A stretch of 64,000 nt of DNA from an uncultured Acetobacteraceae bacterium (GTDB taxonomy: Bacteria; Pseudomonadota; Alphaproteobacteria; Acetobacterales; Acetobacteraceae). The stretch lies in the NCBI GenBank assembly GCA_903924985.1, contig CAIYDT010000089.1:1-64000 (forward strand). The letters are read 5' to 3'. Made by a program: the position numbers and the translations under genes. Below, piece by piece: positions 1 to 64,000 of this stretch; the stretch's first letter is position 1; every line of letters starts with the position of its first letter. The notes beneath the pieces were generated by a model that ran no database searches, had not been told where the DNA came from, and worked only from the letters and a program-made list of their open reading frames with translations.

Positions 1-27
1 AATCAAACCATAATTTAGGGCTTGTCA

Positions 28-112
28 GCGACAATCAGACCGAACAACATCGTTCCCGTCGCGGTCACAGTTTCTCATCCTGATTGACGCATTTTCTCAT
101 ACAGATTGTCGC
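28..112. repeat. Short direct and inverted repeats at left edge
   Basis: Positions 71-90 and 93-112 are imperfect direct copies (TTTCTCAT then GATTG-CGC). The 11-mer at 28-38 (GCGACAATCAG) is the near-perfect inverse of 102-112. Multiple short repeats of this kind occur at the ends of some insertion sequences such as IS21-type elements, but no transposase is attached here, so that assignment is only a guess. The rest of 1-201 shows no gene I can support. Confidence 0.35.
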
Positions 113-201
113 GCCACAGGCGACTCCCCATATGTATGAAATGCTGTTTACAGGCCCCCCAGTCGCGTCATGAACGGGAGTCGCACTCAGGAGGACAATC
201 G

Positions 202-426
202 ATGATGCTCGCGGACTCTTTTCACGAAACTATGGCTGACGCCATGAGGGAGGCATCTCATCGGCGGTCTAACCCTATTTTCAGGGAGTTTTTGACGAAA
301 GTGGAACCCTCTCGGTATGGAGGATATAGAGTACGATCGTACCCCGCCGATTTATTCATTGATCAATTAGCGGACGGTCCGAATGGTGGGCCGTTTATGC
401 CTGTCAGGCATCTGTTAGAAGCATGA
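202..426 (+). CDS. Small hypothetical protein (74 aa)
   Basis: Not recognised. The ATG at 202 was chosen because a clear ribosome binding site (AGGAGG) ends a few bases upstream; an upstream GTG/ATG extension would be rich in Cys/Arg and lacks a site. The product is soluble with no signal peptide or membrane segment. Base composition is AT-richer than the rest of the window. The stop overlaps the region where the next small membrane-protein gene begins, suggesting the two are co-translated. It lies next to a transposase remnant, so it is probably part of a transferred patch. Confidence 0.5.
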   Translation: MMLADSFHETMADAMREASHRRSNPIFREFLTKVEPSRYGGYRVRSYPADLFIDQLADGPNGGPFMPVRHLLEA

Positions 427-454
427 GCGAGCAATTGAACCTAAGAACGAAGCT

Positions 455-901
455 TTGCCAACGGAGGTGTCTCCTCAGATTCACATACCTGATGAACGGC
501 AAGAAGAATTGTTGCCGGGGGATTTATTGCGTCGTGTTCTCGACGTTGAACGTCAGCGTATTGATAGCACAAATCGGCGGACGGATGTTGCGTTACAAGC
601 CGTAAAGGCTAGCGATGAATCAGATCGGCGACAATTTGAATTTCAAATGGAAAAACTCCACTCCGATGAAAGATCGGGAGTTCGCCGAGACGGATTAGCT
701 AGAACTGTAGTTTGCGGCGTTGGTTTATTCGGCGCATTGGTAATTATGCTATTTTTGGGCATGGCGTTTTTCGGTACACCTCAACAAAGTGAAATTGCCA
801 TGAATATTTTAGGGAAACTCGCAGTCGGTGGGGGCGGTTACGGGATTATTGCCGGATTGCTAAACCTAGTAAGGCGATTGATGCGAAATTCAGGTTCTTA
901 A
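455..901 (+). CDS. Small two-TM membrane protein, unknown function
   Basis: Not recognised. About 148 residues: a charged, helical N-terminal part (residues 1-80, rich in Glu, Arg and Gln, possibly coiled coil), then two hydrophobic segments at about 84-106 and 118-139 separated by a short loop, ending in a basic tail. The start is uncertain: TTG at 455 is used here, but the frame is open back to 419, just before the upstream stop, and ATT at 434 would allow near-overlap with the previous gene. The low GC and the transposase stub at the 3' end fit an accessory origin. A phage- or toxin-like membrane role is possible but unsupported. Confidence 0.5.
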   Translation: MPTEVSPQIHIPDERQEELLPGDLLRRVLDVERQRIDSTNRRTDVALQAVKASDESDRRQFEFQMEKLHSDERSGVRRDGLARTVVCGVGLFGALVIMLFLGMAFFGTPQQSEIAMNILGKLAVGGGGYGIIAGLLNLVRRLMRNSGS

Positions 902-1086
902 GCTGCCTTTGCGTTCCGCTGCCAGTACCCAGCCCACATTCGGCTAACCGGGTGCCCTAGGGCTGCGGCAGTCGCGGCCCGATGCTGATCCCCGTTCGAC
1001 ACCCGGCGATTGCCCTCTTTCCAGGCGATCTCACGGGCGTAGCAAACCAAATATTTGCCAGAGATAGAGATATGGTGGTGCTGCCC
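898..1086 (-). pseudogene. C-terminal stub of an ISXO2/IS1595-type transposase
   Basis: Reading the minus strand from about 1086 gives about 60 codons ending at the TAA at 898-900. The translation contains GQHHHIS, GKYLVCYAREIAW, NRRVSNGDQ and HPVSRMWAGYWQR, which matches the conserved C-terminal end of ISXO2-like (IS1595 family) transposases as I know them. A stop in frame lies just upstream, and neither the DDE catalytic part nor terminal repeats are present, so this is a decayed end. It separates the AT-rich patch from normal chromosome. Confidence 0.7.
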
Positions 1087-1127
1087 GAGTTAGGTGTATC
1101 TGCTACATAATACCGGGTTTTTGGACG

Positions 1128-1319
1128 TCAGTTATACCCCCAGAACTTCCCGTTACCCGTATTCGGCACCGACTGCGGCGTGGTGATGTCGCCGCCCGGC
1201 ACCGCTTCCTGCGTCGGTTTCGGCTGGTCGACCCTGCCGGGACCGGTGATGCCGAGGGCGCCCGGGTCGGAACCGCATGCGGTGAGGCAGAGCAACAGAG
1301 GAAAAATCAGAAAGCGCAT
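1128..1319 (-). CDS. Small lipoprotein
   Basis: 63 residues. It begins with a hydrophobic signal (MRFLIFPLLLCLTAC) carrying a lipobox LTAC with the lipidated Cys at about residue 15. The mature part is short and rich in Pro, Gly and Thr with no recognised domain. It is expected to be an inner- or outer-membrane-anchored periplasmic lipoprotein. It sits 4 bases downstream of the CoA-transferase stop on the same strand and is probably co-transcribed with it. Function unknown. Confidence 0.65.
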   Translation of the reverse strand: MRFLIFPLLLCLTACGSDPGALGITGPGRVDQPKPTQEAVPGGDITTPQSVPNTGNGKFWGYN

Positions 1320-1323
1320 GGTC

Positions 1324-2472
1324 CTACTCCGCGGCGGCTTTGCGTGTTCCTAGCACTTCGTCCGTGTGCTCCCCAAGCCGGGGCGCGGGCAGCCGCACCG
1401 AACCGGGGGTGTCGGACAGCTTCACCGTCACGCCCAGCGTGTGGAAGGGGCCGGTCACCGGGTGATCGGTGCGGACCACCATGTCGCGCGCCAGGATGTG
1501 CGGATCGGTCAACACCTCATCGTAATGCAGCACCGGGCCAGCGGGGATGCCGGCTTTTTCCAGTTCGCCCAGCCAGTGCGAAGAAGGCCGCTTGCGCATC
1601 TCCTCCGCCAGCATCTCTACCAGCACCGTGTTGTGCTTCACCCGCTCGGCGTTCGAACTGAACCTCGGATCGGAGAACAACTCCGGCCGCCCGACGATAT
1701 CGCAGAGCTGCTGGAAGAATTTCTGCTGCGACGCGCCGAAGGCGATGTAGCCGTCCGCCGTCTCGAAACACTGGTACGGGGCGCTGCCACGGTGCGCCTG
1801 CCCGATGCGTTCGGGGCGGGTGCCGGTGGCGAAGTAGTGGGCGGATTCGTAGACCGCCAGGGACGTGGCGGCCTCCAGCAACGACGTCTCCACGTATTGA
1901 CCCACCCCCGTACGATGCCGCGATTCCACCGCCGCCAGCACCCCGAACGCCAGGAACATGCCGGCCGTGACGTCGGAGATCGCGATCGGCAGCCGGTGCG
2001 GCGGGCCCTCGGCGGGGCCGTTGGTGCTCATGAGGCCCGACATCGCCTGGGTGATCAGGTCGAAGCCGCCGCGGCTGCCGTACGGCCCGGTCTGCCCGAA
2101 GCCGGAGATCGACGCTAAAATCAGCCGAGGGTTTCGCGCGTGCAGCATGTCCCAACCGAACCCCAGCCGCGCCAGCACCCCCGGCCGGTAGTTCTCGATC
2201 AGGATGTCCGCTCGGTCGATCAGCGCCCACAGCGACTCCTTGTCGGCCGCCTGCTTCAGATCCAGCACCACCGACCGCTTGTTGCGGTTCCACGTCATGA
2301 ACGGGGCGCTTTCGCCGTTGATGAAGGGCGGCATGTTGCGGGCCGAGTCGCCCGTGGGGGGCTCGATCTTCAGCACCTCCGCCCCGTGGTCGGCCAGCAG
2401 CATGGCGCAGTACGGTCCCGACAAATGGCTGGTCAGGTCGAGGACAAGCAGGTGGTCGAGCGCGCCGGCCAT
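1324..2472 (-). CDS. CaiB/BaiF family CoA-transferase
   Basis: 382 residues, the normal length for family III (CaiB/BaiF/formyl-CoA transferase) enzymes, which move CoA from an acyl-CoA donor to a carboxylic acid through an aspartyl-CoA intermediate. The N-terminal HLSGPYCAMLLADHGAEV block, the N-R-N-K-R-S-V-V-L-D-L block and the FDLITQAMSG block with the catalytic Asp are all visible. ATG at 2472 starts exactly at the family N-terminus; the longer open frame upstream runs over the divergent radical SAM gene and is rejected. Substrate cannot be told from sequence. It is divergent from the radical SAM gene and followed by the lipoprotein. Confidence 0.88.
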   Translation of the reverse strand: MAGALDHLLVLDLTSHLSGPYCAMLLADHGAEVLKIEPPTGDSARNMPPFINGESAPFMTWNRNKRSVVLDLKQAADKESLWALIDRADILIENYRPGVLARLGFGWDMLHARNPRLILASISGFGQTGPYGSRGGFDLITQAMSGLMSTNGPAEGPPHRLPIAISDVTAGMFLAFGVLAAVESRHRTGVGQYVETSLLEAATSLAVYESAHYFATGTRPERIGQAHRGSAPYQCFETADGYIAFGASQQKFFQQLCDIVGRPELFSDPRFSSNAERVKHNTVLVEMLAEEMRKRPSSHWLGELEKAGIPAGPVLHYDEVLTDPHILARDMVVRTDHPVTGPFHTLGVTVKLSDTPGSVRLPAPRLGEHTDEVLGTRKAAAE

Positions 2473-2538
2473 GGAGGCCTCCCAAGGTTTTTCGAAAGGC
2501 AGGATGCCATACCCGCGCGCGTACGCCATCATGGGGGC

Positions 2539-3486
2539 ATGGATCAGATCGTGAAGCCTCGGCTCGACCCCGCCAAATTCCGCGACCCCGTGGTCACCGC
2601 CAAGGGGGAGACGCGCGCGACCGTCGCCCTGCGCGCGCTGGACACTTTGTGGTTCAACACCGGAACGCTGTGCAACCTGACCTGCGCCGGGTGCTACATC
2701 GAATCGTCCCCCCGCAACGACCGGCTGTCGTACCTGAGCCGGTCCGAGGTCCGCGCCTACCTGGATGAAATCGCGGCCGACAAGCTGCCCACGCAACTGA
2801 TCGGTTTCACGGGCGGGGAGCCGTTCATGAACCCCGATCTCATCGGGATGCTGGACGATGTGCTGTCCCACGGACTGCACGCGCTGGTGTTGACCAACGC
2901 CATGCTGCCGATGCGCAAGCTGCGCGACCCGTTGCTGGCGCTGCATCGGTCATACGGCGACAAGCTCAAAATCCGCGTCTCCCTGGACCACTACACAACG
3001 GAAGGCCACGAGGCCGAACGCGGCGCGCGCAGCTGGCAGCCCACCATCGACGGCTTGATCTGGTTGGCCGAGAACGGGTTTTCGGTCGACGTCGCCGGCC
3101 GCCGCCTGACCGCTGAGTCCGAGGACAGCCTGCGTGCCGGTTACGGGCGCCTGTTCGCGCAACTGGGCCTGCCGCTGGATGCCGCCGACCCCGTGCGCCT
3201 GATGCTGTTCCCGGAAATGGATCCCGCCAGCGACGTCCCGGAAATCACCACCGCCTGTTGGGGCATCCTGCACAAATCGCCCGAGGACGTGATGTGCGCC
3301 TCCGCCCGCATGGTGGTGAAGCGCAAGGACGCAACGGCGCCGGCCGTCGTTGCATGCACCCTGGTGCCGTACGACCCCCGGTTCGAACTGGGCAGGACGC
3401 TGAAGGAGGCTTCGGGGCCGGTGTCGTTGAACCATCCCTACTGCGCGTCGTTCTGCGTGTTGGGTGGGGCCGCCTGTAGCCGGTGA
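2539..3486 (+). CDS. Radical SAM protein with Cys-rich C-terminus
   Basis: 315 residues. The radical SAM [4Fe-4S] motif CNLTCAGC (C-x3-C-x2-C) lies near residue 45 and the SAM-binding GGEP motif near residue 95, so it should cleave S-adenosylmethionine to start radical chemistry. The C-terminal third contains several further Cys residues (for example CWGIL, MCASAR, YCASFCVLGGAAC), resembling a SPASM-like auxiliary cluster region, though not a textbook one. The start at 2539 is chosen so the protein begins shortly before the conserved part; upstream sequence belongs antisense to the CoA-transferase. Substrate unknown. No peptide precursor gene is visible beside it. Confidence 0.85.
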   Translation: MDQIVKPRLDPAKFRDPVVTAKGETRATVALRALDTLWFNTGTLCNLTCAGCYIESSPRNDRLSYLSRSEVRAYLDEIAADKLPTQLIGFTGGEPFMNPDLIGMLDDVLSHGLHALVLTNAMLPMRKLRDPLLALHRSYGDKLKIRVSLDHYTTEGHEAERGARSWQPTIDGLIWLAENGFSVDVAGRRLTAESEDSLRAGYGRLFAQLGLPLDAADPVRLMLFPEMDPASDVPEITTACWGILHKSPEDVMCASARMVVKRKDATAPAVVACTLVPYDPRFELGRTLKEASGPVSLNHPYCASFCVLGGAACSR

Positions 3487-3499
3487 AGGCCCTCCATGC

Positions 3500-4522
3500 T
3501 TATCCACCCGGGGATGACACGACGAGAGTACCCGCCAACAACGCCGAAAACCGCTCCGCCCCGGCCGGATTGAGGTGGGAAAACCCATCGCCGAACCACT
3601 TGTCCGCCCATGGCCGCACCACCGGTCCTGCCACATGGAACCTCGGATACCGAGCCTCGTAACCCGCCAGCCAGTGCGCGAAACCGTCGCTGACCTCGGG
3701 CCGGATCGCCCGCGCCGTCGTCTCGTTCACCGGCATCGGGATGAACACGCTCGGTATCCCCCGCTCCGCCAGCAGCGCAAGAATGCGGTCGAAATACCAG
3801 TCCAGCACGGGTAGTGGGCGGAACGCCTCCAATCGACCGTCCCCCGCGACGACGCTGGAGCCTTCGTCGACCCCAAAGTAATACTGCCCGCGTGCCGCGA
3901 TCGACGCCGCCAGGCCAGCCTCATTGCGCCGCCAGCGCCACAGCAGCCGGCCCTCGATTAAGCTGCCGAAGTAGAACGGCGGGAAATGCGCCAGGTACAG
4001 CCGGTCCCGCAACCAGGACGGAATGCCATCGGTATGGCGCTCCTCATAGACCGATGAATCGCCCAACATTTGCGACACATCCCGCAACTCGGCCAACGCC
4101 CCCGCGTCCAGGAAGCCGAACCGCATCGTCCGCTCCCAGAAAAGATCCGGCCGTGAGATATGTACCGCGTCCCATGAAACCACCACCAGCTTCGGCTGCG
4201 CCGGACACGCCAGCGCGCGGGTGAGAATGGCCAGCGCCTCGATCGCTTCCCCCCCGCCGACCGCGAGGTTGCTGGTTTTCACCGGCAGCAGGGCCGGGAT
4301 CACCCCGACGGTTGCGCGGGAATCGCCCAGGATCAGGACGTCCCCCAGGTCGCAGCCTTCCACCAGGACCTGTTTGGCCTGCCAGAAGGCATATTCCGGC
4401 TCCAGAAACGCCAGCGGCATTGTCACCACCCAGGCCCAGACGGCGCCGAACGTCAGCGCCGCGACCACCGCCATCGCGGCGAAGTAGCGGCGGAGGTCAG
4501 AACCGGAAGTAGACGAACTCAT
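3500..4522 (-). CDS. SGNH-hydrolase-like membrane-anchored protein (DltD/AlgX-like role)
   Basis: 340 residues with one N-terminal membrane segment (about residues 12-35) and a periplasmic SGNH-type domain. The nucleophile motif GDSRA gives Ser68, and near the C-terminus DGFSHLN supplies the Asp/His pair (about D312/H316). Such proteins partner MBOAT acyltransferases to move acyl groups onto extracytoplasmic polymers. Its start overlaps the MBOAT stop by 26 bases, so the two are translationally linked. The ATG at 4522 is preferred over a longer extension because it directly precedes the membrane segment. The acceptor polymer is unknown. Confidence 0.72.
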   Translation of the reverse strand: MSSSTSGSDLRRYFAAMAVVAALTFGAVWAWVVTMPLAFLEPEYAFWQAKQVLVEGCDLGDVLILGDSRATVGVIPALLPVKTSNLAVGGGEAIEALAILTRALACPAQPKLVVVSWDAVHISRPDLFWERTMRFGFLDAGALAELRDVSQMLGDSSVYEERHTDGIPSWLRDRLYLAHFPPFYFGSLIEGRLLWRWRRNEAGLAASIAARGQYYFGVDEGSSVVAGDGRLEAFRPLPVLDWYFDRILALLAERGIPSVFIPMPVNETTARAIRPEVSDGFAHWLAGYEARYPRFHVAGPVVRPWADKWFGDGFSHLNPAGAERFSALLAGTLVVSSPGG

Positions 4523-5906
4523 GCGTTCCCCCCAGAGACAGCAGGCCCAGCGTGGCAGCGCACCCAGCGGCGACGGCCCAAGGCAGGGTCGGGCGCCACA
4601 ACGCGCCGTCCACGATCTCCTGCGTGTTCGGCGTGAACCAGACGATGGCGCCGAGGCCCGCCAGCCACAGCGCGTGCAGCGCCCCATGTATGGTGGGACC
4701 CGGCGGATGCAGCCCGAGCATCCCGGCGAGCAGCGTCCCGGCCACATCCAGGGTCGGCGCCCGAAAGATGACCGATGCCAACAGCACGCACAGGTAAGTC
4801 AACACGACACGTCCGATGACCGCCTGCCAATCCTGCGACCGCGGCCCTGGCCGGAACACCCGCCAGGCGTGGTTGACCCCCAGGAACCCCGCGTGCAGCA
4901 GCCCGAACGCCAAATAGGGCAGGGACGCCCCGTGCCAGATCCCGGCCAGCCCCATTGTCACGACCAGCGGCGCCAATAGCATTCCGCCGAACCCGCCGAA
5001 CGACCGCTGCGCCGCTCGGTCTACCCCCAATCCGCGCGCCCGCCGCCATCGCATGGCCGCCATGGCCAGTGGGTTGTAGACGGTGCTCATCAGGAAGCGT
5101 GTCAGCGCGATGTGCCAACGCTGCCAGTAGTCGATGACGCTCTGGGCTTTGTAGGGGGAGGCGAAGTTGGCCGGAAACCGCACCCCGAACATGCGCGCGA
5201 GGCCGATCGCCATGTCGGAGTAGCCAGAGAAATCGAAATACAGTTGGAAGGACCAGGCGAGCGCCGTCCCCCACGCCGCCAGCAGCCCCAATGACCCCGG
5301 ATCCGCGAAGCCAGGGGTCACGATAATCCCCAGGGGGTTCGCCAGCAGCGTTTTCTTCAGCAGCCCGATCAGCAGAATGAACCCGCCGGCAGCGAGGTTC
5401 TCCCCGGTGAGGCGCCATGTGGTGGGATCGGCGAACTGGGTGTCGATGTCGCGAACACGCAGGATCGGGCCGGCGATGAGGTGGGGGAAGAAGAGGATGA
5501 GAAAGGGGTGGGTCAATCTCCTTAACGCGTCATCCTCGGGGGGTGGGCCACCCCTTTGATCCAGCAACCACCCAATCTGCGTGAACGCGATAAAGCTCAT
5601 CCCCGGGGGCACCGGCGCCATCGACCGCGCAACCGCCATCCCCACCAAATTCAGCCCAATCCCAATCGCCAACACCGCGGTCTGAGCACGCGGCGTCACC
5701 TCCGTTGCCCGAACCCCCCGCCCCAGCAGCGCGTTCCCAACCAACGACACCGCCAGAACCGGCCAGTGCTCCACGGGGTAGAATGCGATTGAGCATCCGA
5801 TCAGCCACATCATGGCGGCCACCGGGCCCAGCCGCGACATCACCCAGAACCCAGCCAGTGCCACCGGCAGGAACGCCAGCAAAAACCCAAACGACGCGAA
5901 CGACAT
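4497..5906 (-). CDS. MBOAT family O-acyltransferase
   Basis: 469 residues, many membrane segments, matching the AlgI/DltB/PatA type of membrane-bound O-acyltransferase, which passes an acyl group across the inner membrane for O-acylation. Diagnostic blocks include the central FSGYSDMAIGLARMFG, FPANFASPYKA, FWQRWH-like DYWQRWHIALT and the catalytic His in GIWHGAS. The start codon overlaps the upstream ACP stop by one base (TGATG), and its 3' end overlaps the SGNH gene. The neighbouring acyl carrier protein suggests the acyl donor is a thioester on that ACP, as for DltB with DltC, rather than acetyl-CoA. Confidence 0.9.
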   Translation of the reverse strand: MSFASFGFLLAFLPVALAGFWVMSRLGPVAAMMWLIGCSIAFYPVEHWPVLAVSLVGNALLGRGVRATEVTPRAQTAVLAIGIGLNLVGMAVARSMAPVPPGMSFIAFTQIGWLLDQRGGPPPEDDALRRLTHPFLILFFPHLIAGPILRVRDIDTQFADPTTWRLTGENLAAGGFILLIGLLKKTLLANPLGIIVTPGFADPGSLGLLAAWGTALAWSFQLYFDFSGYSDMAIGLARMFGVRFPANFASPYKAQSVIDYWQRWHIALTRFLMSTVYNPLAMAAMRWRRARGLGVDRAAQRSFGGFGGMLLAPLVVTMGLAGIWHGASLPYLAFGLLHAGFLGVNHAWRVFRPGPRSQDWQAVIGRVVLTYLCVLLASVIFRAPTLDVAGTLLAGMLGLHPPGPTIHGALHALWLAGLGAIVWFTPNTQEIVDGALWRPTLPWAVAAGCAATLGLLSLGGTHEFVYFRF

Positions 5907-6166
5907 CAGCCCGCCTGCTTCACGCGGATCGCGGCGATCAGATCCCCCACGCTATGGAGGGCATCGATCTCGTCGGGGTCGAACTCGACCCCGAAGCGAC
6001 ATTCCGCCTCCACCACCAGTGCGATGTGGTTCATCGAATCCCAGCCTGGTACGTCGTCCGGGGTGGTGCGAGGCGTAAGCTCCAGCGCTTCGTCGTGTAG
6101 GACGACGCGGAAAATTTCGGCGATCTCCGGCGGAACCGGTGGCACGGCGATCTGGCTGGGCGACAT
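5906..6166 (-). CDS. Acyl carrier protein (DltC-like context)
   Basis: 86 residues, the size of acyl or peptidyl carrier proteins. The phosphopantetheine attachment Ser is Ser44 in GWDSMNH. The helix after it (IALVVEAECRFGVEFD) is the usual acidic recognition helix II/III region. It is the first gene of an operon with an MBOAT acyltransferase and an SGNH protein, so it probably delivers the acyl group to the MBOAT. No adenylating enzyme of DltA type lies nearby, so loading must come from elsewhere in the genome. Confidence 0.85.
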   Translation of the reverse strand: MSPSQIAVPPVPPEIAEIFRVVLHDEALELTPRTTPDDVPGWDSMNHIALVVEAECRFGVEFDPDEIDALHSVGDLIAAIRVKQAG

Positions 6167-6301
6167 GGCGAGGACCCTTTTCGTGGCGTGGCGGGGTCAT
6201 CATGCGCAGTCAATCGTAAAGGAAAGGTTAATGCGGCCGATGTTTTCCAAAGCCCTCTTGTCATCGGCCGCGTTTGGCACGATGTAGCGGCGAACCGTCC
6301 A

Positions 6302-6316
6302 GGACCGCAGCGGTCC
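6302..6316. promoter_or_regulatory. 15-bp palindrome upstream of nfu
   Basis: GGACCGC-A-GCGGTCC is a perfect dyad with a single-base centre, located 34 bases before the Nfu start in the 183-base gap between the divergent ACP and Nfu genes. The loop is too short for a hairpin, so a dimeric repressor site is the more likely reading. No regulator can be named from this alone. Confidence 0.3.
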
Positions 6317-6349
6317 TGTTTCCAACGCTACCCAACCAGGCAGGTCCCC

Positions 6350-6910
6350 ATGTTCATCGAAACCGAAGGCACGCCCAATCCCGCCACGCTGAAATTCCTG
6401 CCCGGTCAGGATGTGATGGGGTTCTCCACGGCGGACTTTGCCTCGCCCGACACCGCCGGCCGCAGCCCGCTGGCTTCGGCGCTGTTCGCGCTGCCGGGCG
6501 TGGCCCGGGTGTTTCTGGGTGGGGACTTCATCACCGTCACCAAGACCGAGGAGATCGCCTGGCAGTCGCTGAAGCCGCGGGTCCTCGGCGCCATCATGGA
6601 GCATTTCGTCGCTGGCCGCCCCGTCATCGAAGGCGGCAATAACGACGACCTGGAAGAAGACACCGATCCCGCGGATCAGGAGGTCGTGGACCAGATCAAA
6701 GAACTGCTCGACACCCGCGTCCGTCCGGCGGTGGCCGGCGACGGCGGCGACATCGTCTTCCGCGGCTACCGCGACGGCATCGTTCGCCTCCACATGCAAG
6801 GCGCCTGCTCGGGATGCCCCTCCTCCAGCGCTACGCTGAAGCACGGGATCGAGAACATGCTGAAGCACTACGTGCCGGAAGTGACGGCCGTAGAGCAGGT
6901 GATGTACTAA
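6350..6910 (+). CDS. NifU-family Fe-S cluster carrier (NFU1-like)
   Basis: 186 residues with the two-domain NFU layout: an N-terminal Nfu_N domain starting [16 protein letters not shown] and a C-terminal NifU domain with the cluster-binding motif CSGC (Cys153, Cys156). It carries [4Fe-4S] clusters to apoproteins in the cytoplasm. The start at 6350 matches the family N-terminus exactly; upstream in-frame codons do not fit. It stands alone, followed by a RutE-like gene 28 bases later that may share the transcript. A 15-bp palindrome lies just upstream. Confidence 0.93.
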
Positions 6911-6938
6911 TTCTCATTTAGACGCACGGAGTTACCCC

Positions 6939-7526
6939 ATGACGATCGACGCCGCGGGCCTCGACCTGCTATTTCGCGAAGCCCGTAGCCACAACAAGTG
7001 GAAGGACGAGCCGGTCTCCGATGAGACCATCCAGGCGCTCTACGACATTCTGAAGTTCGGCCCGACCTCCGCCAATTCATCCCCGGCGCGGTTCGTGTTC
7101 GTCCGCACCAAGGAGGGAAAGGAACGCCTGGCCCCCGCGCTGTCGTCCGGCAACATGGCCAAGACCATGGCCGCCCCGGTCACCGCCATCGTGGCCTACG
7201 ACCCGAAATTCTTCGAGAAACTACCCAAACTGTTCCCGCACAATCTCGATGCCGCGAACTGGTTCACCAGCAACGACTCGCTGGCCGCCACCACCGCGTT
7301 CCGCAACGGCACACTGCAAGGCGCTTACCTGATGATCGCCGCGCGGTCCTTGGGCCTGGACATCGGCGGCATGTCCGGCTTCGACAATGCCAAGGTGGAC
7401 GCCGAGTTCTTCGCCTATTCCGGCTGGCGCTCCAACTTCCTGGTCAACATCGGCCATGGCGATCCGGAGGGCGTGTTAGCCCCCTCCCCCCGCCTCGACT
7501 TCGATGAGGCGTGCCTGTTGGCATGA
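6939..7526 (+). CDS. RutE/HadB-like nitroreductase-family protein
   Basis: 195 residues of the FMN nitroreductase superfamily. The sequence follows RutE (malonic semialdehyde reductase of the pyrimidine Rut pathway) and related HadB proteins closely: [12 protein letters not shown] near the start, the [15 protein letters not shown] block and the [12 protein letters not shown] block. It probably reduces a small aldehyde or quinone-like substrate with NAD(P)H and FMN. No other rut genes are nearby, so the pyrimidine role is not supported by context. Its TGA overlaps the ATG of the first of three mini-ORFs before tsaB. Confidence 0.85.
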
Positions 7527-7615
7527 GCTTGCGCGTAAGTCATTTACGATGACGCTCCGCGTCGGTCATTTACGATGACGCTCCGCGTCGGTCGTATACG
7601 ATGACGCTCCGCGTC
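7523..7615 (+). repeat. 26-bp tandem repeat forming a chain of mini-ORFs before tsaB
   Basis: Four copies with exact 26-base spacing begin at ATGs 7523, 7549, 7575 and 7601. Each of the first three opens a nine-codon frame ([27 protein letters not shown]) whose TGA overlaps the next ATG as ATGA. The fourth ATG is tsaB itself (MTLRVLALDAA). The first ATG in turn overlaps the stop of the RutE-like gene. The unit is a duplication of the tsaB start region. Ribosomes could pass along the chain by termination-reinitiation. Confidence 0.85.
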
Positions 7616-8260
7616 TTGGCGTTGGACGCCGCGCTGGCACGCTGCTCCGCCGCCGTGGTGGCGGACGGTGTCGTGCTGGCGCACCGCACCCAGGACGCCG
7701 CCCGCGGTCACGCGGCGTTGCTGCCGGTCATGGCGCGAGAAGTGCTGGAAGAAGCCGGCACGGGGACGCTCGATTTCGTCGCGGTCACGGTCGGCCCCGG
7801 CAGCTTCACCGGCATTCGTGCCGGCGTAGCCTTGGCGCACGGCATCGCCCTGTCCCTTGGCATTCCAGTCGTCGCCGTAACGGTAGGGGAGGCTCTGGCC
7901 GCCGCGCTCCCACCCCTTACCGGCCGCACGCTGTGGTGTGCCACGGATAGCCGGCGCGACCGGGTCTTCCTGGAAATCGGCGATACCGTGGTGGCTCACG
8001 ATCTGACCGCCCTGCCCGCCCCCTCCGGTCCCATCGCGATTGCCGGGGACGCCTCGATCCGGGTTACCGCTCAGCTCGCGGCGCGCGATTTCGACGTCAT
8101 GCTGACCAACGCCCGCCTGCCAGGCGCCTGGGCCGTCGCGGCCGCCGGAGCGGAACGTTTCGCCGGCCGGCTGCCCCCACGCGATGCCCAGCCTTTGTAT
8201 GTCGATCCGCCGGAAGCCAAGCTCCCAGCCGGCGGTCTCCGGCCGCCCCCCGCCGAATGA
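7601..8260 (+). CDS. tsaB: tRNA t6A biosynthesis protein TsaB
   Basis: 219 residues, the usual TsaB length. TsaB works with TsaC, TsaD and TsaE to make threonylcarbamoyladenosine at position 37 of ANN-decoding tRNAs. The ASKHA-fold start (LALDAALARCSAAV), the HAALLPVM block and the VTVGPGSFTGIRAGVALAHGI block are diagnostic. The ATG at 7601 is in the last copy of a 26-base tandem repeat. The stop overlaps rimI (ATGA), a common tsaB-rimI arrangement. Confidence 0.93.
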   Translation: MTLRVLALDAALARCSAAVVADGVVLAHRTQDAARGHAALLPVMAREVLEEAGTGTLDFVAVTVGPGSFTGIRAGVALAHGIALSLGIPVVAVTVGEALAAALPPLTGRTLWCATDSRRDRVFLEIGDTVVAHDLTALPAPSGPIAIAGDASIRVTAQLAARDFDVMLTNARLPGAWAVAAAGAERFAGRLPPRDAQPLYVDPPEAKLPAGGLRPPPAE

Positions 8261-8688
8261 GCATTCGACCGGTCACCGCCGCGCACGCCGAGGCCCTCGC
8301 CGCGATCCACCAAGCTGCCTTCCCACCGGACGAGGTCTGGTCCGCCACCGTCATTTCCCTCCATGTCGGCCTGCCCGGCGGCTTCGGCTTTATTGACCCG
8401 CGCGGCGGCATGGTTCTCGCCCGCACTGTCATGGACGAAGCCGAAATCCTGACCCTGGCCGTCCTGCCGGAGGCGCGGCGGCAAGGCCTGGGCCGCGATC
8501 TCCTGCAAGCCGCCATGCGCGGGGCCGCCGAGACCGATGCGCGTACCATGTTCCTGGAGGTGGCAGAGGAAAACACCGCCGCCCGCGCGCTTTACGCGCG
8601 TTGCGGCTTCACCGAGATCGGCCGGCGGAAGCGGTATTATGCCAACGGGGACGATGCCTTGGTCATGCGGGTGGCGCTCGGGACGTGA
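8257..8688 (+). CDS. rimI: Ribosomal-protein-alanine N-acetyltransferase RimI
   Basis: 143 residues with the GNAT fold; the acetyl-CoA binding motif is LPEARRQGLGRDLL. The EVAEENTAARALYARCGF block is typical of RimI, which acetylates the N-terminus of ribosomal protein S18. The start overlaps the tsaB stop (ATGA), so they form one unit; this tsaB-rimI pairing is a well-known context that strengthens the RimI call over a generic GNAT. Confidence 0.88.
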   Translation: MSIRPVTAAHAEALAAIHQAAFPPDEVWSATVISLHVGLPGGFGFIDPRGGMVLARTVMDEAEILTLAVLPEARRQGLGRDLLQAAMRGAAETDARTMFLEVAEENTAARALYARCGFTEIGRRKRYYANGDDALVMRVALGT

Positions 8689-8721
8689 CGGCGGATAAGC
8701 GAAGCGCCATCCGCCGTCACC

Positions 8722-8982
8722 TCACGCCCCGCGGCGGAGCACCAAAACGCTGACGCCGTCGGCACCCGTCTCCAGCGACAGCACCTGATGCCCCTGCTCC
8801 GTCGCGGTGCGAGGCACGTTGCGCAGCGGTTCCTCGCCACGCAGGCGCACCAAAAGGATCTGGCCCGGCGTCATTCGATCCAGCGCCAGCCGGGTTCGCA
8901 CGAACGTCATCGGGCAGAGGTCGCCGGTGATGTCGATCTCCCGGTCCGCCGCAAAGGTGTCGTTGCTTTGCGTTTCAGTCAT
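8722..8982 (-). CDS. TusA-family sulfurtransferase
   Basis: 86 residues. The family signature CPM (in GDLCPMTFVRTRLALD) with the persulfide-carrying Cys at about residue 23 is intact, followed by the basic and Gly-rich second half. TusA-like proteins carry sulfane sulfur to tRNA thiolation, molybdenum cofactor or sulfur oxidation systems. It is convergent with rimI and divergent from mucR; no sulfur-metabolism genes are adjacent, so the pathway is not defined here. Confidence 0.85.
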   Translation of the reverse strand: MTETQSNDTFAADREIDITGDLCPMTFVRTRLALDRMTPGQILLVRLRGEEPLRNVPRTATEQGHQVLSLETGADGVSVLVLRRGA

Positions 8983-9077
8983 AAGTGGCCCTCGCGAATA
9001 CAGTGACCCGCCCGCTATTGCCGGTGCCGGTTCGTGATCTTATATGGGCTAAGTCCTACTTGCCGAAAGGGCGGGAG

Positions 9078-9518
9078 ATGTCTGACTTGTACAGCGACAC
9101 GACTGTTCTCGCACTGACCGCCCGCGTCGTCGCCGCGCATGTGGGTCATAACGAAGTCAGTGCCGACGCTTTGCCGGATTTGATTCGGGCTGTTTACAAC
9201 GCTCTGACGGAGATTGGCTCCGCCGCGCCGCCTCATCCGGCGCCGGAACCGGACGCGCCGGAGCCGGACGCACGGGTGCCGGTCGTTTCGCCCGAGGCAT
9301 CCGTCTTCAACGACTACATTATCTGCCTTGAAGACGGCAAGAAGCAAAAGACCCTCAAACGCCACCTGCAAAGCGCCCACGGCCTGACACCCGAGGCCTA
9401 TCGTGCGCGCTGGGGCCTTCCCGCCAGCTACCCCATGGTGGCACCAGCCTATGCCGAACGCCGGTCCAACCTGGCCAAAAGCATCGGGCTGGGGACGAAG
9501 CGCATTCCCACCTCCTGA
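9078..9518 (+). CDS. MucR/Ros family transcriptional regulator
   Basis: 146 residues. An N-terminal helical oligomerisation part is followed by a Pro/Ala/Glu-rich linker and the C-terminal Ros/MucR zinc finger: CLEDGKKQKTLKRHLQSAH, where Cys, Asp and two His can bind zinc. The continuation (LTPEAYRARWGLPASYPMVAP) is the highly conserved MucR end. These proteins bind AT-rich DNA and silence or tune many genes, including motility and surface polysaccharide genes. ATG at 9078 has a GGGAG site just upstream and fits the family length. Confidence 0.93.
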   Translation: MSDLYSDTTVLALTARVVAAHVGHNEVSADALPDLIRAVYNALTEIGSAAPPHPAPEPDAPEPDARVPVVSPEASVFNDYIICLEDGKKQKTLKRHLQSAHGLTPEAYRARWGLPASYPMVAPAYAERRSNLAKSIGLGTKRIPTS

Positions 9519-9561
9519 CGGATTGGTTCCTTCACCGCCCGCTTTCGGGCTAAAAGACAAC

Positions 9562-11415
9562 ATGCGCTGCGTCCTCCGTTCGATTCTCGCGTGTCTCGCG
9601 CTGGTGTTTGCCGGCGACGCGGCGCGTGCGCAGGCACCCAACCCCATCCCCGCCATCCGTGGCGACCGCTGGGCGGAGGCCGAAGCAGCGGTTTCCGGCC
9701 TCGCCGACCCCGTCGCTGCCAAGCTGGTGCGCTACTACCGGCTGATCGCGCCCAATGCGGCCTCCACGGCGGAAATCGCCGATTTCATCAAAGCGAACCC
9801 CGACTGGCCTGCCCAGGCCCTGCTGGAGCGCCGCCGGCAGGAGGCTTTGGCCACCGAACCCGACCCCACCGTCATCGCCGCGCAATGCGCCGTGCCCCGC
9901 CCGACCCTCGCTCCTGCTTTGCTGCGGTGCGCCGACGCACTGCCGGCGGGTGACGGGGCGGCCTATGCGCGCGATGCGTGGATATCGGGGATCGCCAATC
10001 CGACGGCGGAAACCGCGTTCCTGCAGCGCTGGGGGAGCGTGCCCTCGCAAGACGACGAATGGGCGCGGTACCTGCGGCTGACCTGGTCCTCCCTCCAGGC
10101 CGCCGACCGGCAGGCCGCGCGCCTCGACACCAAACATCGCGCGATGGTCGAGTCCGCCCCCGCCCGGGTGTTGGCCCGAGCGAAGGCTCTGCGCGTGGCC
10201 GAGGATTATGCCGGGGCCGCGATGCTGTGGAAAAAGGAAGCCCCCGCCGCCCAGCAAGCCGCGCCCGACCACCTGCCTGCTTTCTGGACGGAACGGTCGG
10301 CGCTGATCCGTGCGTTGTTGAAGCAGGGCCAGGACCAGGATGCCTATGACCTGGCCAAGGCGCATGGCCAAACCGCGGGGGAGCAGGTCTCCGATGCCGA
10401 GTTCCTCGCCGGATTCATCGCCCTGCGCCGGTTGAAGCAGCCGTCCCTCGCGCTGGGGCATTTCAAGGCCCTGGCCGGGACCTCCCCCGCCGCGATCACC
10501 CAGGGGCGGGCCCATTACTGGCTGGGCCGGACGCTCGCCGCGCTGGGGCAGGAGCCCAAGGCGGAGTACCAGCAGGCCGCCGTCTGGGCCACGACTTTCT
10601 ACGGCCAGCTCGCCGCCGTAGCGCTGGGGGACGATGCGGTGGCGCTGAACGCCCGTATCGGCGCGCTGCAAGACCCCACCTGGACGCACGACACGGTGCT
10701 GGCCTTTACGGGGCACGAGGTCGTGCGCGCCGCGTCCTGGCTGGTGGCCTGGGGCGACCCCGCCCGCGCCCGCATCTTCCTGCTGCGGATGGACGAACTC
10801 GCGCCCAACCCCGCCGAACGCACCCTGACCGCCGAGCTGGCGCTGAAATTGGGTGTCCCCGATACCGCCGTGTTCGTCGCCCGCCGCATGGGCCGGGACG
10901 GCATCGCGCTGCCCCGTGCCGGCTGGCCGATGCCGTTCGACCCGCCGCCCGCGCCGGACCAGGCCGCCGCGCTCGGTATTATGCGGCAGGAGAGCAGTTT
11001 CGACGTCGGCGCCGTCAGCCCCTCAGGCGCGCGCGGGCTCATGCAGCTCATGCCCTTCACCGCCAAGGCGGTGGCCAAGAAGCTGGGCGTCCCCATGTCG
11101 CTGCCCGCCCTGACCGTCGATGCCCAGCAAAACATGCTGCTCGGGACGTCCTATCTGCGGGAGGTTTTGGACAAATTCGACGGCGCCCTGCCCCTGGCCG
11201 CCGCCGCCTATAACGCCGGCCCGCACCGGGTTGACCAATGGCTGGCGGACAACGGCGACCCTCGCACTGGCGCCGTCGCCATGACCGACTGGCTGGAGCT
11301 GATACCCTTCGCCGAAACCCGCAACTACGTGCAGCGGGTGATGGAGAACGTCGCGATCTACCGGGCTCGGGCCGGCTCCGCGGCATCGGCGCCGCTGACG
11401 CAATGGGCGCGCTGA
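9562..11415 (+). CDS. Soluble lytic murein transglycosylase
   Basis: 617 residues. Signal peptide at 1-23 (ILACLALVFAGDAARAQ), a long alpha-helical superhelix region (about 30-450), and a C-terminal goose-lysozyme-like SLT domain. The catalytic Glu is in GIMRQESSFD, followed by GARGLMQLMP and AAYNAGPHRV. It cleaves the MurNAc-GlcNAc bond in periplasmic peptidoglycan with 1,6-anhydro product formation. The start was chosen for the signal peptide; the longer frame upstream overlaps mucR. It overlaps the next hydrolase gene by 13 bases. Confidence 0.92.
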   Translation: MRCVLRSILACLALVFAGDAARAQAPNPIPAIRGDRWAEAEAAVSGLADPVAAKLVRYYRLIAPNAASTAEIADFIKANPDWPAQALLERRRQEALATEPDPTVIAAQCAVPRPTLAPALLRCADALPAGDGAAYARDAWISGIANPTAETAFLQRWGSVPSQDDEWARYLRLTWSSLQAADRQAARLDTKHRAMVESAPARVLARAKALRVAEDYAGAAMLWKKEAPAAQQAAPDHLPAFWTERSALIRALLKQGQDQDAYDLAKAHGQTAGEQVSDAEFLAGFIALRRLKQPSLALGHFKALAGTSPAAITQGRAHYWLGRTLAALGQEPKAEYQQAAVWATTFYGQLAAVALGDDAVALNARIGALQDPTWTHDTVLAFTGHEVVRAASWLVAWGDPARARIFLLRMDELAPNPAERTLTAELALKLGVPDTAVFVARRMGRDGIALPRAGWPMPFDPPPAPDQAAALGIMRQESSFDVGAVSPSGARGLMQLMPFTAKAVAKKLGVPMSLPALTVDAQQNMLLGTSYLREVLDKFDGALPLAAAAYNAGPHRVDQWLADNGDPRTGAVAMTDWLELIPFAETRNYVQRVMENVAIYRARAGSAASAPLTQWAR

Positions 11416-12242
11416 CCCACCGCGTTTCCGCGACCGACGGCCTTTCGCTGATGGTGCGGGAGTGGGCGGGCGGGGATTCCCGAATGCCCCTGCTGTGCCT
11501 GCCCGGCTTGGTGCGGACGTCCGGCGATTTCGCAGCCTTCGCCGCCCGCCACGGATCGAAAAGACGCGTCATTTCATTGGATTACGCCGGCCGAGGCGGC
11601 TCCACCCGCGTTCGGGACATCACCCGCTACGGGCCGGAGGCCTGCCTGCGGGATGTGCTGGACGTCTGCGCCGCGCTGCATATCCCGCATGCCATCGCCA
11701 TCGGCACCAGCTTCGGGGGGCTGCTGTCCATGGGCCTCGCCGCCGCGCGCCCCGGCCTGATCCGCGGCGTGGTGCTGAATGACATCGGGCCGGAGGTTGC
11801 ACCCACCGGGGCCGCCATCATCCGCGATTTCGTGGCCACCGACCCCGCTCTGGCCAACGAGCAGGACTGCGTCGACTGGCTGCGCGCCCGCCTACCGCCC
11901 TTGTCGCTGGCGACCGACGAAGACTGGTTCGGGATGGCGGCGCTGACCTACACGAAGGGGGACGACGGGCGCTTTCACCCGCTCTGGGACACGCGGATCG
12001 CCAAGCTGCTGGATGCGCCCACCCCCGACCTCTGGCCGCTGTTCGGCGCGATGGCGGCGGTGCCCGTACTGCTGGCCTGGGGCGAGGTCAGCACCGTACT
12101 GCGGCCCGAAACGGTCGCGCGCATGCGAGCGGCCCGCCCCGACATGACAGTCGTGCCAGTGCCCGGCATCGGCCATGCGCCCACACTGGCAGAGCCCGAA
12201 GTCGCCGCCGCGCTCGACCGGTTCCTGGCGGAATTTCCGTGA
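11403..12242 (+). CDS. Alpha/beta-fold hydrolase
   Basis: 279 residues. Core features of the alpha/beta hydrolase fold: oxyanion strand LLCLPGLVRTSGDF, nucleophile elbow GTSFGG with the catalytic Ser, a late LAWGEVS strand, and the catalytic His in GIGHAPTLAEP. Substrate not predictable. It begins within the last codons of the transglycosylase gene and its TGA overlaps the GTG start of pgpA, so the three genes form a translationally coupled operon. Confidence 0.85.
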   Translation: MGALTHRVSATDGLSLMVREWAGGDSRMPLLCLPGLVRTSGDFAAFAARHGSKRRVISLDYAGRGGSTRVRDITRYGPEACLRDVLDVCAALHIPHAIAIGTSFGGLLSMGLAAARPGLIRGVVLNDIGPEVAPTGAAIIRDFVATDPALANEQDCVDWLRARLPPLSLATDEDWFGMAALTYTKGDDGRFHPLWDTRIAKLLDAPTPDLWPLFGAMAAVPVLLAWGEVSTVLRPETVARMRAARPDMTVVPVPGIGHAPTLAEPEVAAALDRFLAEFP

Positions 12243-12682
12243 ATTTTCCCAGGCTTATCGCCAGTGGATTCGGCAGCGGCTTCTTTCCCGTCGCCCCGGG
12301 AACGGCGGGATCGCTGGTCGCTTTGGCCGTCGGAACGCCGCTGCTCTTGGTGTCCCCCTGGCTGCTGGCGGCGGCGGCGCTGGCGGCTTCGGCCGGCGGG
12401 GTCTGGGCCGTCCGGGCGTCCAACGCCCACGGCGACCCCGGCTGGATCGTGATCGATGAGTTCGCGGGCCAATGGATCGCCATGCTCGGCCTTGGCACCG
12501 TCACGCCGCTCGGTTTGCTGGCCGCTTTCACCCTGTTCCGCCTGTTCGACATCTGGAAACCCGGCCCGGTGGGCTGGGCCGACCGCTGGCACACGCCGGC
12601 CGGGGTGATGGCCGACGACGTCATCGCGGGGGCGATGGCGGCGGGGATTCTGGTGGCGGCGCGGGCTATATGGGCAGCATAA
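12239..12682 (+). CDS. pgpA: Phosphatidylglycerophosphatase A
   Basis: 147 residues, the usual PgpA size, with membrane segments. It dephosphorylates phosphatidylglycerol phosphate to phosphatidylglycerol. Seen: GFGSGFFPVAPGTAGSL at the N-terminus, the metal-binding VIDEFAGQWIA block, and the FRLFDIWKPGPVGWAD and GVMADDVIAG blocks. The start is GTG at 12239, overlapping the previous stop as GTGA. A long inverted repeat begins 16 bases after the stop. Confidence 0.93.
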   Translation: MNFPRLIASGFGSGFFPVAPGTAGSLVALAVGTPLLLVSPWLLAAAALAASAGGVWAVRASNAHGDPGWIVIDEFAGQWIAMLGLGTVTPLGLLAAFTLFRLFDIWKPGPVGWADRWHTPAGVMADDVIAGAMAAGILVAARAIWAA

Positions 12683-12698
12683 AATTTCTGGAACCACA

Positions 12699-12774
12699 GA
12701 TGAACACAGATAAACACCGATGGTTTGGGAAAATGGCACCGCATTTTTTCGATCTGTGTTCATCTGTGTTCATC
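12699..12774. repeat. Inverted repeat of the MNTDxHR-type genomic repeat
   Basis: The 23-base arms at 12699-12721 and 12752-12774 are inverted copies with two mismatches; the core is GATGAACACAGAT. Translated one way the arm gives NTDKHR, the other way LCSSVFI. Repeats of this wording are common in genomes carrying GxxExxY genes, and two GxxExxY remnants lie at 36 and 38 kb in this window. Here the element spans the end of the pgpA-ggt gap and the start of the gamma-glutamyltransferase frame. Confidence 0.8.
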
Positions 12775-14496
12775 GGCAGTACCACTCTTTTCGCTTTGAC
12801 CGCCCCCGTCCAGGCGGCCTCCCCCCCAGCCGCGGAAGCCTCCCACGGCATGGTGGTGTCCGCCCAGCGCCTCGCGGCCGAGGCCGGCGTTGCTATCCTG
12901 AAGCAAGGCGGCAACGCGATCGACGCGGCGGTGGCGGTGGGATACGCCGAAGCCGTGACCAACCCCTGCTGCGGCAATATCGGTGGCGGCGGGTTCATGG
13001 TCGCGCGGCTGGCGGATGGGCGAAACGTCTTCCTCAATTTCCGCGAAACCGCGCCGGCCGCCGCCAGCGCCGACATGTATCTGGACGCCGATGGGAAGCC
13101 GATCCGCGACGCCAGCCTGCACGGCTGGAAGGCCGTCGCGGTACCCGGCACGGTCGCCGGCCTCGACGCCGCGTTGGCACGTTACGGCAGCCTCCCCCGA
13201 GCAACCGTGATGGCCCCGGCCATCGCGCTGGCTCGGGATGGGTTCGTGCTGACGCGCGGGGACACCGATATTATCGCCAGGGGCGCCGGCAAGCTGCGGC
13301 AAGACCCGTCGGCGGCCCGCATCTTTCTGCACCCGGACGGATCGCCGCCCGAACCGGGGGAACGTCTGAAACAACCCGAACTGGCCGCTACGCTGGCCGC
13401 GATCGCTGAACACGGACAAGCGGCATTCTACCAAGGCGCCATTCCAACTGGGATCGCCGCGGAATCGAACGGTGCGATCACGGCGGCAGACTTCGCGGCC
13501 TACACGATCACGGAATCAGAACCGTTATCCTGTGCGTATCGCGGCTACACGTTCCTGTCGTCGCCGCCCCCATCCTCCGGCGGCACGGCCTTGTGCGAAA
13601 TCCTGCAAGTCCTGGAGGGTTACGATCTCCACGAGTCCGGCTTCAATTCTGCCCGCACCGTGCATCTGATGACCGAGGCGATGCGGCATGCGTTCCTGGA
13701 CCGCAACACGTTCCTCGGCGATCCCGCTTTCGTTTCCAATCCGCTGGATTGGCTGCTCTCCCCGGGGCATGCCGCCGCTATTCGGTCCGCGATCGGCGAC
13801 AAAGCCACGCCATCGGCCGATCTGCGTCCCGGCACCGCACCGCACGAGAAGCCGGAAACCACGCATTATTCCGTCATCGACAATAAAGGCAACGCCGTCG
13901 CCGTTACCTACACCGTGAACGGATTGTTCGGCGCCGGCGTCATGGCGCCCGGCACCGGCTTCCTGCTGAACGACGAGATGGACGATTTCTCCATCAAGCC
14001 CGGCAGTGCTAATTTCTTCGGTCTGGTGCAGGGCAGCGCCAACGCCATAGCGCCCGGCAAGCGACCGTTGTCGTCGATGGCCCCCACCATCGTCCTGCGC
14101 GACGGCCGCATCGCCATGGTGCTCGGCTCCCCCGGCGGCTCCCGCATCATCACCATCGTTCTGCAAGTGGCACTGAACACGATCGACCACGGCATGGCCC
14201 CGCAAGCAGCGGTGAACGCGCCGAGGATCCATCACCAATGGCTCCCGGATGCCATCGCCGCCGAACCCTTCGCCCTGTCCGCCGATACGAAAGCGGCACT
14301 AACGGCGATGGGTTACAAGATCGTGGAGCAAACCCCATGGGGTGCCGCGGCGTTGATCGCCGTCGGGCAATCAACGAAGGAACCCACAACCGCCGCATCC
14401 GGAAACGACGCCACCGCGACCACCGGCTCACGCCAGGGCTTGTTCTACGGTGCCAATGACCCGAGGCGTCCCGCGGGGGCGGCGGTGGGGTATTAA
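12733..14496 (+). CDS. ggt: Gamma-glutamyltransferase
   Basis: 587 residues with start at 12733. The enzyme is a periplasmic Ntn-hydrolase that transfers or hydrolyses gamma-glutamyl groups of glutathione; it self-cleaves before a catalytic Thr, seen in PETTHYSVID. GGNAIDAAVAVGYAEAV, GNIGGGGFMV, SSMAPTIVL and GSPGGSRIITIV are family blocks. The signal peptide (about residues 12-28, ending PVQAA) is encoded largely by the right arm of an inverted repeat. Alternative starts at 12670 and 12700 are in frame but would put charged residues before the signal. The ATG choice is moderately sure. Confidence 0.9.
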   Translation: MAPHFFDLCSSVFIGSTTLFALTAPVQAASPPAAEASHGMVVSAQRLAAEAGVAILKQGGNAIDAAVAVGYAEAVTNPCCGNIGGGGFMVARLADGRNVFLNFRETAPAAASADMYLDADGKPIRDASLHGWKAVAVPGTVAGLDAALARYGSLPRATVMAPAIALARDGFVLTRGDTDIIARGAGKLRQDPSAARIFLHPDGSPPEPGERLKQPELAATLAAIAEHGQAAFYQGAIPTGIAAESNGAITAADFAAYTITESEPLSCAYRGYTFLSSPPPSSGGTALCEILQVLEGYDLHESGFNSARTVHLMTEAMRHAFLDRNTFLGDPAFVSNPLDWLLSPGHAAAIRSAIGDKATPSADLRPGTAPHEKPETTHYSVIDNKGNAVAVTYTVNGLFGAGVMAPGTGFLLNDEMDDFSIKPGSANFFGLVQGSANAIAPGKRPLSSMAPTIVLRDGRIAMVLGSPGGSRIITIVLQVALNTIDHGMAPQAAVNAPRIHHQWLPDAIAAEPFALSADTKAALTAMGYKIVEQTPWGAAALIAVGQSTKEPTTAASGNDATATTGSRQGLFYGANDPRRPAGAAVGY

Positions 14497-14507
14497 GATA
14501 GGTTTCC

Positions 14508-15332
14508 TTAGGATCCCAACCTCCCGAAAAACCGCAACAAAACCGCGTTGAACAAATCCGGCCGCTCCCAATAAGGCGAGTGCCCCGCCTCCGGGATGAC
14601 ATGCACCTCGGCCCCCGGCATATGCGACGCCTGCATGCGCAACAAAGACGGCGGCACATACAAATCCGAATCCCCCGTCGCCAGCAATACCGGATGACGG
14701 ATGCTTTCCAACAACGCCCACGCCGGCGTCGTCCGCAGTACCGGCGCGATCCGCTTACCGGTCACCGCCCGCGCCTCCTCGGCATGCCAATCGGCAACCC
14801 CTTGCGGGTTTCCCGCCCGATAGGACGGCGACAGTTCCTGAAAATCGTGCGGCAGCGTGGCGAAAAACGGGGGGCGCAGGCGGGCGTTTACCGCAGCGTA
14901 GTCCGGCTCCTGAATTCCCATGTAGGACGAAACGATCGCCAGGCTCCGCACGCGCTCGGGGTGCGCGAACACGTAATCCAGTACGACGAACCCACCCTGC
15001 GCGGCGCCGACCAGATCGACGGTGGCGAGACCCAGGTGCTCCACCAGTTGGTGCAGATCGTCGGCCACCGTCCAAACCTCATCGGTCCCGGAGTCCGACC
15101 GGTAATACCCCCGCCGTGAGTACCCGATGGCGCGGTACCCCGCTTGCGCCAGCGCCGGCTGCTGGTAAACCCAGCCCGCCGCGCTCTGGGTCCCCGCGTG
15201 CAGCAGGATCACCGGATGCCCCGGCCCGCCGGTATCCCAGTACCACAGCTTGGTGCCGCGCACATCGACATACCCCTCGGTCACCGGCGCCTGAGCCGGG
15301 ATCGGCATCGGCACCCACATCTCGTTCGCCAT
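14508..15332 (-). CDS. Alpha/beta-hydrolase-fold protein without nucleophile Ser
   Basis: 274 residues of clear alpha/beta hydrolase sequence: VILLHAGTQS oxyanion region, Asp in GDSDLYVPP and His in EAGHSPYWERP. At the nucleophile elbow the sequence is GAAQGG (109-114), so the expected Ser is Ala111. It may be non-hydrolytic or use another residue, as in some cofactor-free lyases or dioxygenases of this fold. ATG at 15332 has a strong AGGAGG site. It is divergent from the CinA-like gene and convergent with ggt. Confidence 0.8.
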   Translation of the reverse strand: MANEMWVPMPIPAQAPVTEGYVDVRGTKLWYWDTGGPGHPVILLHAGTQSAAGWVYQQPALAQAGYRAIGYSRRGYYRSDSGTDEVWTVADDLHQLVEHLGLATVDLVGAAQGGFVVLDYVFAHPERVRSLAIVSSYMGIQEPDYAAVNARLRPPFFATLPHDFQELSPSYRAGNPQGVADWHAEEARAVTGKRIAPVLRTTPAWALLESIRHPVLLATGDSDLYVPPSLLRMQASHMPGAEVHVIPEAGHSPYWERPDLFNAVLLRFFGRLGS

Positions 15333-15426
15333 ATTGGGATCCTCCTGCCGCCATGAAGCCCGCCCGGCGCTGGATTGCGCAACCCCCACCCAGGTGAAAT
15401 CCTGCCGCCGACAACGGAGACCGACC

Positions 15427-15915
15427 ATGCTGCCCGAACAAACGCTGCGAGACGCCGAAACCTTGCTGGCCGCCTGCCGGGCGAACAACATCAAGCTGGC
15501 GACGGCGGAAAGCTGCACAGGTGGGCTGATCGCGGCGGCGCTGACCGCGATCGCCGGTTCGTCCGATGTGGTGGACCGCGGCTTCGTTACCTACTCCAAT
15601 GAGGCGAAGAACCAGATGATCGGCGTGCCGATGCCCCTCATCGAACAGCACGGCGCGACCAGCGAACAGGTCGCGCAGGCCATGGCATCCGGCGCGCTGG
15701 AACGCTCGCGCGCCGGGATCGCGGTATCGGTGACGGGCGTGGCCGGGCCGGGCGGCGGAACGGCGGAAAAGCCGGTGGGCCTGGTCTGCTTCGGTCTGGC
15801 GCAACGCGGGCAGCCGACCGTCAGCGAGAAACATGTGTTCCCGGGTGACCGGGCAGCGATCCGCGCCGCGACGGTTGCTCACGCTTTCGCGATGATTCGC
15901 GCGCGTGTTTCGTAA
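15427..15915 (+). CDS. pncC: CinA-family nicotinamide-nucleotide amidohydrolase
   Basis: 162 residues, equal to the stand-alone C-terminal CinA domain (PncC), which deamidates NMN to nicotinic acid mononucleotide in pyridine nucleotide recycling. Seen: LATAESCTGGLIAAALT with the catalytic Ser/Cys-Thr region, and SVTGVAGPGGGTAEKPVGLVC. A CGGAGA site precedes the ATG at 15427. It lacks the N-terminal molybdopterin-binding-like CinA domain. Confidence 0.9.
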   Translation: MLPEQTLRDAETLLAACRANNIKLATAESCTGGLIAAALTAIAGSSDVVDRGFVTYSNEAKNQMIGVPMPLIEQHGATSEQVAQAMASGALERSRAGIAVSVTGVAGPGGGTAEKPVGLVCFGLAQRGQPTVSEKHVFPGDRAAIRAATVAHAFAMIRARVS

Positions 15916-16015
15916 ATCGGGAAATAACCCCAACGTGATTTGCATCCCAAGACGCGTTCGGTAATCTCACGCTCGCGCAGGTCGAGCGAAATGCCTCCGG
16001 TGAAAAGGAAACGCC

Positions 16016-16657
16016 ATGCCCGATGTGATCGTTGGTTTTTCCACGGGGCCAAAAAAAATCGCGCTGGTGGTCCGCGGCAAGCAAGGGCCCGACCACCATC
16101 CGGGCAAGCTCGAACAACACGCCGACTGCATCCAGCAAAACGGCGCCCCCATCGGATTTTTCGGACAAGGAAATGACAGCACCCTGAATTCAGCTGGGCT
16201 GAGCATGAACGGCATCGTCTACGACTACCCGTTGTTCCAGCGCCACCGTCCGCAATATGTCGATCTCAACATGGCCGTCGCACGGCGCGTGGTGTCCACG
16301 GCCCTGCTGGTCGAAGTGGACCAGACCACGGCCAACAAATTCAACGAAGCCTGGTGGCGCATGCGCACCAACCCCGGCACCTTCGACATCGTGGGCAATA
16401 ATTGCGCCACCCACGCTTCGGCGGCGTTCATCTACGCCGGCGTGCTCGGCTCGACCATTCCCTGGATGGACACCCCGGATAACCTTTACGACCAGCTGGT
16501 CGATACTATCCCCGCCGGGCGGCGCACGAGCTACACCGGCTTCATGGGATTTACCCCGGTCAGCACCGGCTTCACGCTGCAAAGTCGGCCCTATGTGCCC
16601 TCCCCCACCGTCAACAGCCCCAATCAAGGAAGTTGGGGCGGTTCGTCCGGCGCATGA
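16016..16657 (+). CDS. Unknown protein with possible permuted papain-like fold
   Basis: 213 residues, not recognised with certainty. No signal peptide. The middle contains the block DIVGNNCATHASAAFIYAG, whose Asn-Asn-Cys followed by a helix resembles the catalytic Cys region of NlpC/P60- or LRAT-like thiol enzymes; His residues at about 26-36 (DHHPGKLEQHADC) could be the partner in a permuted arrangement. The C-terminal 50 residues are Ser/Pro/Gly-rich and low complexity. The stop overlaps the next gene (ATGA), whose product is secreted. An enzyme role is inference only. Confidence 0.6.
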   Translation: MPDVIVGFSTGPKKIALVVRGKQGPDHHPGKLEQHADCIQQNGAPIGFFGQGNDSTLNSAGLSMNGIVYDYPLFQRHRPQYVDLNMAVARRVVSTALLVEVDQTTANKFNEAWWRMRTNPGTFDIVGNNCATHASAAFIYAGVLGSTIPWMDTPDNLYDQLVDTIPAGRRTSYTGFMGFTPVSTGFTLQSRPYVPSPTVNSPNQGSWGGSSGA

Positions 16658-17142
16658 TCCGACACCCAAAAAGGCACGGTTGTCTGGGGCGATTGGCATG
16701 CGCCATGGTTGCAGCGCTGTGCTATACTGTTTTTTGTCTCAGCCCCGTGGAGGCCGATATGGCCCAAACGCATCCCGACCTCTCGCTTAAGTGGGAATAC
16801 CCGGCCGGACGCACGCCGGAGCGGTTTCTGACGATCCAACTCGACAAAGTTGAGAAGGAAGGCCGCGGGTTCCTGGGCATCCGCCGCTCCCCGTCGATGG
16901 CAGACGCGATGGACGATGCTCGGCTTTGGACAGGTACCGTCGCCGATGGCGATCTGGGCGGGTCCAAGGTGCACATCCGCGTACCCGGGGAGGATGTACC
17001 CGAGGCCGCCAAGGGCGATCGTGTCGCGCTGGGGCTCGTCGAAGGCACCATCTGCATCTGCGTACGCAAACCGCCGCCGAACCTCGATACAGCGCAAACG
17101 CGAAGCTGGCTGGCCAGTCAGAGCTGCGACCAGAAGCCCTGA
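16654..17142 (+). CDS. Hypothetical secreted protein
   Basis: 162 residues. N-terminal basic stretch then hydrophobic segment (LACAMVAALCYTVFCLSP) ending near VEA, suggesting Sec export. The mature part is soluble; it contains two Cys in TICICVRK and one near the C-terminus. No domain recognised. The ATG at 16654 overlaps the upstream stop, so it is likely co-expressed with the papain-like unknown, perhaps as a partner or immunity-type protein, though this is speculation. The end of the gene runs into a 20-base tandem repeat. Confidence 0.6.
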   Translation: MIRHPKRHGCLGRLACAMVAALCYTVFCLSPVEADMAQTHPDLSLKWEYPAGRTPERFLTIQLDKVEKEGRGFLGIRRSPSMADAMDDARLWTGTVADGDLGGSKVHIRVPGEDVPEAAKGDRVALGLVEGTICICVRKPPPNLDTAQTRSWLASQSCDQKP

Positions 17143-17200
17143 TCGTTCTAAAAGCCCCCTGACCGTTCTAAAAGCCTCCTGCTCGTTCCAAAAGCCCTTG
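17121..17200 (+). repeat. 20-bp tandem repeat, three good copies plus one degenerate
   Basis: Copies at 17141-17160, 17161-17180 and 17181-17200 share G-TCGTTC-AAAAGCC with one to four differences; 17121-17140, inside the last codons of the preceding gene, is a weaker match ending AGAAGCCCT. Spacing is exactly 20 bases. The array fills the gap between the hypothetical secreted protein and the O-antigen-ligase-like gene. Confidence 0.8.
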
Positions 17201-17233
17201 CCCCCGGCGCGTCCGGCTGGCACCACGCGGTCG

Positions 17234-18493
17234 ATGCTCAAGAACCCCAAGCTCCTGCCGGCGCTGGACCGCATTGCGCTGGTCTCCACCTTGGTCACGC
17301 CGCTGCTGCTGATGCACGCCCACGGCTTCGCGGAGGTTTCGGTCACCCTCGCGGGCATCTGCTTCTTGCTGCGCAGCGGCGCGACCGGCGACTGGGCCTG
17401 GTTGAAAACGCCGTGGGTGGCGATTTCCCTGGTCTGGTGGGCGTGGATGATCGTGTGCTCGCTGCCAATCCCCGCGCTGGGCCTGGGCGACGGCGGGCCG
17501 CACGCGCTGGAGCAGGGCCTGCTTTCCATTCGCTTCCCGCTGTTCGCGGCCACCCTGGCGTTCGGCGTACTGCGCGACGCCGATCCGCGCCGCTGGATGT
17601 TCGGCACCATCGCGGCGTCGGCGGCCTACGTCGCCATCCACCTGGTGTTCCAGTTCGTCTTCGGGGTGAACCTGTACGGGGTTCCCAAGGCCTGGGACAC
17701 GTTGCTGACAGGGCCATTCGGCACCGCCAGAGCCGCCCCGCTGATGGCGCGCATCCTGCCGCCCGTGCTGATCCCCTTCGCCAGCCGCTATCTCGACCGC
17801 CGCTTTCTCCCCTACGTCATCCTGCTCGGCGGCATCGCGGTGGTCACGATTATCGGGCAGCGCATTCCCGTGCTGATCATGGTGAGCACGCTGGCAGTCG
17901 CCGCGTTCCTGATCCCCCGCCTGCGCCCGATCGCTCTCACCGCGGTAGTGCTGGTCGCCGTGCTGATTCCCAGCTTCGCGGTGATTTCCCCCAAAACGTA
18001 CCATCATATGGTCGCCCGCACGCAGGAACTCGTGGTCGGCTTCGCCGTGGGCAAATACGGGGAGATGTATAACCGAGCGTTCGAGATCGGCCGCCAGAAG
18101 CCCTGGACGGGTGCCGGATATGACGGGTTCCGTTTGAGCTGCCCCAACCCCCGCTACTTCCGGCCCAGTTTCGACGGCGCCTCGCCGGATGGCGGGGGCG
18201 CGGATATTTGCTGGGTGCACCCGCATAATTTCTACTTCCAGGCGCTGGTGGATGGCGGCGTTCCCGGGCTGGCGCTGTTCTGCGCGTTCGGCATCGCCTG
18301 CCTGATCCCGCTCGGGCGCGGCCTGTGGCGCAATCCCGATCCGATCCGCGTGGGTTTGTTCGTGACCATGCTGGCACAGATCTTCCCGCTGCAATCCACC
18401 CCATCCTTCTGGTCGATGCCGATGGGAGGCTGGTTCTACCTGTTGCTTGGCTGGGCGATGGCGGAGACGTATGGGCGCTCCAAACCCCGATGA
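17234..18493 (+). CDS. O-antigen ligase / Wzy-type membrane protein
   Basis: 419 residues with about ten membrane segments and one large periplasmic loop (about 270-345). The loop-end motif WVHPHNFYFQALVDGGVPG is the H-x-H-N...G-x-x-G signature of the O-antigen ligase/polymerase superfamily (Wzy_C). Such proteins join undecaprenyl-linked glycan to lipid A-core or polymerise surface glycans. Start at ATG 17234 follows the tandem repeat; weak ribosome binding site. Its stop overlaps the glycosyltransferase start (ATGA), supporting a role in lipopolysaccharide or a related glycan. Confidence 0.87.
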   Translation: MLKNPKLLPALDRIALVSTLVTPLLLMHAHGFAEVSVTLAGICFLLRSGATGDWAWLKTPWVAISLVWWAWMIVCSLPIPALGLGDGGPHALEQGLLSIRFPLFAATLAFGVLRDADPRRWMFGTIAASAAYVAIHLVFQFVFGVNLYGVPKAWDTLLTGPFGTARAAPLMARILPPVLIPFASRYLDRRFLPYVILLGGIAVVTIIGQRIPVLIMVSTLAVAAFLIPRLRPIALTAVVLVAVLIPSFAVISPKTYHHMVARTQELVVGFAVGKYGEMYNRAFEIGRQKPWTGAGYDGFRLSCPNPRYFRPSFDGASPDGGGADICWVHPHNFYFQALVDGGVPGLALFCAFGIACLIPLGRGLWRNPDPIRVGLFVTMLAQIFPLQSTPSFWSMPMGGWFYLLLGWAMAETYGRSKPR

Positions 18494-19470
18494 AGGCCGC
18501 CGTGGTGCAGCCGCTGCCGGGGATTGGCGACACGATCTGGCATTTGCCGCATATCCGCGCCATCGCCGCGCATGTGGGCGGTCCGGTGACGCTGGTAACC
18601 AAGCCCCGCTCCGCCGCCGATCAGATCTTCAGCGCCGAAACCACCGTGTCCGACTGCCTGTGGATCGACCGCAACCCGGAGAACCGCCCCGGCAAGGACG
18701 AGGGCCTTGGCGCATTGGGCTTCATCGCTCGGCTGCGGGCCCGGCGGTTCGACCGCATCTACCTCCTGCACCACAGCAAGACATTGGCGCTTTACACCGC
18801 GCTGGCCGGCATCCCGGAGCGGTACGGATATGGGTTCGGGATCCAGAAGCTGTTCCTCAACCGCGGGCCCTTCCTGGCCCCACCCGATCTGCGGCTGCAC
18901 CCGTTCCGCCAGGCGACGCTGTGGCTGCAACGAGCCGGCATTCCGTTGCAGGAGGGGGAACCCATCCTCCCGATCGCGGAAACCGCGCGCCGGGCCGTGC
19001 GGGAACGGATCGGCGCCGCCCCCTTCGTGCTGATCGGCATCGGCAGTTCGGAGCCTTACAAGCAATGGGGCGCGCAAAACTTCGCGGCGCTGGCCGAGGC
19101 CCTGTTGCGGGCCGGCTGGCCGCGGGTCCTGCTGGTCGGCGGGCCGGCGGAAGCGGGGCTGGCGGAGGCGATCGCGGCCGGGCTGACTGGCGTGGTACGG
19201 GCCATCGGGTGGAATCTGGGCGAGGTCGCGGCCTTGTGCGGCGAATCGGCGTTTTATGTGGGCAACGATACCGGCGTCATGAACATCGCCGCCGCGGTCG
19301 GGCGCCAGACTTTCGGGATGTTCGGCGCCACCGAACCCATCGCCCACAGCACCCGAATCGTACCGATCGAGCCGCCCGGCGGCTACGAGAAAGATGGCGG
19401 CACCGCCCGAATCACCGTCGACGCGGTGCTGGCGGCCATCGAAGCGGCGCGCGGCACGCTGGCCGTTTGA
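18490..19470 (+). CDS. Glycosyltransferase family 9 (heptosyltransferase-like)
   Basis: 326 residues, GT-B fold of the GT9 family. N-terminus AVVQPLPGIGDTIWHLPH matches the acceptor-side GxGD motif of WaaC/WaaF enzymes, and the C-terminal half has the ADP-sugar site GIGSSEPYKQWG and FYVGNDTGVMNIAAAVG. It probably adds a heptose or similar sugar to the inner core in the cytoplasm. It is translationally coupled to the O-antigen-ligase-like gene. Confidence 0.9.
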   Translation: MKAAVVQPLPGIGDTIWHLPHIRAIAAHVGGPVTLVTKPRSAADQIFSAETTVSDCLWIDRNPENRPGKDEGLGALGFIARLRARRFDRIYLLHHSKTLALYTALAGIPERYGYGFGIQKLFLNRGPFLAPPDLRLHPFRQATLWLQRAGIPLQEGEPILPIAETARRAVRERIGAAPFVLIGIGSSEPYKQWGAQNFAALAEALLRAGWPRVLLVGGPAEAGLAEAIAAGLTGVVRAIGWNLGEVAALCGESAFYVGNDTGVMNIAAAVGRQTFGMFGATEPIAHSTRIVPIEPPGGYEKDGGTARITVDAVLAAIEAARGTLAV

Positions 19471-19695
19471 TCAGCCGTACGCCACGGTTTCCTGCTGACG
19501 GACAACGTGATGATCGATCCACTCCGCCACCAAACGGCGCGCTTCGTTCAACGAAGCCTCGGGGTGGTGAATACGGTAAAGCGCAGTGCAGGCCTGGAAT
19601 GCTGACAGATCGTCGGACCCAACCTGACGCAGCTCGCGGTAAGCGGTCACCACGGCCCGCTCGCAGCGCCGAGCGATGTTGATGTCTTGCCGCAT
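19471..19695 (-). CDS. Small hypothetical protein (74 aa)
   Basis: Not recognised. A soluble, all-helical-looking protein with many charged residues (MRQDINIARRCERAVVTAY at the start). The stop codon is immediately next to the glycosyltransferase stop; the genes are convergent. ATG at 19695 has GAGGCG-like purines upstream. Longer in-frame extension would add a Cys/Arg-rich tail and is rejected. Between 19696 and 19960 I see no other gene. Confidence 0.55.
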   Translation of the reverse strand: MRQDINIARRCERAVVTAYRELRQVGSDDLSAFQACTALYRIHHPEASLNEARRLVAEWIDHHVVRQQETVAYG

Positions 19696-19960
19696 GGCGT
19701 GAGGCGCTCCTCCAATTGCGAATAATTCGCATGTACCGGCGCATCCTAGACGGGGGCCGGGCAAACGGCAAGATCGGCGGCCAGCAGCGCAAAGGGTGTC
19801 AGATGCGCGTCCGGCGCGATTCCGAATTCGCTTGCCGATTCTCTTGCCATGATGCACAATGTTGTCAGTCAATTGTGGCGCGTTCCTCGACTCCGCTCTG
19901 AATGCGCCATCGGCGACATACAGCCGTACCCGCAATCAATCCTGCCTCGGAGCAACCGTC

Positions 19961-20152
19961 GTGACCATCAAGCGCAAATCCCTGTTCGCAACGCTCGCTT
20001 TCGCCCTGCCGATCGCGGCGCTGGTCGCCTCCCCCGCCATGGCGGCAAAGCCGCATAAGGCGAAGGCCCACACGCATGCCGTGCACAAGGCCAGCGCGCA
20101 TAAGGCCGCGACCAAGCACAAGGTGAAGGCATCGCACGCCGCCGTTCACTAA
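19961..20152 (+). CDS. Small secreted His/Lys/Ala-rich protein
   Basis: 63 residues from a GTG start: a clear signal peptide (LFATLAFALPIAALVASPAMA) followed by a 34-residue mature part made almost only of Lys, His, Ala, Thr and Val. This composition resembles acid-shock (Asr-like) proteins and could buffer protons or bind metals in the periplasm; homology is not established. The upstream 250 bases hold no other gene. It is convergent with the hydrogenase-related operon. Confidence 0.6.
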   Translation: MTIKRKSLFATLAFALPIAALVASPAMAAKPHKAKAHTHAVHKASAHKAATKHKVKASHAAVH

Positions 20153-20161
20153 CGGCCTCGA

Positions 20162-20677
20162 TCAGGGGCTGTTCGCTTCCAGCAAGGCGCGCAGCCCCGA
20201 CAGGATTCGCGACGGCGACGGCGGGCAGCCGCTGATCGTGAGATCGACCGGCACACTGTTGCCCGTGCCGCCGAGCACGGCATAGCTGCCCTTGAACACC
20301 CCTCCATCCACCGCGCAGTCCCCCAGCGCAACGACCCATTTCGGGTCCGGCGTGGCGTCCCAGGCTTGTTCCAGCGCCTGACGCAGGTTTTGCGTCAACG
20401 GTCCGGTCACCAGCAGTACATCCGCGTGCCGGGGGCTGTCGACAAAGCGCAGACCAAAGCGGGATAAATCGTACAGCACCCCGGTCAGCGCCCGCAGCTC
20501 CAGCTCGCAGCCGTTGCAACTGCCGGTGTTGACGTGCCGGATCGCCAGCCCATGCCCCAGCCGCGCCTGGGACGCCGCGTTCAGCCGCTCCGCCAAAGAC
20601 GCGACGGTCGCCGCGTCCACCGGCCCGGGCGGATCGGCTTTGGGGAGTGCGCCGCGGAGCGCGGGGAATTTCACCAT
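20162..20677 (-). CDS. HyfI/NuoB-like Fe-S small subunit of Ehr-type complex
   Basis: 171 residues, homologous to HycG/HyfI and NuoB, the peripheral-arm subunit holding the cluster nearest the active site. All four ligand Cys are present: CNGC (Cys54, Cys57), Cys121 in GDCAVDGG and Cys151 in GCPPSP. It is the last gene of a six-gene operon, 13 bases after the large-subunit stop. Retained Cys suggest the complex still moves electrons even though the partner large subunit has lost its NiFe ligands. Confidence 0.88.
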   Translation of the reverse strand: MVKFPALRGALPKADPPGPVDAATVASLAERLNAASQARLGHGLAIRHVNTGSCNGCELELRALTGVLYDLSRFGLRFVDSPRHADVLLVTGPLTQNLRQALEQAWDATPDPKWVVALGDCAVDGGVFKGSYAVLGGTGNSVPVDLTISGCPPSPSRILSGLRALLEANSP

Positions 20678-20690
20678 CGATGTGGCTCCA

Positions 20691-22052
20691 TCACAAATCC
20701 ATCCCCGACGCCGGCAATCCCAGGGAACAGCAGATCAGCGCCGCATCGCGCGCCTCGGCCCCGACAAGAGCCGCCTCCGCCACCGGCCACAACGCCCACC
20801 CCGGGTCGTTCGGGAACACCGCCGCGATCTGGCCGTGGTCCAGCCGCAGCCAGTGCCAGATGTCGCCGCGAGCGGAGGCCGCTTGTCCCAGCCCCTCCCC
20901 GCTATGCAGGGGCAGGGCGATCGTCAGCAGCCCCTTTGGCAGATCGGCGAGCAAGTCGATGGCCGAGGCAGCGTCCGCGCCGATGGCGTTCAGGCGCCGC
21001 AGGCACCGTCCGGCGGCGTCGCCAGCTCCCTTGACCACACCCAGACCCGTCAGGCGCCCCGCCACCGCATCGCCTTGGAAATGCCCGCGTATAATGGGCA
21101 ACTCCACCAGTAACGCGCCCAGGATTTGTCGCAGCGCCGACAGCCCGTTGGCATCGGCGTCGCCCGACACGCCGCCGGGCACCACGCAATCCATCATCAG
21201 ACGGTGCCCGAACGTCGTCGCCAGGCCGCGCCGCAGATACTCCTGCTGCAAGCCGCAGCGCCCGTGCAGATGGGCCGCCTCGACCAGCCCGGCCAGCGCC
21301 GTAAGATCGTCCAGGTAGGTTCCGATCCGCTCCAGCGCCGCCATCAACGTCCTGAGCGCGGCGGCGCGCGGCGGCGCTTCGACAGAAAGCGCTGCCTCGG
21401 TCGCGGCGGCGAAGGCGATGGAATGTGCGACCGTGGCGTCCCCCGCCAGCCGGGCGGCGAAACGCGCGGCGATGCGGGGGGATTTGGCGCGCATCAGCGT
21501 CAGCGTGCCTTTATGGGTGTAGCCGAGCCGGCTTTCCGCCCGCACGATCTGGGTGCCATCCAGCGTGAGGCGCAGATGGTATGCCTCCCCGATGCCGGGA
21601 CCCAGCGGCCCGACCGGCCACTGCATCAGGGTTTCCCCGGGGGTCTCCTGGAATTCCGGCGGGTCGGCGGTCGGGGGCCGCGGCCCGGGACGCATCGCCA
21701 AAGGTCTGGTGTGCGGCCAGTGGCCGTGATCCAGCCAGGCACGAACCTCACCGCCAGCCGCCGCGTGGCCCCACAGGTCGTGGATCGCCCGCTCATACAA
21801 CGCGGCGCCGTGAAAATGCGGCGACAAAGCCGGGTAAGTCCGATCCTCCACCATGACCGAAACCGGCAGCACGCTGCCCGAGGCCGGATCGTCGAACAGC
21901 GCATGCACCTGCGCCGTATCGGCCCAGGCGGCCAGCAGCGATACCGGCTCACGCATGAGGGCGGACCATTGTACTCCGGTCAGGATGTAGCGCGGCCAGG
22001 GGCGGCACGGCTCCATCGTCGCGGACTGCACGACGGCAAGGGCTTGGCTCAT
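20691..22052 (-). CDS. HyfG-like large subunit lacking NiFe ligands
   Basis: 453 residues in the HycE/HyfG layout: NuoC-like domain (about 1-130, with FHGAALYERAIHDLWG) fused to a NuoD-like domain (about 140-453, with RLGYTHKGTL). In true group-4 hydrogenases the L1 motif is CGxC just after this block; here the matching segment is RLAGDATVAHS with no Cys. The C-terminal DPCxxC (L2) is replaced by CSLGLPASGMDL. No [NiFe] centre can form in the standard way, so this is an energy-converting hydrogenase-related (Ehr-type) subunit with unknown substrate. Starts with ATGA overlap to the HyfF-like gene. Confidence 0.88.
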   Translation of the reverse strand: MSQALAVVQSATMEPCRPWPRYILTGVQWSALMREPVSLLAAWADTAQVHALFDDPASGSVLPVSVMVEDRTYPALSPHFHGAALYERAIHDLWGHAAAGGEVRAWLDHGHWPHTRPLAMRPGPRPPTADPPEFQETPGETLMQWPVGPLGPGIGEAYHLRLTLDGTQIVRAESRLGYTHKGTLTLMRAKSPRIAARFAARLAGDATVAHSIAFAAATEAALSVEAPPRAAALRTLMAALERIGTYLDDLTALAGLVEAAHLHGRCGLQQEYLRRGLATTFGHRLMMDCVVPGGVSGDADANGLSALRQILGALLVELPIIRGHFQGDAVAGRLTGLGVVKGAGDAAGRCLRRLNAIGADAASAIDLLADLPKGLLTIALPLHSGEGLGQAASARGDIWHWLRLDHGQIAAVFPNDPGWALWPVAEAALVGAEARDAALICCSLGLPASGMDL

Positions 22053-23107
22053 CGGGCCACCTCGCGGGCCAGGACGTGCAGCCAGGCCGTAACCGGACCC
22101 GGCAGGGCGAACCCCACAAGCAAGGCCAAGGCCAGCGGGACCCAGGCCGCGGACCAGCGGTCGGTGGCCCCGATGCGCGGCGTCGGCATGCGCGCCACCA
22201 CCGCCCAACCCATCGCTGCCAACGCCGGCAGCACCCCCACCAGAAGCCAGGGGGCCTGCCGCGCCGTCGCGAGGATCACGAGCGCCAGGCCCGGAAACAC
22301 CCCGAACGGCGGCAACCCCGCCAAGCCGGCCGAGGCGAGCAGCCCTGCCAAACCCTGTCCTTTGGCCAATTCCCGCGCCGCCTGGCTCAGAACGAGCAGA
22401 ACCGCCAGCAAAACCCCGGCGAAGATCGCGTCCGGCGACCGTAGCCCAAACGCCAACGCGATAACCCCCGCCTGCCCGAACGCGATCCAGGACAGGCGGT
22501 TTTTGTCCGAGGGCCAAAGCAACACCCCCATTGCACACCCCAACATCCCTGCCAGCCCCACCCCGACCAGCTCGGCTCCCGCGAAGCGCAGCGCCAGGAA
22601 CGGGAGTAAGGGCAGCAATTCCGGCACCGCCACGGCCAGAGCCGCGAGGCCCAGCAGCGCGCACCCCGACGCCAGCGGCGCCGCCGGTAGGATGGAACCG
22701 AACAGCAGCAGACCCAGCCCGGCGCCACAGAGCGGCACGCGGTACCAACCCGCCCTGATGTGCGGTACCAGCGCCACTGCTGCCGCCAGAGCCAACGCGG
22801 CCACCGTCAGGAGAGCATGCCCCGAGAGTCCAGCCAGCAGCATACCCCCCAGCGCAATTTGTCCCGCGATCCGCGTACGACCGAACCGGGGTGCGACAGC
22901 CGCGAGGGCGACGACAATCGCCGCGAACATCCCCAGGCGGTCATGCCGCAGCAGCGGCACGGACTCGGCGTTCTGCCACGGCAAACTCAGCGCCACCATC
23001 AGCGTGGCCACCACAGCACCCAAGTCCACCCAGAACCGGACACGCGCCGGTTGCGGGATGGCCAGTGCCGCGGCCGCGAGGAATGGGATCATCAACAGGA
23101 TCGGCAT
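22049..23107 (-). CDS. HyfF-like antiporter-type membrane subunit, short and divergent
   Basis: About 352 residues and almost wholly membrane-spanning. Position between HyfE- and HyfG-like genes and the LLCGAGLGLLLFGSIL-like and GLPPFGVF blocks point to HyfF/NuoN-type antiporter-like subunits. It is clearly shorter than the roughly 480 residues usual for HyfF, and the normal Lys-containing KxGLAPLHTWLPDAH block is not recognisable. ATG 23107 is used; GTG at 23116 overlaps the previous stop (GTGA) and is an equally good start given the coupling seen in the rest of the operon. Confidence 0.72.
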   Translation of the reverse strand: MPILLMIPFLAAAALAIPQPARVRFWVDLGAVVATLMVALSLPWQNAESVPLLRHDRLGMFAAIVVALAAVAPRFGRTRIAGQIALGGMLLAGLSGHALLTVAALALAAAVALVPHIRAGWYRVPLCGAGLGLLLFGSILPAAPLASGCALLGLAALAVAVPELLPLLPFLALRFAGAELVGVGLAGMLGCAMGVLLWPSDKNRLSWIAFGQAGVIALAFGLRSPDAIFAGVLLAVLLVLSQAARELAKGQGLAGLLASAGLAGLPPFGVFPGLALVILATARQAPWLLVGVLPALAAMGWAVVARMPTPRIGATDRWSAAWVPLALALLVGFALPGPVTAWLHVLAREVAR

Positions 23108-23112
23108 CGCGC

Positions 23113-23616
23113 TCACGCCGCCTGCCGCCGCGAAGCCCAGAGTGCCGCCCAGGCCAGCGCCGGTATCGCCGGCAGGATCGCCGCGATGCGTTCGGGCGCC
23201 GGCAGAGCCAGCCCCGCCAGGGCGATCCCGCTCTGCATTGCCAGCAACCCCAGCACTTGCATACTTCGGTCCCGCGTCGCCGCCGTCACCAGGATCCCCA
23301 GCAGCACCACAGCCAGCGGCACGCTGACCGGTGCCGCCAGCAGTGCCAGAACCGCCCCGGCGCACAAGCTGGTCACGGGACCGATCCGTGGCCGGTGCGG
23401 CTTGCCGGCCGGCAGGCTGTGCAATAGCCAGGGCACACCGATCCCGTTCAGCAGCAGGATCGCGGCAGCCTCGGGATACAGTCCGCGCAAAACGGCCACA
23501 GCCGCCAGCACCAACGCCTGCACCGCCGTCAGTCCAAGAGCGGTGCCAACGCGCCGAGCAGCGAGCACCGCAAAGGCCAAGGCCAGGATCGGGCCGCCGT
23601 CGGGGGCGTTCATCAT
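23113..23616 (-). CDS. HyfE-like membrane subunit
   Basis: 167 residues with about five membrane helices, the size and place of HyfE, which combines a NuoK-like half with extra helices. ATG at 23616 overlaps the HyfC stop (ATGA). The pattern NGIGVPWLLHSL matches the loop that in HyfE reads K-V-L-L-V-P; the Lys is Asn here. Identification rests on operon order and topology more than on strong motifs. Confidence 0.72.
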   Translation of the reverse strand: MMNAPDGGPILALAFAVLAARRVGTALGLTAVQALVLAAVAVLRGLYPEAAAILLLNGIGVPWLLHSLPAGKPHRPRIGPVTSLCAGAVLALLAAPVSVPLAVVLLGILVTAATRDRSMQVLGLLAMQSGIALAGLALPAPERIAAILPAIPALAWAALWASRRQAA

Positions 23617-24515
23617 GTCGTCCCTCCGCCGACCAGGCCCAGCACCACGGCGATCCCGCATAGTAGCAGCGCAAAAACGACCACCGCCGGCACCCGGAGT
23701 GCCGGGGCGAAAACCCGCACACCCGCCAGCACCAGCGCGGCCAGCAGCAGCCGGCCAACCCAGGCCAGCAGCCCAATCCCCCAGGCCGCCGAGCCGATCC
23801 CGGCCGCCGCCATCCCGAACGGCAGTGCCAGCGCGCCGATCAGGTCGCACCAGGCCAGCAGTCGCAGTTGCTCCGCGATTTGCAGCAGCGCCAGGTCTCG
23901 GGCGCTGAATGCGGTGTCCATTCCGGGCCGCACCGCCTCGGTCCATCCCAATAGCGCCAGGGCCGCGACCGCCAGCGCACTCGCCGGGCCAGGCAGCAGC
24001 AGCCCCTCCAGGCGCGCGCCGATAATCTGATCGAGATTGCCGCCGCCGGCCAGCAACGCCAGGGTGAAGACCGCCAGCAGCAGCGCCGGTTCGGCGGCTA
24101 TGGCCAGCCGGCTGGTCTCGGCGGCCGCGACCCCGCCCTCCCCGGTGCCGGCATCCATCGCGGCGAGGACCAGCACGATCCGGCCCAACGCGAACAGCAT
24201 GGCGAGGCTCAGCAGGTCCGCCAGCGGGGCCGAAACCATGCCCAGCGCGAAGGAAGGAATCAGAAACACGCCCACAGCCGCGACAACAACCGACAGCTTC
24301 GGTGCCAGTCGCGTGACGCATGAGGCGTTCTCGGCCCGCACCGTGTGCTTGCGGAACAACCGGGACAGGTCCCGCCAGGGCTGCACGATAGGCGGCCCCT
24401 CCCGCCCGGCCAGACGGTCCGACAACACCCCAACCAGCCCCGCAAGCAGCGGCGCGGCCAGCAGCATCAGAACGATGTGCGCAACTTGCGTGACCAAGGA
24501 CAGCAAAATGCTCAT
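23613..24515 (-). CDS. HyfC/NuoH-like membrane subunit
   Basis: 300 residues, eight or so helices. The strong family block GREGPPIVQPWRDLSRLF near residue 38, the AEPALLL block and the E-x-x-R-P-x-x-D loop (EAVRPGMDTAF) identify the HycD/HyfC/NuoH subunit that links the soluble arm to the membrane arm and forms the quinone-side/E-channel region in complex I. It is the best conserved membrane subunit of this operon. ATGA overlaps on both sides. Confidence 0.87.
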   Translation of the reverse strand: MSILLSLVTQVAHIVLMLLAAPLLAGLVGVLSDRLAGREGPPIVQPWRDLSRLFRKHTVRAENASCVTRLAPKLSVVVAAVGVFLIPSFALGMVSAPLADLLSLAMLFALGRIVLVLAAMDAGTGEGGVAAAETSRLAIAAEPALLLAVFTLALLAGGGNLDQIIGARLEGLLLPGPASALAVAALALLGWTEAVRPGMDTAFSARDLALLQIAEQLRLLAWCDLIGALALPFGMAAAGIGSAAWGIGLLAWVGRLLLAALVLAGVRVFAPALRVPAVVVFALLLCGIAVVLGLVGGGTT

Positions 24516-26317
24516 GCCGCCCCCGCCCAAAGCAGCGCGGCCAGCAGCGCCGCCATCGCGGTCAGCAGCACGGGCAACGCGGCAACCCGCCGCCTCCACC
24601 CTCGCCAGCGCCGCCCAAGGCGGGGGAGCCGGGGCAGAACCGGCACAAACCCAGCGCCGGCACTCTGGGTAAGCGGATCGCCGAACGGCAACCACGCCGG
24701 CGGTGGCGCGAACCCGTCATTCCATGCCGGGCTTAACCGTGGCGGGGCACCGCCCTGGCGACGCAGCAGCCATAGGACCGCGCCGCACGTGGCGACCCCG
24801 AGCAGAACCAGCGGCAAAACCGGGTACCCGGACAGGCCGAGGATGCTGACACGATCCTCCAGCCCAGCCCCCTCCATCTGGCGGATCGCGGGATCGGCAA
24901 GCAGCAGTGCGGCACCGGGGAACAGCCCGATCAGCAATGCGATGCCAGCCAGCACCAGCATCCCAGGGCGCGCCGGCTTCGCGATATCGATCGCCGCCGC
25001 GGAACGAGGCCCTCGCGGGCGCCCCAGAAAAGCAACTCCCAGCAGCCGCACCAGTGCCGCCCCCGACAGCGCCCCCGACAGCGCCAGCGCCGCGGCGACC
25101 AGCGCCAGCCCGGGGAAGCGGGGCGCGGCCAGCAGCGCCTGAAACAGCAACCACAGCGCGGCGAAGCCCGCACCGGCCGGCAGTACCGAGAACCCGTACA
25201 GCGCCGCCCCCATCCCCGCCGCGACCACCGGCATCGAATGGATCAGCCCCCCCAGCAACACAAGTTGCCGGCTGCCCGCCCCGGCGCGCACCGCGCCCGC
25301 CGCCAGTTGCGCCAAGGTGCCGCATACCGCCTGAGACAATGCGAGCAGTAACACCGCCGCCTCGGCCAGCGTGGTCAGGTTGGGCAAGTCCGTCGCGCGC
25401 CCGATCAGCGCCAGGCCGATGCCAATCGCCGCCAGCCCGCTCTGGCGTTCGGTCAGGCCGGCGAGGCAGGAGTCGACCTCGGCCTCCGAGGCCGCGCGCC
25501 ACCCGCCGGTCAGCGCGGTGACGGAGCCCATGACCAGCAACGGCACGCTCCACCACAGCGGTGGCGCCGACCCACAGAGGTCCAGCAGCAGCCGTAACAG
25601 TAAATAGAGCGCCAGCGGCTGCAACGCCCCGGACAGCAACGCCGCCGCTCGGGACGGCGCCTCCCGATGGGCCGGGATCAGCCATAGGTGGAATGGTACC
25701 AGCCCCGCCAGCGCGCCGGGGCCGATCAGCGCCAGGACGTAGACCGCCGTGGCGGGAGCGGGCTGGACGCGCATCGCCTCATAGGTGAAGCCCGACAGGC
25801 CAGCAGCGCCAAGGACCGCGATCCCGGCCAGACCCGCCACCCCCAGCTGGAGCGCGCGCGGCCGGCCCGGTTCGCCGCTTGCCCAAACCGCACCTCCCGC
25901 CAGCGATAGCCCGAGGACCAGCGTCACCCCGTCCGCCGCCAGCATCGCCAGCGTCACACCGGCCAGGCACAGCGTCAGTCCGGCGAGGCTTGATTTCGGC
26001 GCGGTATCCCCGGTTTCCGCCGCGAAAGCGATGCCCGCCGTGCCCGCCAGGAAGGCCGGCAGCAGGAAAAACGCCGCGAGCGGGTCCAGGGTCAGCCGCA
26101 GCGGCAAGCCCGGCAGGCCAAAGGGAAATTGGAGCGAGTCCGGCTCATGGCCGAGCAGCAGGGAGAGCAGCGTCAGCAGGAAACCGAGGCCCCCCAGGCC
26201 AGCCCCGGCGAACCCCATCGCCTGGCAGCTGCCGCGCGCAACGAAACGCGCGACCGCCCCAAGGGTCATCAGGGCGGCGAGTATCCCCACAAGCAGCGGC
26301 AGGACTGGGTCGCTCAC
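24512..26317 (-). CDS. HyfB-like antiporter-type subunit lacking channel Lys/Glu
   Basis: 601 residues, 14 or more helices, homologous to HyfB/HycC and NuoL/M. The hallmark block is GALAGLVPFHLWLIPAH (201-217) followed by SRAAALLSGALQPLALY. In the canonical family these read GAKAG-VPLH-WLP-AH and SGVM-K, so the two channel lysines are Leu203 and Pro234. The helix that normally carries the TM5 Glu (about 131-146) has none. Proton or sodium pumping through this subunit by the usual path looks doubtful. First gene of the operon; its promoter should lie in 26318-26347. Confidence 0.87.
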   Translation of the reverse strand: MSDPVLPLLVGILAALMTLGAVARFVARGSCQAMGFAGAGLGGLGFLLTLLSLLLGHEPDSLQFPFGLPGLPLRLTLDPLAAFFLLPAFLAGTAGIAFAAETGDTAPKSSLAGLTLCLAGVTLAMLAADGVTLVLGLSLAGGAVWASGEPGRPRALQLGVAGLAGIAVLGAAGLSGFTYEAMRVQPAPATAVYVLALIGPGALAGLVPFHLWLIPAHREAPSRAAALLSGALQPLALYLLLRLLLDLCGSAPPLWWSVPLLVMGSVTALTGGWRAASEAEVDSCLAGLTERQSGLAAIGIGLALIGRATDLPNLTTLAEAAVLLLALSQAVCGTLAQLAAGAVRAGAGSRQLVLLGGLIHSMPVVAAGMGAALYGFSVLPAGAGFAALWLLFQALLAAPRFPGLALVAAALALSGALSGAALVRLLGVAFLGRPRGPRSAAAIDIAKPARPGMLVLAGIALLIGLFPGAALLLADPAIRQMEGAGLEDRVSILGLSGYPVLPLVLLGVATCGAVLWLLRRQGGAPPRLSPAWNDGFAPPPAWLPFGDPLTQSAGAGFVPVLPRLPRLGRRWRGWRRRVAALPVLLTAMAALLAALLWAGAA

Positions 26318-26347
26318 GCCGTGACGGTAGCAGACCCGCGGCGGAGT

Positions 26348-26384
26348 CGGCTTGGGGGGATTAAAGTATCCTCACCCCAAGCCG
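26348..26384 (-). terminator. Hairpin between DUF1150 gene and hyfB-like gene
   Basis: Perfect 10-base arms CGGCTTGGGG (26348-26357) and CCCCAAGCCG (26375-26384) with a 17-base loop lie just after the DUF1150 stop on the minus strand and before the hydrogenase-related operon. There is no U-tract after the stem, so it may be a weak or Rho-assisted terminator, or an mRNA end stabiliser. Confidence 0.5.
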
Positions 26385-26394
26385 TGATAGCGGG

Positions 26395-26643
26395 TCAATG
26401 CACCGAGAGCGGGTGCATCTCCTGTTGGAGGATCGCCGCCATCGCGACGTCGCGGTCACCGGCCATCGCCATCGGGGTGCCGTCGGCGGCGTGGATAGCG
26501 AAGCCGTGTTGGCCGTTCACCGTCACCGGCTTCACGTAGGCGATCTGCGACACGCCGAGCTGCGCGAGCTGTTCGGCGGACAGATGCCGGATATCGAAAG
26601 AGGCGACCATCGGTGCCTCTTGGATGCTGTTTTCGTTGGTCAT
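26395..26643 (-). CDS. DUF1150 family protein
   Basis: 82 residues. The block LSAEQLAQLGVSQIAYVKPV and the end HAADGTPMAMAGDRDVA are typical of DUF1150, small alphaproteobacterial proteins usually encoded beside Hsp20 chaperones. It follows the Hsp20 gene with a 31-base gap, so a shared heat-shock transcript is likely. Biochemical role unknown. ATG at 26643 is preceded by AGGAGAG. Confidence 0.85.
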   Translation of the reverse strand: MTNENSIQEAPMVASFDIRHLSAEQLAQLGVSQIAYVKPVTVNGQHGFAIHAADGTPMAMAGDRDVAMAAILQQEMHPLSVH

Positions 26644-26674
26644 AATCGTGCTCTCCTGTCCCGCTTGTTGTGCT

Positions 26675-27139
26675 TCAGTCCGTCGATCCATCCACCAGGG
26701 TGGTGATCGTAGCGCCGTTGGTCTTGCGCGGCTGGGTGATCGGGATCGTCTTTACCCTGATTTCCGGTTGCGGGCGGGCCAGATCGATGTGCAGCAGGCC
26801 GTTGTCCAGCCAGGCGCCCTTCACCTCGATCCCTTCCGCCAGCACGAAGGCACGCTGGAACTGCCGCGCCGCGATGCCGCGGTGGATGAACACCCGGCCC
26901 TGGGTTTCGTCGGTCTGCCGGCCGCGTATCACGAGCTGGTTGTCTTCCTGCGTGATTTGCAGGTCGTCCATCGTGAAGCCGGCCACAGCCAGGGAGATGC
27001 GCAGCCCGGTCTGGCTGATCTGCTCGATATTATAAGGCGGATAGCCATCGGACGCGGTCTTGGACGCGCGTTCGATCATTTGTTCCAGGTGGTCGAAGCC
27101 GAGAAACAGCGGCGAGGTAAACATGCGGGTCGTCGACAT
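26675..27139 (-). CDS. Hsp20 family small heat-shock protein
   Basis: 154 residues with the alpha-crystallin domain (about 35-130): YNIEQISQTGLRISLAVAGF, the QLVIRGRQ strand, and GIAARQFQRAFVL before the conserved L-x-x-G-L-L-x-I-x-L block (LDNGLLHIDL). An IbpA-like IPITQ at the C-terminus is the inter-dimer I-x-I motif. It holds unfolded proteins for refolding by DnaK/ClpB. Forms a pair with DUF1150. Confidence 0.93.
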   Translation of the reverse strand: MSTTRMFTSPLFLGFDHLEQMIERASKTASDGYPPYNIEQISQTGLRISLAVAGFTMDDLQITQEDNQLVIRGRQTDETQGRVFIHRGIAARQFQRAFVLAEGIEVKGAWLDNGLLHIDLARPQPEIRVKTIPITQPRKTNGATITTLVDGSTD

Positions 27140-27206
27140 TGGCCCCCTCCTTCGAGCGAAGCGTTTCCCGGCCCCCGTTTTGGCGAACCGGTCCGCGTAT
27201 AATTTG

Positions 27207-28253
27207 TCATTCGGCCACGTTGTTGCAAGGGGGGGGCGCAGCCACGGGGAAAGGCGGCACGCCCTCGGCGTCCAGCACCTCCGGCCGGTATACCCGGCGG
27301 GCGACCGCGTCCAAATCGGCGCGCGAATCGAGCCAGCCCCAGCGCCGCATCTGCCGCAGGAACCACAACGCGTGCGCGGCCGATGGATAAGCCGCCGAAC
27401 CGGGCTGGAACATCACTGTTTCGACCGCTTCGCCGCCCGGCAGCGCGGCGCGGGTGGCTTCTTCCGGCAGCGCCAGGCCGTCCTTGCGCGCCAGCAGGGC
27501 CGCGATCGAACGGGTTTCGTCGGGCCAACCGCAGAGTTCGCGGGCGTGCAGTAACGCCCTGACCAGCAAGCGGGCGGTGTCGGGGTTCTCGTCCAGCCAG
27601 GGTTCGGCCAGAGCCAGGCATTTCTCGGGGTGCGACGGCCAGACGGAGGAAGATCCCAGCAGGATGCGGCCAGCGCCCTCGGCCCGCGCGACATCCCCCC
27701 AGGGCGCGCCGGCACAGAAACCCTCGATCCGCCCGGCCGCCAGCGCGCCCGCTATCTGTTCGGGCGGGATCACCACGGTTTCGATGTGCCGTTCGGGGTC
27801 GGCCCCGGCGGCGGCCAGCCAGTAGCGCAGCAGCAAATTATGGGTGGAAAAATGGTGCACCACGGCGAAGCGCGGCGGCCTGCCGTTGGCGCGCCGATAA
27901 GACCGCAGCCACTCCAGCACCATTCGCCCGCTCGGCTGCTCGGGGGAGGCGACACGATCCGCCGCCCGGTTGCCCAATACGATGGTATTGCCGCCCTGGC
28001 TGATGCCCATGACCACCACCATTTTCGCCGGTGGCCCACGCAGCCCCATCGCGGCGGCCAGCACCAGCGGCGGCAGCATCACCGCGGCATCCAGCATGCC
28101 GTAGGTCAGCTTGTCCGCGAGGTTGGACCAGGACGGTTCGATCGAGACTTCCACGTTCAGGCCGAGTTGCGCGAACAGTCCCTTTTCTTGCGCCACAAGG
28201 ACCGGGGCGCTGTCCACCAGGCGCAGCAGGCCGATGCGGATGGGCTGGCTCAT
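27207..28253 (-). CDS. nasS: Nitrate sensor NasS (NrtA-like, cytoplasmic)
   Basis: 348 residues of the CmpA/NrtA nitrate-binding family, starting directly at IRIGLLRLVDSAPVLVAQ with no signal peptide. That absence, and the ANTAR regulator encoded just upstream with an ATGA overlap, identify NasS, which holds NasT inactive until nitrate or nitrite binds. No nitrate reductase or transporter gene is in the window, so the regulated operon must be elsewhere. Confidence 0.85.
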   Translation of the reverse strand: MSQPIRIGLLRLVDSAPVLVAQEKGLFAQLGLNVEVSIEPSWSNLADKLTYGMLDAAVMLPPLVLAAAMGLRGPPAKMVVVMGISQGGNTIVLGNRAADRVASPEQPSGRMVLEWLRSYRRANGRPPRFAVVHHFSTHNLLLRYWLAAAGADPERHIETVVIPPEQIAGALAAGRIEGFCAGAPWGDVARAEGAGRILLGSSSVWPSHPEKCLALAEPWLDENPDTARLLVRALLHARELCGWPDETRSIAALLARKDGLALPEEATRAALPGGEAVETVMFQPGSAAYPSAAHALWFLRQMRRWGWLDSRADLDAVARRVYRPEVLDAEGVPPFPVAAPPPCNNVAE

Positions 28254-28825
28254 GGGGTGGTTCCTTCCTTTTCGCGCACCAACGCCCGCGCCACGTCGGC
28301 GATGCGTTTGCCGCTGGTCATGGCTTGCTTGCGGAGCCAGCGGTACGCTTCCGGCTCCCCAAGGCGGCGTTCCTTGATCAGGATGGCTTTGGCGCGGTCG
28401 ACGATTTCGCGCTCCTTCAGCCGGGTTTCGGCGTGCGTCTGGCCGGCGCGGGCGTCCTGGTGGCGGCGGAACAAAGCGGTGGCGGCGCGCAGGATGGGCT
28501 TCACGTCCGGTGGCGGCACGCCCAGCACGTTGTAGGACGACACGCCGGCGCCAATGGCTTCCTCCATGAAGGCGGGGTCGTCTTCGTCGACGAACAGCAC
28601 GATCGGGTGCGGGTCGCGGGCGGTGACCTGCCGGATGCCGTCCAGCGCGTCACGGTCGGGGCGCGCCATATCGACCAGCACGATGTCGGGGGCGAGGGCG
28701 GCGACGGCGTCGGCCAGGAGTTCGCCAGCGCGGACGAGCACCACGTCGATGCCGGGATCGGCCGCCAGAATGCGCGCCAAAGCCCCGGCGCGTTCGGCGT
28801 TGTCATCGGCGAGGAGTACTCTCAC
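28250..28825 (-). CDS. nasT: ANTAR response regulator NasT
   Basis: 191 residues: receiver-like domain (about 1-120; the Asp is in IVLVDMARP) and C-terminal ANTAR RNA-binding domain (about 130-185: RLKEREIVDRAKAILIKER, then EAYRWLRKQAM). It prevents transcription termination by binding paired hairpins in the leader RNA of nitrate assimilation genes. Start GTG at 28825 is chosen to begin at the receiver strand. Coupled to nasS by ATGA. Confidence 0.88.
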   Translation of the reverse strand: MRVLLADDNAERAGALARILAADPGIDVVLVRAGELLADAVAALAPDIVLVDMARPDRDALDGIRQVTARDPHPIVLFVDEDDPAFMEEAIGAGVSSYNVLGVPPPDVKPILRAATALFRRHQDARAGQTHAETRLKEREIVDRAKAILIKERRLGEPEAYRWLRKQAMTSGKRIADVARALVREKEGTTP

Positions 28826-28885
28826 GGTAAGCGGCCACCCCGGTTGGTACTGTCGGTCTGGGGTGTGGCAGTGCAAGAGTCACGC

Positions 28886-28909
28886 CAAAAATGCTGCGGC
28901 GCAGCATTT
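28886..28909 (-). terminator. Rho-independent terminator after fliOP side
   Basis: Arms AAATGCTGC (28889-28897) and GCAGCATTT (28901-28909) form a 9-base stem with a 3-base loop. On the minus strand the stem runs directly into TTTTT. It lies after the antitoxin remnant that follows fliP and upstream of nasT, so it should end transcripts coming from fliO-fliP. Confidence 0.7.
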
Positions 28910-28915
28910 AGGCGG

Positions 28916-29107
28916 TCAGGCAGCGTGGCGCCGTGCGACTTCGGCCCGAATGCGGGCACCGGACTCGTGCTCCGCGACTTCGAATTCGTGGGATTTTTGC
29001 AGATTGAGCCAAAAACCGGCGTTGGTGCCGAAATATCGGGCAAGACGGGGGGCAGTGTCGGCGGTCACCGCACGCTCCCCGGTGTCCAGGTCGGAGAAAT
29101 CGATACG
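28916..29107 (-). pseudogene. HigA-type antitoxin remnant
   Basis: On the minus strand the last about 52 codons before the stop at 28916-28918 read ERAVTADTAPRLARYFGTN, FWLNLQKSHEFEVAE and end in RHAA, matching the second half of HigA/Xre antitoxins. The N-terminal helix-turn-helix half is missing, and the frame just upstream seems to hold a small insertion. No HigB toxin is next to it. It is a decayed toxin-antitoxin trace behind fliP. Confidence 0.7.
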
Positions 29108-29120
29108 CAGGGCATCAAAG

Positions 29121-29843
29121 TCACCCCCCCGCGAAACTCCGCACCAAACTCCCCGCCACCAACCGCCACCCATCCACCAGCACAAAGAAAATCAGCTTGA
29201 ACGGCAGCGACACCACGCTCGGCGGCAGCATCATCATGCCGAGGCTCATGAGGACGCTCGCCACCACCATGTCGATCACCAGAAATGGGAGAAACAGCAG
29301 AAACCCCATCTCGAAAGCGCGGCGCAGTTCCCCCACCATGAAGGCCGGCACGACCGCGCGCCACGACGCCTGCTCCGGGGGTTCGGGCGGCAAATGCGCG
29401 AGGTCCTGGAAAAACGTCAGATCCCCCGGCCGCAGGTTGGCGACCATGAAATGCCGGAAGGGTTCGGCCGTCAGGCGCAGCCCTTCCATCTCCTGGATGC
29501 GGCCGTCGATCATCGGCTGGATGCCCACCGTCCAGGCCTGGTCCAACACCGGCTGCATCACGAAATAGGTCAGAAAGAGAGATAACCCGATCAGCACCAC
29601 GTTGGGCGGAGTGCCTTGTGTACTCAGCGCGCTGCGCAACAGGGACATCACGATCACGATGCGGGTGAACGCCGTCATCATCACCAGCAGGCTCGGCGCC
29701 AGCGACAGCACCGTGACCAGCGCGGTGATCTGCACCAGGCGGCCGGTCGCCCCTGCCTCCCCCGCCGACCCGAGGTCGATGCTTACCGACTGGGCGTGCG
29801 CGGCGGCCGGCAGCAGCAGCGCGAGGACCAGCCAGCGTGTCAT
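29121..29843 (-). CDS. fliP: Flagellar export apparatus protein FliP
   Basis: 240 residues. Signal peptide (LVLALLLPAAAHA), four membrane helices and the FliP blocks TAFTRIVIVMSLLRSALSTQ, PPNVVLIGLSLFLTYFVM and VPAFMVGELRRAFEMGF. FliP forms the core of the export gate with FliQ and FliR at the flagellar base. Its ATG overlaps the fliO stop. fliQ and fliR lie in the opposite arm of the divergent cluster. Confidence 0.96.
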   Translation of the reverse strand: MTRWLVLALLLPAAAHAQSVSIDLGSAGEAGATGRLVQITALVTVLSLAPSLLVMMTAFTRIVIVMSLLRSALSTQGTPPNVVLIGLSLFLTYFVMQPVLDQAWTVGIQPMIDGRIQEMEGLRLTAEPFRHFMVANLRPGDLTFFQDLAHLPPEPPEQASWRAVVPAFMVGELRRAFEMGFLLFLPFLVIDMVVASVLMSLGMMMLPPSVVSLPFKLIFFVLVDGWRLVAGSLVRSFAGG

Positions 29844-30106
29844 GTGGCGGGATCCCGCTCCGGCAACCATCCGACGAAGACGTCCTGCGACCCGCCGGTC
29901 AACAGAAGAAAATCCCGTCCCTCGCACCGCACCAGATGCAGCCGCCGCCCGGTGTCCAACGCCAGCACGTCCCGCACCGTCAGCCGCCCGCCCCCCTGCC
30001 GAGGCACCCCGCGCACCCGGACAAACCGCGCTGCGAGAAGGATCAGGCCCAGAACCGCGGCCAATGCGGCGATGGCGGTGAGAATGGAGGAAAGGCCGGG
30101 AAGCAT
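29840..30106 (-). CDS. fliO: Flagellar biosynthesis protein FliO
   Basis: 88 residues: one membrane helix (about 7-28) then a short cytoplasmic domain with LTVRDVLALDTGRRLHLVRC, the pattern of FliO, which helps FliP assemble. Start at 30106, 49 bases downstream of a CtrA box reading toward it. Overlaps fliP by ATGA. Confidence 0.85.
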   Translation of the reverse strand: MLPGLSSILTAIAALAAVLGLILLAARFVRVRGVPRQGGGRLTVRDVLALDTGRRLHLVRCEGRDFLLLTGGSQDVFVGWLPERDPAT

Positions 30107-30152
30107 CGCGGGACCGCCGTTACGTTTGTAGGCGACCAGGAAACAGCAAAAA

Positions 30153-30337
30153 GGTTAAGGAAAGATTAACGGCGGCGATATTTGTGAGCGCGTCCGGCGG
30201 TATGTCTGCCAGCCAATGGCAGGATGGACACGTTTCTTTCTCCGCCGACAAAGCGACGCAGCCGCAAACGGCTCCCCCACGGGAAGAAGGTAACATGTAC
30301 GGCGAAAAATATGCGCCGCCGTTAACCTTTCTTTAAC
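30153..30337. promoter_or_regulatory. Mirrored CtrA boxes in the fliO-flgB divergent region
   Basis: Two perfect CtrA sites: TTAA-GGAAAGA-TTAAC at 30155-30170 and TTAA-CCTTTCT-TTAAC at 30321-30336. They are parts of about 31-base imperfect inverted copies (30153-30183 and 30306-30337), so each gene arm has a site facing it in the same relative layout. CtrA is the alphaproteobacterial master regulator of flagellar class II genes. No coding sequence is supported in the 253 bases between fliO and flgB. Confidence 0.85.
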
Positions 30338-30359
30338 CAATACACGCCATCCTGACCGC

Positions 30360-30746
30360 ATGGACCCGACACGCATTGGCATTTTCGACCTGGCGCAAAA
30401 GCGCATGGCCTGGGCGTCGCAGCGCCAGGCAGTGCTGGCGAGGAACATCGCCAACGCCAACACGCCGCGATTCCAGCCCTCCGACGTGCCGGACTTCGCC
30501 AAGACCCTGTCCCGTTCGGCTGGGGTCGAGCCGGTGCGCACCCAGCCAAACCACCTCAACGGCACCGACACCGGCAGCGCCCGCGTGGGCGCCCGCCGGC
30601 ATACCCACGCCCCCGACGGCAACGGGGTGGCGCTGGATCAGCAGCTGACCAAGGTGGCGGACACCGAAACCACCCAGTCCCTGACCACCACCATCTACAA
30701 AAAATACATGGGGCTGTTCGGCATCGCGCTCGGCAAGGGGGGATGA
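30360..30746 (+). CDS. flgB: Flagellar rod protein FlgB
   Basis: 128 residues, proximal rod subunit. N-terminal LAQKRMAWASQRQAVLARNIANANTP contains the conserved rod/hook ANNIANANT-like motif; the C-terminus is an amphipathic helix pairing with it. The ATG lies only 24 bases after a CtrA box and has no visible Shine-Dalgarno sequence, so a leaderless mRNA is possible. First gene of a flgB-flgC-fliE-fliQ-fliR-flhB-kinase operon. Confidence 0.93.
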   Translation: MDPTRIGIFDLAQKRMAWASQRQAVLARNIANANTPRFQPSDVPDFAKTLSRSAGVEPVRTQPNHLNGTDTGSARVGARRHTHAPDGNGVALDQQLTKVADTETTQSLTTTIYKKYMGLFGIALGKGG

Positions 30747-30772
30747 TACCGAGATGAAAGGATCATGAAACC

Positions 30773-31186
30773 ATGAACGCCGATCTGACGAAATCGCTGA
30801 CGACCTCGGCCAGCGGGATGGACGCGCAGACCATCCGGCTGCGGGTCATCGCGGAGAATCTGGCCAACCAGGATAGCACGGGGTCGAGCCCCGGCGCCGA
30901 TCCATACCGCCGCAAGACCGTCACGTTCGAGAACCGCCTGGACGCCGCCACCGGAGCGGAGACGGTCACGATCAAACAGATCGGCAAGGACACGGGGGAC
31001 TTACCGCTACGCTACGATCCCTCGAACCCAGCCGCCAACGCCCAAGGCTACGTCAAGCTGCCCAACGTCAACAGCTTCACCGAAATGATGGACATGCGGG
31101 AGGCGCAGCGGTCCTACAACGCCAATCTGGCCGTCATGCAGGCGACGCGCAGCATGCTGAACCGCACGATCGAGCTGCTGAAATGA
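30773..31186 (+). CDS. flgC: Flagellar rod protein FlgC
   Basis: 137 residues, the normal length. N-terminal ASGMDAQTIRLRVIAENLAN and C-terminal MMDMREAQRSYNANLAVMQ are the conserved paired helices of rod proteins. AAAGGAT precedes the ATG. The stop overlaps fliE (ATGA). Confidence 0.95.
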   Translation: MNADLTKSLTTSASGMDAQTIRLRVIAENLANQDSTGSSPGADPYRRKTVTFENRLDAATGAETVTIKQIGKDTGDLPLRYDPSNPAANAQGYVKLPNVNSFTEMMDMREAQRSYNANLAVMQATRSMLNRTIELLK

Positions 31187-31482
31187 CCGACATCCCCAAC
31201 ATGACCATCACGCCGTCGTCCGCGGCGCGCGCCTATGCCCGGACGGACGCGGGTGCGGTGGGGGGCGGCGCGTTCGGCGCCACCCTGGAACGGGCCATGC
31301 AAAGCGCGGTGGACACCGGGCATCAGGCCGACACCCAGGCCATGCAGGCGCTGGCCGGCGGCGGCAACCTGACCGACGTCGTCACCGCCTTGTCGCGCGC
31401 CGAACTGACGTTGCAGAGCGCCACCGCTATCCGCGACCGGGTGGTGCAGGCGTATCAGGACATCATCAAGATGCCGATATGA
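31183..31482 (+). CDS. fliE: Flagellar hook-basal body protein FliE
   Basis: 99 residues. The C-terminal half (LTDVVTALSRAELTLQSA, then RDRVVQAYQDIIKMPI) is the standard FliE ending; FliE links the MS ring or export gate to the rod. Overlaps flgC before and fliQ after by ATGA. Confidence 0.95.
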   Translation: MTDIPNMTITPSSAARAYARTDAGAVGGGAFGATLERAMQSAVDTGHQADTQAMQALAGGGNLTDVVTALSRAELTLQSATAIRDRVVQAYQDIIKMPI

Positions 31483-31751
31483 CGCCAGCGGATACCGGCG
31501 CCCTGCTGGCCGAGGCGATGCTGGTGATCGTCAAACTCGGCGGCCCGCCGCTGCTCGCGGCCCTGGTGGTGGGCGTGGTCGTCGCGCTGTTCCAGGCGGT
31601 GACTCAGATCAACGAGGCGACGTTGTCCTTCATCCCCAAGCTGCTGGCGCTGGGCGTGACGATGATGCTGCTGGGCTCGTTCATGTTCGCGACCCTGTCG
31701 GGTTACACGCTGCTGCTGTTCGACCGCATTGTAGCCGTCGGAGCATCGTGA
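31479..31751 (+). CDS. fliQ: Flagellar export apparatus protein FliQ
   Basis: 90 residues with two membrane helices; GPPLLAALVVGVVVALFQAV and TQINEATLSFIPKLLAL are the FliQ signature. Part of the FliPQR export gate. A palindromic repeat begins 10 bases after the stop, and fliR follows. Confidence 0.95.
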   Translation: MTPADTGALLAEAMLVIVKLGGPPLLAALVVGVVVALFQAVTQINEATLSFIPKLLALGVTMMLLGSFMFATLSGYTLLLFDRIVAVGAS

Positions 31752-31760
31752 CCTCCGCAT

Positions 31761-31843
31761 CGTCATCCGCGGGCTTGACCCGAGGACCGCCGCAACCCCC
31801 GCCGGTGCCGGTGGGGATCCTCGGGCCAAGCCCGCGGATGACG
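31761..31843. repeat. REP-like palindrome between fliQ and fliR
   Basis: 26-base arms at 31761-31786 and 31818-31843 (core CCGCGGGCTTGACCCGAGGA and its inverse) pair with one mismatch around a 31-base GC-rich loop. This wording is typical of dispersed alphaproteobacterial palindromic repeats. The right arm ends just before the AGGGAAAG ribosome binding site of fliR, so the folded RNA could affect fliR translation. Confidence 0.85.
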
Positions 31844-31854
31844 GAGGGAAAGGC

Positions 31855-32631
31855 ATGACCGACCTGCCCCTGCCCGCCGACCTCGACCACTGGGCGTTCG
31901 GGCTGATGCTTGTGCTGGCGCGTGTCGGCGGCGCCATGACACTTCTCCCCGGACTCGGGGAGTCCGCACCGCCGTCCATGCTGCGGGCCGGCTTGGCGCT
32001 GTGCATCGCGCTGCTGCTGCTACCCGGCCTGATGCCGGCGTTACCGCACCCGCCGGAGGCCGGGATTCAGGCCGGGCTGATGCTGGCGGCGGAGGTCGTA
32101 ACCGGTATCTGGTTCGGCTGGCTCGCGCGCCTGTTGGTGCTGGCGCTGCCCATGGCGGGGCAGTTCGTCGCTTACATGGTCGGCATCTCCAACGTGCTGC
32201 AATCGGACGCCGAGTTGGGGCCGCAGACCACGGCCCTCGCGCGATTGTTTGACGCGGCGGTGCCGGTGCTGATCCTGGCTACCGGCCTGTACACCCTGCC
32301 GCTGGCGGCGCTTGAGGGGCTGTATCGCCTGATCCCCGCCGGTACGCTGCTACCCGCCGCCGACGGCACCCAAACCGTGCTGCGCGCGATGGCGGAAAGC
32401 TTTGCCCTCGCATTGCGCCTCGCATCCCCCTTCGTGCTGGCGACCCTGGTGTGGCACGTCGCGACCGGGTTGATGGCGCGCTTCCTGCCCCGGTTGCAGG
32501 TGTATTTCGTGGCGATCCCCGGCCAGATCCTGGGCGGCATCCTGCTATTGGCGAGCCTGTCCGGCGCGCTGCTGTCGGCGTGGTTGGAGGCCGTGCGCGG
32601 CGGTCTCTCTTCTTTGCCCGGGACCGGATAA
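31855..32631 (+). CDS. fliR: Flagellar export apparatus protein FliR
   Basis: 258 residues, six membrane segments. Blocks GAMTLLPGLGESAPPSMLRAG, IWFGWLARLL and GQFVAYMVGIS fit FliR, third subunit of the export gate. ATG at 31855 has a good GGAGGG site at the edge of the upstream palindrome. Confidence 0.94.
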   Translation: MTDLPLPADLDHWAFGLMLVLARVGGAMTLLPGLGESAPPSMLRAGLALCIALLLLPGLMPALPHPPEAGIQAGLMLAAEVVTGIWFGWLARLLVLALPMAGQFVAYMVGISNVLQSDAELGPQTTALARLFDAAVPVLILATGLYTLPLAALEGLYRLIPAGTLLPAADGTQTVLRAMAESFALALRLASPFVLATLVWHVATGLMARFLPRLQVYFVAIPGQILGGILLLASLSGALLSAWLEAVRGGLSSLPGTG

Positions 32632-32648
32632 CCCCCAGGGAATAACCC

Positions 32649-33707
32649 ATGTCCGGCAGCGCCAGGGAAGACCGCACGGAAGCCGCGACTCCAAAGCGGC
32701 TGCAACGTGCCCGTGAGGAAGGGCGCATCCCCGTGTCCCGCGAACTCGTGGGGTTCGCGGGGCTGGCTGGGGTGACGCTGGCAATGCTGTACACGGCACC
32801 CGCCGCGATCGGTCAGCTCGGGCGCAGCCTGACGCTGTTCCTGACTTACCTCGACGCTCCGGGGCTGGCAGGGCCGTCAGCCTTTGCCCTGGCGGGGGAG
32901 GCGCTGCTGCGCGGTATCGCGCCCTTCGTGCTGGCGGCGATGCTGGCCGGGGTGGTGTCGGTGCTGGCGCAGACGGGTTTTCTGCTGCGGCCATCCGCCT
33001 TGCATCCGGACCTGTCCCGGCTGAACCCCGCCGCCGGGCTGAAGCGGCTGTTTGGCGCCGACGGGGTGATCGAGGCGGTGAAGTCCATCGCCAAACTCAC
33101 CGTGATGGGCTGGGCGGTGTGGCTGGTGCTGGGCGGTTCGCTGCCGGCGCTGACGGCGCTGCCGTTCCAGGACCCAAGACTGCTACTGGTTCGCGCCGCT
33201 GGCCCGGTTTCCCGCGTGCTGTTCGCGGTACTGGGGGTGCAGGCCGCGGTGGCGCTGCTGGACGTGCTGTGGATGCGAGTCCGCTTCGCCCAGCAGATGC
33301 GCATGAGCCGTCAGGACATCCTGGACGAGCAACGGGAGGCCGACGGCGACCCCAAGATCAAGGCGCGCATCCGCCAGATTCGCATGGCGCGTGCTCGCCG
33401 GCGCATGCTGGCGGCGGTGCCGAAAGCCACGGTGGTGATCACCAACCCCACCCACTACGCTGTCGCTTTGGCATACGATCGTGCGAAAAACGCCGCGCCC
33501 CGCGTGGTGGCGAAAGGAGTGGACTCGATGGCGGCCCGCATCCGGGAGGTGGCTCAGGCGAACCGTGTGCCCCTGGTAGCCAACCCGCCGCTCGCCCGCG
33601 TGCTGCATCTGGTGGAGCTGGATAAGGAAATTCCGGCTGAGCACTTCCAGGCTGTCGCGGAGATTATCGCCTATGTCTGGCGTTTGAACCGGAGCGCGCG
33701 GCGGTGA
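32649..33707 (+). CDS. flhB: Flagellar export switch protein FlhB
   Basis: 352 residues: four membrane helices then the cytoplasmic domain with the self-cleaving NPTH motif (ITNPTHYAVAL) at about residue 268. N-terminal REDRTEAATPKRLQRAREEG is typical. FlhB switches export from rod/hook to filament substrates. The stop overlaps the kinase gene as GTGA. Confidence 0.96.
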   Translation: MSGSAREDRTEAATPKRLQRAREEGRIPVSRELVGFAGLAGVTLAMLYTAPAAIGQLGRSLTLFLTYLDAPGLAGPSAFALAGEALLRGIAPFVLAAMLAGVVSVLAQTGFLLRPSALHPDLSRLNPAAGLKRLFGADGVIEAVKSIAKLTVMGWAVWLVLGGSLPALTALPFQDPRLLLVRAAGPVSRVLFAVLGVQAAVALLDVLWMRVRFAQQMRMSRQDILDEQREADGDPKIKARIRQIRMARARRRMLAAVPKATVVITNPTHYAVALAYDRAKNAAPRVVAKGVDSMAARIREVAQANRVPLVANPPLARVLHLVELDKEIPAEHFQAVAEIIAYVWRLNRSARR

Positions 33708-34663
33708 ACGAGGCGTTGAAACATGATCTCCGGCACTGGCTGACCGCGCTGCTGGGGGCGCTGTCCCAGGACGATGTGCCGCTGGCGCGGCGGGCGGCCG
33801 AGCAGATGGCGGGGCTGCTGGGGGAGCCGAAGCCGGCGGTACTGTCGGTAAACGATGTGCTGCGGGATGTGGCGCCGCTGCTGGGCGGATTGCGACTGGC
33901 GTTGGCGGAGCCGGATGTGTTCGTGCGCGCCGATCCCGCGGCTTTGGGGCGCGTTCTGGTCAATCTGGCCGCCAATGCGCGGGACGCGATGCAAGATGGC
34001 GGGACGCTGACGTTGCGCGCCGGACGGGATGGCGACTTCGCGACGATCGCTGTGGAAGACACCGGTCCCGGCATGCCTCCGGACGTGCTGGCGCGCGTGT
34101 TCGAGCCGGGGTTCACCACGCGCTCGGGGTCCGGCGGGCAGGGGCTGGGATTGGCGATCGTGCGGGAGATTGTCGAGGCGGCTGGGGGAACGGTTACGGC
34201 GGAGAGTGTGGTTGGGCGGGGGACGTCGGTGGTGGTGCGGTGGGCGTCCTCCACGCCACCGGCACGGCCTTTCCCACCGTCAAGCCCGACCATGACGGTG
34301 GGAAAGGCCATGACGGTGCTGCTCGTCGAAGACGAACCCACCGTCCGCCAGCTCGCCGAACGGGCGCTTGTCCAGGCCGGGTGGCGCGTGGTCGCGGCGG
34401 AGTCCGGCGAAGCGGCCCTGGCGTTGGTCCAAACGTTAACGCCGGATGCCGTCGTCGCCGACCTGACATTGCCGGGCATGGACGGGCGCGCGGTGGTGGC
34501 CGCACTACGTGGGACGTGGCCAAAACTGCCGGCAGTGCTGGTTTCGGGCTATGCCGACTCGGCCGAACAGGCCGATCTTAGGGGCGAGAATACGGTGTTC
34601 CTGGCCAAGCCCTACATGCTCGCGGCGCTGGTGGCGGCGGTAAAGGCGACGGTTCGCGATTAG
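33704..34663 (+). CDS. CckA-like histidine kinase fused to receiver, short form
   Basis: 319 residues. DHp helix with KHDLRHWLTALLG (phospho-acceptor His near residue 6), HATPase_c domain (about 65-180: LVNLAANARDAM, DTGPGMP, GQGLGLAIV) and a receiver domain from about 207 (VLLVEDEP; Asp in ADLTLPGMDG; Lys in LAKPY). CckA often follows flhB in alphaproteobacteria, but usual CckA has membrane helices and PAS domains, which are absent. A perfect 17-base palindrome encodes the kinase-receiver linker. It may feed the CtrA pathway whose boxes control this cluster. Confidence 0.82.
   Translation: MNEALKHDLRHWLTALLGALSQDDVPLARRAAEQMAGLLGEPKPAVLSVNDVLRDVAPLLGGLRLALAEPDVFVRADPAALGRVLVNLAANARDAMQDGGTLTLRAGRDGDFATIAVEDTGPGMPPDVLARVFEPGFTTRSGSGGQGLGLAIVREIVEAAGGTVTAESVVGRGTSVVVRWASSTPPARPFPPSSPTMTVGKAMTVLLVEDEPTVRQLAERALVQAGWRVVAAESGEAALALVQTLTPDAVVADLTLPGMDGRAVVAALRGTWPKLPAVLVSGYADSAEQADLRGENTVFLAKPYMLAALVAAVKATVRD
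34266..34309. repeat. Palindromic repeat inside the kinase-receiver linker
   Basis: Perfect 17-base arms GGCCTTTCCCACCGTCA (34266-34282) and its inverse (34293-34309) with a 10-base loop. It is read through in frame and encodes the Pro/Ser-rich joint between the HATPase and receiver domains, ending at the Met that begins the receiver (MTVLLVEDEP). It looks like a REP-type insertion tolerated in, or creating, the fusion. Confidence 0.85.
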
Positions 34664-34686
34664 TTCTTGCGTGCGGCGCGAATCTG

Positions 34687-34743
34687 GAACATAGAGGGAA
34701 CCAATGGTTAACGGGGTATGCGCGGCCTGTTCGTGAAAAGTTC
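34687..34743 (+). promoter_or_regulatory. Two SOS (LexA) boxes and promoter of recA
   Basis: GTTC-GTGAAAA-GTTC at 34729-34743 is a perfect alphaproteobacterial SOS box. A second site in the opposite orientation, GAAC-ATAGAGG-GAAC, lies at 34687-34701. A plausible promoter follows: TTGCAA at 34759-34764 and TAATGT at 34783-34788. LexA would repress recA until DNA damage. Confidence 0.8.
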
Positions 34744-34839
34744 TTTTACACGCAGGGGTTGCAAATTCCCGCATTGCGCGAGTAATGTCGCGCATATCTA
34801 AATGAACGGTTGCAAAACGTAGAGCGAAGGATCAGTCGG

Positions 34840-35880
34840 ATGGAAAAAAACAAGGCCCTCGACGCCGCCATGGCGCAGATCGAACGGGCATTCGGGAAGG
34901 GCTCCATCATGCGCATGGGGCAGCGCACCGGCAACGAGCAGATCGAGGTCATCCCCTCCGGCTCCCTCGGGCTCGACCTGGCGCTGGGCATCGGCGGCCT
35001 GCCGCGCGGACGCATCATCGAGATCTATGGCCCGGAAAGCTCCGGCAAGACCACTTTGGCGCTGCATGCCATCGCGGAAGCCCAGAAGCTGGGCGGCACC
35101 TGCGCCTTCGTCGACGCCGAACACGCGCTCGACCCCGGCTATGCCCGCAAGCTGGGCGTCGACGTGGACAATTTGCTGATCAGCCAGCCGGACGCCGGCG
35201 AGCAGGCGCTGGAAATCGCCGACACACTGGTGCGCTCCGGCGCGGTCGATGTGCTGGTGATCGACAGCGTCGCCGCCTTGGTACCGCGCGCCGAACTGGA
35301 AGGCGAAATGGGCGACAGCCACATGGGACTGCACGCGCGCCTCATGAGCCAGGCACTGCGGAAAATCACCGGTAGCGTGTCCAAGAGCAACTGCATGCTG
35401 ATCTTCCTGAACCAGATCCGCATGAAAATCGGCGTGATGTTCGGCAACCCGGAAACCACCACCGGCGGCAACGCGCTGAAATTCTACGCCTCCATCCGCC
35501 TGGAAATCCGCCGCATCGGCCAGATCAAGGAGCGGGAGGAGGTTGTCGGCAACCAGACCCGCGTGAAGGTGGTCAAGAACAAGCTGGCGCCGCCGTTCAA
35601 GCAGGTGGAATTCGACATCATGTACGGCGAAGGCGTGAGCAAGGTGGGCGAACTGCTCGACCTCGGCGTCAAGGCCGGCGCGGTGGAGAAGTCCGGCGCC
35701 TGGTTCAGCTACGACAGCCAGCGGCTCGGCCAGGGCCGCGAGAATGCCAAGCAGTTCCTGCGCGACCACAAGGACATCGCCACTGCCATTGAGGCGAAGA
35801 TCCGGGAGCAGTCGGGCGTGGTGACAAACACGATGCTGGATACGTCGGACGACAGCGAGATGGCGGAGGCGGCGGAGTAA
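34840..35880 (+). CDS. recA: Recombinase RecA
   Basis: 346 residues, normal length. Walker [10 protein letters not shown] (64-72), [20 protein letters not shown], the L2 region [17 protein letters not shown], and an acidic C-terminal tail. RecA forms filaments on single-stranded DNA for strand exchange and triggers LexA self-cleavage. ATG at 34840 begins at the usual [11 protein letters not shown]-terminus. Own promoter with SOS boxes upstream and a terminator after. Confidence 0.98.
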
Positions 35881-35914
35881 TCTTCCCAGGCTGGTTTGCT
35901 GCTGGATTCAAAGA

Positions 35915-35943
35915 GGCCGGGGCTCTGCTCCGGCCCTTTTTTT
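35915..35943 (+). terminator. Rho-independent terminator of recA
   Basis: Stem GGCCGGGGC / GCTCCGGCC (one wobble pair) with a 3-base loop at 35915-35935, followed by a run of seven T. Located 35 bases after the recA stop. Confidence 0.9.
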
Positions 35944-36039
35944 GTTGGTCTTCCGATGCGTCACATAGGTGCGTCATCGATATATAATTGTTGTTCCTAC
36001 AACGATATATTAGCCATCCACCCGCATACCGCGCGACGA

Positions 36040-36321
36040 AAAATTTCTGACGCAGATAAATTAGGGACGCACGCAGATGGCGACAGCCTAAACAATCTCT
36101 CCCGCCGAGTCATCGGTTGCGCCTTCATTGTGCTCAACGCGCTCGTGGCCGGCGGATACAGCGTTGACCCGCTGGTCGAGCTGAAAACCGTCAAAACCCT
36201 GAACGAGGATCACCACGCCCAATGCGTCAATTACCTCAAGGCAACCAGCCTACGCCTGCGCCTGCTTCTCAATTTCGGCAACCCACGCCTCGAAATCAAG
36301 CGTATCGCGCACCGGCTGTAA
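36040..36321 (+). pseudogene. GxxExxY family gene remnant, internal deletion
   Basis: The translation holds both ends of a GxxExxY protein: the start (RRVIGCAFIVLNAL) and the end (LVELKTVKTLNEDHHAQCVNYLKAT, LLLNFGNPRLEIKRI), but the middle that should contain the GxxExxY motif and about 45 more residues is missing. The frame is otherwise open. The GATGAACACAGAT-type leader is visible in weak form. It lies in the same orientation as a second remnant at 38130. The 500 bases between recA and the peptide-binding protein hold only this and the terminator. Confidence 0.7.
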
Positions 36322-36381
36322 TGCAGCCTCCATCTGCGTGCATTCGCGTGCATCAACCAAAAGCTGCCCCCTCCAACCCGC

Positions 36382-37974
36382 CTACCGGTCCAGCCAGACG
36401 TCTTCCATCCGGAGGCCGTTGTATTCGCTGTTGACCATCTGAACGTAGCCTTTGACATAAGGCTGCCAGCACGTCCCAGACTTGCTGTGGAACAGGACGG
36501 GACGAGCGACATCCTGGGCCAGCCGCGACTCAATGTCCCACACCAGCCGTTTCCGCTTCTCCGGGTCTGCCTCCCGTGACTGCGCGTCGATCAGTGTATC
36601 GATCTCCGGACTGCAATACCCGTCGTAATTGCTCTCCGACCCGCAAGCGTAGTTCTCGTAGAACGCCTGGTCGGGATCGTCGACGCCATTGCCGGTGAGA
36701 TTGAGGCCGATCGCGTAATCCTTGCGGTTGACCTTCGGATACCACATGGCGGTATCGATCGGTTCCAACTCCGCGTCGATGTAGATCTCCCTGAGTTGGT
36801 CGATCAGCAGCACCGCGGGATCGCGGTAGGCCGCGTTGTCCCGAGCCGAGACCTTGAGCCGGAGCCGCTTATCCGGGCCGAAGCCCAGGCGTTGCATGAT
36901 GGCGCGCGCCTCGGTTCGGTTTTTCGCCACGTCGGGATCGTAGCCCGGCAGTTGTCGCATCGTCGCCGGCGGCATGCCCCAGATGCCGGCGGGCGGTGCC
37001 AGCAGGGCGCCGCCGATATCGGCCTCCCCCTGCGTCAGCGTCTCGATGAACGCCCGCCGGTCCAGGGTCAGCGCGACCGCTCGCCGGATGTCCGGATTAT
37101 CGAACGGCGGCGCCGAACGGTTGACGATGACGTTGCGCTGATTGTTCGCCGGGACGAGTTCGCAGATCGCGGCCGGTGCCTGCCGCTGCGTGTCGCGCAA
37201 GATCGGCGGCTGGAAGTAATAGGGAGAGGTCATGTCGACCCTGCCAGCCACGAACGCCAACGATCCTGTCGACTGGTTCTTGATAATCGTCCAATCGATG
37301 CCGTCCAAAAAGGGCCGTTCGGGTTTCCAGTAGGTGGGGTTGCGGACCACCCGGATCAACTCGTTTCGCCGGAACTCGCCGAAGCGGTAAGGCCCCGTAC
37401 CGACCGGGTTCTGCCGCATCTGCGCCTCCGGCACATGGCAGGGGTAGACGGGGGAGAATCCGGCTGCCAGCAACACGGGGAATGACGGCTGCGGACGCTT
37501 CAAATGGAACGTCGCCGCGAACTCGCTGTCGACCGAGATCTCCTCCAGATCGCGGTACCATGCCTTGCGCGGGTTGATGCGCATCTTCTCGGCCGATCGT
37601 CCAAGCAGCATGTCCCATGTGCATTTCACGTCGCGGGCGGTGAAAGGCTTGCCGTCGTGCCACCGCACCCCTTGGCGGAGCTGGAAGGTCAACCGAGTCC
37701 GGCTTTCGTCCCAGGACCAGGACACCGCGAGGTCCGGCACGATGGACTCGAGGCTGGTCTGGGGGACTTTCGGATCGAACGTCACGAGATTGTTGAATAC
37801 GCCCATCATCGGCGCCAGCGTCGCGATGGTCACTTCCTCGTGGATCGACATGGTGCCTGGGCTGTCGAAAAGATACACCCGCAGTACACCGCCGTATTTT
37901 TCGGCGCGCGACGCACCGCACAGTGCCAGGATCAGGGCCATGGCCAGCGCGGCCACGCGTCGTCGGTTCGCCAT
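36382..37974 (-). CDS. Peptide/nickel-type ABC transporter substrate-binding protein
   Basis: 530 residues with a signal peptide (AALAMALILALCGASRA) and the family 5 solute-binding fold: FDPKVPQTSLESIVPDLA, VSWSWD, LRQGVRWHDGKPFTARDV and NPVGTGPYRFGEF. It should bind oligopeptides or similar ligands in the periplasm. ATG at 37974 has an AGAGGA site. No permease or ATPase gene accompanies it, so it is an orphan, framed by two decayed GxxExxY genes. A CtrA box lies 114 bases upstream. Confidence 0.9.
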   Translation of the reverse strand: MANRRRVAALAMALILALCGASRAEKYGGVLRVYLFDSPGTMSIHEEVTIATLAPMMGVFNNLVTFDPKVPQTSLESIVPDLAVSWSWDESRTRLTFQLRQGVRWHDGKPFTARDVKCTWDMLLGRSAEKMRINPRKAWYRDLEEISVDSEFAATFHLKRPQPSFPVLLAAGFSPVYPCHVPEAQMRQNPVGTGPYRFGEFRRNELIRVVRNPTYWKPERPFLDGIDWTIIKNQSTGSLAFVAGRVDMTSPYYFQPPILRDTQRQAPAAICELVPANNQRNVIVNRSAPPFDNPDIRRAVALTLDRRAFIETLTQGEADIGGALLAPPAGIWGMPPATMRQLPGYDPDVAKNRTEARAIMQRLGFGPDKRLRLKVSARDNAAYRDPAVLLIDQLREIYIDAELEPIDTAMWYPKVNRKDYAIGLNLTGNGVDDPDQAFYENYACGSESNYDGYCSPEIDTLIDAQSREADPEKRKRLVWDIESRLAQDVARPVLFHSKSGTCWQPYVKGYVQMVNSEYNGLRMEDVWLDR

Positions 37975-38087
37975 GTGGGATTTCCTCTGGGACGGCTGCC
38001 GTCCTTCTGTGCGATTTTCCATGCCGTCGATGGCGCCAGAGTGCGCCGCGCCGGGCGCCGGTGTCCAGCGGCGGAGGCCGCGCCATG

Positions 38088-38103
38088 TTAACGATTTCTT
38101 AAC
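38088..38103. promoter_or_regulatory. CtrA-type box upstream of the substrate-binding protein gene
   Basis: TTAA-CGATTTC-TTAAC is a perfect match to the TTAA-N7-TTAAC pattern seen at the flagellar promoters. It is 114 bases before the ATG of the minus-strand substrate-binding protein and just before a GxxExxY remnant on the plus strand. It could be chance or functional. Confidence 0.45.
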
Positions 38104-38129
38104 CATTTTCCGGCATCCCGCATAAACAA

Positions 38130-38285
38130 AGATTTCCGACGCGGATGAAAGTGGATGCACGCAAATGAGGACGGCTTGAACGAACTCTCTGGCCGAGCTA
38201 TCGGCTGCGCCTTCACCGTATTCAATACGCTTGGGGCTGGCTTTGCAGAGAAAATATACGAAAATGCCCCCGCCCCCGAGCCTGC
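38130..38285 (+). pseudogene. GxxExxY family gene remnant, 5' part only
   Basis: From ATG 38155 the frame reads LNELSGRAIGCAFTVFNTLGAGFAEKIYENA, the first third of a GxxExxY protein including the GxxExxY motif itself (GAGFAEKIYENA), then runs into unrelated sequence. The first 120 bases are a diverged direct repeat of 36040-36160. Together the two remnants contain almost the whole gene once. Confidence 0.72.
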
Positions 38286-38289
38286 CGGG

Positions 38290-38460
38290 ACGGCAGACCT
38301 TCCCGGTAACGGTCGGAGCGATCCAGTTCATCCCCTATGAGCAGGTGCTGTGGGGGCAGATGGCAGCGGCGACGATTGTGGCAGCTTTGCCGCGGCTCCT
38401 GCTCAGCCTGCTGGTGCGGAATACATCGTTCGCGGCCTGACGATGGGCGCGGTGAAATAG
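38290..38460 (+). pseudogene. C-terminal fragment of a sugar-type ABC permease
   Basis: Reading from about 38290 gives FIPYEQVLWGQMAAATIVAA and LPRLLLSLLV, and after a frame change near 38415 the sequence continues AEYIVRGLTMGAVK and stops at 38458-38460. This is the standard last part of MalG/UgpE-type permeases (W-x-x-x-M-A-A, then R/QYIVRGLTxGAVKG). The frameshift and missing N-terminal four-fifths make it a pseudogene. A short ORF 38232-38440 across it is not a real gene. Confidence 0.7.
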
Positions 38461-38549
38461 CCTGAAGCTGCACGGGCGCTTGACCGCGTCCCCCCCCAGC
38501 GACCATTCTCCGCCGCGACGATTTGGCCAGACATAAGGGGAGAAAGCGT

Positions 38550-39026
<477 letters not shown>

Positions 39027-39051
39027 GAACCCGACGACAGGGAGAACGAAC

Positions 39052-41430
39052 ATGGCCTTCGAAGGCATCGGTGCATCCGTTCGCCGCAAGGAAGATCTGC
39101 GTTTCCTCAGCGGCAACGGCAATTATACCGACGACATCAACCGTCCCGGGCAGTTGTACGCGGTCATGCGCCGCTCCGACCGGCCGCACGCAACGATTGG
39201 CGGCATCGACACGGCGGCGGCCAGCAAGGCCCCCGGTGTCGTGGCCATCTTTACCGGCGCCGACATGGCGAAGGAAGAGATCGGCGGCCTGCCCTGCGGC
39301 TGGCAGATTCACAACAAGGACGGCTCCCCGATGGCGGAGCCGCCGCATCCGGTGATGGCGATCGGCAAGGTGCGCCATGTCGGCGACCCCGTCGCGGTGG
39401 TGATCGCCGAGACCAAGCAGCAGGCGCGCGACGCGGCGGAACTGATCGCGATCGACTACCAGGACCTGCCGTCGGTGTCGTCGACCACGGATGCCATCGC
39501 CCCCGGCGCACCGGAAGTGCATGACGGCGTGGCGGGCAACATCTGCTACGACTGGCATATCGGCGACAAAGCGATAGTCGATGCCGCCTTCTCCGGCGCG
39601 GCGCATGTCGTGAAGCTGGATCTGGTGAACAACCGGCTGGTGCCGAACGCGATGGAGCCTCGGGCCGCCATCGGCGAATGGGACACCTCGTCCGGCGATT
39701 ACACCCTGTACACCACCAGCCAGAACCCGCATGTGATTCGGCTGCTGATGGGCGCCTTCGTGCTGCATATTCCTGAAAATAAGCTGCGCGTGGTTGCCCC
39801 GGATGTCGGCGGCGGGTTTGGGTCGAAGATCTACCATTACGCGGAAGAGGCGATCGTCACCTGGGCGTCGGCGAAAGTGCGGCGTCCGGTGAAATGGACC
39901 GCCGACCGCACCGAAAGCTTCATGTCCGATGCGCATGGGCGCGACCACGTGTCCACCGCCGAGATGGCTGTCGATAAGGACGGCAAATTCCTGGGGCTGC
40001 GGATTCTGACGCTGGCGAACATGGGCGCCTATCTGTCCACCTTCGCGCCGTGCGTGCCGACCTATCTGTACGCCACGCTGCTGGCTGGCGTGTACACAAC
40101 GCCTGTCATCTACTGCAACGTCAAGGCGGTGTTCACCAACACCGTGCCGGTGGACGCCTATCGCGGCGCCGGCCGGCCGGAGGCGACCTTCCTGCTGGAA
40201 CGCCTGGTGGACTGCATCGCGCAGGATATCGGCATCGACCGGGTGGAGCTGCGTCGCAAGAACTTCATCCCCGCGGATGCCTTCCCCTACCAGACCCCGG
40301 TGGCGCTGGCGTACGACAGCGGCGACTACCAGACCACGTTGAGGGTCGCCCTAAAGAACGCCGACTGGGACGGTTTCGAAGCCCGTCGCGCCGAGGCCAA
40401 GAAGCGCGGCAAGCTGCGCGGCATCGGCATTTCGACTTATTTGGAGGCTTGCGGCATCGCCCCCTCGGCGGTCGTCGGCTCCCTGGGTGCGCGCGCCGGC
40501 TTGTACGAGGTGGCCAACATCCGGGTGCATCCGACCGGTAGCGTGACGGTGTTCACCGGCACCCACAGCCACGGGCAAGGGCATGAAACCACCCTGGCGC
40601 AGCTCGTCTGCGATCAGCTCGGCGTGCCCCTGTCGCAGGTCGATGTGGTGCACGGCGATACCGCCAAAATCCCCTTCGGCATGGGCACCTACGGCAGCCG
40701 TTCTTTGGCGGTCGGCGGATCGGCCATGGTCAAGGCGATGGACAAGATCATCGCCAAGGGGAAGAAAATCGCCGCCCACCTGATGGAGGCCTCGGTCGAG
40801 GACATCGAATTCGCCGACAACACTTTCAAGGTGGCCGGCACGGACAAGACCAGGTCCCTGACGGATATCTCGTTGGCCGCTTACGTGCCGCACAACTACC
40901 CGATCGACGAGATCGAGCCGGGCCTGGACGAAACGGCATTCTACGATCCGAAGAACTTTACCTTCCCGGGCGGCTGCCACATCGCGGAAATCGAGATCGA
41001 CCCGGAGACCGGCGTCACCGAGGTGATCGCGTTCACCGCCGTGGACGACGTCGGCCGGGTGGTGAACCCGATGATCGTGGAGGGCCAGATACAGGGTGGC
41101 GTCGCCCAGGGCATCGGGCAGGCGCTGCTGGAATCGGCGATCTACGACAAGTCGGGCCAGCTTCTGAGCGGCTCCATGATGGACTACACCATGCCGCGGG
41201 CGGACAACCTGCCCAACTTCAACGTGTCCACCGAGAACACCATGTGCACCCACAACCCCCTGGGGTCGAAGGGCTGCGGCGAGGTGGGCGCCATCGGCTC
41301 CCCGCCCGCGATCATGAACGCGGTGGTGGATGCGCTGAAGGACTACGGGGTGCGGCATCTGGATATGCCCGCGACCGGGCCGAAGCTGTGGTCGATCATC
41401 CAGGGCGGCCTGAAAATGGCGGCGGAATAA
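39052..41430 (+). CDS. CoxL-like molybdopterin subunit, form II
   Basis: 792 residues, the molybdopterin cytosine dinucleotide-binding catalytic subunit. The active-site loop is [10 protein letters not shown] (form II) and not the AYxCSFR of proven CO dehydrogenases, so CO oxidation is not secure; another aldehyde or heterocycle may be the substrate. Other blocks: [25 protein letters not shown] and [16 protein letters not shown] with the catalytic Glu. Follows coxS by 25 bases. Confidence 0.9.
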
Positions 41431-41443
41431 AGGAGTCGGAACG

Positions 41444-42235
41444 ATGTACGATTTTACCTATTCGAAACCCGCCAGCCTCGCCGATGCGGTGGCCGCGCTG
41501 TCCAAAGACGACGAAGCCAAGGCGTTGGCCGGGGGTATGACCTATATCCCGGTGCTGAAGCAGCGGCTGGCGAAGCCATCCTCCGTTGTGGACCTCTCGG
41601 GCCTCGGCTTGTCGGGGATCACGGTGACCGGCAGCACCGTCACCATCGGCGCCATGACCACGCACGACACAGTGGCTCGAAATGCCGACGTGAAGAAGGC
41701 TATCCCGGCGCTGGCGGCGTTGGCCGGCGGCATCGGCGATGAGGCGGTGCGCCATCGCGGCACCATCGGCGGGTCTTTGGCCAACAATGATCCGGCAGCG
41801 TGCTACCCCTCGGTCGTGCTGGCGTTGGGTGCGACGATTACGACCAATAAGCGGTCCATCGCGGCGGACGACTATTTTCAAGGCATGTTCACCACTGCGC
41901 TGGAGCAGGGCGAACTCATCACATCGGTCACGTTCCCCATTCCGCAGCGCGCCGGTTACGAAAAATTCAAGAACCCGGCATCGCGCTATGCCATCGTCGG
42001 CGTGTTCGTCGCCAGGTTCCCGACCGGCGCCCGCGTGGGCGTGACCGGCGCCAGCCAGAGCGGCGTGTTCCGGCATGAGGGGATGGAGAAAGCCCTGTCC
42101 GCCAACTTCTCCCCCGACGCAACAGTGGGAGTCACCACCCCGGCCGACAACATGAATGGCGACATCCACGCCAGCGCCGAGTACCGCGCGCATCTGGTGG
42201 GCGTCATCACCAAGCGGGCTGTCGCGAAGGCGTAA
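41444..42235 (+). CDS. CoxM-like FAD subunit
   Basis: 263 residues of the FAD-binding PCMH fold: LAGGMTYIPVLKQRL near residue 32, TIGAMTTHDTVA, and IGDEAVRHRGTIGGSLANNDPAACYP. Carries electrons from the iron-sulfur subunit to the acceptor. 13 bases after coxL, AGGAG before the ATG. No coxD/E/F/G accessory genes follow. Confidence 0.92.
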   Translation: MYDFTYSKPASLADAVAALSKDDEAKALAGGMTYIPVLKQRLAKPSSVVDLSGLGLSGITVTGSTVTIGAMTTHDTVARNADVKKAIPALAALAGGIGDEAVRHRGTIGGSLANNDPAACYPSVVLALGATITTNKRSIAADDYFQGMFTTALEQGELITSVTFPIPQRAGYEKFKNPASRYAIVGVFVARFPTGARVGVTGASQSGVFRHEGMEKALSANFSPDATVGVTTPADNMNGDIHASAEYRAHLVGVITKRAVAKA

Positions 42236-42299
42236 TCGCAACGGGGGCAGCGGGCGCCGCCTGCTGTCCCCCCGCCCTCGTTTGGCGGACTATGGACCA

Positions 42300-42532
42300 G
42301 CCTCCCTCGCCTGCGCCGCGGAGCAAAACCGGCCGCGGTAGCGACCGCATGACACTCATCGAAAATTCGGAACATGGCCTCATGGCCGCCAGGCGCGGCG
42401 AGAATATCGCCGAAACTCGCACGCATCGGACAGGTGATGCCCGCACCAGAAAGGTCACGTCGCGCCCGCGCGCAGCATGCAGGCACCGAAATAACCGCCG
42501 AGCGCGCCGGCGCCGATCACCAGGGTACGCAT
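42300..42532 (-). pseudogene. Ketopantoate reductase (PanE/ApbA) remnant
   Basis: On the minus strand an ATG at 42532 with a good GAGGGAGAG site starts MRTLVIGAGALGGYFGACML, the Rossmann start of PanE-type reductases. After about 22 codons the sequence jumps to MRASFGDILAAPGGHEAMF and RIFDECHAVATAAGFAP, which belong near residue 200 of the family. The middle is deleted and the C-terminal third lost. It fills most of the 400-base gap between coxM and the antitoxin gene; the rest shows nothing I can name. Confidence 0.75.
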
Positions 42533-42640
42533 GAACTCTCCCTCAGAGTGTTTTGCCGGTTAGCGTAACAGAATTCCTACCTTGCAGCCAGCCGAATAGC
42601 GGATTACCTTATTCGGTAATGCACAATCCAAGGCCGCCCC

Positions 42641-42904
42641 ATGGACATCACCAAAGACATTCAGCCGATGACGGCGTTCCGCAACCAATCGGCGGAATTC
42701 GTGCGTCACCTGAAGGAAACCGGTCGTCCCATCGTTCTGACCATCAACGGTAAGGCCGCCGTCGTCGTGCAGGATGCCGCTGCCTACCAGCGATTGTGCG
42801 ATATCGCGGCCAACGCGAACCGGGAGGACGTGGCGCCCACGGACGATGCGTTGAGCGGCGATATGTTCGAGGCGATGCGGCGGAAACTCGGACTGGCATT
42901 GTGA
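42641..42904 (+). CDS. Phd/YefM family antitoxin, orphan
   Basis: 87 residues. N-terminal Phd fold DNA-binding part (MTAFRNQSAEFVRHLKETGRP, then LTINGKAAVVVQDAAAYQRL), typical of type II antitoxins that also repress their own promoter. The usual downstream toxin (ParE/Doc/YoeB) is absent; instead its stop overlaps the GTG of an esterase-like gene. The C-terminal toxin-binding tail is short. Confidence 0.87.
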   Translation: MDITKDIQPMTAFRNQSAEFVRHLKETGRPIVLTINGKAAVVVQDAAAYQRLCDIAANANREDVAPTDDALSGDMFEAMRRKLGLAL

Positions 42905-43749
42905 CCGACCTTTCGCCCCTGATCGCCGCACCGGGCGCGAACACGATCCCCTACCTCGACCCCGCCTTCCCAGACCGAAGGCTGATCCTGCATGGCGCCC
43001 GTCCCCAGGATTACTCCCCCAACATCCCCGTACTGTTCGTCCACCACGGCGTCGCCCGCAACGGGGAGGCTTATCGCAATTACTGGCTCAACCACGTCGA
43101 CGAAGCCGGCATCCTGGCGATCTCCATCGAATTTCCGGAAGAAGCCTTTCCCGAATATCTCTGGTACAATTTCGGTAATCTACACAACAAGGACGGCACG
43201 CCGAACCCACGCGAGCAATGGACCTTCGGCATCGACGAGCGCCTGTTCGCCGCCCTGCAAGCCCAGGGGATCACCCGGCGCCAGCGCTACGGGGTGTTCG
43301 GCCATTCCGCGGGTGGGCAGTACGTGCATCGCATGCTGTCTTTCGGCTACCGCGACCGCGTTGCCGTCGCGGTCAGCGCCAACGCCGGCACCTATGCGAT
43401 GCCCGACCTGGAGATCCCCTGGCCGTTCGGCCTGGGGGAGGTCGGACTGACCCCGGATACCCTGAAACCCGTCCTGGAATTTCCCATCACCGTGATGGCC
43501 GGCACCGAGGACACCAAAACCACCGGCAAATTCTTCCCAAAAGGCCCACGCTCGCTGCGGCAAGGCGCGCACCGGCACGAACGCGCGCACAACTACGTCC
43601 GGATAGGGCGAGACGCCGCCCAGGCCCTGGGCACGAATTGCCGCTGGACGGTCATCGACGTGCCCGGCGTAGGACACGACGGCAAAGGCATGTCCGCCGC
43701 CGCCGCGCCGGTCATCGCCGCTGCTTTGCACGCATCGGAGACACCATGA
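42901..43749 (+). CDS. Alpha/beta hydrolase, esterase-like
   Basis: 282 residues. VLFVHHGVARNGEAYRNYW at the oxyanion side, nucleophile elbow GHSAGGQYVHRML with Ser, and the late catalytic His in PGVGHDGKGM. The general form fits polyester depolymerase or esterase-like proteins; no signal peptide, so cytoplasmic. The GTG start overlaps the antitoxin TGA, an unusual coupling. The 156 bases after it hold no clear gene. Confidence 0.8.
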   Translation: MTDLSPLIAAPGANTIPYLDPAFPDRRLILHGARPQDYSPNIPVLFVHHGVARNGEAYRNYWLNHVDEAGILAISIEFPEEAFPEYLWYNFGNLHNKDGTPNPREQWTFGIDERLFAALQAQGITRRQRYGVFGHSAGGQYVHRMLSFGYRDRVAVAVSANAGTYAMPDLEIPWPFGLGEVGLTPDTLKPVLEFPITVMAGTEDTKTTGKFFPKGPRSLRQGAHRHERAHNYVRIGRDAAQALGTNCRWTVIDVPGVGHDGKGMSAAAAPVIAAALHASETP

Positions 43750-43905
43750 AACGCCGCGGCGGTGTCGCTGCACGCCGCCTGGTTCGATGCCCCCGCTCTG
43801 CCGGCGCAGCAGCAACCGGCGTGCGGCGGGAGTGACGGATTCGCGTTGCTGACGGCGGGGTACTGGGGCTAGGCTTCGCTCAACAAACCGGGAAGGCTCA
43901 GAAAC

Positions 43906-45489
43906 ATGAAACGCCGCACGATTCTGAAATCCGCGCTCGCTGGTTCGGTTGCCCTCGCGGCACCGCGCGTCGTCAGCGCGCAGAAGGCTGCCAAAACGGT
44001 CACCTTCGCGCCGCACGCCGATCTGGCGTCCCTGGACCCCGTGTGGACCACGGCCGATATCACCCGCAACTACTCCCTGGCGGTGTTCGACACGCTCTAT
44101 GCCCGTGACGCGAACTTCGCGGTGCACCCGCAGATGGTCGCGGGGGACAAGACCGAAAACGATGGCAAGCTATGGGAACTCACGCTGCGCGATGGCCTGA
44201 AATTCCACGACGGGGAGAAAGTCCTGGCGAAGGATTGCGCCGCCACCATTTACCGCTTCTGCAAGCGCAATCCCTTCGGCCAGGCGATGATGAAGCGGGT
44301 GGACGAAATCACCGCCGCATCCGACAACGTCATCCGCATCCGCCTGAACAAACCCTTCCCCCTGCTGCGCGACGCCCTGGCGGAAGTCTACTCCGTCATG
44401 ATGCCGGAACGTCTGGCCAAAACCGACGCCTTGCAGCAAATTCCCGAAGCCATCGGCAGCGGCCCGTTTAAATTCATGGCCGATGAGCGTATTCCCGGCT
44501 CCCGCGTCGTATTCGCCAAGAATGAGGCCTATGTCCCCCGCCCCGATGGCGTACCCAGTTTCCATTCCGGCCCGAAAATCGTGAATATCGACCGCGCCGT
44601 CTGGAATTTTATCCCCGATGCCTCCACCATCGCCGCCGCGTTGCAGCAGGGGGAAATCGACTGGTGGGAACAGCCCGCCATCGACCTGATCCCCAGCATG
44701 CGGAAAAACAAGGACATCACCATCGTGGTGAAAGACCGCACCGGGGAAATCGGCTGCCTGCGGTTCAATCACCTGCTGCCGCCCTTCAACAACCCGGCGA
44801 TCCGGCGGGTGGTACTGGCGGCGATGGAGCAAAAAGAAATCATCGAGGCTTACGCCGGTGCCGAACCATCGCTCATCAAGACCGATGTCGGCATTTTCGT
44901 CCCAGGCACGCCGCAGGCCAGCACCGTCGGGGTCGAGCAAACCCGTGGCCCCAAGGACTATGCGAAGCTGAAAAAAGACCTGGCCGCCGCCGGTTATAAC
45001 GGAGAAAAAATCGTCGTCCTCGCGGCAACGACTCTGCCGAATATTTGGGCGGAGGCGCAGGTCGCGACCGACGTTCTGAAGCGGATTGGTTTCAACATCG
45101 ACATGCAGTCGCTGGAATGGGGCTCTGTCGTGCAACGACGTGCCAGCAAGGAGCCGATCGACAAAGGCGGCTGGAATATTTTTTACACCTATCTGGGAGG
45201 ACTCGGGAACGTTTCGCCCGCACCGGATATCGCCATCCGCGGAAATGGCGCCGGCGCCTGGTTCGGCTGGCCTACCAATCCGAAGATGGAAGCGTTGTAT
45301 GAGGCGTGGTTCGAAGCCCCCGACCTCGCCGCGCAAAAGAAGGTGGTCGACGATATGCAAACCGTGTTCTGGGACGATCCGCCTTATGTGCCGCTGGGCA
45401 TGTACGACCAGCCGACCGCGTTCCGCACCTACATGACCGACGTGCCCGAAGGATTTCCGCAGTTCTACGGCCTCAAGAAGCACATCTAG
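43906..45489 (+). CDS. Peptide-type ABC transporter substrate-binding protein
   Basis: 527 residues: Tat/Sec-like signal (MKRRTILKSALAGSVALAA), then family 5 solute-binding fold with HADLASLDPVWTTADIT, LRDGLKFHDGEKVLAKD and IGSGPFKFMADER. Periplasmic binding of a peptide, amino acid or opine-like ligand. One base separates it from the FAD oxidoreductase gene, suggesting the oxidoreductase acts on the imported compound. No permease genes are next to it. Confidence 0.9.
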   Translation: MKRRTILKSALAGSVALAAPRVVSAQKAAKTVTFAPHADLASLDPVWTTADITRNYSLAVFDTLYARDANFAVHPQMVAGDKTENDGKLWELTLRDGLKFHDGEKVLAKDCAATIYRFCKRNPFGQAMMKRVDEITAASDNVIRIRLNKPFPLLRDALAEVYSVMMPERLAKTDALQQIPEAIGSGPFKFMADERIPGSRVVFAKNEAYVPRPDGVPSFHSGPKIVNIDRAVWNFIPDASTIAAALQQGEIDWWEQPAIDLIPSMRKNKDITIVVKDRTGEIGCLRFNHLLPPFNNPAIRRVVLAAMEQKEIIEAYAGAEPSLIKTDVGIFVPGTPQASTVGVEQTRGPKDYAKLKKDLAAAGYNGEKIVVLAATTLPNIWAEAQVATDVLKRIGFNIDMQSLEWGSVVQRRASKEPIDKGGWNIFYTYLGGLGNVSPAPDIAIRGNGAGAWFGWPTNPKMEALYEAWFEAPDLAAQKKVVDDMQTVFWDDPPYVPLGMYDQPTAFRTYMTDVPEGFPQFYGLKKHI

Positions 45490-45490
45490 C

Positions 45491-46744
45491 ATGCACGTCG
45501 TGGTCATCGGCGCCGGCATTGTCGGCGCCGCCAGTGCGCTGGAACTTCTCCGCGACGGCCATCGGGTGACGATCGTCGAACCCGGTGAGCCCGGGGGGGA
45601 GCAGGCCGCCAGCTACGGCAACGGCACTTTGCTCAATCCAAGTTCGGTCATTCCGATGTCCTCACCCGGCCTCTGGAAGAAGGTGCCGTCGTATCTGGCC
45701 GACCCTCTTGGGCCGCTGGCGATCCGCTGGTCGTATCTGCCGAAGATGTTGCCCTGGCTGCGACGGTTCCTGTCCGCCGGCTCCACCCCCGAAAAGGTTG
45801 CCGCCATCGGAAAGGCACTGCGCCCGCTACTGATCGACGCGCCCGACCGGCACCGAAAACTGGCCGAGGAGGCCGGCGCCGGCGACCTGATCGTCAAACA
45901 GGGCGTGCTGTTCGCCTTCCCCGATCGGGCCGCCTTCGACGCCGAGGCGCTATCCTGGAGGGTCCGCCGCGACAACGGCGTGAAATGGCTGGAATTGGAT
46001 GAGGACGAGTTGCGCCAGCGGGAACCGACCCTCGACCGGCATTACAAATTCGCCGTGCTGGTGGAAGAAAACGGCCAATGCCGCGATCCCGGCGCTTACG
46101 TCGCAGCCTTGATCCGCCATGCCGTGGACCAAGGTGCGGTGCTGAAGCGCGCCCGCGCTGCCGGATTTCGTATCGAAACTGGCCGTTTGCGCTCCGTGAC
46201 GACCGAGGGCGACGAAATCCCCTGCGAACGCGCCGTGATCGCCGCCGGTGCCTGGTCCAAGGTGCTGGCGCGCGAAGCCGGCGACACGGTGCCGCTGGAA
46301 ACCGAACGCGGCTATCACATCGTCATCCAGAATCCAGGCATCCAGCCGCGCTACCCGGTGATGCCGAGCGACGGGAAGATGGGGTGCGCGATGACACCTC
46401 AGGGGTTGCGGCTCGGGGGCCAGGTGGAGCTGGCGGGGTTGGAGGCCGATCCGAACTGGAAACGCGCGGATGTGCTGCTGAAATTCGCCCGCAAGGTTTA
46501 CCCGGGGATTCCCGAGGGGCTGTCGTTGGACAACGTCAAAGTCTGGATGGGACACCGCCCGTCAATGCCGGACGGGCTGCCGTGTTTGGGGCCGGCATCG
46601 GGGTGCTCGGATGTAGTCCATGCATTCGGGCACGGGCATATCGGGCTGACGGCTGCGGCGACCACCGGGTTGGTGGTGGCGGATATTGTTGCTGGGCGGA
46701 AACCGAGGATCGATCTGACGCCGTACGCGGCAACACGGTTCTAA
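45491..46744 (+). CDS. FAD-dependent oxidoreductase, DadA-like
   Basis: 417 residues of the DAO superfamily. N-terminal dinucleotide fold VVVIGAGIVGAASALELL, the substrate-side GGQVELAG block, and C-terminal VWMGHRPSMPDGLPCLGP and FGHGHIGLTAAATTG typical of D-amino-acid dehydrogenases. Likely oxidises a D-amino or N-substituted amino acid at the inner membrane. Coupled to the upstream binding protein. Confidence 0.88.
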   Translation: MHVVVIGAGIVGAASALELLRDGHRVTIVEPGEPGGEQAASYGNGTLLNPSSVIPMSSPGLWKKVPSYLADPLGPLAIRWSYLPKMLPWLRRFLSAGSTPEKVAAIGKALRPLLIDAPDRHRKLAEEAGAGDLIVKQGVLFAFPDRAAFDAEALSWRVRRDNGVKWLELDEDELRQREPTLDRHYKFAVLVEENGQCRDPGAYVAALIRHAVDQGAVLKRARAAGFRIETGRLRSVTTEGDEIPCERAVIAAGAWSKVLAREAGDTVPLETERGYHIVIQNPGIQPRYPVMPSDGKMGCAMTPQGLRLGGQVELAGLEADPNWKRADVLLKFARKVYPGIPEGLSLDNVKVWMGHRPSMPDGLPCLGPASGCSDVVHAFGHGHIGLTAAATTGLVVADIVAGRKPRIDLTPYAATRF

Positions 46745-46846
46745 ATTTGTATCAACTGGCGTTGAGACTGACGCTCCAGGCCTCCCTCACCCGTCATGCC
46801 GGTGCTGTACGGCCTGCGTATCGATCTCTACACCCGTCGGTACAAA

Positions 46847-48676
46847 TCAACCCACTTCCCGCCGCACAACCTCCAGCACCGCTTTCCCGTAACGATCCAG
46901 CTTCGACGCACCGACGCCCTTGATCTGGCCAAGCTCGTCCAAATCCGAAGGCCGCACCGCCGCGATATCGCGCAGCACGGTGTCGTGGAAGATAACGTAG
47001 GGCGGTACCGATTGCCCCCGAGCCTCGGTGGCACGCCAAACGCGCAAAGCCTCGAACAGCCCAGCCGCCTCGGGTCCGGCTGGCGGCGCATCCGGAATGA
47101 CCCGGCGGCGGTCCGGTTTCGCGGCCGCGCGGCGCGGCGCCTCCTGCCGCAACATCACGCGGACCTCCCCGCGCAGGATGGGCCGGGCTTCCTCCTGCAC
47201 CAGGAACAGCCCGCCATGACCGGCCGTATCTACGTCCAGGGCACGGATTGCCACCAATTGCCGGATCAGGCCGCGCCAATACTGCACGGAACGATCCGCC
47301 CCGAGGCCGAAGGTGGACAACCGGTCATGCCCGTGCCGCAGCACCGCCTCGGTCTTTTCGCCGCGCAATACCGAAATAATATGCAGCGCGCCGAAAATCT
47401 GGTTCGTGCGGTAAACGGCGGACAGCACCTTCTGCGCCTCCACCGTGGCGTCCGCCGTCACCGGGGGGGCGTCGCAATTGTCGCAATGGCCGCAATCGCT
47501 GGGCAGAGACTCGCCGAAACACGCCAGCAGCGTGCGGGTGCGGCAGGTCACAGCCTCGGTCAGTGCCACCATTTCTTCCAGCTTGGTGCGCATGACGCGC
47601 TTCTGGGTCTCGGGCGCGGAAGATTGCGCGAGCCAATGCCGCGCCTGCGCAATATCCTGACCGCCATACAGCAGCAGCGTGCTGGAGGGGTCGCCGTCAC
47701 GACCGGCACGGCCGATCTGCTGGTAGTAGGCCTCGGGCGAGTCCGGCATGTCCAAATGCGCCACGAACCGCACGTCAGGGCGGTCGATGCCCATGCCGAA
47801 GGCGATAGTGGCGACGATGACCACCGGCTCGCCTGAGCGGAAACGGGTCAGCGACTCCCGCTTGTGCTGCGGGTCCAAGCCGGCGTGAAACGCGATCGCC
47901 GGGAACCCCTTCTCCGTCAGCTTCGCCGCCATTCGCTCGGTTTTCGCTCGGCTGCCGCAATACACGATGCCGCATTGGCCCTTATGACGCGCAAGGAACT
48001 CCAGAAGCTGCGCGGTCTCCCCCACCTTGGCCTCGGCTGCCAGGTGTAAGTTCGAGCGGTGGAAGCTATCGAGGAAGACCTCCGCCCCCTCCATCCCCAA
48101 AGCGGCCAGGATGTCGGTGCGGGTGCGGGTGTCCGCCGTCGCGGTCAGCGCGATGCGCGGCACGCCGGGGAAGCGCTCGGGCAGCAGCGCCAGCCCCCGG
48201 TATTCCGGGCGGAACTCGTGCCCCCACTGGGACACGCAGTGCGCCTCATCGATCGCGAACAGGGAAATTTGCAGCCGAGACAGCCGGTCGATGGTGCCAT
48301 TGCTCAGCAGCCGCTCCGGGGAGACGTAAAGAAGGTCCAGCGCCCCCTCCACCATGTCCCGGTACACCGAGCGCGCCTCTGCCGGGTCGAGTTCGGAGTG
48401 CAACGCGCCCGCGTTGACCCCGACCTGGCGCAAGGCGGCAACCTGATCGTCCATCAGCGCGATCAAAGGGGAGACGATGACGGCCGTGCCGGGGCGGCAA
48501 AGGGCGGGCACCTGGTAGCAGATGCTCTTGCCGCCGCCGGTGGGCATCAGCACCAGCGCGTCGCCGCCGGCGATGACGTGGCGGACCACGTCCTCCTGCT
48601 GGCCACGGAAGCCGGGGAAGCCAAAGACACGGCGCAGGGCCGCCGTCGGATCTTCCTGTATCCGGGTTTGCAGCAT
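46847..48676 (-). CDS. recQ: ATP-dependent DNA helicase RecQ
   Basis: 609 residues: Walker A MPTGGGKSICYQVPAL, DEAH box (IDEAHCVSQWGHEFRPEY), helicase C domain (FGMGIDRPDVRFVAHLD), zinc-binding Cys (CGHCDNC), RQC and an HRDC domain at the C-terminus (GQIKGVGASKLDRYG). Unwinds 3'-5' in recombination repair. Convergent with the oxidoreductase gene. Confidence 0.96.
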   Translation of the reverse strand: MLQTRIQEDPTAALRRVFGFPGFRGQQEDVVRHVIAGGDALVLMPTGGGKSICYQVPALCRPGTAVIVSPLIALMDDQVAALRQVGVNAGALHSELDPAEARSVYRDMVEGALDLLYVSPERLLSNGTIDRLSRLQISLFAIDEAHCVSQWGHEFRPEYRGLALLPERFPGVPRIALTATADTRTRTDILAALGMEGAEVFLDSFHRSNLHLAAEAKVGETAQLLEFLARHKGQCGIVYCGSRAKTERMAAKLTEKGFPAIAFHAGLDPQHKRESLTRFRSGEPVVIVATIAFGMGIDRPDVRFVAHLDMPDSPEAYYQQIGRAGRDGDPSSTLLLYGGQDIAQARHWLAQSSAPETQKRVMRTKLEEMVALTEAVTCRTRTLLACFGESLPSDCGHCDNCDAPPVTADATVEAQKVLSAVYRTNQIFGALHIISVLRGEKTEAVLRHGHDRLSTFGLGADRSVQYWRGLIRQLVAIRALDVDTAGHGGLFLVQEEARPILRGEVRVMLRQEAPRRAAAKPDRRRVIPDAPPAGPEAAGLFEALRVWRATEARGQSVPPYVIFHDTVLRDIAAVRPSDLDELGQIKGVGASKLDRYGKAVLEVVRREVG

Positions 48677-48723
48677 CAGCCTGGTTCGGCCGGGGGGCGC
48701 ATGGTCGAGTCTCTCCAGCGGCA

Positions 48724-48757
48724 GGGGCTGAACCTACCTGCCGGTCGGTTCAGCCCC
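48724..48757 (-). terminator. Hairpin upstream of the recQ start
   Basis: Perfect 11-base arms GGGGCTGAACC (48724-48734) and GGTTCAGCCCC (48747-48757) lie 23 bases after the cytochrome stop on the minus strand and before recQ. Stable stem but no U-tract after it. Confidence 0.55.
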
Positions 48758-48779
48758 CGTCAACCGGAGAACCGGGTTG

Positions 48780-50498
48780 TCAGAGAGTCTTCAGATACTC
48801 CAGCAGCGCCTTCTTCTGGTCGGGCGTCAGCTTCGTGCCGAACTCGTGCCCACAATTGCTGTTGCCCGAGTTCAGCTTCGAGCAATCCGTGGTTTGCAGC
48901 GTGTAGTCGAACCTGGTCTGCGTCGCGGCCAGACCGACCTTGCCGGTCGGGTCGTAGTTGGGGCCGATCTTGAAGGACGCCGGCCGCTGGCTCGCGGGGC
49001 TCAACAAATCCGCCAGCGTCGGGACCGAACCGTTATGCAGATAGGGCGCCGCTGCCCAGATGCCCTGCATGACACGGGACTCATACGAGCCCGGCTGCGT
49101 CTTGACCGATGCCATCTGCTTGGCTTCCGCCAGTTCGGCCGGCACGCGCCCGATCCGACTCGCCAGGTTTTCGGTCCCGGCGGGGCCGGTCGTATGATCC
49201 AGATCGTATGTCGCGATCTTGCCAATGTGCTCCGCCATGATCCCCACGACCGACGAGGCCAAGACGTTAACCGAGGTGTCGGTCGCTTTTAGGTGGGGAA
49301 TGCCGGTGTCCTTCAACACGCCGGTATCGACCGTGCGTCCGAGGGTTTCCCATTCGTGGATATCGGTACCGACGTTAACAACGGGGGTTTTCCAGGTCGG
49401 CCGCCCCAAGGGGAGCGCGACGACCTGAATGCCGTGGCAGCCTTCGCAACCCGCCCCTTGGGCGATCGTCCACTTGTAGATTTCCTCGCCCTGTTTCGCC
49501 AGCGCCGCGTCCACCGGCCATTGATACTTCGGTGGTCCGATCTTGGTGATCAACGTCTCCAGTGCCAGCAAGCCGTCGATGTTGACCGAGTTGTCTTTGT
49601 AGTTCGGCAGGTCAATGATATCTTTGGTCGGATAGAACCGCCCGAAGACGCCCAGCACTTCGCCGACGTTGCGCACCATCGCGAGCAAATCGTCGCCGTT
49701 GGGTGCGAAGCCCGGCCACTGTGTCTTGTTCTGAATTGCCGCGTTCCACAGGAAGGGGTACCGGGTAGGCGCATCGGCGATCGCGATGTTTTTGGTGATC
49801 AGGTGCCCCTGGTTCGGCGGCCCGCCGTTCGCCGGCCCGATATCCAGTCCGGTCAACCGGTTGAAGATCATCGCGACCGCATCCAGCCGGGACGGCCCCC
49901 AGCCCGGTGTCGGCAGCGAGGCTTTCACGATCGCATCGTATGGCGTGAACCAGAGCATCACGTCGCTGCGCAGTTGCAGGATTTGCTGTTGGGACGCCCC
50001 ATTTCCCAAAACGGCAGCCGCGAAATCGTTGAAAGCGGCCTGATTCGATAGGATATTCTGTACCGCCTTATCGAGATCGGCCATGAAACTCTGGAAATCG
50101 ACGATCGCGGGGCCGCCGTCGATCCGATAGGCCGCGCCGCCCACCTCGATCTGGCGGGTGTGGCACGCGGCACACGACATGCCGGCAAACACGGTGCCTT
50201 GGTCGTCGGTGTTGGTGGTGAACCCGACCGGCAGCGTAGCGCCGGGGGTTTGGTCGTTCTTCAGGTACCCATAACGGCTGAGATTGTCCGCCATAAACGC
50301 CGCGCCGCCGTTCGGCTGCCTCAACGCCATGATCCACTTCAGCGGCATCAGGCGAGAGCCCTGATCCTGCGAGTAGAACCCCGCCCGTTGGGTCTGGTTC
50401 CATAACGGGCCTTGATCGACGAAGGTCTGTTGCGCCTGGGCAGCGCCCGCGAACTGGGTCACGATCACCGCCACGGCGGCCATCAGGAGACGTTTCAT
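48780..50498 (-). CDS. Di-heme cytochrome c, RoxA/MauG-like
   Basis: 572 residues with a signal peptide (LLMAAVAVIVTQFAGAAQA). Two heme c motifs: CAACH near residue 110 and CEGCH in the second half; SRIGRVPAELAEAK and APYLHNGSVPTLADLL are shared with the di-heme peroxidase superfamily, whose rubber oxygenases RoxA/RoxB it resembles in size and layout. It is periplasmic and could oxidise polymers, alkenes or peroxides; the exact role is not shown. Stands between recQ and pobA on the same strand. Confidence 0.8.
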   Translation of the reverse strand: MKRLLMAAVAVIVTQFAGAAQAQQTFVDQGPLWNQTQRAGFYSQDQGSRLMPLKWIMALRQPNGGAAFMADNLSRYGYLKNDQTPGATLPVGFTTNTDDQGTVFAGMSCAACHTRQIEVGGAAYRIDGGPAIVDFQSFMADLDKAVQNILSNQAAFNDFAAAVLGNGASQQQILQLRSDVMLWFTPYDAIVKASLPTPGWGPSRLDAVAMIFNRLTGLDIGPANGGPPNQGHLITKNIAIADAPTRYPFLWNAAIQNKTQWPGFAPNGDDLLAMVRNVGEVLGVFGRFYPTKDIIDLPNYKDNSVNIDGLLALETLITKIGPPKYQWPVDAALAKQGEEIYKWTIAQGAGCEGCHGIQVVALPLGRPTWKTPVVNVGTDIHEWETLGRTVDTGVLKDTGIPHLKATDTSVNVLASSVVGIMAEHIGKIATYDLDHTTGPAGTENLASRIGRVPAELAEAKQMASVKTQPGSYESRVMQGIWAAAPYLHNGSVPTLADLLSPASQRPASFKIGPNYDPTGKVGLAATQTRFDYTLQTTDCSKLNSGNSNCGHEFGTKLTPDQKKALLEYLKTL

Positions 50499-50569
50499 AA
50501 TCCACCCCTATTTGTTGGTTGGGTGTATCATCAAACCTCAGTTTCCGCAACGGCGCAAGCCCCGTTGCA

Positions 50570-51742
50570 TTACAGGATAAGTGGCAGCCCGACATAATTC
50601 TCCGCCAGGGTGGTAGAGGCCGCCACCGATCCAAAGATCGCGTCAAGCTCTGCCCGTTGCACCCGCCGTTCGAACGGGCTGTGGTCCGAGAAACGGTGCA
50701 ACAGGCTTGTCATCCACCACGAAAAGCGCTGCGCCTTCCACACCCGCCGCAGGCAGGTTTCACCGTAGGTGTCCAGAAGATCGGCCACTCCCGAACGAAA
50801 CCAGACGGCCAGCGCCCGCGTCAGAACCGCTACATCGGCCGCCGCCAGGTTCAACCCCTTTGCGCCGGTCGGCGGAACGATATGCGCGGCGTCGCCCACC
50901 AGAAACAACCGCCCGTACTGCATCGGCTCCACCACGAAGCTGCGCATCGGGGTCACGCTTTTTTGAGTGATCGGCCCGTCGCTCAGGACAAACCCATCGC
51001 GCGCCAGGCGTGTGCGCAGTTCCCCCCAGATGCGGTCGTCCGACCAGTTCGCGATGTCTTCATCGGGCGCACATTGGAGGTACAAACGGCTGACAGTTGG
51101 CGATCGCATCGACAGCAGCGCGAAGCCACGGTCGTGACTGGCATAGACCAACTCCTCCGACGACGGCGCCGCGTCGGCCAGAATGCCCAACCAGCCGAAC
51201 GGGTATTCGCGCTCGAAGGACTGGCGGGCGGGAGCGGGAATGGTCTCGCGGCTAATGCCATGGAAGCCGTCGCAACCGGCGATGATAGCACAATCCAGCC
51301 GATGCTGCCGGCCGCCTTGCTCATACAATATGTACGGGGTGTCGGTCCGCACGCCTTGTAGCGATACGCCGGTCGCCTCGAATTGGATGTTCCCGCCCGC
51401 CGCCAACCGCGCCGCGATCAGGTCCTGCACGATCTTGTGCTGCGAGTAGACCATGACGTGCTTGCCCGTCAGTCCCTTGAAGTCGATCCGGTGGTCGCGG
51501 CCCTCGGTGCGCAGGATCACGCCCTCATGCGGCAGGCCCTCGGCGCGCATGCGGTCGCCGACACCGGTGTCGTTCAGCAGCTGCTCCACCGGGTGTTCCA
51601 GCACGCCCGCCCTGATGCGGCCTTCCACATAGGCGCGGGAGCGCGCCTCCAGCACCACGGACTCAATGCCGTTGAGGTGCAGCAGATGCGACAGCAGCAG
51701 CCCGGCCGGACCGGCCCCAACGATTCCCACCTGAGTTCGCAT
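50570..51742 (-). CDS. pobA: 4-Hydroxybenzoate 3-monooxygenase
   Basis: 390 residues, exactly the PobA length. FAD fold GIVGAGPAGLLLSHLL, SRAYVEGRIRAGVLE with substrate-site residues, the CDGFHG motif and GDAAHIVPPTGAKGLNLA. Converts 4-hydroxybenzoate to protocatechuate with NADPH. ATG at 51742 matches the family start. Divergent from the AtzG-like/amidase pair; no pobR or pca genes are visible nearby. Confidence 0.93.
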   Translation of the reverse strand: MRTQVGIVGAGPAGLLLSHLLHLNGIESVVLEARSRAYVEGRIRAGVLEHPVEQLLNDTGVGDRMRAEGLPHEGVILRTEGRDHRIDFKGLTGKHVMVYSQHKIVQDLIAARLAAGGNIQFEATGVSLQGVRTDTPYILYEQGGRQHRLDCAIIAGCDGFHGISRETIPAPARQSFEREYPFGWLGILADAAPSSEELVYASHDRGFALLSMRSPTVSRLYLQCAPDEDIANWSDDRIWGELRTRLARDGFVLSDGPITQKSVTPMRSFVVEPMQYGRLFLVGDAAHIVPPTGAKGLNLAAADVAVLTRALAVWFRSGVADLLDTYGETCLRRVWKAQRFSWWMTSLLHRFSDHSPFERRVQRAELDAIFGSVAASTTLAENYVGLPLIL

Positions 51743-51826
51743 TATTTTCTCCCGCTTCGCGTTCGGGATTGTAGCCCTTACCGACCCGCCATGCATAATG
51801 TTGCAACGCACCGATCAGGAGTCCCC

Positions 51827-52033
51827 ATGCCTCCCCTCTCTCCCGACGAATTGGCCCGCGAGTTCGACGCTTTCATGATCCGCGGCGGTCTGACCGTGCC
51901 ACCCGCGCGGCGGGCGACGGTGTTAGCGTCCTACGCCGATTTCCGGGCGCAGATCGACCTGCTGCACGGGCGGCAGGACCATACTGGGGAGCCAGCGCAC
52001 ATCTTCTCCCTCCCGCCGAAGGGAGATGCATGA
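51827..52033 (+). CDS. AtzG-like small amidase partner (DUF4089)
   Basis: 68 residues: a helical protein with LAREFDAFMIRGGLTVPP, then the conserved-looking end PAHIFSLP. The size, the helical first part, the Pro-x-x-x-Phe end and the tight position before a GatA/AtzE-like amidase fit AtzG-type small subunits, which support amidase assembly as GatC does. AGGAG site before the ATG at 51827. The stop overlaps the amidase start. Confidence 0.6.
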   Translation: MPPLSPDELAREFDAFMIRGGLTVPPARRATVLASYADFRAQIDLLHGRQDHTGEPAHIFSLPPKGDA

Positions 52034-53418
52034 TGGATACGCGCGATCTTTCCATTGCCGAGATGGGCAAGGCGCTGCGGTCCGGCGCCACCACATCGGC
52101 GAAGCTGACTCAGGATGCTCTGGCGCGGATCAAGGCTCAGGATGACACGCTGCACGCCTTTGTGCTGGTGACCGAGGACCTCGCTCTGTCTCAGGCCCAA
52201 CGTGCCGATGCGGAGCTGAAGGCCGGTAGCGACCGGGGGCCGTTCCACGGCATCCCCTACGGGCTGAAGGACATCTACGACACGGCGGGCATCCGAACGA
52301 CCTGCCACTCCAGGCTGCGGTTGGACAACGTGCCGAAGACCAACAGCGTGGTCGCCGGCCGGTTCGACGCGGCGGGCGCCGTGCTGCTGGGTAAGCTGGC
52401 CACCCACGAGTTCGCACTCGGCGGCCCCAGCTTCGATCTGCCCTTCCCGCCGGCCCGCAACCCCTGGAACACCGATCATGTGACCGGCGGGTCGTCGTCC
52501 GGGTCCGCCACCGCCATCGCGTCCCGCATGGTGCGGATGGCGATGGGGTCCGACACCGGCGGATCCATCCGCGGGCCCGCGGCGTGGTGCGGTCTGGTGG
52601 GGATCAAACCCACCTACGGGCGGGTGTCGCGGCGGGGCGTGTTTCCGCTGGCCTGGGCGCTGGATCATTGCGGTCCCTTGTCGCGGTCGGTGGAGGACGC
52701 CGTTCTGACGGTGCAGCTCCTGGCCGGGCACGACCCGTACGACGATGCCAGCGCGAATGTGCCCGTGCCGGACTACAGCGCCGACCTGAACAAGGGTGTG
52801 AAAGGACTGCGCATCGGCATTCCCCGCGATTTCTTCATCGCCGCCTCCGCCACCACCCACGACACCCTTGCCGGTATTGAGCGCACCGCCGCCCAACTGC
52901 GCGAGGCCGGCGCGATCGTGGAGGACGTGAAGCTGCCGAATTACGCCCTGTTCGGCGCCGCCGGGCGGGTGATCATGATGGCCGAGGCCTATGCCATCCA
53001 TGAATCCGACATGCGGACCCGCCTGCTGGATTACGGCGAGATAACCGCCAACCGCTTTGTGCTCGGTGCAACGGTCAGAGCGGCCGACTACCTCGCCGCG
53101 CTACGCGTGCGGCGGGAGCTGACCGATGCGGTAAACGAAGCCCTGCGCAAATACGACGCCCTGCTGTGCCTGTCCGCCCTGAACACCGCGCCGCGATTCG
53201 ACGCCCCGGTCGATGCGCTATCCAGCGGCGCGCCGATGCAAACCATCCCGTTCAATGTGACCGGTCATCCAGCCATGAGCGTCCCTGTCGGGTTGGGGTC
53301 GGACGGCCTGCCGGTGGGCGTGCAGATCGTCGGACGCCCTTTCGATGAGGCAATGGTGTTCCGCGTCGGGCGCGCGGTTGAGGTGCTGTCGGGGTGGGAG
53401 GCTGTGGCGCTGCCGTAA
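52030..53418 (+). CDS. Amidase (AtzE/GatA-like)
   Basis: 462 residues of the amidase signature family. Ser-cisSer-Lys triad parts are visible: Lys in YGLKDIYDTAG, GGSSSGSATAIA and GSDTGGSIRGPAAWCG. Hydrolyses an amide such as a 1-carboxybiuret-like or aryl amide; the AtzG-like partner favours an AtzE-type role over GatA. Two adjacent ATGs (52030, 52033); the first overlaps the upstream stop. Confidence 0.9.
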   Translation: MMDTRDLSIAEMGKALRSGATTSAKLTQDALARIKAQDDTLHAFVLVTEDLALSQAQRADAELKAGSDRGPFHGIPYGLKDIYDTAGIRTTCHSRLRLDNVPKTNSVVAGRFDAAGAVLLGKLATHEFALGGPSFDLPFPPARNPWNTDHVTGGSSSGSATAIASRMVRMAMGSDTGGSIRGPAAWCGLVGIKPTYGRVSRRGVFPLAWALDHCGPLSRSVEDAVLTVQLLAGHDPYDDASANVPVPDYSADLNKGVKGLRIGIPRDFFIAASATTHDTLAGIERTAAQLREAGAIVEDVKLPNYALFGAAGRVIMMAEAYAIHESDMRTRLLDYGEITANRFVLGATVRAADYLAALRVRRELTDAVNEALRKYDALLCLSALNTAPRFDAPVDALSSGAPMQTIPFNVTGHPAMSVPVGLGSDGLPVGVQIVGRPFDEAMVFRVGRAVEVLSGWEAVALP

Positions 53419-53424
53419 CCGAGA

Positions 53425-55227
53425 TCATCCGGCGAAGGCATCTTCGTCCAGAGCCAGCACCCCGGCCGCCCCATACATGACGGTGTGCGCCAGACCGCTC
53501 GCCTCGGACAATATGTGATCGGCGTAGAAGCGAACCGTGCCGATCTTCGCACGATAGAAGCCGGGTTCTTCGTTGTCGCCGGCGGCAAGGTGGTCGGCGG
53601 CAGCCAATGCCGCGCGCGCCGATTGCCAACCGCCGGCGACGATACCGAACAAATGCAGCAGCGGCACGGCACCGGCCAGCACGGCACGCGGGTCGGAGGG
53701 GTACGTCCCGAGAACCCAGGCCAGCACTTGTTCCAGCAGCGCGATCGCGTCCCGCAGACCGGCACCGATGGCAGCGAGATCGTCCCCGGCAGCGCTTTCC
53801 AGGCGCCGCGAAACCTCCCGCATTTCGGCGATCGCGGCGCGCGCGGCGGCACCCTGGTCACGTAATATTTTGCGGCCGACCAGGTCGTTGGCCTGAATGC
53901 CGGTGGTGCCCTCATAAATTGCCAGGATGCGCGCATCGCGGAGGAATTGCGCTGCTCCGGTTTCCTCGATGAAGCCCATGCCGCCGTGGATTTGCACGCC
54001 GGTCGAAGCGATCTCGATCGCCGATTCCGTGCTCCAACCTTTCACGACGGGAATCAGCAAATCGACCATCGCCTGATTGCGTGCCCGTTCGGCGGGCTCC
54101 GGGTGACGCTGCGCGGTGTCCAATGCCGCCGCGACGACATAGGCCAAAGCGCGCATCGCCTCGGTGCGGGATTTCATGCTCATGAGCATGCGGCGCACAT
54201 CGGGGTGCTTGATAATGGCGACCCGCCCGCCGCCGCGCACGCCGGTTTCGGTGCCTTGCACGCGGTTTCGCGCATAGGCCAGCGCGTGCTGAAATGCCCG
54301 ATCGGAAATAGCAACTCCCTGCAATCCGACATCGAAACGGGCTCGGTTCATCATGATGAACATATATTCAAGACCACGATTGGGCTCACCCACCATGGTG
54401 CCGATGGCACCTTCGTTGTCACCATACGCCATGATCGCGGTGGGGCTGGCGTGAATGCCCAACTTGTGTTCCAGCGACACGCAATACACGTCGTTGCGCG
54501 CACCTGGCGAACCATCCTGGTTCACCAGATATTTCGGCACCACGAACAGGGAAATGCCGCGCACCCCCTCCGGCGCATCGGGCAGGCGGGCGAGCACGAG
54601 GTGAACGATGTTCTCCGTCATGTCGTGATCGCCGTAGGTGATGAAGATCTTCTGGCCGTAAATGCGGTATTGCTCGCCATCCGGAACGGCACGCGAGCGT
54701 ACGGCGGCAAGGTCGGAACCGGCTTGCGGCTCCGTCAGGTTCATCGTGCCGGTCCAGGTGCCCGCCACCATTTTCGGCAAATACATGGCTTTTTGCGCGT
54801 CGGTGCCGACCAGATGCAGCGCCTCGATCGCGCCGGTGGTCAGCAGCGGGCAGAGGGAAAACGCCATGTTGGCGGCGTTCCACATCTCTTTCACCGCCGT
54901 GCCCAGAACCGCGGGGAGACCCTGACCGCCGTAGTCAGGATCGCAGCCCAGCGCATTCCAGCCGCCTGCCACGAATTGTGCATAAGCGTCGCGGAACCCC
55001 GCGGCGGTGTGGGCGCCATCGGCTTCCAGGCGCGCGCCGTCCTTGTCCCCGGATTGGTTCAGCGGCGCGAGGACGTTGCCGGCGAACCTGGCCGCTTCCT
55101 CCAGGATCGCATCGGTCAGGTCGGGTTCGGCATGTTCGTAGCCTGGGAGGGACGTTATCCGGTCCATGCCGACGAGGTCGTTCAGCACGAAACGCATGTC
55201 GCGGAGCGGGGCAGTGTACTCGGTCAT
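53425..55227 (-). CDS. Acyl-CoA dehydrogenase, long DmdC-like type
   Basis: 600 residues, as in the long branch that includes 3-methylmercaptopropionyl-CoA dehydrogenase and similar enzymes. TGTMNLTEPQAGSDLAAVR (FAD/substrate), HKLGIHASPTAIMAYG, and QIHGGMGFIEETGAAQFLRD followed by ILAIYEGTTGIQANDLVGRK. The catalytic Glu lies in YEGTTG. The C-terminal 130 residues form the extra helical domain. ATG at 55227. Substrate not assignable by context. Convergent with the amidase. Confidence 0.9.
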   Translation of the reverse strand: MTEYTAPLRDMRFVLNDLVGMDRITSLPGYEHAEPDLTDAILEEAARFAGNVLAPLNQSGDKDGARLEADGAHTAAGFRDAYAQFVAGGWNALGCDPDYGGQGLPAVLGTAVKEMWNAANMAFSLCPLLTTGAIEALHLVGTDAQKAMYLPKMVAGTWTGTMNLTEPQAGSDLAAVRSRAVPDGEQYRIYGQKIFITYGDHDMTENIVHLVLARLPDAPEGVRGISLFVVPKYLVNQDGSPGARNDVYCVSLEHKLGIHASPTAIMAYGDNEGAIGTMVGEPNRGLEYMFIMMNRARFDVGLQGVAISDRAFQHALAYARNRVQGTETGVRGGGRVAIIKHPDVRRMLMSMKSRTEAMRALAYVVAAALDTAQRHPEPAERARNQAMVDLLIPVVKGWSTESAIEIASTGVQIHGGMGFIEETGAAQFLRDARILAIYEGTTGIQANDLVGRKILRDQGAAARAAIAEMREVSRRLESAAGDDLAAIGAGLRDAIALLEQVLAWVLGTYPSDPRAVLAGAVPLLHLFGIVAGGWQSARAALAAADHLAAGDNEEPGFYRAKIGTVRFYADHILSEASGLAHTVMYGAAGVLALDEDAFAG

Positions 55228-55412
55228 GGCGCGGGGTCCTTTTGGGGGACGTAAGAGAGGATTAGGAGCGAGAACCTCCCCTGGGAAGGGGTATCGCGGC
55301 ACGGTCAAGTCACACCCCAGGCCGCAAAGGAAGAGACGGGGAGAGACCACAATGTCGTCGACCCATCGGTTGCGGAGCGCCTGAATCAGCGGCTAGGTTA
55401 TCTTCGACGCAT

Positions 55413-55829
55413 GTGGACAGGCCGTCCATATGCGGAATGGCGGCTTGTAACCTCATCGCCATCGAAAATAGGAGGTCGGCACTGACTACGGTACCCTCAT
55501 TTTTCAGGCCGTTCACGCCGGCTGCCAAGTCGCGTGAGACGCTCAATAACCGGGTCAATCGCATTCACCAGGCGCGCCACCGCCGAATCGACGATGTCAT
55601 TGAGGAAGCATTCCAACATGCCTGCCTGTCAGGTGACATAGACACGGCGAGCGACCTGGTCGTACTGCTGGAACGCAAATACGACCGCTGGATGGCAGCC
55701 CAGGGCACCGATCGCCGATCGGGTAAACAGCAACTGTCCCGCATGCGGGACGAATTGAGCCGACGCGAGCGCGTCAAAATGGCTGGCCGCGCATTGAGTG
55801 CAGCCCGTCTGCAACCCGAGCAGGAGTAA
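55413..55829 (+). CDS. Hypothetical helical protein
   Basis: About 138 residues from GTG 55413, not recognised. The central part (about 40-115) is strongly helical and charged: ETLNNRVNRIHQARHRRIDD, then CLSGDIDTASDLVVLLERKYD. No signal peptide. The N-terminal 30 residues may be untranslated if an internal start is used. A helix-turn-helix remnant follows. The 185 bases before it, behind the acyl-CoA dehydrogenase start, hold only that gene's promoter region. Confidence 0.5.
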   Translation: MDRPSICGMAACNLIAIENRRSALTTVPSFFRPFTPAAKSRETLNNRVNRIHQARHRRIDDVIEEAFQHACLSGDIDTASDLVVLLERKYDRWMAAQGTDRRSGKQQLSRMRDELSRRERVKMAGRALSAARLQPEQE

Positions 55830-55845
55830 AGCGGCGCTCGACAAA

Positions 55846-56019
55846 GGCGTGACGGTGGCACGAAAACTGTCTGCCGCGGGCCTGACACTGAAGCAGTCGC
55901 ACGTCGCGATCGATGTGCTCGCGTCCCACAGCCCCACGCTGCAAAACTGGGAGCAAGGGCGCAACCGCCCCGACCCCGCGTTCATCGAGAACGCTGTCAC
56001 GGAACCCGTCACCCCATGA
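55846..56019 (+). pseudogene. Helix-turn-helix (Xre-type) antitoxin remnant
   Basis: An open stretch reads ARKLSAAGLTLKQSHVAIDV followed by SPTLQNWEQGRNRPDPAF. The second part is the recognition-helix end typical of Xre/HigA regulators (TLxNWEQGRxxP), but the helices that should precede it are missing, and the first part looks like another region of such a protein. No toxin partner is beside it. It ends in the ribokinase start. Confidence 0.55.
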
Positions 56020-56906
56020 TCGTCGTCTTCGGCTCCATCAACCTCGATCTTATCTTCGCCCTCCCCCACATCCCCGCCCCGGGAGAGACCGTGCTCGGTC
56101 CCACCACCCGCATCGAGCCGGGGGGCAAAGGCGCCAACCAGGCCGTCGCGGCGGCGCGGGACGGGGCGCAGGTCATCATGGCCGGCGCGGTGGGGCGGGA
56201 CGCGCTGGCGACGGACGCGCTGAAGCTGCTGAAACAAGCCAACGTGGACCTGACCCGCGTCGCCGAGACCGAGACCGCCACCGGCTGCGCCGCGATCAGC
56301 GTCGATCCTCAGGGTCGCAACGCCATCGCCGTCGGCTCCGGCGCCAACCTGCTGGCAAAAGCCACACAGATCGGAGACGCGCTGCTAACCCCGCAAACCA
56401 CGTTGGTCTTGCAAATGGAGGTCCCAGCCGACCAAACCGCCGCGCTGATCCACCGCGCCCAAGCGCGGGGGGCCCGCATCATCCTGAACCTCGCCCCGGC
56501 CGCCGCGCTGCCGATCGAGGCGCTGAAAGCCGTCGACATCCTGACCGTGAACGAGACCGAGGCCGATTGGCTCGCCGCCCACCTCGACTGCCTCCCCACC
56601 GCGCAAGCATTACAAGCGGCACTTTCCACAACCATTATCCGTACGCTCGGCGAAAACGGCCTGGAAGCCGCGACGCAAGACGGCGCGCAGCACATCCCAG
56701 CGAGACAAATCACCCCGACCGACACCACCGCCGCCGGGGATTGTTTCGTCGGCGTCCTCGCTGCCGCGCTGGATCGCGGCCAGTCGCTCACCGACGCGCT
56801 GAACCGAGCAACAACCGCCGCGGCGTTGTGCTGCATGAAACCAGGAAGCCAGGGCAGCCTGCCCTGGGCTCGCGAGATCGACGCCTACCGCGCCGCCACC
56901 GCCTGA
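56016..56906 (+). CDS. Ribokinase-like PfkB family sugar kinase
   Basis: 296 residues. VFGSINLDLIFALPHIPAPG at the N-terminus, GGKGANQAVAAARDGA substrate loop and the C-terminal DTTAAGDCFVGVLAAAL with the catalytic Asp, matching RbsK. Phosphorylates ribose or a nucleoside-like sugar. No ribose transporter or RbsR nearby. Its 3' end overlaps the convergent RND adaptor gene by 22 bases. Confidence 0.9.
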   Translation: MIVVFGSINLDLIFALPHIPAPGETVLGPTTRIEPGGKGANQAVAAARDGAQVIMAGAVGRDALATDALKLLKQANVDLTRVAETETATGCAAISVDPQGRNAIAVGSGANLLAKATQIGDALLTPQTTLVLQMEVPADQTAALIHRAQARGARIILNLAPAAALPIEALKAVDILTVNETEADWLAAHLDCLPTAQALQAALSTTIIRTLGENGLEAATQDGAQHIPARQITPTDTTAAGDCFVGVLAAALDRGQSLTDALNRATTAAALCCMKPGSQGSLPWAREIDAYRAATA

Positions 56907-58003
56907 ATGCGGCTGCCGTCGCCCACCTCATCCGGCAAGTTGATCGCGACCTTGTCGCCGAGCTTCGCACCCTCGGCCAGGGTGACGCGGATGCCGTCGG
57001 TCGAGGCCACCTTCACCGGGCGCATGCGAACCAGGCTGTCGTCCCCCACGCCGGCGACAAAGGTGTTCGACCCACGCAGGATCAGCCCCGCGACCGGAAT
57101 TTCCGGCAGGCTGGTCAACGGCACGTGCAACGTCACGTAAGCAAAACTGCCGGGCACGAGGAACTGGTTGGCGTTATCGACCTCCAGCTCGGTGAACAGC
57201 GTGCGCGTCCGTGGATCGAGCTGTCCTGACGTGCGCGCGATTTTAACCTTCACCTTGCGGGTGGAGTCGGCAGCGTCGCTGACATCGACCAGATCGCCGA
57301 CATGCACGTTGGGTACATCTCGCTGCTCGACATAAACGTTCACCCGCAGCTTGCGGTCGTCGACGATGGTGATCAGAGGCTGGTTGCTGGTTTGGTTGGT
57401 ACTGGCGTTCTGGATCAGCGCGCCGGGATCGGCGAAACGAGCCGTCACCCTTCCGGCAAATGGCGCACGGATTTTCTCATAGGATTTCATGGTGCCGAGT
57501 TCGGCGACCTTGGCTTCGGCCATTCTGAAATCGGTTTCTGCTTGCTCAATCGCCTGCGCCGACTTCGCACCGGAAGCCACGAGATCGTGCGCCCGCCTGG
57601 CGTTGCGACGCTTGTTCTCCAAATCCATCAAAGCGCTGTTCAACTGGTTGTCGGTCTCGGCGGAGTCAATTTCCGCGATGACCTGTCCTTCCTCGACCAT
57701 GTCGCCGCGGTCAACGGAGATATTCGTCAAGTAGCCGCCGACTTTGCTGTAAAGCGTCGCCGTTTGATACGCGCGCGTGTCACCCAGCAGACTGATCAGC
57801 CGCTCCTTCGGCCCCTGCGCCACCGTCACGACCTGCACTTTCGGCCCCCGCTCGGTCGTGTCGGCCAGCGCTTTGCGGGCGAGGGAAAGTTGCGAGTCTT
57901 TTTCGGCCCAGATCGTCATAACCCCGTACGCGGCGCCGGCCACGATGCCGATGCCCACGATATACGCTAGGACAGAACCCCGCTTTTTCCTTCCCTCAGC
58001 CAT
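56885..58003 (-). CDS. RND efflux periplasmic adaptor
   Basis: 372 residues of the HlyD/AcrA family: N-terminal membrane anchor (about 10-30), LYSKVGGYLTNISVDRGDMVEEGQVIAEID lipoyl half one is visible from its two ends (KVGGYLTNI, GDMVEEGQVIAE), a helical hairpin, RAPFAGRVTARFADPGALI, and a beta-barrel. It bridges the inner-membrane pump and an outer-membrane channel. Begins 8 bases inside the end of the RND gene; no TolC-type gene is in the window. Confidence 0.92.
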   Translation of the reverse strand: MAEGRKKRGSVLAYIVGIGIVAGAAYGVMTIWAEKDSQLSLARKALADTTERGPKVQVVTVAQGPKERLISLLGDTRAYQTATLYSKVGGYLTNISVDRGDMVEEGQVIAEIDSAETDNQLNSALMDLENKRRNARRAHDLVASGAKSAQAIEQAETDFRMAEAKVAELGTMKSYEKIRAPFAGRVTARFADPGALIQNASTNQTSNQPLITIVDDRKLRVNVYVEQRDVPNVHVGDLVDVSDAADSTRKVKVKIARTSGQLDPRTRTLFTELEVDNANQFLVPGSFAYVTLHVPLTSLPEIPVAGLILRGSNTFVAGVGDDSLVRMRPVKVASTDGIRVTLAEGAKLGDKVAINLPDEVGDGSRIQAVAAR

Positions 58004-61000
58004 GGTGAGTCGTCGCTCCACTTGCCTGCGCACCCGCCGCTTCCGCGGCGAACCGTGAATCCAAAGAATGCAATGCCGGCCGCCCGCGGCGCAGCAGCGT
58101 GTAGCCGATCGGCACGATGAACAATGTCGCCAGGGTAGCGAACATCAGGCCGCCGATCACCGCTCGGCCCAGCGGCGCGTTCTGCTCGCCCGCCTGCCCC
58201 ATGCCCAGCGCCATGGGGATCATGCCGATGATCATCGCCAGCGCCGTCATCATGATCGGCCGAAGCCGGATGCGCCCGGCCTCCAGCACCGCCCGCAGCG
58301 GCCCGATTTCCTCCCGAGCACGCAGATCGTTGGCGAAACTGACCACCAGGATGGAATTGGACACCGAGATGCCCACCGACATGATGGCGCCCATCAGCGA
58401 TTCCACGTTGATGGTGGTGCCCGTGATCGCCAGCATCCAGACGATGCCGATCAGCGCGCCGGGTACTGCCATCATGATGATGAACGGATCGACCCAGGAC
58501 TGGAACAGGATCACCAGCAGCGCGTAGACCAGGATCACCGCCAGGATCATGCCAAGCGCGAGGCTACGGAACGAGGCCTGCATCACCTCATTCTGTCCAC
58601 GGATATCGATGCGGGTGGTGATCGGCAGGCCCTTGCTGACCTCGTCGATCGCTTTTTGAATGTCGGCGGCGGTGCTGCCCAGATCGCGCCCGTCCACATT
58701 GGCGGCGATGTCGATGACCCGCTGGACGGTGTAGTGGTTGACTGACTCCAGGCTGGATCGTGGCGTGATCGACGCGATATCCGCCAGCCGCATCACCGGC
58801 GCGGACGGCAAGGTCGTGGGGGTCGTCGGCAGGGTCGGGTCGGGCCGGCTGACCGGCGTATTCAGGAGATCGGCGACCGAATTGATCTGCGAAATCGGGG
58901 TCTGTACCGCCACCGAGTAATTCACGTTGTTAACCGGATTGAGGAAGAAGTTCGGCGCCACCAGCGAACTGGACGACAGCGACGTCAGCATGTTGCTGGC
59001 CACGTCGCGCTGGCCGATGCCCAGACGGATGGCGCGCAGCCGGTCCACGTCCACCTGCAAGGCGGGATAATTCAGCACCTGCACCAGATGCGGGTCCGCC
59101 ACCCCGGGGATCGTCTGCAACTTGCGCAATAACTGTTGCCCAAGCGCATAGGCTCGGTCGAAGTTGGTATCCTGAATCTGAATATCGATCGGCGCCGACA
59201 ACCCAAAATTCAGCACCTGGCTGACGATGTCGGCGGTCTGGAAGTAGATGATGCTACCGGGGAACTCCGGCGGCAATTTGGTCCGCATCGCCCTGATATA
59301 GTCGTTGGTCGGATGATGATCCGGCTTCAACGAAATCAGCACCTCCGCGTCCATTGAGCCGACATTGTCGCTCGGCACGAAGGCCAGATTGAAGCTGGAG
59401 GGGATGCCGACGTTATCGTTGATGGTTTGCAACTCTCTGGCCGGGATGATCTCCCGGATACGATCTTCCAGCTTCAGCACCAGTTCCTCGGTTGTCTCCA
59501 GCTTGGTTCCCGGCGGGGCGCGGTAGTGCAGCTTGATCAGGCCGACGTCGGCGGCCGGGAAGAAGTCCATTCCGAGCGACGTCGCAAGACCGCCCGTAAC
59601 CACCGCGAGGCCCAGGGTGCACATCAGCACCAATGCACGGTGATTGAGCGCCCCATGCAAAGCCCGGCCATAGGCATCGCGCACATGGTTGAAGCCCCGG
59701 TCGAAGGCGCCGAAGAAGCCTTTCGGCGGGCCGTGATGCTCCGCTTCGCCCGCCAGCAGGAGGCGGGCGAAGCTTGGCACGATGCTGAACGACAGCACGT
59801 AGGACGCCAACATGCACAGCACGACGGTCGCGGCGAGTGGAATGAACAGGAAGCGTGAGACCCCGACCAGCAACACGACGGGGAAAAACACGATGCAGAT
59901 GGCCAGGGTCGCGACGGTCAGCGGCTGAATAACCTCATTCGCCCCGTCCAGAATCGCCACCGTCAGCGGTTTTCCCAGCGTCAGGTTGCGATGGATATTC
60001 TCGATGGTGACAGTGGCGTTATCGACCAGCAGACCGATCGCCAACGCGAGCCCACCCAGCGTCATCAGGTTGACCGATTGCCCCGTCAGGAACAGCCCCA
60101 CCAAACCCGCGAAAATCGACAGCGGGATAGAGGTCGAGACGATGACCGTATTCCGCCAACTGCCCAGGAATATCAGGATCAGCACCGACACCAGAATGGA
60201 CGATATGATCGCCTCGTGGATGACGTTCTCCACCGCGCCGCGCACGAACACCGATTGGTCGAAGTCGAGCTTGATCTCCAGCCCATCGGGCGCCGCGGCT
60301 TTGATGTAGGGCAGCGCCTCCCGCGCCGCGTCCACCACCGCGAGTGTCGAGGCATCGGCGTGCTTCAAAATCGCCAGGTAGACCGCGCGTTTGCCATCCA
60401 CGTGCACGATATTGTTCTGCACAGCGAAGCTGTCGGTGACGTTGGATACGTCGCCCAACGTCACCGGCGCGCCGCCGAACACCCCGATCGGCAGTTGGTT
60501 GAACCGCTCAATCAGCTCGGGGCTGGAGTTCAGCTTCACATTGTATTCGCGGTCGCCGATGCGGGCAGTGCCGGCGGGCACGATCACGTTGGACGCCTGT
60601 AGAGCGTTCACCACATCGACGGGGGAGAATCCCTTGGCAATCAGCCGGTCCTGATCCAGCGCCACGATCATCTGGCGCTGCTTGCCACCGAAGGGGCCGG
60701 GCGTGGACAGGCCCGGTATGGTAAACAGCCGGACACGAATGAAATTGAGGCTGTAGTCGGATATCTGCTGTTCGGTCAGCGTCTTGCTGGACAGCGTCAT
60801 CTGCACGACCGGCACGTTCGACGCGTTGAACTGTATCACCCCCGGTGGCTGCATACCCGGTGGCGCACTACGCAAAATGCTGTTGTTCACAGCCGTGATC
60901 TGCGCAATGGCGCCGCCGATGTCGGAGCCCGGCTGAAAATAGACCTTCAGCAGGCCGGTGCCGGGAATCGACTGCGACTCGATACGCTGGATCCCGTTCA

Positions 61001-61226
61001 CTGTCGTGGAATAGGCGCGTTCGGTGATGAAGACGACGCGGCGTTCCATATCCTCGGTGCTGAGACCTGGGTAATTCCAGACGACCATGACCACGGGAAT
61101 GTCGATGGCCGGGAAAATATCGACGATCATGCGAGTAACCGACATCGCGCCCATCAACACGATGAGCAACGCGGCAATCGCGGACGTGTAAGGGCGGCGT
61201 AACGCAAGCCGCACCATGCCGATCAT
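57996..61226 (-). CDS. RND family efflux transporter permease
   Basis: 1076 residues, twelve membrane helices with two big periplasmic loops. ALRRPYTSAIAALLIVLMGA start, VDIFPAIDIPVVMVVWNYPG, and GGLALAIGLLVDNATVTIEN in TM4, where the Asp of the proton relay lies. The C-terminal GAIMSVGISVSNSILVVSFA is also typical. Exports drugs or other amphiphiles by proton antiport. Upstream of its adaptor with overlap. Confidence 0.94.
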   Translation of the reverse strand: MIGMVRLALRRPYTSAIAALLIVLMGAMSVTRMIVDIFPAIDIPVVMVVWNYPGLSTEDMERRVVFITERAYSTTVNGIQRIESQSIPGTGLLKVYFQPGSDIGGAIAQITAVNNSILRSAPPGMQPPGVIQFNASNVPVVQMTLSSKTLTEQQISDYSLNFIRVRLFTIPGLSTPGPFGGKQRQMIVALDQDRLIAKGFSPVDVVNALQASNVIVPAGTARIGDREYNVKLNSSPELIERFNQLPIGVFGGAPVTLGDVSNVTDSFAVQNNIVHVDGKRAVYLAILKHADASTLAVVDAAREALPYIKAAAPDGLEIKLDFDQSVFVRGAVENVIHEAIISSILVSVLILIFLGSWRNTVIVSTSIPLSIFAGLVGLFLTGQSVNLMTLGGLALAIGLLVDNATVTIENIHRNLTLGKPLTVAILDGANEVIQPLTVATLAICIVFFPVVLLVGVSRFLFIPLAATVVLCMLASYVLSFSIVPSFARLLLAGEAEHHGPPKGFFGAFDRGFNHVRDAYGRALHGALNHRALVLMCTLGLAVVTGGLATSLGMDFFPAADVGLIKLHYRAPPGTKLETTEELVLKLEDRIREIIPARELQTINDNVGIPSSFNLAFVPSDNVGSMDAEVLISLKPDHHPTNDYIRAMRTKLPPEFPGSIIYFQTADIVSQVLNFGLSAPIDIQIQDTNFDRAYALGQQLLRKLQTIPGVADPHLVQVLNYPALQVDVDRLRAIRLGIGQRDVASNMLTSLSSSSLVAPNFFLNPVNNVNYSVAVQTPISQINSVADLLNTPVSRPDPTLPTTPTTLPSAPVMRLADIASITPRSSLESVNHYTVQRVIDIAANVDGRDLGSTAADIQKAIDEVSKGLPITTRIDIRGQNEVMQASFRSLALGMILAVILVYALLVILFQSWVDPFIIMMAVPGALIGIVWMLAITGTTINVESLMGAIMSVGISVSNSILVVSFANDLRAREEIGPLRAVLEAGRIRLRPIMMTALAMIIGMIPMALGMGQAGEQNAPLGRAVIGGLMFATLATLFIVPIGYTLLRRGRPALHSLDSRFAAEAAGAQASGATTHHG

Positions 61227-61372
61227 TCAGGTTTCTCCCCGCTTCCGGCCGTTTAGGGGCTCGGACTTGACGTTCGTTCATGCCACCAGCGCGGCGGGAT
61301 GCCAAGCGGGGCTAGGCCGATGACGGGACGTCGTGGCAGATTGGGGGCACCGAAATAGGGGGAAATCCGCAC

Positions 61373-62128
61373 ATGGACCAATATGCGATCGACAAAGCCG
61401 CCGCTCTGCTGGTGCAAGCCCGGCGCGACATGGTGCCGCTGAACGGATTGCCGGAGGGGCTGAAGCCCACCACCGTGGATGAGGGCCACGCCATTCAGGA
61501 CGCGACCAGCAAGAGCCTCGGCAAGCTGATCGGCGGCTTCAAGGCCATGGCCCCGCCGAACCAGCCGCCCAACCGTGGCATCATCTACGCCGACACCATC
61601 CACCCTTCCCCCTGCGACCTGCCGTCCAAGCTGGTGCCGCAGTGCGGAGTCGAGGGCGAAGTCGCCTTCATCTTCCGCGAAAGCCTGCCCGACCGCGCGG
61701 TGCCCTATTCCCGCAATGAGGTCGCGGCCGTGGTGGATGCCTTCGCGGCGATCGAGATCGTGCACAGCCGTTACGACATCAAGAACCCGCTTTCGAACCT
61801 GGAGAAACTGGCGGACTCCATCATGAACGGCGGGCTGGTATGTGCCGCGCCGAACCCGAACTGGCGGTCGCTGGACCTGGAGACCATCAAGGTCACCATG
61901 ACGGTCAACCGCAAGGCCCTCAAGGACAAGAACCGCGGTCACCCGCTGGGCGATCCGCTGGCCGTGGCGGTCGGAATGGCCAACATGTGGCGGTCCAAGG
62001 GCGGCGTGCGCGCCGGTCAGGTGGTGACCTGCGGGTCGTACACGGGGCTGGACTACCTCAAACCCGGCGATACCTGCGAAGTGACGTTCGAGGGGCTGGG
62101 CACCGCCACAGTGAAGTTCAAGGTTTAG
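61373..62128 (+). CDS. 2-Keto-4-pentenoate hydratase-like (FAH superfamily)
   Basis: 251 residues. Metal site residues in VEGEVAFIF and AIEIVHSRYD, and NGGLVCAAPN and GDPLAVAVGMANMW blocks are typical of MhpD/hydratase-type enzymes of meta-cleavage pathways; decarboxylase activity is possible too. AGGGGGAAATC site before the ATG. Alone, no meta-cleavage genes around it. Confidence 0.88.
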   Translation: MDQYAIDKAAALLVQARRDMVPLNGLPEGLKPTTVDEGHAIQDATSKSLGKLIGGFKAMAPPNQPPNRGIIYADTIHPSPCDLPSKLVPQCGVEGEVAFIFRESLPDRAVPYSRNEVAAVVDAFAAIEIVHSRYDIKNPLSNLEKLADSIMNGGLVCAAPNPNWRSLDLETIKVTMTVNRKALKDKNRGHPLGDPLAVAVGMANMWRSKGGVRAGQVVTCGSYTGLDYLKPGDTCEVTFEGLGTATVKFKV

Positions 62129-62130
62129 GC

Positions 62131-62185
62131 TTGACGCGGGACAGAGAGTGTTCCATATGGACTTCAATGGAGGTTCATATGGAAC
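62131..62185 (+). promoter_or_regulatory. Promoter and paired palindromic operator of the Xre-RES operon
   Basis: TTGACG at 62131-62136 and a CATATG/TATGGA -10 region near 62154-62161 form a promoter. Two CATATGGA-centred palindromes, at 62150-62161 (GTTCCATATGGA) and 62174-62185 (TTCATATGGAAC), are inverted copies 24 bases apart; the second covers the antitoxin start codon. This fits autorepression by the antitoxin. Confidence 0.7.
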
Positions 62186-62604
62186 ATCAATTCGCCGAAC
62201 CCAAGCCTGTTGGCGGCGCCCTGCGGGACACCCAGATGCCGATCTGGGGGCTGCAAAGCGCGATCTCCAAGGGCCTGTCCCGCGAAGTCCTGCTGGATGT
62301 CGCGCACGAGATCTGGATCGACCCGGTTGAAGCCAACAAGCTCGTGCACGCCATTGTGCCAAAATCCAGCCTCAGCCGGCGTGGTACGCTGACCCCGGCC
62401 CAAGGCGAACAGACCGAACGACTGCACCGTCTGTTCCAGTATGCGTGCCGGGTGTTCGGCGACGATGGTGATGCGCGCAAGTTCATGCAGCGGCCGCATC
62501 CCGAACTCGAAGGCCGCCGCCCGGTCGACGCCGCCTTGTTTGAACTCGGTGGGCGGATGGTCGAAAGCGTGCTGGATGCGCTGTATTACGGACTGCCGGT
62601 TTAA
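62179..62604 (+). CDS. Xre-type antitoxin (MbcA/ParS domain) of RES system
   Basis: 141 residues. The N-terminal part (about 20-70, LQSAISKGLSREVLLDVA) is the divergent helix-turn-helix and the C-terminal part (FGDDGDARKFMQRPHPELEG, then GGRMVESVLDALYYGLPV) is the toxin-binding domain seen in MbcA and Xre antitoxins. GGAGG lies just before the ATG at 62179. Directly abuts the RES toxin gene with no gap. Confidence 0.9.
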   Translation: MEHQFAEPKPVGGALRDTQMPIWGLQSAISKGLSREVLLDVAHEIWIDPVEANKLVHAIVPKSSLSRRGTLTPAQGEQTERLHRLFQYACRVFGDDGDARKFMQRPHPELEGRRPVDAALFELGGRMVESVLDALYYGLPV

Positions 62605-63063
62605 GTGCGCCTGTGGCGGATCGGGAACGCCCTGTTCCCGGTCTGGAGCGCGGAGGGCGCCCGTCTGAAGGGTGGACGCTGGAACCAGCCAGGAACACCG
62701 GCGATCTATGCCGCGACATCGTTCGCGTCGGCCGCGCTGGAGGCTTTGGTGCATGCCAATACCGGCCGGCTGCCGCGCGACGCGCGGTATGTCACAATCG
62801 ATATTCCGGATAACGCACCCAGCGGGCGCCTGACGGCCGAGGACGTCGCCGGCTGGAACGAGATACCAGCGCGCGCCTCCCGCGTCGCGGGAGACGCCTG
62901 GATCAGGACGCGGTCGGGGCTGGTGCTGATGGTGCCTTCCGCGGTGACGCTGGGCCTGGACGACAACGCGATGATCAACCCGCTGCACCCGGACTACGCC
63001 CGGATCGTAGTCAGCGAGGAAACGCCCGTGCGATGGGACGAGCGGCTGATCGTCAGCTGGTAA
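62605..63063 (+). CDS. RES domain toxin
   Basis: 152 residues. Starts MRLWRIGN with GTG right after the antitoxin stop. RES motif features: the early Arg (LWRI, KGGRWNQPG), Glu in ALEALVH and Ser in VPSAV. RES toxins degrade or ADP-ribosylate from NAD+, halting growth. Overlaps the convergent SDR gene end by 11 bases. Confidence 0.92.
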   Translation: MRLWRIGNALFPVWSAEGARLKGGRWNQPGTPAIYAATSFASAALEALVHANTGRLPRDARYVTIDIPDNAPSGRLTAEDVAGWNEIPARASRVAGDAWIRTRSGLVLMVPSAVTLGLDDNAMINPLHPDYARIVVSEETPVRWDERLIVSW

Positions 63064-63832
63064 TCAGCCCGCCATCGACGTTGTAGCACTGGCCCGTGAT
63101 GTTGCGGGCGCCGGGGGAAGCCAGAAACACCGCCATGGCGGCAATGTCTTCGGGGTCGTTGACGCGTTTCAGCGGAATGACGTCCGCACGCCGGCGTTCC
63201 ATTTCTTCCAGAGTGACGCCTTCCTGTTCCGCTCGGACGCGCAGATTCGCGTCCGACAAAGCCGAACGGGTGACGCCCGGGCAGATAGCGTTGACGTTGA
63301 TGTTGTGTTTTCCGAGCTGCTGGGAGGCGGTCTTGGTCAGACTGATCACCGCGCCTTTGCTGGCGGCGTAGGCGACGTTGGACGTGCCCGCATAGCCCCG
63401 CCCGGCGATCGAGGCGATGCTGATGATCCGCCCCTCCCGTTTCGGGATCATTTCCCTGGCGACGCGTTGCAGGCAGAAGAATACGCCCTTGGCGTTGACG
63501 CGGTGAATGCGGTCCCAGTCGGCCTCGGTCAGGTCCATGATGTCCGCGCGGCGGGTGACCCCGGCGTTGTTGACCGAGATGTCGATGCGGCCGAATGCCC
63601 GCATGGTTTCCTGAACGATTCGGTCGATGTCCGCCAGATCCCCGACGTCGGCTTGCATCGCGACGCCCCGGCGCTGGAAAGCGCCGACCGCGGCGGCGGT
63701 ATCCTCGGCGGTTTTGCCGTTGATATCGACCGCCACCACGTGCGCCCCGGCCTCGGCCAGGGCAATCGCGCAGGCCCGGCCGATGCCGCTGCCGGCACCG
63801 GTCACTAAGGCGACTTTATCCGTCAGCAGCAT
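63053..63832 (-). CDS. Short-chain dehydrogenase/reductase
   Basis: 259 residues, classical SDR: TGAGSGIG cofactor site, NNAGV, catalytic Ser (ISIASIAG), YAASK with Tyr and Lys, and the usual C-terminal GQCYNVDGG. Asp at the end of strand 2 (VVAVDING) favours NAD. Likely oxidises or reduces a sugar or hydroxy acid; it lies 18 bases after a ketopantoate-reductase-like gene on the same strand. Confidence 0.93.
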   Translation of the reverse strand: MLLTDKVALVTGAGSGIGRACAIALAEAGAHVVAVDINGKTAEDTAAAVGAFQRRGVAMQADVGDLADIDRIVQETMRAFGRIDISVNNAGVTRRADIMDLTEADWDRIHRVNAKGVFFCLQRVAREMIPKREGRIISIASIAGRGYAGTSNVAYAASKGAVISLTKTASQQLGKHNINVNAICPGVTRSALSDANLRVRAEQEGVTLEEMERRRADVIPLKRVNDPEDIAAMAVFLASPGARNITGQCYNVDGGLITS

Positions 63833-63850
63833 CGGCTTTCTCCCTGTGGT

Positions 63851-64000
63851 TTACGCGTTGACCAGCACGTTCTCCGGCCGAGCCTCGATTTCCCCGCGTT
63901 CCACACGCAGCACCTGCCGGGTGAGCATTTCGTGGGTTGGGGCCGGCACGCCGACACTGGCGCCCTGGCTGGCGATGAAGCCGTTCATGAACTCAATTTC
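63851..64000 (-). CDS. Ketopantoate reductase-like protein, C-terminal end only
   Basis: The last 49 residues before the stop at 63851-63853; the rest lies outside the window. EIEFMNGFIASQGASVGVPA and PTHEMLTRQVLRVE match the C-terminal helical domain of PanE/ApbA reductases, which bind a ketoacid such as ketopantoate in the substrate cleft. Same strand as the SDR gene and probably its operon partner. Confidence 0.75.
   Translation of the reverse strand, partial: EIEFMNGFIASQGASVGVPAPTHEMLTRQVLRVERGEIEARPENVLVNA

Follow-up and report, generated by a model that had tools for sequence, protein, structure and literature searches.

The window, the whole 64,000-nucleotide stretch of DNA analysed here, contains an operon that is a third, strongly diverged and shrunken paralogue within the complex I superfamily, belonging to its Hyq/Ehr branch. 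Since the scored channel residues of HyfB, most of those of HyfF and HyfC, the conserved Cys of HyqG and the active-site loop of the large subunit have been lost, this copy should encode neither a [NiFe] hydrogenase nor a proton pump of the complex I type. The explanation that we favour, with a probability of about 0.45, is a non-pumping, membrane-anchored redox module with one cluster, probably linked to quinone.

Gene content and relatives of the operon

The operon consists of six tightly packed genes on the minus strand, homologues of HyfB, C, E, F, G and I, with 4-base overlaps between B and C, C and E, and F and G:

24512..26317, minus strand: HyfB/HyqB-like (NuoL/M family) subunit, 601 aa, GTG start
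23613..24515, minus strand: HyfC/HyqC-like (NuoH family) subunit, 300 aa
23113..23616, minus strand: HyfE/HyqE-like subunit, 167 aa
22049..23107, minus strand: HyfF/HyqF-like subunit, 352 aa
20691..22052, minus strand: HyfG/HyqG-like large subunit, 453 aa, without [NiFe] ligands
20162..20677, minus strand: HyfI/HyqI-like (NuoB family) small subunit of 171 aa that retains Cys54/57/121/151

The best family match of B was hydrogenase 4 subunit B (NCBIfam, E 1.9e-69, under the curated cut-off), that of C was NADHdh (Pfam, E 1.9e-14) and that of F, which had no match in Pfam, was hydrogenase 4 subunit F (NCBIfam, E 1.2e-6, under the cut-off). G and I best matched formate hydrogenlyase subunit 5, HycE (PDB, E 1.7e-17), and subunit 7 (PDB, E 7.7e-35), respectively. 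E had neither a Pfam nor an NCBIfam match and was assigned from its gene position and its similarity to HyqE. Gene calls and family and PDB matches thus bear out the six-gene operon of the initial annotation, and the gene calls of the window, judged by eye, agree that no HyfA/HyfH, formate dehydrogenase or Hyp gene lies nearby. No NuoE/F/G/I-like gene occurs in the operon, which has only six subunits compared with the 14 of complex I with its NADH module.

Two full-size Hyq operons, paralogous to the window copy, are located elsewhere in the same genome. The Hyq 'endo-hydrogenase' of Azorhizobium caulinodans comprises a BCEFGI set without CxxC and has H2-related mutant phenotypes, its deletion altering both diazotrophic growth and the evolution of H2 (PMC2650096, PMC3357923); the hyq carriers named in PMC3357923 include R. 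leguminosarum. With Hyq (hyqRBCEFGI; Azorhizobium, rhizobia) the window operon shares the six subunits, their order, the absence of HyfA, HyfD and HyfH, the lack of CxxC pairs in G and the four cluster Cys in I. The full-size copies of this genome are Hyq, whereas the window copy differs in having no upstream regulator, HyqG Cys, scored channel residues or large-subunit loop. Identity with the Hyq of Rhizobium johnstonii 3841 pRL11 is 62% (B, G), 71-72% (C, I) and 74% (E, F) for the full-size copy C160, and 32% (G) and 65% (I) for the window copy.

In a search of the genome for hydrogenases and hyp genes, as the initial annotation had proposed, the only PF00374 matches are the three Hyq-type large subunits, and HypD, the sole Hyp gene searched, has no match in the whole draft genome (98.69% complete). 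HypD was found in none of the seven genomes with the reduced form, to which the window copy belongs, and in 9 of the 33 genus genomes; nifH passed the cut-off in 0/7 and 5/33, respectively, in contrast to the Azorhizobium Hyq, which is a member of the nif regulon. A soluble formate-dehydrogenase-type cluster, named by eye, is present elsewhere in the genome (contig C147), and NuoB, NuoD and NuoF domain searches returned only the Hyq-type copies and one formate-dehydrogenase-type protein. A replacement role in a genome without complex I was set aside, as 28 of the 33 genus genomes have NuoD-like matches (with three such loci inspected) and an assembly gap is possible. The paralogue is absent from 7/33 genus genomes, and no full Hyq match was found in seven draft genomes carrying it (G210, G212, G214, G215, G219, G226 and G228).

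Catalytic and proton-path residues

Three sites of the large subunit are relevant to catalysis:

21420..21452, minus strand: RLAGDATVAHS, site of the first CxxC, G residues 201-211
21018..21029, minus strand: site of the missing GRASGxxFDxRR...PxYxxY loop, about residues 343/344
20694..20729, minus strand: C-terminus CSLGLPASGMDL, presumed site of DPCxxC

In a phmmer alignment RLAGDATVAHS falls exactly on RVCGICGFAHS of HycE, and the Asp and Thr of its GDxT are conserved across the family. We take the DPCxxC of HycE and HyfG to lie opposite CSLGLPASGMDL, the extreme end of HycE being outside the alignment. A CxxC hidden elsewhere was rejected because the window protein contains no C..C anywhere; among 107 aligned large subunits the pattern occurs in three (L048, L128, L157), at residues 273-293, off the ligand positions. 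Both CxxC motifs are indeed missing, as had been claimed, which supports the view that this is not a large subunit of the [NiFe] hydrogenase type.

The active-site loop is absent from six of the seven closest orthologues. The conserved Cys of HyqG (258/491/497 in Azorhizobium; PMC3357923), whose equivalents were taken as 259/491/497 in Rhizobium HyqG and C251/C483/C489 in C160, are present at each site in 25/25 Hyq, 0/7 reduced and 0/19 'genus-long' proteins. Retention of the Cys258 equivalent in the window copy was considered and rejected by a site-by-site count, the Cys in HGRCGLQQE of its G protein being at a different position. With no recognisable NuoD-type quinone ligands and no GRASG..FD.RR loop in the window complex, a working quinone pocket is only putative. 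The HyfG model (pLDDT 88.6) had HycE as its top match by E-value (TMq 0.86).

The loss extends to the membrane subunits. The eight scored channel residues of HyfB, each kept in 23/23 Hyq, number 0/8 in all seven reduced and all 16 genus-long proteins. The copy of the cultured Rhodopila globiformis DSM 161 (L145), a strain that also has a Hyq operon, scores 0 of 8 in HyfB and retains the loop of the large subunit. HyfF and HyfC score 0-2 of 6 in 23 genus proteins each (window 1 and 2, respectively), and the positions scored are occupied in 24/24 Hyq at each. The mean number of D/E/K inside the HyfB helices, a count that depends less on alignment than residue scoring, is 7.1 in 23 Hyq, 2.6 in 16 genus-long and 2.1 in seven reduced proteins. 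This count is not clean, as 'far' HyfB proteins score 0 of 8 yet average 4.0 D/E/K. HyfC of the window has a deletion of the Glu-rich loop (LEL and HEAM positions) and retains the loop GPPIVQPWRDL..K, which corresponds to a loop near the Q site in NuoH. In this loop the equivalent of Lys54 is found in 7/7 reduced and 16/16 genus-long proteins, Pro44 in 6/7 and 12/16 and Asp47 in 4/7 and 12/16; other positions are poorly kept, such as the Gln (4/16 genus-long) and the first Gly (3/7 reduced). HyfE and HyfF are shortened, to 167 aa vs 220 in both full-size copies and to 352 aa vs 480 and 488. As judged from these residues, the membrane subunits of the window complex have lost the charged proton path. 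The antiporter fold of HyfB is predicted to be kept despite this loss (model pLDDT 82.7; best PDB match HycC, TMq 0.77).

On an unrooted large-subunit tree the state of the channel (dead or alive) requires two changes; this count excludes six rows that had no channel call, and four 'mixed' rows carried no label. The most reduced 'far' rows are on long branches and therefore only 'at least two' losses are claimed.

In lacking [NiFe] ligands in group 4-like subunits the complex resembles the Ehr complexes of Geobacter and Nitrospira, as far as the available portions of those reports describe them (PMC10284858, PMC6349859, PMC7894505). Ehr was proposed, in the portion available, to move ions via antiporter-like subunits (PMC6349859), but the ion-path residues of these subunits are gone in the window complex. 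The fold is shared with hydrogenase-4 and formate hydrogenlyase, G best matching HycE and B HycC by E-value, although the window complex has neither NiFe ligands nor a ferredoxin subunit and the genome no HypD. The grouping with Ehr complexes of no proven substrate, made in the initial annotation, thus holds as regards the missing NiFe ligands and is incomplete in that Hyq has published H2 phenotypes; the label 'energy-converting' fails for the window copy, the scored proton-channel residues having disappeared throughout the genus clade. No pump-stripped Hyq/Ehr complex was found in the open-access literature searched, as judged by titles and the starts of abstracts.

Cluster ligands, selection and gene neighbourhood

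The four cluster Cys noted in the small subunit (54, 57, 121 and 151) are confirmed by its sequence and are invariant in 25/25 aligned HyfI/HyqI proteins. In a wider set (n=89), gaps occur at two positions in one genus-long and one reduced row, and one 'far' row deviates at three positions. HyfI keeps the ligand set of an N2-type [4Fe-4S] cluster. The earlier description of a membrane complex that retains its cluster ligands and has an unknown partner is supported; its designation as an electron-transfer complex is still an inference.

Against its orthologues the window copy gave omega values (NG86) of 0.20-0.32 for B, 0.33-0.49 for C, 0.27-0.46 for F and 0.20-0.29 for G (n=6 each), and of 0.32-0.53 for E and 0.07-0.18, the lowest, for I (n=5 each), all of them rough at a dS of 0.70-1.48. 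For full-size Hyq, comparison of C160 with four congeners gave 0.14-0.20 (B), 0.13-0.17 (C), 0.06-0.10 (E), 0.12-0.15 (F) and 0.12-0.16 (G), and with three congeners 0.06-0.08 (I). One HyqI pair (L158/L159) runs against the pattern with 0.43, perhaps owing to a gene-call error. None of the six subunits contains an in-frame stop in the 6/6 orthologues aligned. The codon comparisons indicate purifying selection on the operon, strongest on HyfI, and it is not decaying freely. A pseudogene reading was rejected on the absent stops, omega and the following promoter-like element:

26318..26350, minus strand: conserved promoter-like element CCGACTCCGnCn5TCTGCTAn3T, ending just 5' of the GTG start

Upstream of B in seven orthologues, 18/33 columns are invariant at -33..-1 and 0/67 at -100..-34, and the core has no other genomic copy within 2 mismatches. 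The element is perhaps the promoter of a leaderless mRNA. Outside the reduced form it is less distinct: among the scored genus-long copies the best reach 14-16 of 19 and most 8-12. A stable leader hairpin upstream of B (z -4.0) was dropped, as it was not seen in the folds of six orthologues.

In all, 108 loci were compared, and no constant co-oriented partner, electron donor or ferredoxin subunit was found at those examined. Upstream of B in the window is a DUF1150 gene, with no regulator gene directly there; an XRE-like gene adjoins B in 17/25 Hyq loci, and in two of the other eight B is outside the fetched stretch. Hopanoid-type genes, named by eye, adjoin 17/19 genus-long and 10/47 'mid' copies and, within the fetched stretches, no reduced copy including that of the window. 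These and a TRAP transporter were rejected as operon partners, being on the opposite strand. Seventeen loci have an aldo-keto reductase gene upstream (at most 304 bases away on the same strand in nine, about 2.1-2.3 kb off in six, at 916 bases in one and on the other strand in one); it is a lead only and is not near the window copy.

Possible functions and significance

In the redox module that we favour, a soluble partner would dock on HyfG/HyfI, and electrons would pass via the single HyfI cluster to or from a ligand (quinone being the likeliest) at the junction of HyfI, HyfG and HyfC, while HyfB, C, E and F would serve as a membrane anchor and not as a pump. Counted against it are the relaxed membrane subunits, which would suit a purely structural role just as well, the lack of a donor, ferredoxin subunit or constant partner, and the absence of the paralogue from 7/33 genus genomes. 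A structural or sensory pseudo-enzyme without turnover, which would help to assemble or stabilise another respiratory complex (e.g. one of the two full Hyq complexes) or sense redox state through the HyfI cluster, seems to us rather unlikely. It would accord with the loss of channel residues under a fold predicted to remain and an omega below 1, and it has a precedent: according to the portion of the report available, Acetobacteraceae keep a 'deranged' bc1 without ligands and a COX1-like protein that lacks metal ligands, perhaps for structural roles, and these are likewise respiratory proteins of the same family kept after ligand loss, although in different complexes (PMC10715153; its main text does not contain 'hyf', 'ehr', 'energy-converting' or 'antiporter'). 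However, conservation is highest in HyfI and its cluster Cys, which suggests redox use, and Hyq is not a fixed companion, given the seven draft paralogue genomes without a full match.

A Hyq duplicate on its way out, with selection relaxed and no present function, would explain the membrane-subunit omega above that of Hyq, the shortened subunits, the absence from 7/33 genus genomes and the still smaller relatives elsewhere in the family; we consider it improbable, as six orthologues have no in-frame stops at dS about 1, omega is 0.07-0.53 (HyfI 0.07-0.18) and the promoter-like element is invariant, with fixed spacing, in 7/7. More improbable still is an energy-converting Ehr/Hyq complex, coupling electron transfer to ion pumping and possibly using H2. 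By analogy, the six-subunit set and missing CxxC might point to the H2 and diazotrophy phenotypes of Hyq (PMC2650096, PMC3357923), but the HyfB channel residues are 0/8 in 23/23 genus-clade proteins, the Glu-rich loop of HyfC is deleted, the three HyqG Cys are lost, and the seven reduced-form genomes have neither HypD nor nifH over the cut-off. Hardly to be expected is a hydrophobic conduit, in which the charge-poor antiporter scaffold would handle a neutral lipid-like molecule (quinone or a hopanoid precursor): the hopanoid-type genes beside 17/19 genus-long and 10/47 'mid' copies suggested it, but they are on the opposite strand and missing from the fetched stretches of reduced copies, and the proteins give no hint of transport.

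Returning to the redox module, we would extend it, with clearly less than even confidence, to a complex I superfamily member without metal site and proton wire, selected as an uncoupled one-cluster module on the quinone side; held jointly with this, and as tentatively, the channel was lost at least twice in Acetobacteraceae, the operon of some lineages being down to four genes (B, C, G, I).

Redox-driven ion pumping is the accepted role of complex I and its relatives. A family under selection that has the fold of a pump and lacks its channel residues would separate the redox and docking job from pumping, so that the family of the window operon could serve coupling models as a natural negative control. 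The operon itself, with its six genes intact across species, offers a natural test of the role left to a membrane complex that is probably unable to handle hydrogen or to pump protons in a known way. Its nearest studied kin, Hyq, is reported to be H2-linked although it has no known site for H2. The 'deranged respiratory enzyme' pattern of Acetobacteraceae would thereby reach a relative of complex I.

The reduced operon and its full-size paralogues

The operon is a shortened paralogue of the Hyq 'endo-hydrogenase' type known from Azorhizobium caulinodans (hyqRBCEFGI), and two more operons of this family, each full size, were found in the draft genome (5.59 Mb, 98.69% complete, 7.51% contamination; window on contig C89), on contigs C132 and C160.

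Operons of the family in the draft genome, with subunit lengths
20162-26317 of the window, minus strand: six-gene operon (gene calls); B 601, C 300, E 167, F 352, G 453, I 171 aa
L043:6967-14249, contig C160: B 664, C 316, E 220, F 480, G 496, I 167 aa
about L042:10720-17863, contig C132: B 669, C 316, E 220, F 488, G 510 aa; I located by family search and tblastn

Gene calls, made with a simple codon-usage script on draft genomes, and family matches reproduce the arrangement described in the initial annotation: sequence matches in Pfam, NCBIfam and PDB give clear identifications for B, C, G and I and a weak one for F, and E is assigned by position and similarity to HyqE only. Convergent with the operon end (19859-20152) is a gene for a small protein rich in His, Lys and Ala, which has a signal-like start and looks acid-shock-protein-like by eye, and an XRE-like gene lies directly upstream of the C160 operon. 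The lack of Hyp maturation genes, noted at first for the vicinity of the operon, is matched across the draft genome by zero HypD matches, and PF00374 matched three Hyq-type large subunits and no others. Elsewhere in the window there are, by eye, coxS-coxL-coxM-like genes (38550-42235), the large subunit carrying AYRGAGR, which we take to be the CO dehydrogenase motif of form II, not form I, and an adjacent pair of small Xre-RES toxin-antitoxin-like genes (62167-63063).

Among 33 genomes of the genus, this one included, seven carry the reduced form, 19 a longer sister form and seven neither, as typed from the match table with 'reduced' meaning a match that spans nearly the whole protein. In the large-subunit tree, made by a quick method without bootstrap, the reduced form is a single clade (7 rows, SH-aLRT 100) that joins the longer form in a 26-row clade (98), separate from a 25-row Hyq clade (100). 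The locus set is non-random (108 non-Nuo loci including the window, picked from ranked matches), and losses to contig ends or gene-caller misses left 92 B, 95 C, 89 F and 107 G rows. Three loci (L051, L053, L112) have four-gene versions with no separate E and F (B 424-454, C 446-498, G 418-440, I 167-174 aa); their long C may contain a fused remnant.

Active-site and proton-path residues

Judged on its sequence, the window complex is shown to lack both the NiFe site and a complex-I-type proton path, and it is shown to retain its cluster ligands. In agreement with the initial annotation, RLAGDATVAHS aligns under the first CxxC of HycE, the large subunit ends in CSLGLPASGMDL, and all four cluster Cys of the small subunit are present. 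Each of three HyqG cysteines is found in 25/25 Hyq proteins and in none of the 26 genus proteins; the C160 and C132 large subunits retain the HyqG C-terminus including both Cys. The GRASGRDFDARR...PYxxY loop of Hyq, which can also be recognised in aligned NuoD as RASGVPWDLRR, is missing from six of the seven reduced proteins; the seventh (L044) has residues at the site that do not match the motif. The Asp of GDxT, at the first-CxxC site, is kept in 25/25 Hyq, 18/19 longer-form and 7/7 reduced proteins, and the retained GDxT may line a ligand pocket.

Residue roles along the proton path and around the Q site are presumed from general knowledge of complex I. Eight positions were scored in HyfB (two Glu, four Lys and two His): all of them are retained in 23/23 Hyq proteins and none in 23/23 proteins of the genus clade; 23 genus proteins keep 0-2 of six positions in HyfF (Arg counted as Lys) and likewise in HyfC, each position being intact in 24/24 Hyq. 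On these residues, the membrane subunits of the window copy have lost the proton path. Over 102 scored loci, 39 were pump-dead (at most 25% of scored residues), 59 alive (at least 75%) and four mixed, and the C160 and C132 operons both score as channel-intact. Mean D/E/K counts inside HyfB helices are 7.1 in Hyq (23), 5.2 and 4.0 in two other groups of relatives, 'mid' (38) and 'far' (8), 2.6 in the longer form (16) and 2.1 in the reduced form (7). The scaffold fold is nevertheless predicted to be retained by confident AlphaFold2 models (G, pLDDT 88.6, TMq 0.86 to HycE and 0.87 to E. coli NuoCD; B, pLDDT 82.7, TMq 0.77 to HycC).

Selection and the upstream element

The window operon is under selection. 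In all six orthologues every one of the six subunits can be aligned without in-frame stops (E and F share one reading frame in L128), and dN/dS (omega, NG86) against them is 0.07-0.53 at dS 0.70-1.48, high values that limit precision. The lowest omega is that of I (0.07-0.18), followed by G (0.20-0.29), the highest being those of C, E and F (0.27-0.53). Hyq of C160 against four congeners gives 0.06-0.20, the smallest values (0.06-0.10) being those of E and I; constraint is thus relaxed about fivefold in E, nearly threefold in C and F and about twofold in B, G and I, the last remaining the most constrained subunit of the window copy despite this. Two more Hyq pairs were computed, and one (L158/L159) gave 0.43 for I and 0.27 for B.

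When the regions upstream of HyfB are aligned for seven orthologues, the 33 columns nearest the gene include 18 that are invariant, and the 67 before them include none. This element is non-coding (in-frame stops in 4/7) and weak in longer-form copies; a perfect match to its core occurs once in the genome, with no site at one or two mismatches and 10 at three; the reversed control pattern has 13. Because it lies so near the GTG, a leaderless transcript is possible. A very stable RNA hairpin (26318-26400, -37.8 kcal/mol, z -4.0) was predicted upstream of HyfB, and none was seen in the six orthologues.

Relatives, partners and possible function

The full-size copies resemble a BCEFGI operon on plasmid pRL11 of Rhizobium johnstonii 3841, preceded by a helix-turn-helix gene and 62-74% identical to the C160 subunits; the window copy is 32% identical to the Rhizobium Hyq in the large subunit and 65% in the small one. 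Published studies describe hyqRBCEFGI in A. caulinodans, name R. leguminosarum among the carriers, and report that HyqG of eight genera misses both CxxC motifs and conserves three Cys; hyq deletion slowed diazotrophic growth and changed H2 evolution, up at 20 uM O2 and down at <1 uM O2, from which the authors inferred an H2:quinone oxidoreductase of undetermined site (PMC2650096, PMC3357923). The initial statement that such complexes have no proven substrate therefore needs rewording: the nearest studied relative has H2-linked phenotypes without a known site.

Energy-converting hydrogenase-related (Ehr) complexes are described as being without NiFe ligands, of unknown function, and suspected of charge translocation, sometimes linked to formate (PMC10284858, PMC6349859, PMC7894505). 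This genome has a soluble NAD-linked formate-dehydrogenase-type cluster (by eye; L161:5964-10737 on C147; 945, 490 and 156 aa), and no link between it and the operon was found. In the flanking stretches covered, no gene is consistently co-oriented with the operon. Hopanoid-type genes, by eye squalene-synthase-like, HpnB-like and HpnA-like, adjoin 17/19 longer-form copies downstream on the opposite strand (L045, L131-L142, L144-L147), and in nine loci (L140, L135, L139, L056, L080, L059, L067, L052, L111) the first subunit is preceded, at a distance of at most 304 bases, by an aldo-keto reductase gene of the same orientation.

The main rival to a redox function is a structural or sensory role, for which this bacterial family offers a precedent in its 'deranged' bc1 complex (PMC10715153). 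On the preferred redox reading, the window complex would operate at the membrane surface as a redox module that is uncoupled, its membrane arm probably serving as an anchor.
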